Of a stretch of 64,000 nt of DNA, positions 1 through 64,000 are shown in pieces. The translations under genes and the position numbers were made by a program. How positions within the stretch are numbered: the first letter of the stretch is position 1; each line of letters starts with the position of its first letter. The notes beneath the pieces were generated by a model. It ran no database searches. It saw only the letters and a program-made list of their open reading frames with translations, and was not told the origin of the DNA. The DNA comes from Utricularia gibba. Its lineage: Eukaryota; Streptophyta; Magnoliopsida; Lamiales; Lentibulariaceae. Location: assembly GCA_002189035.1 (NCBI GenBank), contig CM007992.1, positions 620,001 through 684,000 on the forward strand, written 5' to 3'.

Positions 1-129
1 TATACATACGATAATTATTTTTTTTCAAATACTATCTGATCAATTAAAATTTTGTAATTCACTATAATGCACAAAGACTTGGATAAATAATAGTTTCGTA
101 TTGCTATGCAAAGCCTATGTAACCATTAG

Positions 130-415
130 AGTATCTCCAACGGTTTCCTCGAAAGTCTACATGGCACTTCCATTTGGTTTATTAGATTTCTGGAAATCAT
201 TATGTAGATGTAGTTTTGTTTTCAGATTTCCACTTCCATAATGGAAATGGAAATTCTATTAAAATGGGCATAAAAAAGATGACAACTCAGATTTTTAGAA
301 ATGATTTATGTTACGAAAATGATTGTAAATAACATGTAAATTTAATAACTAGATTTTCGGAAATATAGTAAAAATGATATGACACTCCAGATTTCCGAAA
401 ACCATTGGAGATGCT
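130..415. mobile_element. MITE (PIF/Harbinger-like), copy 1
   Basis: A 286-bp non-coding element has imperfect terminal inverted repeats. The left end reads AGTATCTCCAACGGTTT and the right end, reverse-complemented, reads AGCATCTCCAATGGTTT. The flanks carry the same pentamer ATTAG at 125-129 and 416-420, which contains the TTA trinucleotide typical of PIF/Harbinger target sites. The interior is AT-rich and repeats GGAAAT/ATTTCC motifs. No open frame is present, so the element is non-autonomous. Superfamily assignment is inferred from the TIR style and the TTA target. Confidence 0.7.
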
Positions 416-1646
416 ATTAGAGAGTTGTTATGCAGAATTACTGCATTGGATGAATAGTTGTAGTTTATAATGTTTATGATGTAGTAGGAGTTGTTGTATA
501 GAATTTCATATAAATTAATATTTTTAAGAAATATAAAAGGTTTTTATTCCACAAAGTCTGGCTTGAAGAGAAAATTATAAATTTGAAAATACGACATAAA
601 TAAATACGGTGAGGGTTGGACACTCATACTCGTCAATGCATTGGCTATGTATCCCATGCCACATATAGCGTTGTGGGTGCATGTAGTGGCTTCAATGCTT
701 AGCGCCCTACTCTAATTCTTAGGGCTTTACATTACGCCCTTGTCCATGGCTGCGGTCGACTCCAGGGAAGAAAAATAGCCTACAAAACAATTACAACCAA
801 TGAAACTCAGTCAACCACAACCCGGGGGGTTACTATCTTCTCCTGGGATATGCCTCTATTTGGTATATTCATCTTTCAAAAAGTAGAAATTACGATTTCT
901 ATACACTTACAAAATAAAAATAGAGAAATTTCTCGTATTTGATATACTAATTAGAAGTAGAAATTGTTTTCACATACATCCAGAATGAGTTATTTAAGAT
1001 GAGCACCAAAAATTTATTTAGTTTCATTACCCATTCAAATGAAATGAATCGCTTGATAAATATTTTATGCATATGTTATGTAAACATAATTTACTGAAGT
1101 AATTTTATTTAATTTTTAAAGATTATAATTTTTTACCGTTTTACAGTAAAATCAAAAATTCAAATTTTGTGTTTGATTTCAAAAATTATTGAATTTCTAT
1201 TTCATTCACTAAATAATTGAATAATTATTTTTTATTTAATTTAAAATACATTTATATTATAAAATTAAATTATATGATATATTTTTATTTTATTAAATTT
1301 TATAATAATTTATATTAAACTGATTCTATTCATACAATCTCAATCTTAATTCTATTCTAATAATTTGAATCACATATTCAAAATACACATTAATTTACCT
1401 GTTTTTTTCTCAAAGCTTTTAAATCATTTAAAACCACAATTTACCCCATTTTATTTACTTACAAGTTACAACAAACAAGGTAGTAGTGAAGGAAGGATTG
1501 ATTAATTTGAAATGAATGATTGATTAATGCAGAGGAAGTCAATAATTGTCCAACCCATGACTAGGTAGACCTGCTGCATTATGCAAATTGGCATTCATTA
1601 CTAAGACAAAATTTGAACCACGTCCCATTTAATGACGACCGGGTGG

Positions 1647-1666
1647 CCCTAACCCTAACCCTAACC
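1647..1666. repeat. Short CCCTAA tandem repeat
   Basis: Three consecutive CCCTAA units followed by CC. The period is six, matching TTAGGG rather than the usual plant heptamer TTTAGGG. It is too short to be a functional telomere and is best seen as a small interstitial repeat or telo-box-like site. Confidence 0.7.
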
Positions 1667-2984
1667 ATCCACAACTAATCCCTCCTTTCATGCTCTTTCT
1701 TTTTTTTTTCTATCAAACATAATATTATTTTAAATATACGAGTTTTAGTTCTCATTTTTTAAATATATATTTGTAAAATTTATGTATCCAATATAGTTTC
1801 AATTATATCATATGATACGTATTTATCGTATCGAAAATGGAGGGTATAATTTGGTATGCGATGTATGGTTCCAATGTGCATCTACGGGGACCTTATAATA
1901 TGAAACGTATGGTTAGTGGATCAATAATGGCATTGAATTAGGGACTATTATTTGAAATAAATCAACAGCTGGCTCGCTCCTAAGTCGAGTTTACTTCATA
2001 AGAAAATAATAATAATATTTTATTATTATTATTCTGTGTTGTTGGAATAACCAGATGTACTTGCAAGTATTAATTGGTTGTCCTTTTATATTACATATAT
2101 ATTTATCATAAATTATTTTTATATTATAATAAATGGTACCCTAAGTCGGCCGGCCTACCCTATCGTCCCCCCTCCCCACCCCCCCCCATCATATAAAAGT
2201 TTTTAAAATACTAGATATTGATAGTTTTTTAAATTAATATTAAGATAATTTTTTTTCAAGTTTATCGAAAACTCATATCCAACCCATCATTTTACTATTG
2301 TGTTTGTGGCTCATGAACTATCCGAAAACCCGAAATGATCTATCCGCATCACGAAAAATGCTTGAAGTGTATAGTATCATAAGATCATGTTAGTTTAGGG
2401 TATAGTTTCGATGAATACAGGTGCACCCTGTAACATCTATGTATCATACAATGTATACCACTTATTGACTTGAGCTTATTATTGGTGTAGTGATTTATGG
2501 GTTTTCACCTAAAAAAACACATGAAATGATTCCAATGTGCTCCCAAAGTTGGTGCCTTTATTGCATGGGCATCAATGTGTCTACTCATTTGAATTGGTTT
2601 TGGGTCAACTTGTTCACTATGGCTAAATTTCAAGTAAACTTTACTCAAATGCAAATTCATAAAACCTTAATATGAAAATTGTAAAACCCTAAACTCTACA
2701 CCCTAAATAGGTGCATGAGGTTAATTTGGGATTTGTGGGTGAAATTGAAAAGGAATGTGAAAGTTGAACTCTTTGGATTAGGCTTTCATTTCAAAAAATT
2801 CTGGTGTCCATAAGGTCATTAATTAATAATAAACTTAGGACCATATAAACCCAGAGCTAGTCTCATTTGGTCAAAAGGGACCCTTCAATTGTGTCTTCCT
2901 CTCATCTTCTTCTTCTTCTTCTTGGTGGTGTCTTTTCTGGTTTATTCCGTTGCTTTTGTCTGAATCCAATCCAAAATCTCTGCC

Positions 2985-3884
2985 ATGAACTTGTTGGAAA
3001 CCGGCGGAGGGGAAGGTCCGGCCGCCGCCGACGACAAGGCGAAAGAGCACATGTTTGATAAAGTGGTGACGCCGAGCGACGTCGGGAAGCTCAACCGTTT
3101 GGTGATTCCTAAACAGTACGCGGAAAAGTATTTTCCTTTGGATTCGAGCACGAACGAGAAGGGGCTTCTTCTCAGCTTCGAAGATCGGAACGGGAAGCCA
3201 TGGCATTTCCGGTACTCCTACTGGAACAGCAGCCAGAGCTACGTGATGACGAAGGGGTGGAGCAGGTTCGTGAAGGAGAAGAAGCTGGACGCCGGCGACA
3301 TTGTTTCGTTTCATCGCGGAGTCGGGGTTTTGAAGGATCGTCTGTTCATTGACTGGCGGCGCCGCCTCGAGATTCCGCCGCCGATGACTCACCATTTCTC
3401 CTTCCTCCATCGCGCCGCCCATTCTCACGTCCACCCCTGGAGCCCCCTTCTGCTGGAGCCCTCGCCCCGATCCCACTTCAAGCACCTTTACTACAACCCG
3501 TGTTTATTCGACGGTAATTTTACTTCAAAACCTTCTCTTTAACCTAAGAAAAGAAAAATGAATCATCCTCTTTCTCCGCCCTCCAGGTTACAGCAATGCT
3601 GTTGCAAAGGCGAATCCCAACCGGCGGCGCCGAAAGAAACGGTGGTCCAATCGGCTCCGATGGGCAACGCAAATGCCGCCGTCAAGAGGCTGCGGCTCTT
3701 CGGAGTAACGATGGATTGCGCAAAATCGGAGGAATGCGGTGGGATATTCGTCCTTTCTGGAGGCACCCCCTCCGCCTCCACCCCCTCCGACGATCGACAC
3801 ATTCAACCGAACCGGCAACCCGACACAGACGCAAAGGGCAAGAGCTGCTCCACAACATCCATGTCACTGGACTTGGAGATATGA
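2985..3884 (+). CDS. B3 domain transcription factor, NGATHA type
   Basis: The product is a plant-specific B3 DNA-binding factor of the RAV/NGATHA branch, which acts in the nucleus on leaf and carpel development. The B3 domain fills about residues 23-126: it begins [20 protein letters not shown], has the [12 protein letters not shown] core and ends RLFIDWRRR. Downstream lies the RLFGV repression motif at about 3687-3701, followed by a Ser/Thr-rich tail ending LDLEI. Exon 1 runs from 2985 to a strong donor after 3513 (ACG/GTAATT). The obvious acceptor is before 3587, but that join puts the RLFGV segment one base out of frame. Either a weaker acceptor before 3610 is used, which restores the frame, or one base is missing between 3589 and about 3690. 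The start is the first ATG with a clear path into the B3 domain. NGATHA and NGAL members cannot be separated with certainty. Confidence 0.85.
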
Positions 3885-6800
3885 GAAGGAAGCTAGAGCT
3901 ACGACACGCCCGCCGCACTAAACCTCTGCTGCGTCTGGTCCGGTAGACAGATTCTTTGAAAACGAAGATGGGAGGGATGCATCCATTTCTGTGCACATTA
4001 TTTTATGCAAAATAATTGCTTGTCTGTAAGAAGAAGGAAGTTGTGCTTTCCAGTCTGACAACTGGAATTCCTCGTAGATGGTGACAGGATCATTTGGGTT
4101 GTTGTACATCCGAAGCAGCAGGACCATGGCGATTCCAAGGTCAAATCCCCACTCTTATAGCTAATTAACTGTAATTTATTGCTGATTAATGACCCTTTAT
4201 AGTGTTGTGAGACGCCCCATGTCCTCCAAAACCCTAAAACTGAGAAAAAAAACACACACCTGATACACAGCTTTAACAGAAGGAAATCTGAAATGCTTCC
4301 GCAGCTGACATGGGAGAAGGAAAGGAGACGAAGCAATGGGCTGCCTAATGCCTCAAGGCCCAGCCCAAGTCATAAATGAAGCCCACATCGCTCCTTAGAA
4401 AAAGCGGATCCAATGGGCCGACATACTCCTTTTATTATTATTAAGATTTACCCAAAATAGTATATTCAATTAAAATAATAATAATTATAATACACTATTT
4501 ACCCAATTTGTTGATTTAATTTTTGTGAATTCTAATCTTTATCTGTTTTGTATTAAAATTAGAAATTCTGATTTTGAAATTAATTTTAAAAATTAATAAA
4601 TATCTTGAATATATGTTTCAATTAAATAATACATTAATTAGAAAATACTATACATTTTATATACTTTCAAAATATATACAACATCACATTAACTTCTATA
4701 ATAATTTAATCTATTGAATTTTACAATATGTAATTTAAAATACTAAAGTCTATAATATAATTTTATGCTGTTTCATACAATAGTTTTACAATTTCAAAAT
4801 TGATTCTATTTTACATAATACGAAGCACGATTTCAAACTACAGAACAAGTAATATTTTTTATTTTTTTTTTAGTTGAAAATTTTCTTTTCGATACCAAAT
4901 ATTTCTTTCAAAAGAATTCTTATAAAAATGGCATTAGAGAGGGGTGTCTGGTCTCCACCTATGGTAGCCTCCAGTCGCAGTCGTGCCACTAACTCGGGGG
5001 GCGTATGGGACTCGTGGCGATGTGTCCGCCTTTTGACCGGGTCGCAACGCGACACGGCACGTGTCCGCAATAATTCCAGCCCCTCTTTGTTGTTGGATTG
5101 TGTTTGACATGAGGTGCATGTTCCTCCTTATCTCGGCACATGCTTCAACACTTCCTTACCAACATTCCAGAGGTTCACACTTGGGAACCGGAGTCACATC
5201 CAAAATCAGATCCGAGGGTAGTTCCGTCTTTTACATGTGTTTTTTTGGAGTTATTTACAAAATTTTCATTATACCATATCTATCACAAAGAGGTGAAGGA
5301 TCTTCTAAATGATACCAGTTTGAAGCTTCATCTATTAGACCATTTTTGTTAGATGATTATAAATTTATATGGTTTAGATTAAACTAATTTTCAGAAGATG
5401 GTTTATTCTGAATCATGTGTTTGATAGATAGATCACAATTATATGCAATTAGTAACTTTATATGTTTGTTAGAAATGTTTAACATATTATGAAGATTTTG
5501 AGATATAATTTTATATTAAAAGTCTAATTCAGCAGATTTGGGATTTGGAAACCTTATAGATACGGAAATCTCTTGTGATGTTGACATCAATTTTCATCAA
5601 AATACCATAATTTGGACTCACTCATCGTAGATTTGTGAAAACTTGATACACAATGTAGAAATTGATAAAAATACAAAAATATATACACTAAATTTGCCTC
5701 TTTATGAAAGATTGCATATTAGCTCATAAAAAACTTAACAAAATCCATCTTTACATATAGGTTTTATTAAATCCTGACATATAGGTTTGTAAGAGAATAC
5801 TATAATCTCATGTGTTTAGCTAAACCAACATAATAAACACAAGCATCAGTTTTTACCAATGGAATGAATGAGTTATATCTCACTAACAGGCGGTTGTCTC
5901 AGGGTATCAGTTTGATGTTTGAGCTCCTTAAAAATCCCAAATGGGATAAGTGCTGTGCTGATTAGGGTATCGGGCCCTCATGCCAAACTGGTATTATTTC
6001 TCGTTAGAATACAAAAAATGAAAGTGAACAGAGCAGGCAGCTTTATGGGTGTCCTTGTCGGGTAGCAACTGGTTGTACTTGTCGTTCCATATGGAGGTGG
6101 GCGCCAGCCACTTTGGCATCATGACACGGGAGCCAACCCTAGGACCACAGCCACTGACCTGGGGCTGCTCGCTGCTCATCTATTGGTAAACCTCAAAGAT
6201 TCACATCTTTCTGCTCATACGGATCCCTCCAGACCCAAACTTCAATCAGTAATCTGAGTGAAAAAAACAAAGTTTTCCGGTTAAGAAAGAGGGGTTGGAT
6301 CATTTGAGAAATGCTGAAAGATCAGCTTCAATTCTTCTTATCAACTGTGCTGGTAGTTACACAAAGCATCTGCTACTTCCACAGAGCAGTTATACTCAAA
6401 AGTAGTGCACAAACAGCCCCCTAACTTTTATTGATGGTGAGCATGATTGTGGTGATCAAAAGGGACTCTTGTGGATTTTGGGTGAAGGGATTTGTCAGAT
6501 TAAGGAAGTTTAGCATCAAAGTTTTTAGGGTTGCATGGCGTGGATAGCTGATCTTCAAAATCAGTAAACTATGTCATGTCCATAAAATACGTTGCTTGCT
6601 TATGGATGATCCTCTGTTAAACATACTTTTGAATAAGGGTTTTCAAGCTGTATACCGATCTCTGCTTTTAAGCGTCATCTGGTTTGGAAGTTTAATGCTG
6701 ATGAAGTGTCGTGAGAATGATATAAAGCTCAGAATGCATTTAGAATCACATGCAGCGAGTGGTGAAGGGTATGGGAACTTGTGAGTAGTCGAGAACTGTG

Positions 6801-7043
6801 CTCCACTCAAATAATACTTTATTGTTTCTTCTTCTTCTGCATCTGGACATTATAGACAATTCAGCCACAGGGACACATACGGGTGCGTGTGATAGAAATC
6901 CTGTAATAAAAAAATGAGTGGTGTGGTGGTGCAGGGTGCAGGGCTGATAAGAGATAAGCCCGCATTTACTCTTATCGTCACATGCAGATTCTGGATTCTT
7001 CCCACTCTGGTTGATTTATTGTACACTAGGTGCTTTTTTTTTT
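3885..7043. other. Intergenic region, no supported gene
   Basis: The first few hundred bases should be the 3' end of the B3 transcript. From 4430 to 4870 the DNA is almost pure A/T. A more balanced stretch at 4930-5230 has only short frames. At 5994-6179 on the minus strand a 61-codon frame is open and reasonably codon-like, but it matches no family I recognise and no splice-linked partner is visible. The part near 7000 should belong to the MIR156 promoter. Confidence 0.6.
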
Positions 7044-7275
7044 CTATATAAGGGGCCATGTTCTTCACACCAACACTTGCAAGATCTCTCCCATCTTTCT
7101 TAATGTAACCGTACAGAAGAAAGATCCTTTTATGGAAAATGTTTGCATTCTCTCTTCAGTTTTACTGTGTCTGGGTGTACTTTTTTTTCTTATCCATTTA
7201 AAGGGCCATTTTGTTCACTTGCAAGATCGGATCGTCCCTAATGTAACAGTTGAAAAGCAGACCTTTTTTACCGGA
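7030..7275 (+). repeat. Tandem duplication upstream of MIR156
   Basis: Two diverged direct copies lie about 147-150 bp apart, near 7030-7140 and 7176-7275. Shared blocks in the same order are a T-rich run, a TATAAGGGGCCAT or TTTAAAGGGCCAT segment, a TTCAC/GTTCAC block, TTGCAAGATC, and TAATGTAACNGT. The first copy has an intact TATA-like box; in the second the same position reads ATTTAAAG. The duplication ends before the miRNA hairpin, so it duplicates promoter or leader sequence and not the miRNA. Confidence 0.75.
7044..7053 (+). promoter_or_regulatory. Probable TATA box of MIR156
   Basis: CTATATAAGG lies about 300 bp upstream of the mature miR156 sequence. It is the best TATA match in the area and would place a transcription start near 7075. 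It sits in the first of two tandem copies. Confidence 0.55.
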
Positions 7276-7329
7276 ATGATTCTGAATCCAGGGATTCTTT
7301 ACACATTTAGGGTTTCTTTGTGCAGATCT

Positions 7330-7436
7330 AATTTGGGGTTGAGGTGACAGAAGAGAGTGAGCACAAATGGTGTTTTCTTGCACGTTTGGTGCTTGAAGCT
7401 ATGTGTGCTTACTCTCTATCTGTCACCCACTACTCT
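7330..7436 (+). ncRNA. MIR156: MIR156 precursor hairpin
   Basis: The sequence TGACAGAAGAGAGTGAGCAC at 7345-7364 is exactly the conserved 20-nt mature miR156. The 3' arm at 7404-7424 (GTGCTTACTC...TCTGTCA) pairs with it, with one G:U pair and one bulged A, and pairing continues outside the duplex through GGTTGAGG and CCCAC. The loop of about 40 nt is typical of short MIR156 foldbacks. miR156 directs cleavage and translational repression of SPL transcription factor mRNAs and controls juvenile-to-adult phase change; no SPL gene is present in the window. The precursor has no protein-coding role. The gene is expected to be RNA polymerase II transcribed from the TATA-containing region about 300 bp upstream. 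Confidence 0.96.
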
Positions 7437-9398
7437 CTGGTACGGCTGTTTTTCACCTGTGGAATACCGGAATTAACTTACTTGTAGATCTGCGGTCTGG
7501 GTTTGGTTTCACAGGATGAAAGATGGCTTCTTGTAGCGTGACTGCTACAAGATATTCAGATTTGCGGGTGTTGGGCGTTCTAGCTTCATACTTTGTTGTG
7601 AGATCTCGGAGTTTAACCTTCATCAAAACTGATTTCTTGCTTGCTTTAACACAAGATCAAATATGTGTTTGTTATATGAACAATATTTACCTCAGGATCT
7701 TGAAATTTCTGGGATCTGCAGACTGCTTTTGGTGGTTTCATCCCTTCTCCAGTCTTGCAAGTTGCCCACCAACCGCACTTCTCTCTCGTGACTCCCACAC
7801 TACAAAACTCCACAGGTCCATTTTCTGCTCTCTGCTCTCTTTTGTTAGCCGCTACTCATTCTATCTTGCTGCTCCTTACAGCATCCATTGTTCGATGCAG
7901 CAAAATCAAGGGATCTGTGTTCCAAGATCAGGCTCTCGCCCAATGCAACACATTGACTCATCTGCACCCACTTTTTGTGGGTGGATTCGCACTTTTTCCT
8001 GCTACATCTGAAAGTTGATCGGGATGTGAATGACTTTTACGAAAGACCCACACCACTCACTAATCCCATCCTCAATTCCAAACACAAACCCCAAAACCCC
8101 AGATTGAGGCCAGGTTCATGAAGCGTATGCCCTGGTAGGGTTTGTCTGATCACTCACTGTCACTGTGCAGTGCGCACTCATCCCCCTCATGTAATTATGG
8201 AATTCTACTCTGCAGTGAGTGCTGAAAAAGCAGCAAAATTTCATATTTTTCTCATTGTTTGGGCTAGGGTTTGGCTAAAACACATGCCCTTTTTTTACTT
8301 GAAATGAAATATGTTTAAATATATGAATCATATTAAAAAAGATTTAATTCAATTAATTACTAGTGATTCACAAACTTAACGACGAAATTTATTGTTCTAA
8401 TATTTCTGAGTGCTGATGATAACCAGACGACGTCGCGCTGATAACTGTAATCGCTACACAAGTGTGTCATTATTATTATAATAAAAAAACCATAAATTCG
8501 AGAAACACACATGCAGCAAAAGTCAAAATGATTTGGGGTATCGAAGAGAGTGGGGTCCACCATGATGTGGATAATTATTTTTAATTTTTTTTATATAATA
8601 TATACGTTTTTATTATTTTTTTACACGATTCATTTGGAAAGAAAGAGAATCTTACCGCGTTCAACGATGGCGGCTCGTTGTCAGATTCATACGACGACGT
8701 TTCACGCGGTCTTGTCTTTATTACCATTGAGAAATGGTAAGCCTTCGAAAGTTAAAAAAAAACCATGGTAATTAATTTGGTCACGCATTCATCTCTTGCA
8801 CTTCTAACACATAGATATTACTTAGTTTATTTTTATACAAAAAATACGAAAAATTAAAAAATAATACAAAATCATATCATAATTTGAATAATAATTATAC
8901 TAATTTTATAACATAAATCACAATAATTATACTAATTATAATTTTATAATAATTATACTAATTTAATCATAGATTTCGATTAAATATTTATAATTTTTTT
9001 CATATATTTTAATTAAATCCTTTGAAACCTCGAAATTGAAGAAAAATTCAGAAACGCGGTGGCATTGTCGTGGTTTCTTTGGCTTGGTCTTGGTCAAAGG
9101 GAGAGACCCCACGGCGACCGCGGTGCACCGCTGGAACAGCGGCTTCCGGTGGCAAATTTGGTTTCGATTCACACGGTTGTTTTCCTTTTCTTCATCCCCC
9201 TGTACACAAAGGACCTGTTAATACAGGTGTTGCTATTTATTGCTGAAGCTGACCAAGAATTTTTTCAAATCTTTGTTCAAGGTTGACATTTGTGCACCGC
9301 TTTCCTTTCACACATTCCGTCGAACACTTTGACTGGATAGTGGGTATTTAAGACTGGAGGATCTGATTGTTGTGATTGAATTTCGTGTGAGTGTTGAG
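7437..9398. other. Region downstream of MIR156 and upstream of the ALP gene
   Basis: The primary miR156 transcript probably continues into this stretch. A plus-strand frame at 7523-8011 is open for 162 codons but shows no recognisable domain and overlaps a second frame; I do not call it. A perfect 8-bp stem with a 6-nt loop lies at 7530-7551. An AT-rich tract with three copies of a 16-mer is at 8890-8963. The leader of the ALP gene should begin near 9280-9398. Confidence 0.55.
8890..8963. repeat. Three spaced copies of an AT-rich 16-mer
   Basis: AATAATTATACTAATT occurs at 8890-8905, 8922-8937 and 8948-8963, with spacings of 32 and 26 bp. It looks like a small degenerate minisatellite in the spacer before the ALP gene. 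No function is implied. Confidence 0.6.
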
Positions 9399-10836
9399 AT
9401 GAATTACAGTAAGAGGCGGAGGACCGAGGGCGAGGAAGATGGGTTTTTCGTTGAGGAGGGAGTGGGGAAGATGGGTTTAGGTGGGATCGTATCTCCTCTG
9501 TTGTTTCTTGAAGAAGAGGAAAAAGAGGGGGTTGAAGAAGCAGTGGAGGCACGCAGAGAGGAGATGCTTGAATTCCAGGAGAATCAGGGGAGGCGATTGC
9601 GAGCTATGATGGATTTCTATTCTGGGACTCAAGATTTCTACGAGGGTGATGTCGCGAGGAGAAGAAAGGTATCCGCGAATGGTTGTGCTGCTGGGATTGG
9701 AATAGCCTCTGGCTATGACGATGCAACCGCCGCTGCCGCCGGAAATGACGGAACTCCGACAGTGGCGCCGCAGCGGCGTTTGTGGGTCAAAAACAGGTCT
9801 AAAGATTGGTGGGATCAATGTAACAGTCCTGATTTTCCAGAGGAGGATTTCAGAAAGGCTTTCAGAATGGGGAAAGAAACATTCGACTTGATCTGCAAGG
9901 AGCTCACCTCCGTTATAGCCAAGGAAAACACTACGTTGCGAGACGCGGTTCCGGTCCGGCAACGGGTAGCCGTCTGCCTATGGCGGCTGGCTACCGGTGA
10001 GCCGCTCCGTATGGTGTCGAAGAAGTTTGGGTTAGGGATATCAACTTGCCATAAGCTCGTCCTCGAGGTCTGCTCTGCAATCAACGCAGTCTTGATGCCG
10101 AAGTATCTCCGATGGCCGGAAGAGGAGACTCTGAGGAAGATCACAGAGGAGTTCGAATCCACTTCAGGGATTCCTAACGTAGTCGGATCAATGTACACAA
10201 CCCATATACCCATAATCGCTCCAAAGATCAATGTGGCAGCCTATTTCAACAGAAGGCACACGGAAAGAAACCAGAAGACATCCTACTCCATTACCCTGCA
10301 AGGCGTCGTCGATCACAGAGGAGTCTTCACAGACGTCTGCATCGGCTACCCCGGCTCGATGCCGGACGATAAGGTCCTGGAAAACTCCACACTCTTCCAC
10401 AGAGCAAATGCTGGATTCTACCAGGGAGTGTGGATTGTGGGAACCTCAGGGCACCCCCTGATGGACTGGGTTCTCCCCCGTACACGCAGTCTAACCTGAC
10501 ATGGACCCAACACGCCTTCAACGAACGCATCGGGGAGATCCGCCGGACCGCAAAGGATTCTTTTTCGCGGCTAAAAGGGCGGTGGGGTGCCTCCAGAAGA
10601 GAACCGAAGTGAAGCTCCAGGACTTGCCGGTGGTTCTCGGAGCATGCTGTGTGCTGCACAACATCTGCGAGATGAGAAACGAGCGCCTGGAGCCCGAGCA
10701 CGAGTTCGAAATCTTTGACGATGAGATGGTTCCGGAGATCAGTCTGCGATCGCTGAATGCAGTGAGAGCCAGGGATGCCATTGCTCACAATCTGCTGCAT
10801 CATAACCTCGCAGGGGCATCGTTTCTTCTTCATTAG
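9399..10836 (+). CDS. ALP1-like protein, domesticated Harbinger transposase
   Basis: This intronless gene encodes a DDE_Tnp_4 (PIF/Harbinger transposase-derived) protein of about 480 residues, most like ANTAGONIST OF LHP1 (ALP1/ALP2). Those proteins associate with Polycomb repressive complex 2 in Arabidopsis. An acidic N-terminal region with Lys/Arg patches precedes the helix-turn-helix-like part (PVRQRVAVCLWRLATGEPL) and the DDE region. The first catalytic Asp is replaced: the segment reads VGSMYTTHIPIIAPK where active transposases have DGTH. The second Asp region (GVFTDVCIGYPGS) and the FNERIGEI segment with the third acidic residue remain. The C-terminus KLQDLPVVLGACCVLHNICE is strongly conserved. 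The frame breaks twice by one base, at C5 (10475-10479) and G4 (10584-10587); one extra C and one extra G restore the conserved protein. No terminal inverted repeats flank the gene. The start is the ATG at 9399. Confidence 0.88.
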
Positions 10837-11550
10837 GCGTACGGAATCATAGACTTGGTTTCTTTTAGTTTTTCTGGTACTTTTCCTTGACAATTGTAAA
10901 AATAATACTAATAACTATTTAAATTCTTAATTTTTTTTATCAGTTTTTTATTTTAAAAAATAAATAATTAGATATATTTAATTTCAAACATCGGGAAATA
11001 GTTCATTTTTATATAATATTTTAAAATATTAAATAAATTAATTATACATTCATATTAATTTCTTTTGATTTATCGTATTTGTATCAATCAATAAAATTTT
11101 ATTTTTTAAATAATTCTAATAATAAGCATTCAATTTATTTTGAATATTTACCGTTCATTTAGTTTTAAATAATAAAAGTGAAGCATATAATATACAAGAT
11201 ATTTTTTTATTAGATTACTTGTGTAATATTATTTAAATTATTTTTTTATGTGAAATTTTGAAATTGATAGTTATTTTTTTGATTATTTTATGGGAGATTA
11301 ATTTTGATTTTACCGTCTTAATAAATAGTGGAATGGAACGGTTAACTCCACGGTGGTCCTGCGGTTCGTGGAGTCCACGTCATCAAGTTACTTCGTAAAA
11401 AAGGAAAAGGAGGAGTCCACATCATCACGTGGTGTAGCAACACCGGCCTGCAGGTGAACCCTTCGTGGCGAAGGACTCATACGACGCCGTATGGGGACTC
11501 CTGACCAAATCTGACCCCAATAAATACATATTCACACAATTTCAGGCAGG
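10837..11550. other. Intergenic spacer and NDR promoter
   Basis: Very AT-rich DNA (10900-11320) with no open frame is followed by a more balanced stretch leading to the TATA box at 11552. ACGTGG/CCACGT cores occur near 11378 and 11424 and could be G-box-like sites. I see no other gene. Confidence 0.6.
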
Positions 11551-11551
11551 G

Positions 11552-11561
11552 CTATATAAAT
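11552..11561 (+). promoter_or_regulatory. Probable TATA box of the NDR kinase gene
   Basis: CTATATAAAT lies about 99 bp upstream of the ATG at 11651 and would place the start of transcription near 11585, giving a leader of about 65 nt. Confidence 0.6.
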
Positions 11562-11650
11562 GCGAGCAACCGTTTTTGATACTTCACAGTTCCAGCGCAC
11601 CAGGATTTCGCGGAAATCCAGAGGAAAAGGAGAGAGCCGGAACAGGAGAG

Positions 11651-15185
<3,535 letters not shown>

Positions 15186-15620
15186 TAGCCCTACTCGAAA
15201 TCCGTACCTCGTATAGAGTACCTACCCACCCCATCAGGCTGTGCACACCTATCTATTATTTGTTGGTGGCTCGCCTCCATTGATGTCTGGGAGAGTGAAG
15301 CAGATTCGCCTCACTCACCTTTACATTACCATTTACGAAACAGTTACCTCTTTTTTGTGCTGACTTTCAAAGGCACCATTGGAGTAGCCAGCCCCTGCTC
15401 TCCTCTCCCTCCAAGCAGCAGCGTACGTTAATTCTCTGGCTCTCTGTCTATGAAACTTGCTTAATATTGATTAGATTGCAAAGGTTATTTGTTTGTTTGT
15501 TTTTGTAGGGAGGGGAGGAGATGGCATTGGCCTAGAACACCACCGTTATTTAACAAACGAGCGCGGGACGCGTTTCATTTAACTAGAACAGCCAAAACAG
15601 GAGTGAGCAGTAGATAGATT
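15186..15620. other. Convergent 3' spacer (NDR / small HSP)
   Basis: The stop codons of the NDR kinase (+) and the small heat shock gene (-) face each other across 435 bp. This space should hold both 3' untranslated regions. No coding frame or repeat of note is seen. Confidence 0.6.
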
Positions 15621-16103
15621 TTAGGCAATCTTGACTTCGATCGTCTTCGGCTTCTTCGGCTGCGGCGGCGGCAGCTTCTCCACGGTGACCGTCAGCACTC
15701 CGTCCTGACACACGGCCGATATCTTCTCCGTGTCCGCATTCTCCGGCAACGTGAACTTCCTGAGGAGCTTCCCCATCCGCCTCTCCATCCTGACATACTT
15801 GGCCCCCTCCTTGGCCTCCTCCCGCTTCCTCTCGCCGCTGATCACCAGCACATTGTCGTCCTCGACCTGCACCTTGATGTCGCCCGACTTCAACCCCGGC
15901 ATGTCGATCACGAAGACGTAGGAGTTGGGGTACTCCTCCACGTCCGCCGGAGTCGCCGCCATGGCCCTCGCGTCGCGGACGTATGCTCTCGTTGGCTGGC
16001 AGCCGGACTTGCCGTTGCCGCCGCCTTCGGATTCATCGCCGTCGAGGATGTTGTGGAGCGTGTGGAAGATGGGTGAGTCGAAACCCAGGAATCTGATGTC
16101 CAT
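15621..16103 (-). CDS. Cytosolic class II small heat shock protein
   Basis: An intronless gene for a 160-residue ATP-independent chaperone that holds unfolding proteins during heat stress. The N-terminal arm has [13 protein letters not shown], followed by a short Gly-rich linker and the class II signature [20 protein letters not shown]. The alpha-crystallin domain spans about residues 45-150 ([20 protein letters not shown], the VISGER strand, and the C-terminal [13 protein letters not shown]). The tail [11 protein letters not shown] contains the I-x-V/I motif used in oligomer assembly. Length and sequence match HSP17-class II proteins closely. A perfect heat shock element and a TATA box lie upstream. 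The gene is divergent from the beta-glucosidase gene. Confidence 0.96.
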
Positions 16104-16167
16104 TTCGCCGATCGCTCTGGAAGAAACTGATGCTTGGAGTTGAAGACTCCGGCTTCCATGGGGTGGA

Positions 16168-16175
16168 ATTTATAA
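16168..16175 (-). promoter_or_regulatory. TATA box of the small heat shock gene
   Basis: On the minus strand the sequence reads CTTATAAATTCC around this position, about 65-70 bp upstream of the ATG at 16103. It lies between the heat shock element and the coding region, as expected. Confidence 0.65.
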
Positions 16176-16238
16176 GCGCGGAGGAGAAGAGTGTGGAAAT
16201 GCTCCGAAGAATTATCGGGACGGGCCATGAAGAATGTC

Positions 16239-16251
16239 GAAATTTCTAGAA
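16239..16251 (-). promoter_or_regulatory. Perfect heat shock element
   Basis: GAAATTTCTAGAA fits nGAAnnTTCnnGAA without mismatch: three alternating pentamers, the binding site for a heat shock factor trimer. Additional GAA units just beside it (16229-16234) could extend the array. It lies about 65 bp upstream of the TATA box of the class II small heat shock gene. Confidence 0.85.
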
Positions 16252-16873
16252 ACTACTGGGATCCCTCTCGGAAACATGGGCCGTTTTAATGGGCCCTCCT
16301 TACTAAGGCCCAATGCAGCTACGTTACCACGAGAGGGCCTCTCCGATCCATGGGCGATATACTTAAAAATTATTGAACACAGGTATGATTGGGTGGATTC
16401 ATGATATTGTTTGATAGTATATTATAAAATATCAAATTTATATATAAATTTTTATTCGCATACTCAATTTTTGATTATGTGGTTGATATATAAAAATAAA
16501 AGAAGGGTTAATTATATATGTATATCTCAAAACTTTATTTTTGAATATCAAACATATAACTTGTTATATATCTTATAACTGAATATATACATAATCAATT
16601 ACATTATATTTAAATATATTAATATATCTAAATCATTCATTTATCCTAATATAGTATATAATAAAAATAATACTATATCCGGACACGTGTCCATTGTCGG
16701 CACGTGGCGTTAAATTGTAGAGGAGACCAATGTTTCATATACGAACACACGCAGAAGTAAAAAAATGAGCATATCTTAACCTCATGTGGATTACATCATC
16801 GAATAGCGCCATGAGTGCAGCAGCAGCCACCTTTCCCTCCCCATTCCCCTGTGCTCCCAGGCCCAGCTCCCAC
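16252..16873. other. Divergent promoter region (small HSP / beta-glucosidase)
   Basis: AT-rich spacer without open frames of interest. It contains GACACGTGTCC at 16682-16692, a palindromic G-box core (CACGTG) that could bind bZIP or bHLH factors, and GCACGTGG a few bases further on. These would sit upstream of the glucosidase gene. Confidence 0.55.
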
Positions 16874-16880
16874 TATAAAG
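16874..16880 (+). promoter_or_regulatory. Probable TATA box of the beta-glucosidase gene
   Basis: TATAAAG lies 49 bp upstream of the ATG at 16923, so the leader would be only about 20 nt. The match and position support 16923 as the start codon. Confidence 0.6.
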
Positions 16881-16922
16881 ACGACACCTAGCACTGCCGT
16901 TTCCTCACACCGAGTCTTTGCC

Positions 16923-19584
<2,662 letters not shown>

Positions 19585-21658
19585 AGACGCCCATCCTGAT
19601 CCCCAACTTCCAAGCGACGGATCGGAGCTGGGAACTCTTCTTCGAATGAATAATCAAGATGTGTGTGATGGGTAATGCATGTCGTCTGCTTCTTATTGTC
19701 TGTGGGTGCTGAAGAACCTTGTACGGTATGTGTGTTGGAGTGATGTTTATCAGCTGGATCACTGGCTGAGCAATGGCAGCTTTGAGGCTGCTACTGCTAA
19801 ATGCAATAATCACAGGGTGTGTCTTGTATTGTCGTATGGAAATGCAACTCTTGGTTTGGAATGATTCCTGAAGAACACATAACTTCCATTGAAATCCCAG
19901 GATCTTACACAGTATGAAAAGAATTGGTTCGGTTTCTTTCACATGAATGTAGTATCTTAAAACGAATCTAATGAAGATAATGATGAATAGAATCTTGTGA
20001 GTTCGATCAGCCCATTTGTTGTGAGATGAGGTTCATTGGGAGAACTGCTCTCTGGAGAAGGGAGAAGTTTATCTGGCAATGCCGCCGCTTGCGGTTGCCG
20101 GAGGAGCGTCGGGTAACCAAGTCTCATCAATGTGTTGCAGATGTTGAAGAAGAATAAAATCCAACTGGCTGCCACCGTCCCTGTAACTGAAATCATCAGG
20201 TAAAATTGCACAGAGACTGAATTCCGCATGTCTGGGAAACCGTGTTGACAAAAGATCAAACACCTTGTGAGCATTCAGCATCACCCGCAGGTGACTTTAA
20301 ATCAGGATGGAGTAAAAGTGCATGGAATTGGAATCCGATCTGATCTTATCCCAAAACCCACTTCGGAAAACGAAATCTTGCACCATTTTGAGCAATACAT
20401 CGGTGAAATTGTTGCTTTCCGCGAAATCAGGGCGGTGCCGTGAGCGACTGTATAAAGCTCTGAATGAACCCCAATTTCCAAGAAAAACGGAACGAAGCAG
20501 TTGCTTCCGGTCATCGAATAATTCATTTCAGGAGAGTAGCAGCACGGCGGAGGTAGGTGATGATGAGGTGGCCGGAGGATCCCAAATCAGTCTACCTGCC
20601 GGATGGGTAGGGTTTTAGATTTTCTTTTTTCTATAAATGATTTTGTTAATCTATTTTTAGAATATTTTTAAAAAATAAAATACAGAAATCTGGTAAAAAA
20701 AGGGGGAGCACAAAGCAAAAACCTATTCCTGTGGTCTTCAAACCTAAAGGTACTGCTGGAATTTGATAACTCCTGAACAGGAAGAAGAGAGAGAAGAAAA
20801 CGAGAAGTCTGAAATAGAGATAGAAAGATTGGAGAGAGAACTTCAAGTAGACAGACGACCGCTACAAACGAAGGTGCCCCAAAATCCAGCACACAAACAA
20901 GGACCCAAGGTGAGGAGGATTATTGGATTCCACTTCCTCTGCTTTCACTATTTTCTCACCACGCTTCATTTTTGTTTCAATCTCTTTGTTGTCTGTGCAG
21001 TAATGGATGAAGTGGGTATGATTTCATTCATCACGGATGTCCGTAAAGGTATATCTGAGAAACCCACATATTTTTTTGCTGGTAATCTTGTATTGGGGTT
21101 GAATTATTGGAGATCTATGGTGGTGAAGCTGCGATTGTGAGGTTCAAGTTGTGGGCTTTGTTGTGTGTGTTTAGTCTGTGCTGGATCTTCGACGTTTGTT
21201 TCGTTTCTTTCTGTCTTTCAATTGATATCTTTTATAGCTAAATATGCATTTATTTACTTGTGTTTAGAGATTATAATAGTTTTCTTGATTTCATTGGTAC
21301 TGTTTTTAACTTCCCATCTTGTGCTCTCATAGTTTCATTGGCCTGTTTATCTTTTTTTGCAACAATGGGGCTTGCTGAAAAAAATTATTTTGTATTGTTC
21401 CATTAGATATGTACTTTAGATCAGTTGGAGTTAGTGAAATATGTTTTGTTGTCTCTATTTGCAAGGTATTTCTTGGATTCAACTTCATTCAGAGTATTAA
21501 TTTTGTGTGATAATTGAACTTTTTGACTTCATTCAAACTCATCCTTATGCAGGGCTTGGCTAACACGTTAGTGCTCATTCCTATTTATTTGTATTCTCCC
21601 ACGTTATTTACTTCATTTTGAGGTGGACAAAATAGTGTGTTGACACTAAATAAATGAT
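19585..21658. other. Spacer and 5' leader of the CID7-type gene
   Basis: The first 300 bp should be the glucosidase 3' end. Uncertain minus-strand frames lie at 19957-20526. From about 20760 the plus strand looks like a leader: an exon ending near 20909 (CCAAG/GTGAGG) followed by a T-rich intron-like stretch and the ATG at 21659. A leader intron is inferred only from splice signals. Confidence 0.5.
19957..20526 (-). other. Possible small minus-strand transcript
   Basis: Several overlapping minus-strand frames are open here. One of 105 codons (19957-20274) contains a hydrophobic stretch (TVAASWILFFFNICNTLM) that could be a membrane segment; another of 71 codons is 20069-20284. Their ends suggest possible splice sites (CACAAG/GTGTTT and a TTTCAG), so a small spliced gene could exist, but I recognise no family and cannot choose a frame. 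Confidence 0.2.
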
Positions 21659-24262
21659 ATGATGAGCTTGTCGGTAAATGAAATTTCTCCTGGTGACAAG
21701 AAGCTTAGTGCAATGAAGGCACCCTTGAACCCAAATGCCGCAGAGTTTGTTCCTCAGGCTCTCAGATCATCTAGTACAAGTGCAAGCAATGCTAATGCAT
21801 CATCTAAGTTTGCAGCTACTTCAGCAGCCACCCATGGAAAAGCTATATTAAACAGATCAGAGTCGTCAGTTTCAAACAACTCTGATGATGAGGCTCATCA
21901 GTACTGGCGCTGCCAGCTGCCGGATGATATTACTCCTGACTTCAATTTCATGGGCATGGGTGATGCTCAAGAAATGAACAACTTATCGTTATCAAGCTTA
22001 TCTTTGAGTGATGTTGGTGAAGGGTCAAGATTTTCATCTGGATTTTTTTCCAAGGATCAAGGGTTACCTTCTCATCTAGTTAATGGTAACCAAAACGGTG
22101 AAAAGCTGAGGGGTTCTGTTTCACCTGTTGGTGAATATTCAATGTTTCAGCCTACTGCTGCGAAGCCTTGGGACAGTCAAATTATCGGAAATGATCACCT
22201 TCTTGCTAGAGGACTCCATTCGTATACTGACAATTCACAGAACAGTTTCTCCTTGGACATGTCAAATGAGGCTTTGTTGGAAGAAAATGCTGCTGCAGGC
22301 CCCCTCAAGTTTTTAGCTTCACAGTTTCCTGGTTTTGCAGTTGAAAGTCTGGCAGAGGTTTTTTTTGCTAATGGGGGTGACTTAAACCTGACAATTGATA
22401 TGCTTACCCAGTTGGAGGTAAGCAAGTTACTAAGCTTTTACATTGCACATCACATGCTATATACTCTAGTTTTCGCATATTTAGAATTTGATCAGCTATA
22501 CAGTCCAGTTACCTTTTTCTGTCCTTTCCCTAAAGAACATTGCAAGTGCTTTCTCACATAATGCGTTGAGCATATCCTGCTCTGTGATATGCTAATTGTG
22601 TAGAACTGTGGTTACATGGTGTTTTCATTTGCAGCTTCAGGTTGATGGAGGCTTGAATCAGAGTTTTGAATCTAAGACGTTATCTGCTCCAAAACTTACT
22701 GTCTTGGATTTTCCTGCTCTCACTGCTACTGATGGTCAAAACGGCTTGTCAAACTTTGCTAGCGATGATCAGAATTTAAGTATGAGTCCTCATCATGTGT
22801 CTGGGAAGGAGAACAGTTTATTTTTCAGATCAAATTCATCAATTGCTTCAAGGGGTGCTGCGGATTTTGCTTCGGCTGTTCGGAAAATGGCACCTCGAGA
22901 TGCAGGAATTTGGAATTATTCCAGAAATGGCCCGTTAGATGCAAACATAGGATCAAGCAGAAGCTCACAAAACTTGGGAAGTTCGTATGATGGTGGCATG
23001 GGTAAGGCCAGCCACATTGATAGGTTGTCCAATAGAGGATCAGCTCATGCATCTCCAGCTTGGCTTGAAACTGGAGCGGCTGTTGGTAATATTCTTGAAT
23101 GATGCTTTTTTACTACTCTACAAAACTTTGGGGGTAATAATTTTTTGAGATGGCAGCAAATATGTATTCTGAGATGAGGGACGAGGCGCGAGATCATGCA
23201 AGGGTGCGCAATGCATACTTTGAGCAGGTACATGCACACAAAAAATTGGTTTGGGAGAAGTGCTCAAAGATGTTTTGTGTTTTGCTCATATTTGTGTACA
23301 ATGTAGTAATCTTATGAGCTATTCGGTGCAACAGGCACGTCAGGCATACCTCAATGGGAACAAAGCTTTAGCCAAGGAGTTGAGCGTCAAGGGGCATTTA
23401 CATAACATGCAGATGAAGGCTGCACATGGAAAGGCACAAGAATCCATTTACCGTCAGAGGTTTTTGCTCTTTGCACACCCGAATTTCACTGCATTGTTTT
23501 TTTCTCCGCGGGCTTGTTTTTTTAATCCAAGTGAATTGATTATTATATGGCAACAACACAGTATGAGGAGTTTTGGACAGGAAGCACCGCACCCAGACAA
23601 GATGAATCATATAGGACTGAATATTATGTGATGCACTCGTTTCACACATATGGACACAATTCATGAGGTTAAGCCCACTGGGTGGTTGGCAGTTGCCCTT
23701 CTGTGATTTTGTTTGACATGCAAATAAAGCTTGTTGCTTTAGCAGCAGTTAAGCAGAATAACACTACCACAGCAGGATGAGGGAAGTTTTGCTGATAATG
23801 GAGTTTTGCTTTGGAGATGGGGCTCCCCCCTTGACTTCACATGTCTATTTTCTCTGGTTTTCTTGAGATTAGATGCCTCGAGATCAGTCAAGAACTTCCC
23901 ATATCTGCTTTTGTCTTCTGTCTTGCTATTTTTCATTACTTTGATGATTTTGACTCACAACACTAACTTTTAGGAATCCGGAGATGCACTCCAGTGGGCG
24001 AGAGAGATTGATAGACCTGCACGGTTTACATGTCAGTGAAGCCATCCATGTCCTGAAACGGGAGCTGGCCGTGATGAGGAATGCAGCGCGTGTGACTGAC
24101 CAGAGGATGCTGGTTGACATATGTGTCGGAACAGGCCATCACACAAGAGGTTCAAGAACTCCAGCAAGACTTCCCATCGCTGTTCAGCGTTACCTGCTGG
24201 AGGAGGAAGGCCTCGTGTTCTCAGAGCCCCAACCAGGGCTTCTACGGGTTGTTGTATACTGA
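21659..24262 (+). CDS. CID7: PABP-interacting protein CID7-like (PAM2, CUE, DUF1771, SMR)
   Basis: Five exons give 564 residues in frame: 21659-22417, 22635-23085, 23157-23227, 23335-23459 and 23974-24262. The PAM2 motif LNPNAAEFVP (about 23-32) binds the MLLE domain of poly(A)-binding protein. A CUE-like ubiquitin-binding region follows (about 210-253, FLASQFPGFAVESLAEVFF). After a Ser/Asn-rich linker comes DUF1771 (about 408-465, RDEARDHARVRNAYFEQARQ) and the C-terminal SMR domain with IDLHGLHVSEA and GTGHHTRGS, a fold linked to nucic-acid binding or nicking. The domain order matches Arabidopsis CTC-INTERACTING DOMAIN 7, and its C-terminal part is nearly colinear. A role in mRNA metabolism is inferred from the family. 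Either ATG at 21659 or 21662 could be used. Confidence 0.92.
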
Positions 24263-24922
24263 ATGGATCCCAGAACGAAGAAAACAAAAAGAAAAACCAC
24301 AAAACCAGGAAGAGTCTGTTGCAATCTCTGTACATGGGAGGGAAAAAAGGTTAGTAAACTTTGAACATGTAAAAAAAAAAATGAAATGGAGACGAGAAAG
24401 AGAAGGCCTTGCAGGAGAGGATGAATAGCTGTTGTAGTTTGCTGAATGATTTGGCCAGAATCATCAATCTGTTTTTTTCTTTGTTTTTTCACAAGGAATT
24501 CACACTTGTCATTCTACCCCTGAGCTACATTTTTTTAGGAGTCTGGTTGACTTTGGTTTTGGGTTTGGATGCACGTCCTCTGAGTTAAAATAAATTGCAT
24601 ACAGGTGAGTCGACCTTGTGATTTTCCCCACGGCCACTGAGCAACATCCTTCTTCGATTCATCCTCCACCTCAAGCTGAGAGCATTGACTACTGAGCAAA
24701 AATGTCGGCTTGTTTCATAAGTCAAAAAGGTTCAACATCCAGAAGCTGTGGGCACAAGCATATTATCCAAAACAAAAATTGGCCAAACCACTGCTTTTCT
24801 TTGTGTGAAAATCAAAACTTTCACAGGGGAACAAAGGTAAGAGAAGATGTATAGCAACTGATGAAAACAAATGCTGATCCTAAGTCTAAATAGCACCATG
24901 AATCTCCCAGAGCCGCTGGTTT
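24263..24922. other. Convergent 3' spacer (CID7 / BT1)
   Basis: This 660-bp region separates the facing stops of the CID7-type gene (+) and the carrier gene (-). It should contain both 3' untranslated regions. No coding frame with recognisable content is present. Confidence 0.6.
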
Positions 24923-26682
24923 CTACTCTTCACCCTCCTTTTCCACAAGAATCTTCTTGCATGCTTCATAGCACATGAAAGATATACCTGCAGCAGGTAC
25001 CAGCTTCAAACAGCTTGGCCCCAGTCCCTTGTACAAACCCTCTATTCCTTCTTTGGCCAGTATGCTGGAGAGGGCATGAAGCATATTACTGTAGACTTGC
25101 CTCCCACTAACGGCACCTACCTGCATTTGCTTGCGAGCTACCTCAAGTGGAAAGGTTGCTGTGCTTGAAATGGCACCAGCTGCTGATCCGATAAGGAGAG
25201 TTTCAACATTTCCAATATTTTCCTGTTTGCTGATTTTCTTGTAGAGCTTGCGCAGAGTATCGTACGCGCAGTAGTTTGTTGCAGCATATGGCACTACTCC
25301 AATAATGCTGGGGGTAAGACCCCTGTAAAGCTCTCCCACTCCACCTTCTTTTAATATTTTAACAAATGCATCTACCAAACTATCGTAAGCTCCTCTCTGC
25401 ATACAAGAGATAGTCCCACAAGAGAGGTGTAACTCACTGGTAAAGATGGTAAAAGCTTCTGTTTCTTTACCTGTATGGTCAGCCGAGTTTTGACTAACTC
25501 GAGGGGTAGGTGACTAAAGTTGAGGAGACTCCTGCACAAGCTCCCGCAATCAATGAAGCAGGAACAGGCAATTTCACTTGCTCCCCGGGTTTTGAAGACA
25601 GCTTCTTGTTAACGGTGTCATAGACAAAAAGCTGCAATGGGTTTTCATATAATGAGGCACATTAACGTAGCAGAGACGAAAGATTTGAAAAAAGCCACAC
25701 CCAAAAAATGGTAGACTGCACGGATAAACACAAGGCATATCATGTGAAAAGTAGACTTGGTTTCCAGCACACACACTGATTCAATCCGGATAGATAGCAA
25801 GAAATGCTAACAACAAACTAGTAGATTCCCTACAACACACAAAAAAGAAGCCAGCTTTGTTACTGTGTGACTGCTAAAGATGAAGCTTGATGTTCCCAAC
25901 CATCGGACAACGCAGTACTACATATATATTCACACACACATGAGACTCCAGGTTTGAATATGTTCTTATTCCTAGTGCTGCATTCTCACTCCCATCAGCT
26001 TTGTTCACCATAGCCACGCGTTTTTCTACCATCATCGCACACTACACGATATGCTGTACAAAATCTACAGACAGGCCAGATAGTCATCAAATCAAAATGA
26101 GCAAAAGCAAGAAGAGAAGATCTTATCAGCCTTACATTGATTCACATTGTATTACCTCTATGGCTTTGCTAGGGGCGACTCGAAGCACATTCACAAGATT
26201 TCCTCTGAATAATCCAGGCCATCCTTCTACTTTCATAATATTATCGAACACCTCCATGGTTGTGTTCCCACTACTTCCCACCATCAAATGCGTCCTGATG
26301 GTCTCGAGTGGCGCAACGACAGTCCTCGAAATCGCACCAGCAATACCACCGCTGAGTAACCTCCTAAGAGAGGGATTCTTTACCTTAACCTTAATCTTTA
26401 GCCCCCATCTGCTTTTCCTTCCCTCCAACTCCTTTTCCTCATCCGTGATGCCCAAATTCTTCAACCCTTCGGGCAGAGAAACATATTTCACCAGCAAATC
26501 TGCATTCGGCAAACCAAAACCCCCATTATCATTGCTCCCCACTTGACTCACGGAAGCAAATAAACCACCCCCGGAAAAAAGTTGCAATCTTCAGCGCTCC
26601 AGTTGAGCCCCAATTGGGAACTCGACGAAAACCCATTGCCCTTCAACGCCAAAAACTGCGCTTTCAAACTCCCGGGCATCAT
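24923..26682 (-). CDS. BT1-type mitochondrial carrier family nucleotide transporter
   Basis: Three exons (26156-26682, 25471-25631, 24923-25396) encode about 387 residues once two missing bases are allowed for. The protein is an inner-membrane carrier of the Brittle-1 branch, which moves adenine nucleotides or ADP-glucose in plastids and/or mitochondria. Three carrier repeats are visible by their signatures PLETIRTHL, PLELVKTRL and PLEVARKQM. The N-terminal extension (MPGSLKAQFLALKGNGF...) and the KIKVKVKNPSLRRLLSGGIAGA start of repeat 1 match the BT1 family, as does the C-terminus ILVEKEGEE. The frame slips at 26568-26572 (five C on the plus strand, between NFFPG and GLFASVSQVG) and at 25503-25506 (four G on the plus strand, inside YPLELVK). 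Adding one base to each run restores the expected protein. Starts at 26682 (MMPGS) and 26679 are both possible. Confidence 0.9.
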
Positions 26683-27918
26683 TCAAACCTGGAGAAAGAA
26701 GCCTCCTTTTTTTGGCGGCGGGCAAAGTGCGTCACAATCCAAGAAGAGAGAGTGGAGACTGGAATCACGTCTCGAGAAGAGGGAAGTGATTCTGGGAGAA
26801 TTGGTAGGCGAAGATTACATGGTTGGTCGAGCTGGTTATTGGATACAATAACCATTTCTTTTTCTTGAATTTGTCGCCCATCCTTTTTATTTCATTCACA
26901 ACTCAAAAATCCCATCTCCTCAAACCCTAATCCTTATTACATATTGGCAGTTGGCCCATCCCTATCGCAAGCCCATGAATTTCTAATATTTTTCCTTTTT
27001 TAAATACGTTTTATTATCTTTTCGAAAAAATTTAGAATATTCTATTCTATCTAAAAACGTGTCTTATATTTTTCCGCTATTCAAAGGACAATCTTAGTGT
27101 GATCATACAAACAAGGATGCTACTATGAACATCACATAATAATAGAGAACCTTGTTTTGCATAAGAGTATTTGATAATATAGTATAAAAGATTTATATAC
27201 AATTATACACATAAATCATTAATTGATTAATTATCATATAAATGTGAGTTTTGTATAATTATATTAATTACATATTCATTATTTAAGTATTAGATATGCA
27301 AATGGAGAGTGTGAGTAATTATATTAATATCAATCATATTCTCAAATTTTTATTATCTGATATTAAATGTTATATATAAATATTCAATTATACTATATTT
27401 AAATATATTAATACTATACTATCAAACTAACTCTATATATTATATTAGAAATGCTTCTCGTTACAAAAAATACATCTGTTTAAAGTAAAAAATATCCAAT
27501 AAAGATTTTTATTTTTTAAAAGATATAGTTTTATGACGAATAAAAACGGTTATCTTTTTAACAAAAAATCCATTAATATTATAAGCCCATAGGGCTCGCT
27601 GGCGTGTTGGGCTGGCCCATTTTGAGTGTATTTTCCTAATTTAAACTATAGCCTCATTCCAATTAAACGAAATAAATTGAAAATTTGAATTCCACATATT
27701 TTCCAAAAATGAAATTAATTGTTGGAATAAATTAATTTATCCTGTTTAACACAGTGGCGCAGTGCACCCCCGGATCCATGGAAACGACGCCGTATCATTG
27801 ACACGTGGCTACACATCAATATAGAGGAAGACTGCCCATGTAGCCGGGCCCACCCTTTGACCGGAATCATGATGGTGGCCATCACCCATCATACATACCA
27901 ATATGATGCATCATCCTA
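26683..27918. other. Intergenic spacer
   Basis: The first 300 bp should hold the BT1 promoter and leader (minus strand) and include AAACCCTAA near 26925, a telo-box-like motif. From 27000 to 27750 the sequence is strongly AT-rich with no frame of interest. ACACGTGGC near 27801 resembles an ABRE/G-box core but lies downstream of the SHINE-type gene, so its relevance is unclear. Confidence 0.55.
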
Positions 27919-28777
27919 TCATACGCTGGATAGCACATCATCTCTACTGTTTGTGAAGGGAAGTCGTTGGTCATCCCAGTCCATGAGTAGGAGCTCCTCC
28001 ACCATCTGCGTCGCGATCGTGTTCTCTTCGTTGGCAGCCGCGTCGCCGGCCTCCGACGACGGCGGCTGCTGCTCGTTCTTCTTCTTAAGCTCCACCTTCA
28101 TCACCCACTGTGAACCAGACTGCCTCCCTGCGCGCTTCTGCCACACCCCTATGTTGGAATCATCGCTGTCCAGCTTCAAACATGTCACTGATGGTGCTGG
28201 ATTCTTGCAGCATTTCTTCAGCTTTTCCCCTAGAACCTCAGGCAACCTGCGGGATTTCCGATGAGTAGAGTTGTCGGCGAAAGAAAGAAAGATACACGGA
28301 TCCAGATGAAAGCATCTGGGCCTTGATCAATGACGAAACCAGTGGAGGAGAATTCTTTGGAATTTAGAACAGACGCTACGAGTGCAATCTCAGTTATTTT
28401 TGTTCAGATCTAATGCAGATAGGAAGACACTGCGATCTCTTACAACACAGGAGTGTTTGTAAGGTGAGTGGTCTAACCTGGAGACTGAGGATTCGCCGTC
28501 CTTGCCACCGCCCACCGGAAAATTCGTCTTCGCATTCTGGCCAATCATCAACACCGCGGCTTCATCGTACGCCCTGGCGGCCTCCTCCGCCGTCTCAAAC
28601 GTCCCCAGCCATATCCTCTTCTTCCTACAAACGCCACAGACAAGGGATCACTTGAGGCGTACTTCAAAATCACAATGCGAAGGCAATAAATACACACAAT
28701 AAAGGATGCCGGATCTCAGCCACCCAAGAGCCCCACTGGCGCTGCCTGACACCTCTGAGCTTGGTCGAGTGTACCAT
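27919..28777 (-). CDS. AP2/ERF transcription factor, SHINE/WIN1 clade
   Basis: Three exons (28698-28777, 28478-28624, 27919-28246) join in frame to 184 residues. The single AP2 domain spans about residues 5-62: [20 protein letters not shown] then [20 protein letters not shown] and NAKTNFPV. Two further blocks are diagnostic of the SHN/WIN1 group V: a central region ([32 protein letters not shown]) and a C-terminal [12 protein letters not shown]-type motif. Members activate cutin and wax biosynthesis genes in epidermis and shape petal and fruit surface. Introns interrupt the AP2 domain after RHPLL and follow the domain, as in this clade. No frame defects are present. Confidence 0.92.
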
Positions 28778-29979
28778 AAGTGCAGCCTGACAATGGAAAA
28801 AGAAAGAGAAGAGAGAGGCGCCTGGGTCTGGGTGTGGAGGAGGAAGGAAGGAGGGCGTGTCAGCTGTAGAAATTTATGAGGACGAGGTGTGTCTGTTTGT
28901 GTGTGTAATAAAAGCATTCACTCACTCACCTGTTTCTGTATTCATTACCATTATTATTTATATCACCAGAACCAGAAACAAGAACAAGAGTGGGGAGTCA
29001 ATGGAGAGTGGAGAAGAAGTGTTTTTGTATTGGGGAGAGGAGACACGACAGAGAGGCGAGAGGGCCATGCAGATGCACCTCACCAAACCTTCGCTGGAGC
29101 ATTTAATGGCGCTGCTGCTTTTTTCACCAAACGCTTGACTTCAAGGGGATAAATTCCCTCAAAAGAATCCCAGTGAAAAGATCAGGGAGCCCCATCCCAT
29201 CCCATATGCAACTCTTCACACACAGTCTTCTGATACTTGGATATGTAACAATGTGAATTCACGTTTATACAGAGACAAAGATTAGGGTTTGTCCTAAGCA
29301 AGATGGTGGGCTTAGGGCGCAGGCATCATCAGTCTGCGAGATGCCGAATGCAGGGTCTCAGACTATGTTCTTCATCAATGATCATTCTTAGTTAAAAATT
29401 TTTAATTTAAGATGAGTTTTATAAAATTTTTCAAACCTATTTTTATTTTAGAAAAAGTAAAAATAATTTTAATCAAGAATACCACTTATTTTTACTTCTA
29501 ATTTTACTAAAAATACTTTTGGTATTACATTTCAAAAATAAAGATAAATTACTTTTGTATACTATTTCTATTTTTTAACATAAATTCATAAAAAAAATTT
29601 TTTCTAGAATATCCATTTTTACTTCTATTTTTATAAATTATTTCTATTTTTACTTTTTATTTTTTCAAAAATAAAAATAATTTCTAAAAATTTTCTAGAG
29701 CACACATTTAATGAATGGGAGATCGTCCATTTTGTAAATGACCACCCCCATACGAGTATATTACAAATCTGGATATTGTATTTTGAATGTGTAAATAAAA
29801 TGATATTATTATATATAAAATTTTGATAATAATATATGAGAAAAAAGGATAAATGACTACTCGACGAGGTTGAAATATCCGCAATGATGAGTGGAATCTT
29901 TTAAAAATATTATCTTTTTTCAATAGAATTTTTAAAATAACTGACCCAGCCCACAAAAACTGATTGTCGCAACCCACGA
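28778..29979. other. Intergenic region upstream of the SHINE-type gene
   Basis: The first 300-400 bp should be promoter and leader of the minus-strand ERF gene. From 29390 to 29700 the sequence is rich in TTTTTATTTTT-like tracts. No coding frame with recognisable content is seen on either strand. Confidence 0.6.
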
Positions 29980-29999
29980 CCCAGCCCAGACCTAGCTTG

Positions 30000-30329
30000 A
30001 TCGAGCTCGTCCGGCCAGAAATTCTCCGCTACAAGGCATTCGAGCCTATCCTCCTCCTCGGTCGTCACCGCTTCGCCGGTGTAGAAATGAGAATCCGCGT
30101 CTAGGGCGGTGATCGCACTTCTCAGATCGACGCCATCCGCCAGTCCATCGCGAAGGCTCTCGTCGCCTTCTACCAGAAGTACGTCGATTAGCAGTTCAAG
30201 AAGGAGATTAAGGACATTCTTGTGAGGTATGATACGACTCTTCTGGTGACCGATCCCCGCCGCCGCCGCGAGCGGAAGAAGTTCGGTGGACGCGGCGCTC
30301 GTGCTAGGTTCCAGAAGTCCTGCCGTTGA
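30000..30329 (+). pseudogene. 5'-truncated retrocopy of ribosomal protein S16 (uS9)
   Basis: One continuous frame of 110 codons reads as the C-terminal three quarters of cytosolic ribosomal protein S16: [84 protein letters not shown] and a stop. Two codons are replaced by TAG, at 30102-30104 and 30189-30191, where the functional protein has Lys and Glu. The N-terminal part and any ATG are missing. Near-identical 15-bp direct repeats (CCCAGCCCAGACCTA at 29980-29994 and CCCAACCCAGACCTA at 30391-30405) flank the copy, as expected of a target-site duplication. No poly(A) tail remains. It cannot make ribosomal protein. Confidence 0.9.
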
Positions 30330-31309
30330 GTTCTGGGCACTCGTTTCTTTTCAACCCTTGCCATTACTATGAATGACGTAGTTGAACTGGCCCAACCCAG
30401 ACCTACGCCTGGCCCAATGGCCCCAACCCCTGAATCACTTTGATACCCCGGGGGGTATTTATGTAATTGGCTCTCTGAACAGCGTTGGGTTGCAGAGTCA
30501 GCTCCCACATCCCCCCGACCGAACCCCACCGGGCATATCCTCATCGCGCAACGCGGGGCGCCCTCCAGGGGCTCCAGTTTATCACTTGCTCTTCTACTCT
30601 TTTATCGTGTTGCGCCCCCCTACACTTTCCATTGCAGTTTGGAGACCCATCGCCGCTTGATCATTGTTCGTTGACCAGATCGTGAATTTTCTGGGTTTTT
30701 TCGTTGAGCTATCAAGGTTATTTCTGTTTTCTTTGAGGCGAAATATTGATTTATGATCGTTCTGGTTTGTGACAGATCTCGCCGATATCTCATTCTGTTG
30801 ATTTCCTGATCTGGGTTCGATTGATTTCGCTTTCACGGTTTTTGAATCTAGTGTTGTCTGTTAATGAGGAGTTGGTGCGGATCACTTCAATCTTGGACTC
30901 ATCGCTTGATTCTCTGCATGGGGTCAGTTTTTCTTACATCTTTGTGTGTTTTTTTGTTCTCGATTGATCGATATCATTTGCATCTTTTTTATTGTAGCCC
31001 GTTTTCAGACAAGGTCTCATCTTTAATGTTATATTCATGCGTTGAGTTCTTCTAACTTCACAAGGAATTGAAACGTCGTTCCTAGGTTATGGAATGTTGA
31101 TTTTACTTCGATTGCAATGGCTCCTCTTTGCCATTCTGTGCACTGTGATTTTTTGTTTTATTAAGGCGGGTTTGCTTCAGCAACAGCAACGTGCTCAATG
31201 TATTAGCACTTTCTTAAAATGTTGGACCTTGACTATTTATAATTGCATCCTTAATTTGTTTAATCCGATACACTAATCGTCTTTTGGTGAAAATCCTAAT
31301 TTGCAACAG
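30330..31309. other. Promoter and 5' exon region of the DUF4050 gene
   Basis: From about 30560 the sequence is pyrimidine-rich and then reads like a transcribed leader, with a good donor after GAGCTATCAAG near 30717. The missing first coding exon of the DUF4050 gene should lie between here and 31300, but I could not fix it. No independent gene is seen. Confidence 0.5.
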
Positions 31310-32136
31310 AGCAGAAGTTGTCTTGGATGTTGTACAAAGACGCCACATTTAACAACCGTAGATGGCCAATCTAGAGGACTTAAAAACAAAGCCAGCGTGT
31401 AAAGAAGCATACCGTTACTGAGGATTTTTGGAGCAACAGCTCCGGCAATATGGACAATAACACATTTCAGTCTCATAGATCTTTGTCATCAGTGAGCACT
31501 TCAAATCAGAACTTTGATTCTCAAACTAGCGCTAGCACTACAAGCAATACTCCTGAAATTATAAACCGTGGTAAGTGCTTTCTATATATTGAAAGCAAAC
31601 AACTTTCTCACTCCTTCTGGTATGACAAATTTAAGCCGTCGTCACTATTCACCTTTGGGTTTTGAAGGACTTCTACTCTGGAATCAAACGAGGCAACAAT
31701 GGCTTGGAACCAAAGGATCTGAAAAAAATGTTCGATCTAAGGAACCCAAGATAAGGTGAATTTTCATTTGTGCATGTCCAGTATGATACATTATCAGTGG
31801 TTATTACTCAAAATGAGTGCCAATAGACGTCTAGTTGTTGTTTATTTTCATTCACTGTTCCCAGATGATTCTCGTGATGCAGCTATCTGCAGTTTAGTAC
31901 TGAAATTTCATATATTTCTCATTACTGTCACATGATTTCTCAGTTGGAATGCCACATATGAGAGTTTGCTCAGTAGCAACAAACCCTTCGCCCGACCAAT
32001 ACCACTGGCGGTTAGTACAGTAGCAGAAAGTCTATTTTCTCGTTTCTCATGATACTGTTATGATGATTGACTCAACTTACAGGAGATGGTGGAGTTCCTA
32101 GTTGATGTATGGGAGCAAGAGGGTCTTTATGATTGA
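31310..32136 (+). CDS. DUF4050 / Gag1-like clamp domain protein
   Basis: This plant protein of unknown biochemical role belongs to the DUF4050 (Gag1-like clamp) family. Exons recognised: about 31310-31570, 31668-31755, 31944-32010 and 32083-32136. The N-terminal SCLGCCTK segment, EDFWSNSSGNMDN, the Ser-rich RSLSSVSTSNQ region, LLLWNQTRQQW and the C-terminal SWNATYESLL, NKPFARPIPLAEMVEFLVD and WEQEGLYD blocks are all present. The frame slips by one base between SRGLK and VKKHTVTEDFW. One extra A in A5 (31382-31386) restores a reading (KKQSQRVKKHTV) that fits the family. The exon carrying the start codon lies upstream and is unresolved, so the 5' end is partial. An ATG at 31450 lies within the gene but would omit the conserved CLGCC block. 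Confidence 0.8.
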
Positions 32137-33411
32137 TTCAATGTGCAGAAATGAGTACCACGGTTACTCTCACAATTAAAAGCCTCCAACCCTTCTTTTT
32201 CCAAGAATGTCTTCACTCTGAGGCTCCCCCACACTCTGTGCTAGTTGTATCATGAGGGTTGCTTACTAAGAGAGCTTGATTCTGTTTGTTGAGACTTGGA
32301 TATGATTATCCGGTCAATGAATACTGAAATATTTTCGATGTTACGCTGTTAAAACTTCAGGTTGCTCGCCTGTTCATGCTCTACAGTTGTTGCAGCAACT
32401 TGATGACCGTGCCATGGTATTGAGGGAACTTCACACATTCAGGGTTGGGAACTCATTACTGTTATTGAGTAGTAGTGCAAGCAAGGAACATTGGTTTGTT
32501 GCTACATTTCCGTCTTCTTCAAGGGGCATCTAGGGCGGCTACAGATGCATGCACGAGATACTACAGTCCCCACAACATTCATTGCTTGGGTGGTTTCGTG
32601 GATAGGCTGTTGGATGAATATGCATGCTATAATTGTGGGGCGTCATGCCTACGTGTCATTTTCTCTTCTTCCCAGATTGATCACCCTTGATGTTGCTGAA
32701 TTTTACCCTGGTTCGCGTGATGGATTTTTCTCATATAATCTAAGGTTTACTCATACAAGGAGCTCTTGTTCTTGTGTAAGCCGCACTGGAACTTGGACAG
32801 GGCCTGGTTCTGGGTTGCGCCATTAAGACCTCTGGGCTATGCCCGATCTAGCAAAGGCCCGGATTCGTCTCTTTTGACTGGATCCGTGACCTGGATCCGA
32901 CGGCCATTGCTGACTCCGATATCAAGCTTCCATTTGACTGATTTGAACTCGTGTTCTATTCACTTTTTCTGGGTGGTGTGATCGGCGTTGATTTTTTTGT
33001 TCCTCAAGCACGCCCCCCCGTAAATCAAGAGTGGGACGCCGCCGTACAGTCATCTTTCTGCGTGATAACTTTCACGCGTGATCGCTGAGTACGGTTCATT
33101 TCATCTGTATTATTAGATCTTCAGCTGGTGTGTGAGATCTGCAGGTCCCCCGACAGTTTTCTTTTTCCGAAAAGCATACGCTTTTGGAGTGTTTTCCCTC
33201 ACAAAGTTTGTCCTTTCGTTTCGTTTGTTTAATTGCGACGCTGTTCTGTTTTGTTTATGGCATCGATTCTGTTTTTTTCTCCTGCAATATCGCTCTTGAT
33301 CAAATGGTTTCACTTCAGATTGATGGGTGCTAAAGGAGTAGGGTTTTCTGTAACTGAACATCTGGGTTTTCTTGTAATGCAGGTGTTACTAGGCATATCG
33401 GGGTAGTTTTC
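32137..33411. other. 3' end of the DUF4050 gene and leader of the ANTH adaptor gene
   Basis: The first part should be 3' untranslated sequence. Frames at 32475-32826 and 32766-32981 are short, overlapping and not recognisable. From about 33000 the DNA looks like the leader of the adaptor gene, with an intron probably ending at the acceptor AATGCAG/GTGTTACTAG just before 33382. Confidence 0.5.
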
Positions 33412-35313
33412 ATGGCGCCAAGTACGATTCGTAAGGCGATTGGGGCCGTGAAAGATCAGACGAGTATTGGGATCGCGAAAGTTGCCGGCAACTTAGCGCC
33501 GGAGCTGGAAGTCGCGGTAGTTAAAGCTACGAGCCATGATGATGATCCGGCCTCTGAAAAGTATATCAGGGAGATTCTTCACTTGACCTCGCAGTCCCGT
33601 GGATATGTGAGCGCTTGTGTCGTTACGGTGTCCAAGAGACTGGGGAAAACTCGTGATTGGATTGTTGCCCTCAAGTGCTTGATGCTGATCCATCGCTTGC
33701 TCAACGAGGGAGATGCTGTTTTCCAGCAGGAAATCCTGTATGCTACTAGGAGGGGGACCAGGCTATTGAATCTATCTGATTTCCGGGATGAAGCGCATTC
33801 TAGTTCCTGGGATCATTCCTCCTTCGTGCGGACGTATGCACTATACTTGGATCAAAGGCTTGAGATGATCATTCATGACAGGAAGCAGAGTGGAGCTGGA
33901 AATGACAATGATATGGTGAAGGGTGACAGGTTTAACCGCAGATCGCCACAAGGGTCTAACCGGGGGTATGATTATGACAATAATGAATTTCGTGACGAGC
34001 CTTTTTCTGGAGTTCGCAGGTCAAGATCCTATGGTGATGTGGGAGACTCTGTTCAAGAGAGGAAAGATGTTACTCCTCTCAGGGAAATGAAACCAGATAG
34101 AATGCTGGGGAAGATTTCACAGTTGCAGAGGCTAATGGACAGGTTTTTGTCTTGTCGGCCTACCGGGTTAGCGAAGAACGAAAGGATGATTCTTGTTGCA
34201 TTGTACCTTATTTTGAAGGAGAGTTTCGAGCTCTATGCCAATGTATGTGAGGTTTTGGCAGTGCTTCTGGACAAGTTCTTTGACATGGAGTATCCAGATT
34301 GTGTAAAGACATATGATGCATATACCGCCTCTGCGAAGCAAATTGATGAGCTAGTGGGTTTCTACAATTGGTGCAAGGATATTGGTGTTGCTAGGTCGTC
34401 GGAGTATCCGGAAGTGCAGAAGATTTCCGGCCAGTTGTTGGGCACGTTGGAGGATTTCGTCAGGGATAGATCTAAGGCCATGAAGAGTCCAGAGAGAAAG
34501 GCGGAGGCTCAGCCACCCAGGGAGGAGGATGCTTCCGAAAATATGAACGGGATCAAGGCTTTGCCCCCGCCGGAAAACATCCCCGCTCCCCAGTCAGAAC
34601 CTCATCCCAAGACCCCGAAATCTGCAGTACAGGAGACCAGGGATTTGGTGGATTTGAGAGAAGATGGAATCGCCCCTGATGATCAAGGCAACAAATTTGC
34701 GTTGGCATTGTTTGCCGCACCAGTGGCCAAGAACGGAAATGGTTCCTGGGAAGCATTCCAATCAAATGGAGAACCAGAGGTGACTTCCGCCTGGCAGAAT
34801 CCAGCTGCCGAGGCCGGCAAGGCTGACTGGGAACTGGCTCTCGTAGAGTCCGCCAGCCATCTTTCCCAACAAAAAGCCACCATGGGTGGTGGGCTCGATC
34901 CACTGCTACTGAACGGCATGTATGACCAGGGTACCATCCGGCAGCACGCCGGCAGCGCTAGCAGCGTCGTCCTTCCTGGCGTTGGAGCAAGCAAAACTCC
35001 AGTTCTTGCTCTCCCAGCTCCAGATGGAACAATTCAGGCTGTTGGGCAAGACCCTTTTGCTGCATCGTTGAGCGTACCGCCGCCCTCCTACGTGCAGATG
35101 GCAGACATGGAGAAGAAGCAGCATTTGCTGGTGCAGGAGCATGCGGTGTGGCAACAGTACGCAATGGGGGGCATGCAAGGCCAAGGCAGTCTGGGCAGGA
35201 TCAGCGCCGGTGGGTATTACGCGCCGCCCGGTGCACAGCCTTACGTAATGCCTCCGGTGACCGGAATGGGATTCCCTCCTGCTCCCGGGAACCACTACAC
35301 TACTCCGTACTGA
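33412..35313 (+). CDS. Clathrin assembly protein with ANTH domain (AP180/CALM family, At2g25430-like)
   Basis: A single coding exon of 633 residues. The ANTH domain occupies about residues 1-340, starting MAPSTIRKAIGAVKDQTSIG and including the inositol-lipid-binding stretch and SRGYVSACVVTVSKRLGKTRDW. The second half of the ANTH region (KISQLQRLMDRFLSCRPTG to EDFVRDRSKA) is well kept. The C-terminal half is low-complexity and carries a QDPFAASL segment (DPF, an AP2-binding motif) and a Gln/Gly/Pro-rich tail. Plant members (ECA4/PICALM4 type) act at the plasma membrane and trans-Golgi network in clathrin-mediated trafficking. No frame defect is seen. The start follows an intron acceptor in the leader and is the first ATG of the ANTH consensus. 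Confidence 0.95.
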   Translation: MAPSTIRKAIGAVKDQTSIGIAKVAGNLAPELEVAVVKATSHDDDPASEKYIREILHLTSQSRGYVSACVVTVSKRLGKTRDWIVALKCLMLIHRLLNEGDAVFQQEILYATRRGTRLLNLSDFRDEAHSSSWDHSSFVRTYALYLDQRLEMIIHDRKQSGAGNDNDMVKGDRFNRRSPQGSNRGYDYDNNEFRDEPFSGVRRSRSYGDVGDSVQERKDVTPLREMKPDRMLGKISQLQRLMDRFLSCRPTGLAKNERMILVALYLILKESFELYANVCEVLAVLLDKFFDMEYPDCVKTYDAYTASAKQIDELVGFYNWCKDIGVARSSEYPEVQKISGQLLGTLEDFVRDRSKAMKSPERKAEAQPPREEDASENMNGIKALPPPENIPAPQSEPHPKTPKSAVQETRDLVDLREDGIAPDDQGNKFALALFAAPVAKNGNGSWEAFQSNGEPEVTSAWQNPAAEAGKADWELALVESASHLSQQKATMGGGLDPLLLNGMYDQGTIRQHAGSASSVVLPGVGASKTPVLALPAPDGTIQAVGQDPFAASLSVPPPSYVQMADMEKKQHLLVQEHAVWQQYAMGGMQGQGSLGRISAGGYYAPPGAQPYVMPPVTGMGFPPAPGNHYTTPY

Positions 35314-37662
35314 TACCCATCTCTTCATCCCATACTATTATTACTGAGCAGAAAGGATCAGCGACTCCGGGAAGAGATGTCTCACAGCAGGAGCGGTTTA
35401 ATTTGAGAAAATATAATTCTTTTTTATCATGTGTTTATGCGATTAAAAAAAGGAAATTGCATCAAAAAATTTAATATTTTAGTAAAATGGATATTCATTT
35501 TTAATATAAATCACGTATTTTATTTTTGATAAAATCAATTTCCAAAAGTTTACTTATTAAATACAATTAATTTCTAAAATTTTATTATTTTTAATTATAT
35601 TTATAATAAAAATGTAACATATTTTTTAAAAAAGAAATCGGCTAATTATTTTAGCTGAATTTTCAAATTTTAGTTTTCTATAAATTTTTTTGAATTCAAT
35701 TTAATCGAACGTCACAATCATTATGATGATAACACAAAACAGTAATCATAATCATCATCATATTTTTATTGCGTGGATCTTGGTCTCGCTCGTATCACTC
35801 CCAATTATATTGCGGCACCTGTACTCCACTTTGCATATTTTTATTGAGAATTATTTGGAGTTATTTTTTTATCCATAAGTAGGGTTTGATCGAGACGATT
35901 TTATTTTGTAATATTTATAAAAAAATTGATGATAATTCTGCAAATAGTTTTAAATTCATAATTTGTTGAGTTTTTAATTTATTTTTAAATTGATACGAAG
36001 ATATTTTAAAGTTACATAAAATTTAATTTTACTCTCATAGGATCAATAAAATGTAATAGATGTAAAATCAATAAAAAATAATTATAATATAGAAAAAAAT
36101 GATTATAAAAATAAAAAATATATGTTTTTCAACGATACAAAATAATTTATAAAAAATTATATAAATTCTTATTAAAAACATAAGAATTCAAAAAACATAT
36201 TCCATAAGAAAAAATCTATTTTTGTTTTAAAAAATAATACAAAATAATTTTAATTTCACCGCTTTTTTATTTACAAATAAAAAACAAGTTATAAATAAAT
36301 AAATTAATTCTCATAATCTCGAACCAAACAGAAATTCCAATTTCCATTGGCAATTATCGCAAAGGCGGGGAAGATCAATTATTGAATCAACCCTGTGTGT
36401 CCATTATTTTAATTAATTAAAAAATTATGTTGAAATATATCGAGCAACGTGCCACGAAAATATCCACACAAAATTTATTAAAATGCATTCGGGATCTCCC
36501 ATTCCATTATCTATTTTTTTATGATTAAAAAATATAATTTCCATGTGTCCGTACAGACAACATACTCTTTCCGCCAGAATGTATTGCCGATGCGGGACCC
36601 ACAGTGATGAGTAGAATTATTAATTAATTATTGCGGAAAACTGCATCTACATGTGTGTAAATTTGTTACTATGTTTTGATTTACACCATATTAAATATGA
36701 TTATTATTAATTTATATTAAATTGAATTTATCACTAATATTAATAAAATAAATATGATTATTTATTTATTGTATATTTGTAAAATGCTATTGTATAATTA
36801 ATTAAATTTGTTTAATACAATAGTGTTGTGATCGAAAATCAACAAGAGTGCGAAGATCGATTTTTGGATTAGGGATACAGAAGAACGTGTCCTATCCGAT
36901 TTAGATTCTAATGAGTTGAGTGCTGTGATGCGATCGAAAGAAATGAAAAGGAAGTGTTAACATGGAAATCGCATGAGAATGAAAAAACCATGAAATTATT
37001 GAAGCTCATCGGAAAATGACTTCACTAGATGGAGATAAATAAAAATTCAAATTAATGGACTTGGATTTCAAACTCTTTCTTTTCGAAGTTTCTTATATTT
37101 ATAAAAAAGACTAACATGATTGAATTTTGAATTTTATAGATGTCATTTATTTTTTGTGCCTGTTATTTGTACTATTATCTTACATTTGGATAACCATTAT
37201 ATCATTACCGTATTCGGTTACTTTTTAGATTGTCTAAAACGGCCACTACTGACAAATTATGATACTTATTGATATATTTAGACTCCATCAAATAGTTAAT
37301 TAGCTGTGATCAATTGACCGTTTTTTGAAGTTTGAAAAATAACCTGCAAGTTCGGTGACACGGCGAATTGTCATGGACACGTGAGTGTAAAATGACAGTG
37401 GGTCAGCCTTTGCGACTGCTCTTGTAATCGAATCATCCACCACGAAGTTTTGTCAATCATTTGTGGTGGCTGCCTTTTCTTTCTCTTCTTCTTCCTACTT
37501 GTGGGTTGTCCATATATGTTAGTTTTTTCTCCCCTTCAGGTTTCTTTACGTGGGAGAACATCTTCTTGACTGGTGCTTTCCCTCGATAAAGGGTTTTCAG
37601 GAGAGCCCATTTCGGATTTCATCTAAAGTTGGAGGCTTTCTGACACTTCATTCTCTATTTCG
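35314..37662. other. AT-rich intergenic spacer
   Basis: More than 2 kb with no frame above 60 codons on either strand. It is dominated by A/T tracts, such as 35900-36300 and 36600-36830. From about 37430 a pyrimidine-rich stretch (CTTTTCTTTCTCTTCTTCTTCC) suggests the promoter and leader of the TauE/SafE gene. Confidence 0.65.
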
Positions 37663-40237
37663 ATGGCGGCATGTTTCCAAAAGCTGAACGCTTTTGCACC
37701 TTTTTTCACAGTTGTTTGGGGCTTTTTGTTGGCATCGATTTATGTTTCTGCTGAGCGAAGCCTGTTGCGGGAGTCTTCCATTCCTTGGACCCCTGAATCT
37801 GATAATCCTGATATGCTATCTGCGGTTTTCAATTTTCTATGGCGCGCTGATGATTCTGGCTACCACCACTACTGGCCTGTGAGTCATCTTCTCTGAAATC
37901 TGCTGCTCTGATTTCTAAAATCCATCACTCACTTCATTTCTCCATTCATTCTCTGCGTACTTAACAATCTGTCCTAATCATCTTATCTGTATGGGGTTGG
38001 TTGGATCGCCATGAAGCATTCATGGCTGTTGTGAATAATTCTTCCATGTAGCCTTAGTGACATAACATGTATGGGACAGCCTTTTGTTTATTTAAAATTC
38101 ATGAGCAAGTGGACATGTTCTTTAACTTTACTACAAGTAAATGTTGTCTTTAGAGTTCATCTTGAATCTGATGATGTGTATGCACTGCTGGGCCATGGAA
38201 CAGAGTGTGCTTTAAGCTTTTTTTTCCTCTGAAATGATCTGAACTTCAGGATTTGGAGTTCAATTGGAAATTAGTTGTTGGTAGCATCATTGGATTCCTC
38301 GGAGCTGCGTTTGGTAGCGTTGGAGGTGTTGGTGGAGGTGGGATATTTGTTCCTATGCTTACTTTGATCATCGGTTTCGATGCGAAATCGGCTACCGCAA
38401 TCTCGAAATGTAAGAATAGCTATTTCAAGCATCATTAGATTACCGAGTTTGATGAGAATAAGAGGAGAATGAATCCATGAATGGCCTCACAGGTATGATC
38501 ATGGGAGCTGCAGCCTCAACTGTTTACTACAACCTCAAACTCCGGCATCCCACTCTTGACATGCCGGTTATCGACTACGATTTGGCAGTGCTGATTCAGC
38601 CAATGCTCATGCTTGGCATCAGTATTGGAGTTACTTTCAACGTTGTTTTTGCAGACTGGATGGTCACAGTGCTCCTCATCGTGTTATTCTTAGGTGATCT
38701 TCGTTGTCAGCTGGCTCTGTTATTCTTTCAAATGTACTGATCTGGTATAGCTTTTTCCTCAGTTACATCAACCAGGGCCTTCCTGAAAGGACTTGAAACA
38801 TGGAACAAAGAAACAATCTTGAAACAGGTCAGCAAAACTACTTAAAACTTCTTTACGAGATGTTTTCAAGCCTGTCTTTTGAAGTAAAACGAGAATACTT
38901 CCTTCCTGCAGGAGGCTGCAAAGCGTTTACAATTGAATGGTTAGTCAATGGGGATTCCTCCTTTTCTGATTACCAAAGAGAGGCTTCTCTTTTTTAACTG
39001 TGTTATCCTGTCTCAGGAGAAGAGAAGGAAGTAGAGTACAAACTTCTCCCTGGTGGACCGAGCAGTGGCACCAAGAATGCGGCTAATGATGTGGAAGAAC
39101 GAGAGGTGGGAAGCACTGAACTCTCGAACTCTTTCTAGCGACTTTGATTTCAGTCAAACGCAGCTATTGATCTCAGGCCAGTATTCTTAACAACGTGAGT
39201 TGGAAGGATGTTGGGCTTCTGGTTTTCGTCTGGATTGCATTTCTCATCCTGCAGATCATCAAGGTTTGCCTGCCCCCAACTCTCCCATGTTTCCCATTTG
39301 AGTTCTTTGCCTCACATTCGGTGTACACAGAACTACACTCCCACCTGTTCTGGAAGGTTCTGGCTAGTGAACTTGCTTCAGGTATGTGTGATGTTCAAGA
39401 TTCCATCTTCTTCCTCGTGAATCTCTCATTCTTATAGAACTTCTCCGGTGTTGCCGGAAGATCCCCGTTTCACTGGGCGTCTTCGGGTATGAAGCTGTTG
39501 GGCTGTACATGGGATGGAAGAAAATAGCTTCAAAGGCGGACAGTGGCACTAACTTGAGAGTTCCTCAGCTCCTCGTCTATGGCTTCTTTGGCATGCTCGC
39601 CGGCATCGTTGGCGGCCTCCTCGGCCTCGGCGGTGGATTCATCATGGGACCTCTGTTTCTTGAACTGGGTGTTCCTCCTCAGGTACCAAGACTTCTCCTT
39701 TCATCGGATTCCATTTAAAACTGGTTGGTTCAGTAAAGAGATCCTGCTGATTTCAAGGTTTCGAGCGCGACGGCGACCTTCGCGATGATGTTCTCCTCTT
39801 CCATGTCTGTGGTGGAGTACTACCTTCTGAAGCGTTTCCCGGTCCCGTACGGTATGGACATCGAACATCACTCCTTTCAATCAGCTTGCTAAATCAATCC
39901 AACTCTCGACCTTTCCACGCGGCAGCTGCTTACCTTCTCGTGGTGGCGACCATCGCCGCCGTCGTGGGACAGCACGGCGTCCGACGGCTGATCATCGCAA
40001 TGGGACGGGCGTCGATCATCATCTTCATCTTGGCCTTCACCATCTTCGTCAGCGCCATTTCTCTAGGTAAGCCATGGCGCAGACGAACTTACCGCACACA
40101 GCCCGCTGCCGCCTGAACTGACCCGTCCCCTTCTTGCCTTGTTCCGAGCAGGTGGAGTCGGAATCTCCAACATGATCGGGAAGCTGGAGCGGCACGAGTA
40201 CATGGGATTCGAGAATCTCTGCAACTATAAACCGTGA
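37663..40237 (+). CDS. Sulfite exporter TauE/SafE family membrane protein
   Basis: Twelve exons join exactly to 479 residues: 37663-37878, 38250-38409, 38493-38693, 38763-38827, 38912-38939, 39017-39105, 39177-39263, 39331-39381, 39461-39682, 39758-39851, 39926-40066 and 40152-40237. An N-terminal signal-like segment ([17 protein letters not shown]) is followed by two TauE repeats. The first holds [21 protein letters not shown] and [14 protein letters not shown]; the second holds [21 protein letters not shown] and [26 protein letters not shown] hydrophilic loop lies between them, and the C-terminus [23 protein letters not shown] is typical of plant members. Bacterial relatives export sulfonate or sulfite; the plant substrate is not established. 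Exon 5 is only 28 nt. The acceptor before 39461 (CCGGAAG) was chosen by homology and is weak. Confidence 0.93.
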
Positions 40238-42456
40238 AACAATCCATTCTCCGTCCCCAGAACCGCCATCGCCGGCCGCCCTGAGGAAGTTTTGAGTACT
40301 GGTATCTTCTTTCGTAAAAGAACGCAAAAGTACACTACTCTTCGTCGTCATCAAACTACTTCTACGTGTCTCAATAAGGACGGTTCAACGTCACGAGCGT
40401 GTCCCCCGTTACGCGTCCCGGTCCGTGTCATCTCCCTGGGCGGTCGGGTGGATGGACCGGGGGACTCCTTTTGAGTTGATCTGAGTGGAATTCCAAGTAG
40501 GCTACTAATATTGCAGCCGGCTTGTTACTCGCTCAAAACCTTGTTTAGTTTTCGTCCCGTTATTTGGTTTAGTTCGATTTTGATATTAAATGTTACGAAT
40601 TATATTCTTTTGTATAAGACATTTTTGTTTTTAATATCTAAATTTTTATAATTTAATATTATTTTAAATACAAATTTAAAAAATATACGTCTCAAATATA
40701 GTCATAATTAATTGAGCTGTATAATTAAAAACATTCCCATATTTCATTTTCCCTATTTTTTTTTAAAAAATAATAATAATATTATTATTATTTAATTAAC
40801 CTGAGAAAAATGATGAGGTCTGGAGAGAAAAATTCCCCACGCTTTCAAAAAAGCGCTGATGTGGCCACCGTGTTTTCATCTTCCCTCTCCCTATTTAATT
40901 AATCATTTCTTTTTTTATACCAAAAAAAGTACAAAATGCAAGGCCCCACCCCCAACCGCTATTTTGTTGTTTTCCCAATCAGTTGGAGTTGAACCAAAAA
41001 ATATATTTTTTTTTCAAAAAAAGAAAAATTAAATAACCCCCAAATGCTGCATTTTGCAAAATATATTCTGAAATATTCCATTTTTAGATCATTATTAAAT
41101 AAAATATCACGAAATACGCCATTTTTACATGATTTTATTAATTTTAGACATATAATCTAATAATTTTACATTTTTCTATTTTGATAAAAGTTATCACATA
41201 AAATTAGAATAGTGAATTCTTAATGTGGTATACTGTCTTTATATCTCTTTATTATAAAAAAAAAATAGAATATTTCATATAAATAAGTATATATATTCGA
41301 TACACAAGTTTTATGAATATACATTAAAATTAATGTTACATTTAGTAAATATTTCGAAATAATAAAGTTTTAAAAAATATAATTGAACAGATTACATAAT
41401 TATTTTATGTATATATTAAATAATATATTAGTTTCATGATATAGTTGTTGGGAGATATAAATGAATATATTAAATACGATTTTAATAGAAATTCAATTTT
41501 AAATTTCATAAAAACTCCGTTTACAAAAATGCGTACTGCTGTAGACAATGAATGACGTGAAAGGTGTGGTCACTACTGGGTTTTACCAACTAGCAAGTTG
41601 CTAATGGAATCAATGCAGTTGGATCTAGACGAGGAGACGCTTCTGTTTCTGTGAGTTAAAAAAACTGTTTGACCAGCGGGGGTGGGTGTTTATTGGAATG
41701 GGTGCTAGTTTGAAGCAAAGATTTGGGAATGGTGGGCTTTTTTCTTTATCTTTTTTGGTTGTGGTTATGGAGAATGTGGTGATGCAGGGAGGAGGAAAGG
41801 AGGAGAGGGGAGTACTGTACAAGGTTCTCCTACACTCGCCCACGCGCATAGCCATTTACAAGTGTTGAGTAGACACACAACCCACGGATAAAGACACATG
41901 AGTTTGTCTTGATCTCCCCTCTCTCTATTTCTATTGAGGAGCATTTCGTTTCTATGTTCCTCCAGCTCCTTTCTCTCAAGCCCCTTCTTTGGAAGATTCT
42001 TGGAGAGCAAAGGAAGAAAGGGGGGTGCTGTTTGGGTGAGGATTTTGCCTTGAACCCTAGTCTGTTGGTTTTTCTGATGGGGGTTGTGTGGGTTAGATTT
42101 GCTGCTTTAGCCTCCAAGTTCGTGTCTTTATTTGATTTTAGCATCTGGGTGTGAAGGAGAACTCCAGAAGCGCAGTGCAGGGAGCTTGTTTTTGACTTTT
42201 TTTGGTTTTCTTTTGATTTATCTCACGAGATCTGATCATGGGTTTTTTTTTTTTGAACAAGTATTTGGATTTGTTGGCTTATTTGCATTTCTTAAGAGGA
42301 GTGCAAGCTGCTAAAATCTGGGAAGAAATTTTTCAGTCTTCATCTTTCACTGTTGGGAGTGAGCTCTTCGTTGTCTGTTCATTGGCCTCCTGATGGTATA
42401 AGAGCATTTTTTTTTCTGTTTCAGGGCTTGAGGCTTTCTGTGCCCATCTTTAGATC
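40238..42456. other. Intergenic spacer and long leader of the FLZ gene
   Basis: From 40560 to 41520 the DNA is AT-rich without genes. From about 41850 a CT-rich stretch (TCTCCCCTCTCTCTATTTC) marks a likely promoter/leader. The leader contains small upstream frames, including a 25-codon one from the ATG at 42077 to the TGA ending at 42154, and an apparent intron acceptor TTTCAG just before 42425. Minus-strand frames at 41625-42144 are not recognisable. Confidence 0.5.
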
Positions 42457-43569
42457 ATGCTGAGGAAGAGAAGCAGATCATTTCAGAAAGATCAAAAGAT
42501 GGGTGTATCAGAGCCTCATTTTTTAACTGATGTTTTGAACAAGAAGCATGATTACACCTCTATCCTTAAGGTACCTGGCTTGTTTGTGGGGTTCAATACC
42601 AAGTATTCTGAATCAGATTCAGTTAGAAGTCCCACTTCTCCCTTGGATTTCCGGATCTTTTCAAGCCGTGGCAACTCATTTCGGCATCCGAGGTCCGAAA
42701 ACGATACTTATCTAAAGAGCTTGGATTGTGGGAAGGTAGGCTTGAGGCTCGTAGATTCTCTTGATCGTGGAAATAAGCCATCTGGGGCTAGCAGCAGCAT
42801 GTTTTATGATAACAAGAACATTTTTTTCGGCCGGCAAATGACTGTGAGAGGTTACAACTTCGATATCCAAGTTAGTACTCCTGAGCTGCCGAACTCCCTG
42901 CCTGAATACGTTGCTACCTTGCCTAGTTCTGCTGCAAAAACATCAGAAATCCAAAAGAGCGATTCTGGTGTTGTTTTTGAGATAGGAGAAGTTGCATCTG
43001 GAACTAGACCAACCTCAATGCTTTCGGAGTCTACGCGATTCGGAGGAAGGGATTGTCTGTATGAGGGAATGCAGACCCCAGTTCAGTCTGAAGCTGGCTT
43101 TATTTGTTCAGTCCCCGCTAGTGAAATAGAACTCTCTGAAGATTATACTTGCGTTAGAAAACATGGCCCCAATCCAAAAGTTACTCATATCTTTGGTGAC
43201 TGCATTTTCGATTTGCATGATCACAATACCATGGTGAACTGTAAAGACCACGATGTTATCATGACAGGTGATATGGATACCAAGCCTCAACTTCTTGAGC
43301 CATATCCATTCGATGACTTCTTGAAAGTTTGCCATGCCTGCAAGAAGAAGCTGGATGGAGAGGATGTTTACCTGTACAGGTTAGCCTGCATCACAAAGCA
43401 CAACTTGTTTTCCAAAGGGAATGAATAACCTGTTTCTTTGTTTCTCTTCTTCTTCTTCCTCAGAGGCGAGATTGGATTCTGTAGTAACAGCTGCCGTTCG
43501 GAGGCCATGGCGTTGGATGAAGATGTCGAGAATGAGGAGATAGATTTCTTCGAGAATCCAAAGAAATAA
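42457..43569 (+). CDS. FCS-like zinc finger (FLZ/DUF581) protein
   Basis: Two exons (42457-43379, 43464-43569) encode 342 residues. The C-terminal FLZ finger has Cys292-X2-Cys295 (CHACKKKLDGEDVYLYR) and Cys314-X3-Cys318 (FCSNSC), followed by RSEAMALDEDVENE. The long N-terminal part begins MLRKRSRSFQKDQKMGVSE and contains SPTSPLDFRIFS, a motif typical of larger family members. FLZ proteins are plant-specific adaptors that bind the SnRK1 kinase complex and link it to other partners in energy and stress signalling. The intron falls inside the finger, immediately before GEIGFCSNSC, as in relatives. Several upstream start codons in the leader suggest translational control. The gene converges on the ribosomal protein L11 gene. 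Confidence 0.93.
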
Positions 43570-43914
43570 CCAAGAGATTGGTGATGAATAACCTGTGATG
43601 CCAGGACTGATGAAGACGGTAACATTAGGGAGTTGAAACTCTGGTTCTTCTGGTTACAAGAGCTGTTTTTTCTCTCACGTTTGCGGCCTTGTAATAAGAA
43701 CAGAGACAACTTATTTGGATGCTGTGCATCTCTTGTTTGACCAGTAAAATCCATATGATGATCGAAGTTTGGGAGATGAACATTACTGAAATAAAGACAT
43801 TTTTACCAACTCCAAACAAGTGCAATGCAGAATACATTGAAAGCACAGGTCTTTCTTCCAATTTTCAAAATCCACAGAAAAGCAGGAAACAAGAAAAGTG
43901 AGATGGATCACAGT
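43570..43914. other. Convergent 3' spacer (FLZ / RPL11)
   Basis: The facing stop codons are 345 bp apart. Both 3' untranslated regions must fit here or overlap. No coding content is seen. Confidence 0.6.
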
Positions 43915-45046
<1,132 letters not shown>

Positions 45047-45109
45047 GACGCGATTCGTTGAGCCGCGCTGATGAAGTTCCTGGTTGAGGCAGCGAATTTG
45101 TATATGGGT

Positions 45110-45127
45110 GGGGGGGGGGGGGGGGGG
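45110..45127. repeat. Homopolymer run of 18 G
   Basis: Eighteen consecutive G on the plus strand, so C on the sense strand of the RPL11 gene, 64-81 bp upstream of its ATG. Long G runs may form quadruplex structures and are error-prone in sequencing. Confidence 0.9.
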
Positions 45128-45132
45128 CAGCA

Positions 45133-45141
45133 CTAGGGTTT
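45133..45141 (-). promoter_or_regulatory. Telo-box-like motif of RPL11
   Basis: AAACCCTAG on the minus strand, in the promoter or leader of RPL11, about 90 bp before the ATG. AAACCCTA motifs are common in plant ribosomal protein promoters and act with growth-related cis elements. Confidence 0.6.
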
Positions 45142-46201
45142 CTCACAGAGCAAACACGATTTGAAATGTCTAATATACCCCCACAATTCTTATTTATTTA
45201 AAATATTTATATTTAAAAATATTATGTTTATTGAATATATTAAAAGTAAATGAAAAAAAGTTAATTTATTTAATTAATACAATTATTGCTTAAAAATCAC
45301 TATTTAATTATCATTACGGTAGTATTTGAATTAAATTCAAATCGTTTTAAAATAGAAAGTGAATAAATTATAATTTAATTACAATTCTATCAAAATTTAA
45401 TTCACTTTTTTTTAAAAAAAACGAACAATTTAATCATATTCAAAACATTCAAATTACGAATCAACTATGTGAACAATAGTTATTAGAAATCTTATGTTAT
45501 GATGTGATTTTCAATACACATATGTTAAAACAAATACTCGGTAAGTATATTAATATTTTATTTTTTAAAAAATATTTTCATTTTAATATGTCATTATATT
45601 ATTATCCATTTTCAAATGAAATTCATTTTTGGAGTATTCTTTTTTTTGGCCGTGGGCTCAAATTTAGGAAACTCTGGGTGCGACATTGGAGAAGGAAAGA
45701 AAGTAGAAGGACCTGCGGAAGAAACACGTTGCGTTATCCCCTGCACCACTCGACCACGCCTCCATATCCCGTGGTCGGGGGCGTTGCGCTGCGCATCTAT
45801 CTCCATTTTTTACCAACTGTTGCACTGCTGATTCTTGCGATCCTTTCGGCATTGTTGAAACCCTAAAAAGTTCCATACTTGTGGTATTTTGGTATTCATG
45901 TAACCCGTGTTTCCTTTTTCTTGGATACATTTGCGGATTCACGGTGATATTGGTTTTGTAAGGATTAGCTGGACGGTTTTTTTTTCTCTGAAGTTTTTGT
46001 GAAAGTTCGTTTTTTTGTTGGCTTGGTTTTGGATCCATATTGTGATAAAATTCGGATAATTCGTGACGTTTGTTGATCGATTCGTTTTTGGGTTGGGGCT
46101 TGGTCATTTTTGGATTTTGGGGGATCCATTTGTTGGACGTGAGTTGGGGTTTGTTCATTACTTTGCTTCTCTGACGTTTTCTATTCGAGTGAAATTGGAA
46201 G
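45142..46201. other. Divergent spacer (RPL11 / Lys-Glu-rich gene)
   Basis: AT-rich between 45180 and 45620. The part from 45640 is more balanced and holds a telo-box AAACCCTAA at 45858-45866, followed by a leader with a probable intron before the ATG at 46202. Overlapping frames of up to 195 codons on the minus strand at 45664-46251 are antisense or leader shadows without recognisable content. Confidence 0.5.
45858..45866 (+). promoter_or_regulatory. Telo-box motif
   Basis: AAACCCTAA, a perfect telo-box core, lies about 340 bp upstream of the start at 46202, probably in the first leader exon or proximal promoter of the Lys/Glu-rich protein gene. Such motifs are frequent in genes for translation and nucleolar proteins. 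Confidence 0.5.
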
Positions 46202-47643
46202 ATGCTGGGAAGAGGTAGCCGGAAGGATGAGGGATCGTTCACAGTTAGCAACTCTAATGTTTTTGCTGCTCTGGAAAGGAGGAAAAAGAAAAAGTCTGAT
46301 AAGGAGAACGGCGCTAAGGGAATTAAGGGAGCGTTGAAAGGTGATGGGGCTATGAAATCGAAGAAAGTTGAAGAGGAAAAGCAGGTATACTGGGCTCCAG
46401 CGCCTCTGACTGCTAAGTCATGGGCTGATGTCGATGATGAAGATGATGACGATTATTATGCTACCACTGCTCCTCCCCAGGCGATTTGGGGAGGATCTGC
46501 TTCTGATAAAGCTGAAGTGTTGGATAAACCAGATATCCCCGAGGTATGAGGAGGATAATGCTTTCTTTGATGTTGCTTTAATGTGATGTTTTGATATTTT
46601 TTTTGAGTTTGCTGTTTATTGCCCTGTGCTGCCTCTGGCATTCAATACTCGAGATGCCCTAATCAAGTATAGCGTGTTACGATCTCCTCTCTTGTGCTGT
46701 ATCTGTGTATGACCCTCTCATTTAACCAGAATATGCATGCGTATGTGAGTGCCATCGAGCTTTTGGTTTAATTTTCTCTTGTAACTGACATTTGTGTTGT
46801 AGCTGTGCTGCTTTCTTCCATATCATCTTAACACTTCATTGTTGCTTGAATGCTTTTAACTATGCCTTGGGTTCTTGTGGTTGTCTCTGGAAATATCAGG
46901 AAAGTGAAAGTGAAGACGAACTTCTTCACGAGGATGATGATGATTTGGAAGATGAGCATGAAACAGATGTTCATCAGGAGAGTATATCTGTGGTCAAAGA
47001 GCCTGTTGGGCTTCCTGCAGCACCCAAGGAAGCAGAGAGACAGATTTCCAAGAAGGAAAGGAGGAAGAAAGAACTAGCCGAACTTGAAGCTATTTTAGCT
47101 GATTTCGGTGTGAACTCAAAAGAGAAAGCTGAAGAGGAACAACCTGGTAATCTTCTCCTTGTGCTAGTTGTCTTTGCTTTCAAATTTTGCAAGGAAAAAA
47201 TTATAGAAATATTGGTTTTCAGGTTGTTTGGTTAGTCATTCATGTGATCCACGTTTTGAAATGTCACAGAGGTGTCGAAGGACAGGAAGGATCAACTCAA
47301 TGAGGATGAAGATAAGAAAAATGGCGCAGTGGCAGATTCCAAGACTGCAAAAAAGAAAAAAAAGAAGGAAAAGTCTTTCAAGGAGGATAAGGAGACTCAA
47401 GATCAGCCAAATAATTCAGCTGCTACAGATGAGCAAGATGAAACTGCAGAGAACATGGATTCTTCTTCTGTTGATGTAAAAGAGCGGCTGAAGAAGGTGG
47501 CCTCTGCTAAGAAAAAGAAATCCAACAAAGAGGTGGATGCTGCTGCAAGAGCTGCTGCTCTGGAGGCTGCAGCGAGAAGCGCCAAGCTTGCCGCTGCTAA
47601 AAAGAAGGAGAAGAACCATTACAACCAGCAGCCAGCGCGCTGA
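46202..47643 (+). CDS. Lys/Glu-rich coiled-coil protein of unknown function
   Basis: Three exons (46202-46543, 46900-47146, 47270-47643) join to 320 residues. I do not recognise a named family. The N-terminus MLGRGSRKDEGSFTVSNSNVFAALERRKKKK is followed by a basic stretch, a WAPAPLTAKSWADVDDEDDD segment, an acidic run with ESESEDELLHEDDDDLEDE, and then SKKERRKKELAELEAILADFG, which should form a helix or coiled coil. The C-terminal third is KKKK-rich with an Ala-rich helix (AAARAAALEAAARSAKLAAAKKKEK). This composition is usual for nucleolar or RNA-associated proteins, but that location is only inferred. All splice sites are standard GT-AG and the frame is intact. Confidence 0.85.
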
Positions 47644-48996
47644 GACAGACATGGCTTCTTCGTAGACAATAGTGATGAGCTCAATAAACATGGGCAGTTC
47701 ATTCAGCCTCCCCTGCAGTTTTGCTATGCTGTGCCCATTGTTGGGAACTTGTTTCACTCGGTATTCTTCTGAAGTATCGGCCCACTCTGTAAGATCTCCT
47801 GCCTTGTAATTTTCATGTTCAAGTACACTACTAAACTCAGACCCCTGTTTCAGATGCTTTCTGTGTATCTTGCACCTCGGCATTTTGTTATGAGCTACAT
47901 GAAAAGCGCAACACAGTGCTTGCTTTTTGTATCAGTTACTTCTTCATGATCTCATTCGCAGTGAAATGGGAGACCTCCAGTCCTATGAACTGACCGCTTG
48001 GATGTTTTTTACCTTAAAAAAACTCAATTTTACCACTCAACAATAAAGGACAAACTATGCAGTACACAGGTGCCACATTGAAAGCAGATTTATGGAAAGG
48101 TAAGATAAGGGTGCTCGTTTTTTGATGTGACTCCCTCAATAATTCTGACTATTTACCCCGTCGGGTGAAAATAATTTTTCACCGCGGCGGTGAATATGTA
48201 GACCCAATATCACGGATGGCACACTGAGTACAATAATGGAGATCTCTTCCTTCCGGTCTCCTAAAAGCAAAAGGGTAGACACAGGGGCACATGAATTCGT
48301 TTAATTGGCTCTTGATTCCTTTGGTTCCGTCGAATTTCTCTTGCGTACATCATCCACTGCCCGGGTGACTTCAGAGGTTCTGAGATTCACTCATTGTCCC
48401 TGTCTTTGGAGCTGGAAGAAAGGTTCAGTTTTTTATTCTAATCTGCGATCTGCAAGTGCGTTTGCTGGCTTTTTTACCCTTTTTTGGGGGGTTTTGTTTC
48501 TGTGTCGCTTTTGAGGGATACGACTAGGTGGGAATAATTGATAGCAACCCTTTCAGCCATTTAAAGATTTCGAACCATTTTTCTCAGCTTTTGCTCTTGA
48601 CATCCAACGCTCTTCTCTTTCGAGCAGCTTCTGCATTGATTGTTGCCATACAAGTTGTTGGGTGCGTGCTTGGAAGTGTTGGTTGTTTCTCGTTTCTCCT
48701 CTTGTTGGTGATGTTGGAAGGGGAAAGGTTGGTTGGTCGTTCTTGGATTTAGCTGAGGATTGCTGTTGCGGGAATTGGTGAATTTTCAGCTGTTTTCTTT
48801 TGGATGGGGAACTATAAAGATCTAGTCTTTTGGATGATTTATAGGACTGCTCTCACTTCGGGGTCTTTACTCTTTTTCATCCTCCAGATCCCCAATTTCA
48901 TCGACATTGGGTCTGTTTGAAACCCTAAAGTCGCAGTTGTTGTCTGCGTTTTTGGTTTTTGTTTAGATTAGATTTACAGAAGCTTGACAGATCACA
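47644..48996. other. Spacer and leader of the PP2A B' gene
   Basis: The first few hundred bases should be 3' untranslated sequence. From about 48300 plus-strand frames are short and lack domains. The leader of the PP2A gene includes GAAACCCTAAAG at 48919-48930, a telo-box-like motif, and ends at the ATG at 48997. Confidence 0.5.
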
Positions 48997-50577
48997 ATGT
49001 GGAAGCAATTTCTTGGTAAACTCCCAAGGAAATCTCAAAAGCCAGATCCAGATTCTCCTAGAAACCCAACTTCGGGCACGGCTTCATTGTCTCCCAGTTC
49101 TGTCAGATTGAATGCTGCCAATCCTGCTACCAAACGGGCTTCAGCTGCGGTTTTCCCTACATGTGTGATTGCCGGGATTGAGCCATTGCTTGCATTCAAG
49201 GATGTTCCATGTTCAGAAAGGATGAACCTTTTAATCAGTAAGCTAAGTTTGTGCTGTGTGTTGTTTGATTTTAGTGATCCTGCGAAGAACATTCAAGAAA
49301 AGGAACTTAAAAGAGCCACCCTGATCGAGCTTCTTGATTTTATATCACAAAATCCCCCGAAGCTAACCGAGAATGCCATTGTAGCAACCTGCAAAATGTG
49401 CTCCATTAACTTGTTCCGTGTTTTTCCTCCGAATAGTCGTCCCACTAATTCATCTTCCGGTGAAAATGAGAATGATGATGAGCCATCATTCGACCCAGCA
49501 TGGCCGCACCTGCAGATTGTGTATGATTTCTTACTCAAGGTTGTTACATCTACATCTTTGGAAGCTAAGATTGCAAAGAAGTATATCAATCACTCGTTTA
49601 TCTTAAAAATCATTGATTTATTTGATTCTGAGGATCCCAGGGAAAGGGACTGCCTTAAAGCGATTCTGCACAGGATATATGGAAAGTTTATGGTTCATAG
49701 GCCCTTTATCAGGAGGAGTATAAGTAATGTATTCTGCAGATTTGTGTTTGAGACAGAGAAGCATAATGGTATCGCCGAATTGCTGGAGATCTTTGGGAGT
49801 GTGATAACAGGATTTGCTTTGCCTCTGAAGGAGGAACATAAGCTATTTCTTTCGAGGACACTAATTCCACTTCACAAGACCAAGTCATTGGGTGTTTATT
49901 TTCAGCAGCTTTCATATTGTGTGAGCCAGTTCATTGATAAAGATCCAAAGTTGGCTAGTGTTGTGATTGGCGGGCTGTTGAAATTTTGGCCAATCACAAA
50001 TAGTCAAAAGGAAGTGATGTTTTTGGGTGAATTGGAAGAGATACTTGAAGTCATTGACATGGCTGAGTTTCAAAAGGTCATGGTGCCTTTATTCAGACGA
50101 ATCTCCAACTGCATAATCAGCCGCCATTTTCAGGTAACTTTTTTCTTTCATGCTGCCTTGAGATCCATCCAAGTGTTTTGATACTTAATCCAGGTTTTCT
50201 TTCATAGAATCAGTCTATTATATTGTCATCTTTTGATGCAGGTGGCAGAAAGGGCATTATTTTTGTGGAACAACGACCAGGTTATTAATCTAATCATGCG
50301 AAATCGGCAAGTTATACTTCCTATGATCTTCCCAGCACTAGAAGCTAATGCTCAAAACCACTGGAACCAGGCAGTTCTCAACTTAACTCTAAATGTGAAA
50401 AAGATGCTTGCAGAAATGGATGATGAGCTAGCCGTAGCCTGCATTTCTGAATACAGAGATGAAGAGAAGCGCAAGCATTTGGCTGCAGAAAAACGAAATG
50501 AGATATGGTCTCATTTGGAGAATGTCGCCCGTCTCCAGCCAGTGGCAGGCAACACTCCTGTCCTGGTTATGCGCTGA
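48997..50577 (+). CDS. PP2A regulatory subunit B' (B56 family)
   Basis: Two exons (48997-50133, 50242-50577) give 490 residues, the usual length. B56 subunits target the protein phosphatase 2A catalytic core to substrates. The sequence is colinear with the HEAT-like B56 fold: [118 protein letters not shown] and the C-terminal [20 protein letters not shown]. The N-terminus [15 protein letters not shown] is characteristic of one plant B' branch. The single intron lies near the C-terminus, before [13 protein letters not shown], as in relatives. No frame defect is seen. Confidence 0.96.
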
Positions 50578-51354
50578 TTCATCATTGCAAGGGGCTGTGT
50601 GATTATGGACTTGCTGGTTGAAACCATGATGTATAATTCTGCAGTTGCTAGGAAAACCATGTAATTTTTGTGTCTGATGGAACATTTCCTGTTCCCTGAG
50701 AAGGGCGTGGTAAATGAGAAGTTCCTGTCTGTCTAGTTGATGGTAAAACTAACCTTGCTAATCTTTTCCCACTTTCTGGGCATCACTGTGATTATGGCTA
50801 CTCGTCTCTTGTATACCAGTTTTTTAATTCCTGCTAAATGAGTTGATTATATGAACCTTTTATGAGAAACACACTCTCAAGATGAATATGAAACTTTAGA
50901 AGCCTCACTTGAAGTTGGAGAAGAAACTTCAACTCTCAAAATAAGACTCTGATTTGGCAGCACAGCTGCTACGAGCTTGCTTGTTCAGAAGCTAAAGAAA
51001 GGTAACAGGGGAGAGAGGATCTGGGAGATGGCATTTGGATCAGGTTTTAAATGAAAAAGACCAATTTTCTATCCATGTTCCTGAGGTCGCAACTCAATCA
51101 TCTGCCATTACCACAGTTTCTTATGCATCTGGTTCAAAATGCTGTGTGAGTGTCTACTTATGTATTTACTGACTGTGGTACCATTCTCTATGTTTGGATA
51201 TCACGCCAAAGGGAACAAGTCTTTTGAACATTAAACCAGAATCCGATCAAACATCCAAGTGACACAAAGCCACAAATGCATGTCAGAGAAGATCTATAAG
51301 CGGGCAAAAAGCTCAATATCAACATGTTTTACCAGAGCCAAGGCAAGTGTTTGT
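50578..51354. other. Convergent 3' spacer (PP2A B' / H2A.Z)
   Basis: Stop codons face each other across 777 bp. No coding frame or notable repeat; both 3' ends should lie here. Confidence 0.6.
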
Positions 51355-52113
51355 TTATTCCTTGGAGGATTTGTTGATGAGGGACTTGTGTATATGTGGA
51401 ATCACACCACCACCAGCTATGGTTCCCTTGATGAGCGTATCGAGTTCCTCATCTCCCCGTATAGCGAGCTGCAGATGCCGTGGGGTTATACGCTTCACCT
51501 TCAAATCCTTGCTCGCATTGCCAGCCAACTCCAAGACCTCAGCAGTTAGGTACTCAAGAATTGCAGCAGTGTAGACTGCAGCTGTAGCTCCAACTCTTCC
51601 ATGAGCCGTAGCTCGCTCCTTCAAGAGCCGATGAATACGGCCAACAGGAAACTACAAGAGCAGAAAAAGAGATGGTGAAACAAGCTTGCAAACCCGAAGA
51701 TGGCACATTGCCCACGGCAAACAACGATTTGATAGAACTTGCACGTAAATTCTAAGGAACCAACTTTCTCAAAAGGGATAGATAATGCAACCCACTTCCG
51801 GATCCATCGAAGCCAACTCCAAGAATTTGTATCTAAACCCAAACACCTGTAACAAATCAGCAGACAATAGAACAAACAGGGTTTTACTGCAAGACCCCCC
51901 TTTTGGTTTCAAAAGGAACCCATATAGATTGCAGGCTCTATAGAACAGTGGAAATTCGAATTAAAGGGATGAGTCGGAAGGATCAGGAAGAGTAACCTGA
52001 AGCCCAGCGCGAGAAGAGCGAGAGCTAGGCTTCTTCTTGTCCTTGTCCTTATCTTTCGAAGCAGGGACCTTCCCCGTCAAAAATCCCTTCGCTCCCTTCC
52101 CCGACCCCGACAT
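51355..52113 (-). CDS. Histone H2A.Z variant
   Basis: Two exons (51997-52113, 51355-51651) join to 137 residues. H2A.Z replaces H2A in nucleosomes, is deposited by the SWR1 complex and marks gene starts and temperature-responsive genes. The N-tail has Lys/Gly and KDKDKDKKK; then [30 protein letters not shown], the core [40 protein letters not shown] and [20 protein letters not shown], and the end [14 protein letters not shown]. The [17 protein letters not shown] docking region distinguishes H2A.Z from canonical H2A. The intron after AGLQ matches plant HTA8/9/11 genes. The gene is divergent from the DXS gene. Confidence 0.97.
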
Positions 52114-52631
52114 TTCTGATACAATTCTTCACGCAGATCTACAGACTTGTGCAACGACAAAGTAAAGTGAAAATGCAAGAAAAAGGAAGGGTGGGTAGTG
52201 GGCAGCAAAAACAGGGAGAGTGAGAGAGAGAGAATTCGTACATTACCATTTTATATTCGTATCTTTTTTTAAAGGGACTTGCTGAACATGGAAAAAGAAA
52301 ATTATGGGTGGTGCCGTGCCGTGCTGATCCCGCACGCGCACACCAGCCTGGTAGAATGATTGGCTGGCCGGAATTCATTCTCGTCCCAATAGAAGGATTT
52401 CGTCTCAAGTTGGGGTCAAGAGATAGCTGTGTGTGCATGGGGGATTTGCTTCGGCGGAAGCGTGTATCAGTTTCTTCAAACAACCGCCGTTTTGGGTCAA
52501 ATTAGTCAGGAATCTCAGGATTAAGGTCCTTGCCCAGTAGACCAACTCCTGGGATTCACACTGTGTGTAGCTAGTTTTGTCTTACATGAAGCTGCTTTCG
52601 TAGATTGGCTGTTTCTCTTATTTTTTTTTCC
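52114..52631. promoter_or_regulatory. Shared divergent promoter (H2A.Z / DXS)
   Basis: Start codons of the H2A.Z gene (-) and the DXS gene (+) are 518 bp apart. On the H2A.Z side, TATAAAA on the minus strand is at 52249-52255, about 136 bp from its ATG, next to a GA-repeat (TGAGAGAGAGAG at 52220-52232), which is a pyrimidine patch on the sense strand. No obvious TATA box serves DXS. Confidence 0.55.
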
Positions 52632-55600
52632 ATGGCTGGCGCCTTCATTAGCAACCCTTTTCGTATTACTGCTCATTTGTCACAACCTTCCTCGGTTGCT
52701 GCTTTTCCTTTCCCGGAGCATTCAAGATTCAATTTTTGCCCGAGTTTAGTTCGCGCATCTAATGTCAAGGTGATCATTATCTTGACTGGCTTGTCTTGTT
52801 TAGTTTGTATTTCGTTTTGGGCATTCATTTTTTGTATGGAATGCAGTTATCCTGATTTCATTTACACTGTAGATTGTGTCTTTGATAGATTTATCTAGTT
52901 TCTCTTTTTATGCAGTCTCTGAAAAGCCTCCCATTGCATTCATTTCTTCGGTAGCTATCCTGAATTTCTGATGTTAATATCAGTTCAGTTCTACGCATCA
53001 CTAAGAACTAGATGAGCTGGAGAATAAAACCTTTACCGTAGTGGCTTTCTGTTTTAAGTTGCAGGGTGATAGCGGTCGTGTACCATGCTTACCAATGGTT
53101 GATCGTTTTATGGATGAGAAAGTGCCAACGCCTATGCTTGATGCAGTTGAAAACCCTCTGCATTTGAAGAATTTAAATTCAACGGTGTGGTGATTTGTTG
53201 GATAAAATGATCTTCCTACTGACAATTTTTTTAGTTATTTATACAAATGTCACTCCTTGTTTAAGTTGCTAATTTGTGTCTCATTTTACATAGGAATTAT
53301 GTCAGCTTGCTGATGACATTCGATCTGAATTGCTGTTCATGAGATCAAAAACCAAAAAATCATATAAGACCAGTCTATCTGCGGTGGAACTAGCTGTTGC
53401 TATTCATCATGTTTTTAATTCCCCTGTGGACAAGATACTCTGGGATATGGAGGATCAAGTGAGATACGTCTCTGAATATACAAATGAATGCTAATCACCT
53501 TACTTGGAAAGAACATGTTTTTTTTTATTGAATCATTTCACTAATCTCTCTAACAGCTGATCTCACATTCAGTACATTTTCATTTTCTTAACAGGCATAT
53601 CCACACAAGCTTTTGACTGGCAGAAGACCAATTTTGCATAATGTTTGCAAGCCAGATGATTTAGTTGGTTACTCGTGCCGTGGAGAATATGATCCATTCG
53701 CTCCTGGTCATGGATGCAGCAGCATATCTTCTGGGCTGGGTACTTATCCGGTCAATTCCATTCTTGATTATGGCCCTATACTAGAGACGGCTTTGCATTG
53801 AAAGTTTGTTGCTCAAACAATTCAATCTATTTCCATTCAGGAATGGCTATTGCACGAGATATGAAAGGAAAAAGAGAGCACATAGTTGCAGTTATCAGCA
53901 ATGAATCTACTATGGCTGGTCAGGTGTATGAGGCCATGAGCAATGCTGGTTATTTGGACTCAAATATTATTGTAATACTAAATGATACTCATCACTCCTT
54001 GCCGACGAAGCTTCAGCATGCTCCAAAAGCATCAGTTAATGCTGTATCTAGTACTTTGAGCAAGCTACAGTCGAGTAAAATTTTTAGGAAAATTCGAGAG
54101 CTGGCTAAGGTACCACTCTTTTTATGTGTTTCCGTATTATGGTTCAGTAAAATGTGTATTGCTGCTTAAGTAAAACGCTGTGTCATAAAAATATCATTAG
54201 AAATGACCCAGTACATTTTATAATCATGTAACTTGTCAGCCTAGCACTCTTCCTCTCTGTGTATGCCATTTTCACCCTCTTGTAAGGAAGGTGTCTTTCT
54301 AGCTGAAATGAATTATCACAGGGTTATAGCTGTCTTAGTGCCATTAAATGAATGAATAGAATGCATAAGTTTGTCAAAAATAAGCTGTGATATCAGCAAC
54401 CCAAGGGTGGTATCGTAAGTTGCATGTAAATTTCAGGTTCTTACGAAGAAGATTGGCAGTGGGATGCATGAGTGGGCTGCAAAAATCGATGAATATGCTC
54501 GTGGCATGCTTGGTCCCCCTGGATCAACACTGTTTGAGGAGCTTGGTTTGTACTATATTGGCCCAATAGATGGCCACAAGATTGAAGACCTTGTTTGTGT
54601 ACTGCGTGAAGTTGCTTCCTTGGACTCAATGGGTCCTGTTCTGATTCATGTAATCACACAGGAAGACCATGAGGTAGAAGATACTGAGGCCAGTAAATTT
54701 TCTGGGGAGCAAGGTAAAGGTTTATTTGAATTCTCCATCATCATTATTTGCTTGAAAAGAAAAGAGGATTGAAATGCATTGCATGTATACTATCATATGA
54801 TATCTCCTGTTCTTAGGATCTGTTCCTTCATAATCTCTGCCTGAATGTGGAAAATTTTTAGTGTCATTATTTCTCTTATTCATCATTATGTCTTGATCTT
54901 GTTTATGTTGGACATTTGTAGGCTCCACTGGCAATGAATCATTTACCAGCAACTTTAAACCGCCAACATACAGCGATGTCTTTGTCAATTCTTTGGTTGA
55001 AGAGTCTGTGAAAGACAAAGATATCGTAGTCGTTCATTCGGGGTTGGGAATAGAACTCCCATTTCTGCCATTGAAAGATAAACTTCAAGATCGGTTTTTT
55101 CCAGTTGGAATGGCTGAACAGCACGCAGTTACATTCTCAGCTGGTATGGCATGTGGTGGGCTAAAGCCTTTCTGTTTGATTCCTTCAACTTTTCTCCAGA
55201 GAGCGTATGATCAGGTTTCCTTCCATGATCTCTTTTCAAATCTCTGCTTTGAAAATGAACAGAAATTTGAAAAAGCAACTTCCATGGCTGCTGTTTTATT
55301 GTTTTTCTCCAGGTGATTCATGATGTGGACCGGCAGAAGATCCCTGTCCGCTTCGTGATAACGAGTGCAGGGCTGGTCGGAACCGATGGTGCGACACAGT
55401 GTGGAGCTTTCGATATCACTTTCATGTCATGTTTGCCAAACATGATTGTCATGGCGCCATCTGACGAGATCGAACTTGCCCGAATGGTGAAAACTGCTGT
55501 TCTCATTGACGATGGGCCAGTTTGCTTCCGCTACCCCAGAGGAGCCGTAGCTCTGATGGACCCTGAGTTGCACGCCGGAGAACCAATTGAGCTCGGCAAA

Positions 55601-56092
55601 GGAAGAATACTCAGAGATGGGAACGACATCGCCCTTCTCGGCTTCGGCTCCATGGTAGAGAATTGCCTCAGAGCACATTCTCTTCTCTCGAAGCTCGGAG
55701 TTGATGTCACAGTGGCTGACGCACGCTTCTGCAAGCCACTGGACATAAACTTAGTCAGGAATCTCTGCAAGAACCACAAGTTCCTGATCACAGTCGAGGA
55801 AGGTGCCATCGGAGGATTCGGAGCTCATGTCGCTCAGTTCATTTCCCTTGATGGGCTTCTCGACGCCGGAGTCAAGGTACTATCCCTAACATATCTTCCA
55901 TTCTTCTGTTAATCTAACCTTGGAATCCTGCCATGGCAGTGGCGGCCGATCACTCTGCCAGATAACTACATCGAGAGCGCTCCACCGGAAGATCAACTCT
56001 TCTGCGCCGGGCTCACCGGACATCATATCGCAGCGACGGCGCTGAATCTTCTCGGCCGAACCCGAGATGCTCTCCTACTGATGTGCCGGTAG
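52632..56092 (+). CDS. 1-deoxy-D-xylulose-5-phosphate synthase, class III-type paralogue
   Basis: Nine exons give 707 residues: 52632-52769, 53065-53184, 53294-53458, 53595-53739, 53841-54109, 54437-54713, 54922-55214, 55313-55876 and 55940-56092. Canonical DXS makes DXP from pyruvate and glyceraldehyde 3-phosphate, the first step of the plastid MEP pathway. The N-terminal 45 residues look like a transit peptide. [73 protein letters not shown] (with the catalytic Glu), [20 protein letters not shown] and [16 protein letters not shown] are all recognisable. The thiamine-diphosphate/Mg motif, normally VIGDG, reads VISNES (about 207-212), and ILNDN reads ILNDT. These departures fit the DXS3/DXL branch (At5g11380-like), whose activity is uncertain. 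No frame defects were found, so the gene looks maintained. Confidence 0.92.
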
Positions 56093-56806
56093 AGGAGAAA
56101 CTAGATGAGGAGGTGATGACACACTGCTCTTGCACTTGTAGAGATTCATTCTGAGTGACTCATAAAAGAGCTCTGGTTGTATGCTGTGAGCTCAGTGTAG
56201 TAACTGGTACAAGAAAATGTAAGAACGTGCGATTTTTTTTAATAATATTATTATTATTTTGTGAAAATATAACAATATAATTTATTGAAAAATATATTTT
56301 TTTAATGAAACGATTGTTTCAAAAGTGTAAAACTATATTTATTATTCTTTTTATATGATTTTACATTTTTTTTAAAATAGTACCTTTAGTACTCATTATT
56401 TGGTTAAAATAATGTTTTTTATATTAAATATATTTAATTTGAGATATAGAGTAAAATTAATTTTTAATATTTTTAATTTGTATATAATTAATCTCAATTA
56501 TTTATATATTCTATATTAATTGTTTTTATTATTTGAAAATCAATTATGATTAATTTATATTATTTTATTATATAGTAAAATTGATTCCTAAATTAACTTG
56601 ATATAATAAATTTCTAATATTTTATTAAAATGATGAAATTAGTTTTCATAATTAAATCTATTTATATAAAGAGTGGGATCATTCATCCAATTATTTCATT
56701 ATTTAATAAATCATAATTAAAAAAATAAAAATTCCTTCATCAATCACGCTTTCTCTGATTTTTATTGATTTCAGGTTTGGGGTTGAGAGCGAGGAGTGGA
56801 GCAAGA
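56093..56806. other. AT-rich intergenic spacer
   Basis: Mostly A/T with no gene. The first 150 bp should be the 3' untranslated region of the DXS gene, and the last 60 bp the leader of QCR7. Short direct repeats of TTTAAT/AATTTA type occur throughout. Confidence 0.65.
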
Positions 56807-57680
56807 ATGGGGGGTTCCGCATCGAAGTGGGTCGTCGACCCAACTCGCAATCCGCTGGCGAGAATGCACTCGAACGCAGTTGCCAATCGTCTTCGGAAAT
56901 ATGGTACTTGTTCTTTCTCTTGATTGATTTTGTGCCTATGAGGTTGTAGATTCGCGGATTTCGTGAATGATTTTTTGAGATTTGTGTGCCGAAAATTAGG
57001 ACTTCGTCTTGATGATTTGTATGACCCGATGTACGAACTGGATATTAAGGAGGCGCTGAGTCGACTCCCGAAGGAGGTTGTCGATGCGCGGAATCAGCGC
57101 CTTAAGCGGGCTATGGACCTCTCCATGAAGCACAACTACCTTGATGCAGATCTCCAGGTATTCTTCGATTTTGATGATAAGATTTCAATTTTTTAGTTTT
57201 TATCTTCTTCAGCTTGTGGTTACGAATTCGGTGTCGTATTGTGAGCCAACAGTGAAAGTAGGAGCAGGATTTCTTTAAATTCTCTGATTTGTGTAGAGAT
57301 AATAACATTTCAGATCAAATATGAACAAGTTGATAGGGAAATTTCTTCTTAGATTTATTCTTGAAGATGATGTTGTGTTAGCATGGATTTACCATCATTT
57401 TTTCGAGGCTCATCGTTTATCATATGTGAACTGCAACACAACAATATTGTTCTTTCACAGGCTCTGCAAACCCCATATAGGACCTACCTTCAACCAATGC
57501 TGACTCTTGTAAGTTCGTTTTTTTTTTTTTTTATGAAAATAATAAGCTTTCGATTCACTGTCTAATGGAATCAGTTACCCACACATTTATGTTTTTTTTC
57601 CGGCATTGCAGGTTAAGAGAGAGCAAGCTGAACGAGAAGCCCTTGGCGCATTGCCTCTTTACCAGAGAACCCTGCCTTAA
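56807..57680 (+). CDS. QCR7: Cytochrome b-c1 complex subunit 7 (QCR7, 14-kDa)
   Basis: Four exons (56807-56903, 57000-57157, 57461-57508, 57612-57680) give 123 residues, the usual size. The protein is a matrix-side subunit of mitochondrial respiratory complex III, needed for stability around cytochrome b. It has ARMHSNAVANRLRKYGLRLD, DLYDPMYELDIKEALSRLP, ARNQRLKRAMDLSMKH, QTPYRTYLQPMLTLVKRE and EREALGALPLYQRTLP. Homology runs to the end, and exon lengths sum to whole codons. Intron positions follow the plant pattern. No presequence is expected for this subunit. Confidence 0.95.
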
Positions 57681-58731
57681 GTGGGTTCTCTTTCATCTCC
57701 CTGGCGTGACACTGGTAGTTTTTGCCGTTATGGGTTACGTGAAGCTGTAAACCCCAAACCATGTCTTCCATCTGAAGGCCTTTATTGCTTGTAACTGACT
57801 TTTTATGTTACATTTTCTGAATAAAGAACCTTCCTTGATCAGCAGCCAGTACACTAGTGTATGATGGTTATATCCTCTAATCTTGATCATCGAAAAACCA
57901 ACCATGGAAATGTGTACGCCTACAAACCATGAAGGCTCAGCCCATCACACATCCTCGGAAATAACAAAGCAAAACACTATGCATGTCTTTGTAGGCAGCT
58001 GGAGCTTCAAGAACGAGCCCACAACTACGGTTCACGGTTGCTTGGAAGTTCTATGATTTGATAGTCATTTGAGTGATATAATCTGTTGTCTTTCAGGGCT
58101 TGGGGCTCGTGAGTTTGACTGCATTTCGATGCAATAGGTAATCAGCAACTTGTGAATCCCTGGGTTGAAAGAATTGCCACCTTCTCTCCATCGGTGGAGA
58201 GCCACCATCTTAATGTTGAAATGGGATCCTGGTTTCAAATAAATCAAGTAACCTGTCTTTCTCAAAATGCATCCCCAAGCTGCCATGCATTCGGTTGAAG
58301 CCACTTGGCTTAGTTGCAGGTCATTACAAGTTTTGAACCTTGCTCACTGTATCAGTGAAGATGATCACTTAAATGTTGAAAGTTTGCAGGGATTGGTGGA
58401 AATGAAAACATCCAAAAGAGATATGGCTAAAGGTGTGTATTGATGCAGACTGAATCAGTACAGGATATTGTGATCCATTGTCCATCTGCCTTTTTGCTAT
58501 GATACAAGTACTGCTAAGGAGAATTAACAGGGAAGCTGGGATGACTGGAGAAGAATCCCATCATTTGAATCCAACACACGGAAAAGGTTTGATCTTTTTT
58601 AGGCCAACCAATCACTATCAATGTCTTCTATCTCCATGCTGCAAATTTCAACCATGAAAAGGAACACACATTAGTTTCGGTGAACATTTCCCATTACCTA
58701 TGAAATGCATGCTTTTTTGTGAAGTGATTTC
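57681..58731. other. Intergenic region, no supported gene
   Basis: The first 150-200 bp should be the 3' end of QCR7 (AATAAAGAACC near 57819 looks like a polyadenylation signal). The rest, up to the stop of the minus-strand gene at 58732, has no frame with recognisable content on either strand. Confidence 0.55.
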
Positions 58732-59592
58732 TCACCAGGGAAGAGCTGGATCGGTGAAACAATCCTCATAGAAAGAATGCGAGAAGCTTTCATTTGCATT
58801 GAGCCAAGCTGGGAACTCCATCACTTGATCAAACAAAGAGCTGACGAGATCATCGCTTTTGTGATCCTCAATCTCCATGGATTTCAAGAACTTGAACCAC
58901 CACGCACAGTTGACGAGATTCATGATGTCATCCCACTCCATGGCGTGCTGCTTCCCGATTGTTTTCATCTCCTCCAGCTCTTTCGAACCCAGCATCTGTG
59001 TATCCTGATTTGTCCCTGAATTTTCCTCGGCGGCGGCGGCGGCTTGCAGCGGGGGAGACGATGATGATAAAGAGGAAGATGGGTTGCTCCCGGCGGTGCC
59101 CAGGCACTCGAAACTGTCGACATTGAGATTGAGTCCGAGTGCCCGTGTCGGAAGTTCCAGATTCGGGATCTTGTGGATGCAGGGTATTGATGGAACAGGG
59201 GAAATCGCCCAGGAATCGACGGAAAAATACTGTTCAGGGGAAACATGATGAGTCGTCGGAGAAAATGGCGGGAACTCCGGGGGTTTCTTCTCCCGCCACC
59301 GTGGCTTATCCGCGGCGCGTTTCATGGCGGCCCTATGACACTTGAGGGCCGCGACGATTTCCCGCCGGGCCTCCGCCATATTCATCAGCCTCTCCTGATT
59401 TGATCTGTTGGTGTTAAGCCTCTTCCTCACCAGTTTCCTCTGCGACTTCATCGCCACCTGTTCATCCGAACCGCCGGCACCAGCGCATCCCGGTTCCGCC
59501 GCATCCACGGCGCCTGCACCGGAGAGCAAACCGGCTTCAGGGGCTCGAATGGCGGAGAGTTTGGGTTTGGGGTAAGAAGATTTCACCTTCAT
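58732..59592 (-). CDS. Plant protein of unknown function (286 residues)
   Basis: One exon; I do not recognise a named domain. The N-terminus MKVKSSYPKPKLSAIRAPEA is followed by an Ala/Gly-rich region, then RKLVRKRLNTNRSNQERLMN and MAEARREIVAALKCHRAAMK, which should form a basic helical segment. A Pro/Ser-rich middle includes EKKPPEFPPFSPTTHHVSPE and LELPTRALGLNLNVDSFECL. The C-terminus is acidic and aromatic (EMEWDDI-like, WWFKFLKSMEIEDHKSDDLV). This looks like an uncharacterised eudicot protein, possibly nuclear from its basic patches. The frame stays open 13 codons upstream, but the first ATG is at 59592. A TATA box lies about 75 bp upstream. Confidence 0.8.
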   Translation of the reverse strand: MKVKSSYPKPKLSAIRAPEAGLLSGAGAVDAAEPGCAGAGGSDEQVAMKSQRKLVRKRLNTNRSNQERLMNMAEARREIVAALKCHRAAMKRAADKPRWREKKPPEFPPFSPTTHHVSPEQYFSVDSWAISPVPSIPCIHKIPNLELPTRALGLNLNVDSFECLGTAGSNPSSSLSSSSPPLQAAAAAEENSGTNQDTQMLGSKELEEMKTIGKQHAMEWDDIMNLVNCAWWFKFLKSMEIEDHKSDDLVSSLFDQVMEFPAWLNANESFSHSFYEDCFTDPALPW

Positions 59593-60164
59593 TTCTTCTC
59601 CAGCTCCTTGGTGGAAGGAGACGACGGGCAACTACAACAGCGCCGGGAGTCGCCGGTGAAGAGAGGGTTTTATATACAGGGGCCCTGTGTCTGTTTCAAC
59701 TTGGAAGGTCTCCATGATTGGGGCGATGGATGCTTCTTTTCCAGTTTAGGAATTTTAATTAGAAATAGAAGGTCTAACTGTCGTTTTGTATTATAATTTA
59801 ATTAATAATATAATTTAATTATTTATGATTACATTTAAATATTATATAATATTAGGGGTATTGATCTATTTAAATACCTCAATTCTGATGTTCATAGCTA
59901 ATATGGAATATCGTATCTAACATTTTACTTCTCTTAGTACCCATTCATCCCACTATTAATATTAGAAGTTTCCATTCTAATACCAAATGTTATAATTCAA
60001 TCCCATTTTACATGATATTATCTGATAAATATAAATAAATATTTATTGAATATGTGTACACAAATTAGTATCTATATCCATAAATCCGTATATCATGATA
60101 CATGAATTTATATAAATAATATTTTAAATTTATAATTAAATATGAAAAGGAGTTCAATTGATTA
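59593..60164. other. Promoter of the 58732-59592 gene and AT-rich spacer
   Basis: Holds the leader and promoter of the minus-strand gene, including TATATAAA on the minus strand at 59668-59675. From 59760 the sequence is almost entirely A/T with no gene. Confidence 0.55.
59668..59675 (-). promoter_or_regulatory. Probable TATA box
   Basis: TATATAAA on the minus strand, about 76 bp upstream of the ATG at 59592, with a GC-rich context before it. It supports transcription of the unassigned gene. Confidence 0.65.
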
Positions 60165-60432
60165 AAACATCTTTACTCGTTTTCGGAAATGCTGATGTGG
60201 CCTTTCTTGGAATGAGGTAAATGTTACGAAAATGAGTAATCTTATTTTTTATTTTTTCCGGAACGTAAATGAAGAAACCTGGTTTTTTTTCGAAAATGGC
60301 TTAAAATATAATTTAAAAGATTTATTTTAATATTACAATTTTCAGAAATGAATACAAACGCAACGGAAAATTAATAAATAAAACCTAATAACTCAATTTT
60401 CGAAAATGATATATCAACATTTCAAGATGTTT
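60165..60432. mobile_element. MITE (PIF/Harbinger-like), copy 2
   Basis: A 268-bp AT-rich element with short terminal inverted repeats: the left end AAACATCTT and the right end AAGATGTTT are exact inverted copies. TTA flanks both sides (60162-60164 and 60433-60435), the expected PIF/Harbinger target duplication. Interior GTTTTCGGAAATGCTGATGTGGC and the TTTTCGAAAATGATAT motif near the right end resemble copy 1 at 130-415, so the two may belong to one family. No open frame. Confidence 0.6.
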
Positions 60433-60435
60433 TTA

Positions 60436-61373
60436 GGCATCCAATCGATGGGCAGGGGGGCATCTTTTGATAACGACCACATCGGATAATGAAACTATTT
60501 TATATTATCCGGGTTCAGGGAAATGAATAAGAAATATACACAAGGAGTAGTAGTAGTGGAGGTAGTTCTTTAGGACAAGTCACAGCGTGCGGACGAGGAT
60601 GCGTGTCGTGTCCTGGGAACAGATAACTCTCCCCTTTTCTCTCTTCACCAATACAAAAATGCAAATCCCGAAAGATGTCCGAAGAAGACAGAATTGCTCC
60701 ATACCTCCCGTCTTTTCCTGCTATTTCTTCCTTCTTGTCTGTTCCCCAGTCATCCCAATCCTCTCCCTCCCTCCCTCCCTCAGATGGTGTCAGCATACAT
60801 ACAGTGTTCTGCTGTGAAAAGCAACGTCAGGTATAGTAGCAGTAACTGCCGTATGGAGTTCTGAACTTGCACCCGTTTCCCTCTCCTCTCCTCCGTGGGT
60901 TCTGGTGGCCTGAGATGCACTCAGAGAGAGCTCGGAAGTCGCCCATGTGCATGGACTGGAGTCTGGTTTTGATAGGGCAATAATGCATGGGCAAGACAAG
61001 ACTGGTAAAAGAAGGTTAAATTGGTGGAGGTGACGGAAGTTCGTGTTCTGGAAGAAGAGGGTCGTTGATATTCCGTTCACACTTCCGATTAAATAACTTC
61101 AACTGTCTCCGATGGATCCAAGTGATCGGATTGTCCGTTGCTTCTTATCAGAAAAACTCGAAATTCGATTCCGTTCATACCCGCGTCGCCCCATCTTCAG
61201 ATGGCATGGTTCTTTTACTATTTAAAATACTGTAGTAACAACCTATGACTTGGATTAATTGATGGGATTAGAAAGACTACAGAAATGGTAAGAACCTATG
61301 AAGGGTAAGAGAGCAGGCAACAGATCTAAAGCTGTATACTTACAAATGATGAGGAAAAAGAGTGTTGATTTCT
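60436..61373. other. Intergenic region before the NPH3/BTB gene
   Basis: Contains a (CTCC)n-like tract at about 60757-60780. Overlapping frames at 60515-60817 and 60790-61080 are not recognisable. No supported gene; the last part should be the 3' end of the NPH3/BTB transcript. Confidence 0.5.
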
Positions 61374-63703
61374 CTATGAAATGGAGTGCCTTTGGTTTCT
61401 GACCGTGGAGGAGGATTTGGCGGCACCCCGGAACACGGAAGTCGGGCTCTGGGAGCTGATGGAGGTCTCTGAGCTCTTGTTCTCTGCGCTTGCTGCCACC
61501 CCTTTGCGGAGAAGCCAGAGGTTGTCCAGAATTCTACGAGATGGCAATGGCAGCAACTTTGGCCCCTTCTTTGAGAGAGTTGCATCTGGGAGTGATGATT
61601 CCTCTCTGAGCTTCAGCTTGCTCATTTCGTCTCTGAAGGAATCCTGCTCCGTCTTCTCGTTGATCTGTATCGGCTCGCTCATGCCTCTATCAGCATCTTT
61701 GGCGGCGGCGGCGGCTGCTGCCGCCCTTGCGTGCTCGAAGAACAGAACTTGAACCACTACCCGAAGCGGGAGCTGCTCATTTTGGGCAGCATCCATCGCT
61801 GCTTCTGTTGTTAAAGCCTTGACATCCATAAGCTCACACAGGCTCTTCCTTTCCAACTTCGTCAGATTCTTGTGCTTCTGAAGGAAAAAGGCGAAATCAT
61901 ATGGGAAAACGAAGAAACATGGAGCAGTATGTGTATATTACCTTCAGGAAGACGTCAATGGCGCCGTACAATCCATTGTGGATGGGCCTCGCAGACTTGG
62001 GAACGGCCTTTGCCAGCTCCATGAAACGAGAGACGGAGAGATTCTGATCGCGGGCTACTTCCGACAGATAGCAGTCGATCAGTTTCCCAACCTTCAACCA
62101 AGATCCATGCCCCAGAACGAAATCGCTCTCATTTGCGCTGTTCTTCACCATCTTCGTCTCACAGTTGAGTTCCTGAGATGCAACAAACTTCCCCAACAGT
62201 TGCAGAACATGTTCGATATCGTATGTGGTGACCTGAGGTGGCCTTGCAGGGATCAGCAGATCATTGACAGAAGCCTCGTCTAGCTTCAAACTGATGGACT
62301 CGATCAGATCTTCCGTATACGAATCACTAATGCCGGTCAAGATCGAAACTTTAAGCAGTTTCAACAAGAAGCTGCAAGAGCATGTAATACCCTTATCAGC
62401 AGGAAGCAAGCAGATGATGGTCTCGACCAAAGCTCTGTTCCTGAGAATGTGACTTTCAGAAACCAGTGCATCAACCGTCTCCGGGAGCCATCTGATGGCA
62501 TACATCTTGAGCGCCTCCCCGATAACGACGCCGTCCATTCGACCCTTCGCTTTTATCGCAACCATAACTCTCCTGTAGAGCTCAATGTCCAATTCACATA
62601 TGTCTTCCACCCACCAATCTTTAGGCACAGACTCTGATTTCCTCAGTTGCTTCACTCCGGTCTGCATTATCTCGCTCAAGGTAGTCGTTCTCCGGTTGTG
62701 AGTATAAGACCATGTGATCAGGGAAGGATCAACTGAAGTTTTGGATGCAATGGAGTCAACGCATCTTCCAGCTATTTTCAGATGCTCAGACCAGGGAAGA
62801 AGAGACTCAGTTGTCTGAAGAACAATGATGGCATCTTTCCATGCTCGTAAAACACTGGAATTCAGAAACACCTCTATCTTCAAGATGAGGTTTCCTCTGT
62901 CAACCTCCTCCGTCATCTCCAGATACTCCGCTGCGCAGCGAATGGCGACGACATTGTAGGCGTTCAGGGTCACTGCTATGCCGTAGCAGAATTTGGCGCA
63001 TACTTCAAACGCCTTTGGACCACCAGGGAAATCAACCAACTGAATTTCATCACTGCCTTCTTCACTGGCTTTAAGAAACAGGCTCTGTAATATACTGCTC
63101 TTTGACAAGAGAGGGAACTGCAAAACCATGAAACAGTTCAGTGAAGAAGGAAACCTTAGAAAACTATAGCACAAGGCATGTGCTCTCCAAAAAACAATCA
63201 CCTTGTGCAGGTAAAACTTAATGTCATCAACTTTTATGATAACATCAGTTTCCAGTTCAGATGACACACACCTGCAAAAATGTTCTCAAAAAGCTGTAAG
63301 TAGTTGACAAGAGACAGAGGGACCATGGAAATTAAGACGCGGGGGTTATTTCATGATACTTGAGTCATCTTCACCAAGCTCAAGTTGGTGTTCAACTTTA
63401 CAGCTGCAATGAACCTTGATCATAAATTCTATGCAACTACAACGGAAGGGAGTCTATTCACACAGCGACCGCTCTGTGAACTGGTCTACAAGTAATGAAA
63501 ACCATGGTTTCTTTTACAGGGAGTGTAGAAGATAGTTAAAAAAAATATGTAGTTGAGAAATGATTGTTCATGATTGAATGGATGCGATCATGTGCGAAAT
63601 TGAAGATAAGAAAACTACAGAAACAAGAACAGATTGGTTACCTTACGCAATTGTCAACGTTTTGAAATGAATCAGGCTTTGATCCCAGTTTCATGAACTT
63701 CAT
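61374..63703 (-). CDS. NPH3/RPT2-like (NRL) protein with BTB domain
   Basis: Four exons (63642-63703, 63202-63271, 61942-63117, 61374-61877) join to 603 residues. The N-terminus MKFMKLGSKPDSFQ is typical of this family. A BTB/POZ domain follows (about 25-125, ELETDVIIKVDDIKFYLHKF to AKFCYGIAVTLNAYNVVAIR), then the NPH3 domain (about 200-440: DWWVEDICELDIELYRRVMV, GEALKMYAIRWLPE, NRALVETIICLLPADKG, FLLKLLKVSILTG, GLYGAIDVFLK). The last exon continues with KHKNLTKLERKSLCELMDVK and EQLPLRVVVQVLFFEHARA, also conserved. NRL proteins are thought to be CULLIN3 substrate adaptors in phototropin signalling or auxin-dependent growth. Which subgroup this belongs to is not certain. All splice sites are standard and no frame defect is seen. 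Confidence 0.94.
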
Positions 63704-64000
63704 CTTTTGTTGTAAGAGAAAACGAAAACTTTAGCCTCCTGGATGTCACAATGAACACATCACAGCTCAGGAATCAAGAAAGAGAAAACACTTGTACCTT
63801 GTTGAACTTCCACAAATCACACTTCAAAAGGCAAATCCCGGAAAATGTGGCTAAAATATTCTAGAGTTCCAACAAATGTTGGCGAAAACTAGAAAAAAGA
63901 ACAAAAATCTGCAAAGCCAGATCATCACATGCTATGCTGCATGAAGTGACAAAAAAGCTTCATTCTTTTTAACCAGTCCCCTTCCCCCTTTAGACAGAAA
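63704..64000. other. 5' leader/promoter of the NPH3/BTB gene
   Basis: About 297 bp upstream of the ATG on the minus strand. No other coding content. Polypurine on the plus strand near 63720-63790 is a pyrimidine-rich stretch on the sense strand, common in leaders. Confidence 0.5.

Follow-up and report, generated by a model that had tools for sequence, protein, structure and literature searches.

The window, by which we mean the whole analyzed stretch of 64,000 nucleotides (C4:620001-684000), contains a conventional plant MIR156 gene with a short tandem repeat directly in front of its hairpin. miR156 is a timing microRNA of plants and a regulator of phase change; members of the MIR156 family (RF00073) produce a small RNA that has SPL genes as its targets. 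In agreement with the earlier note, which had claimed an exact 20-nt miR156 in a hairpin, the mature sequence TGACAGAAGAGAGTGAGCAC is present as an exact string match on the 5' arm of a stable hairpin (-55.7 kcal/mol, z -8.3), which the Rfam model matches with 76.9 bits against a curated cut-off of 62 (Table 1).

Just upstream of this hairpin, a segment of ~105 bp occurs twice. Local alignment of 6990-7159 with 7140-7320 gives a score of 45, above the highest value of 37 reached by 2000 dinucleotide shuffles; under looser scoring the same repeat again reaches 45, against a shuffle maximum of 31.5. In the gapped alignment of copy 1 with copy 2, 71 positions are identical and 18 are mismatched, with 19 gap letters. 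The claim of a tandem duplication of about 100 bp beside the MIR156 promoter is thereby upheld. Its proposed period of 147-150 bp applies at the start of the repeat, where the copies are offset by 150 bp at the TATA end, and fails farther on: losses of 8 and 4 bp from copy 2 bring the offset down to 142 bp at CACTTGCAAGATC and then to 138 bp at the far end. Of 749 adjacent block pairs scanned across the window, four scored at least 45, this repeat included; another of the four (8756-9095) is visibly AT-rich simple sequence. Adjacent repeats at 29411-29750 and 56356-56695 outscore the MIR156 module repeat (61 and 55, respectively).

Table 1. Features of the MIR156 locus, in window coordinates
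Feature	Position	Strand	Evidence
Module copy 1: TATA box, GGGCCAT block, predicted start at ~7075, first ~70 nt of leader	7040..7145	+	Repeat and paralogue alignments; similar module upstream of L008
TATA box TATATAA, 30 nt before the first A (7075) of the CACTTGCAAG motif	7045..7051	+	Sequence
Module copy 2: TTTAAA (7197-7202) in place of the TATA box, spacer 8 bp shorter, leader part kept	7185..7285	+	Repeat alignment
Stretch after copy 2, AGGGATTC...ATTTAGGGTTTCTTTGTGCAGATCTAATTT; resembles L012	7290..7334	+	Sliding identity with sister locus 0.77-0.90; L012 match, 0/1000 shuffles
MIR156 precursor hairpin	7344..7426	+	Rfam RF00073, 76.9 bits; RNA fold z -8.3
Mature miR156, 20 nt	7345..7364	+	Exact string match

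A likely promoter in copy 1

From its sequence, the module looks like a core promoter joined to the first ~70 nt of the transcript. We infer from the position of the TATA box in copy 1 that the CACTTGCAAG motif beyond it is a plausible transcription start; a TATA-like motif located 23-28 nt ahead of the start is present in 83% of maize pri-miRNAs (PMC2773440). As a relative of the module also precedes a further MIR156-like locus of the same genome, L008, and more weakly another, L012, copy 1 probably represents the ancestral promoter and the beginning of the leader. Upstream of the promoter, RY-type CATGCA motifs are found at 6749-6754 and 6981-6986, the second of which reads CACGCA in the sister gene described below. 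A 9-bp hairpin in copy 1 (ATCTTTCTT/AAGAAAGAT) was set aside, since by eye it is not conserved in the other copies.

A leader-encoded miPEP was likewise discarded. In both copies of the window gene, a TAA stop comes directly after the first ATG downstream of the predicted start, and the sister gene gives MQQ from copy 1 and a frame of 33 codons from copy 2, so that no peptide is shared. The start-stop minimal frame itself, ATG-TAA, lies at 7103-7108 and 7241-7246 and is absent from the sister gene.

A sister locus in a duplicated block

The genome searched (G000) comprises 100 Mb in 516 contigs and may be incomplete. A search of it with 7026-7290 returned the window itself only, this search skipping common words and missing even the copy on contig C413; a longer query of 651 bp also recovered the C413 locus, together with three matches confined to the hairpin. 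The C413 locus (C413:4270236-4270326, L006/L002) is a sister of the window gene, with which it aligns from ~6628 to 7658. The two genes have the same mature miR156 and 69% identity over the promoter-to-hairpin region, and in the sister both modules are again present, in unchanged order and separated by a spacer that can be aligned; its own copies, B1 and B2, align with a score of 53 (shuffle maximum 34). It differs from the window gene in having only TATTAAA in copy 1, in the absence of the entire TATA/GGGCCAT block from copy 2, and in the longer loop of its hairpin.

The two genes lie in collinear, inverted blocks of ~15 and ~32 kb (window 1.1-16.1 kb, 1100-16100; C413 4,247-4,279 kb, 4247000-4279200), which have in common a B3-domain gene, a DDE_Tnp_4 gene, a kinase, and an HSP20 gene. 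Their pooled Ks is ~0.58 by a simple Nei-Gojobori count, with exons ranging from 0.12 to 0.78. This arrangement suggests a segmental or whole-genome duplication. The DDE_Tnp_4 (Harbinger-type nuclease) frame at 9333-10496 on the forward strand of the window, which is retained in both blocks with ~72% protein identity and a Ka of 0.13 against a Ks of 0.68, resembles a domesticated transposase gene.

Copy 2 as a probable relic

The observation that the first copy has a TATA box and the second has lost it stands, TATATAA in the one facing TTTAAA in the other. Comparison of the sister genes shows that, over the 500 bp preceding the hairpin, conservation is lowest in the TATA part of copy 2, with 0.20-0.37 identity per 30 nt, and that the leader part of copy 2 is its better conserved piece, with 0.67-0.70 identity at 7215-7259. 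The latter part (CTTGCAAG...TTTCTTAATGTAACAGTA) is common to all four copies and could be a functional element present in duplicate, as a binding site for a transcription factor or as an active part of the RNA, with two copies serving dosage; however, its identity is similar to that of the surrounding upstream region (0.6-0.8), with no special constraint evident, and we regard this explanation as unlikely. A duplicated control element within the leader is possible, and there is a small chance that both sister genes have retained the second module, since before their separation, as a duplicated leader or regulatory element adjusting the dosage or start choice of pri-miR156.

The earlier note had further proposed that the duplication could create alternative starts. 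Copy 2 would in that case be a live promoter with TTTAAA as a weak TATA box, yielding a shorter pri-miR156 that begins ~128 nt upstream of the miRNA. In the window gene, copy 2 indeed keeps TTTAAA and the GGGCCAT block at 7197-7209, the CACTTGCAAG start motif is intact there, and a precedent exists in maize pri-miR172c, which has several starts, two of them with TATA-like motifs (PMC2773440). Against this, the spacer is 8 bp shorter, placing TTTAAA 20 nt from the start motif rather than the 30 nt seen in copy 1, the sister's copy 2 is without the TATA/GGGCCAT block, and the TATA part is precisely the stretch that has diverged most. A second core promoter with a properly spaced TATA box is therefore lacking, and an active start at copy 2 is improbable. 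As the sister's copy 2 has no TATA block at all, a recognizable second promoter is kept in neither gene. On the same three grounds of spacing, absence from the sister, and low conservation, copy 2 is probably a relic promoter inside the pri-miR156 leader that has lost the ability to start transcription.

History of the duplication

We sought the module upstream of the 13 other MIR156-like loci of the same genome, and among these it is clear only for L008 and weak for L012; the upstream region of L014 scores 42 against a shuffle maximum of 42. The module at L008 is of the copy 1 type, TATA box included (score 52, 0 of 1000 shuffles): a TCTATA-type TATA box leads into a C-rich start region, after which comes a TTTCTT...TGTAA.AGT leader. 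L012 has in common with it the TATA part and, weakly, the remainder, in a match that does not favor copy 1 over copy 2. The TCTATA-type boxes stand at -268 in L008, -260 in L012, and -300 in the window gene. L008 prefers a leader in which copy 1 is joined to the stretch after copy 2 (z 8.9-9.0) over the intact two-copy leader (z 5.7-6.0), as expected if a single module were ancestral. The TATA-to-miRNA distance is ~260-268 in L008 and L012 versus 256-300 in the two-copy genes, so that the extra module is invisible as added leader length. Owing to this similarity and to the indecisive match of L012, the evidence for a polarity from one module to two is no more than modest. Clustered MIR156-like hairpins occur at C1:7678231-7685713, C505:2898433-2912192, and C402:1101872-1102180; the last cluster has two hairpins ~140 bp apart, and the hairpins of the C505 cluster are below the Rfam cut-off.

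Because both copies recur at the sister locus in the same order and with an alignable spacer, a single tandem duplication most simply predates the split of the two loci. Trees of the four short copies neither support nor reject this order (AU p of 0.14, 0.14, and 0.86, with no topology rejected). The best-scoring tree groups neither the orthologous nor the within-locus copies, which would be compatible with independent origins of the modules at each locus or with homogenization by gene conversion, but the common order, end point, and alignable spacer make either very improbable.

We thus favor, with a probability of about 0.72, an old tandem duplication followed by a duplication of the locus, with copy 2 now a part of the pri-miR156 leader that is no longer a promoter. 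The core promoter and the first part of the MIR156 transcript would have been duplicated once in tandem, and the segment with both modules would later have been duplicated to give the loci on C4 and C413. Transcription would begin at copy 1, with the predicted start at ~7075, and run through copy 2 as part of the 5' leader, with no promoter work left to it; the hairpin would then be processed to miR156 as usual.

Comparison with other timing microRNA genes

These results point out the likely promoter of a MIR156 gene and show that a pair of duplicated MIR156 loci can retain short promoter-leader duplications even as the second core promoter decays. Among the titles and abstracts surveyed, we found no description of a duplicated MIR156 promoter. 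If copy 2 did affect expression, it would offer a handle on the timing of phase change. The maize miR156b/c cluster and pri-miR172c (PMC2773440) are comparable in that timing microRNA genes there, too, show duplication or more than one start. In maize, however, the hairpins are duplicated (miR156b/c) or the starts were shown by RACE (PMC2773440); in the window gene only promoter-leader DNA is duplicated, and the start is predicted from sequence. With the MIR156 family at large, the window gene shares the mature sequence, a hairpin above the RF00073 cut-off, and a TATA-type promoter a few hundred bases upstream; it differs in its decayed tandem copy of the promoter-leader module.
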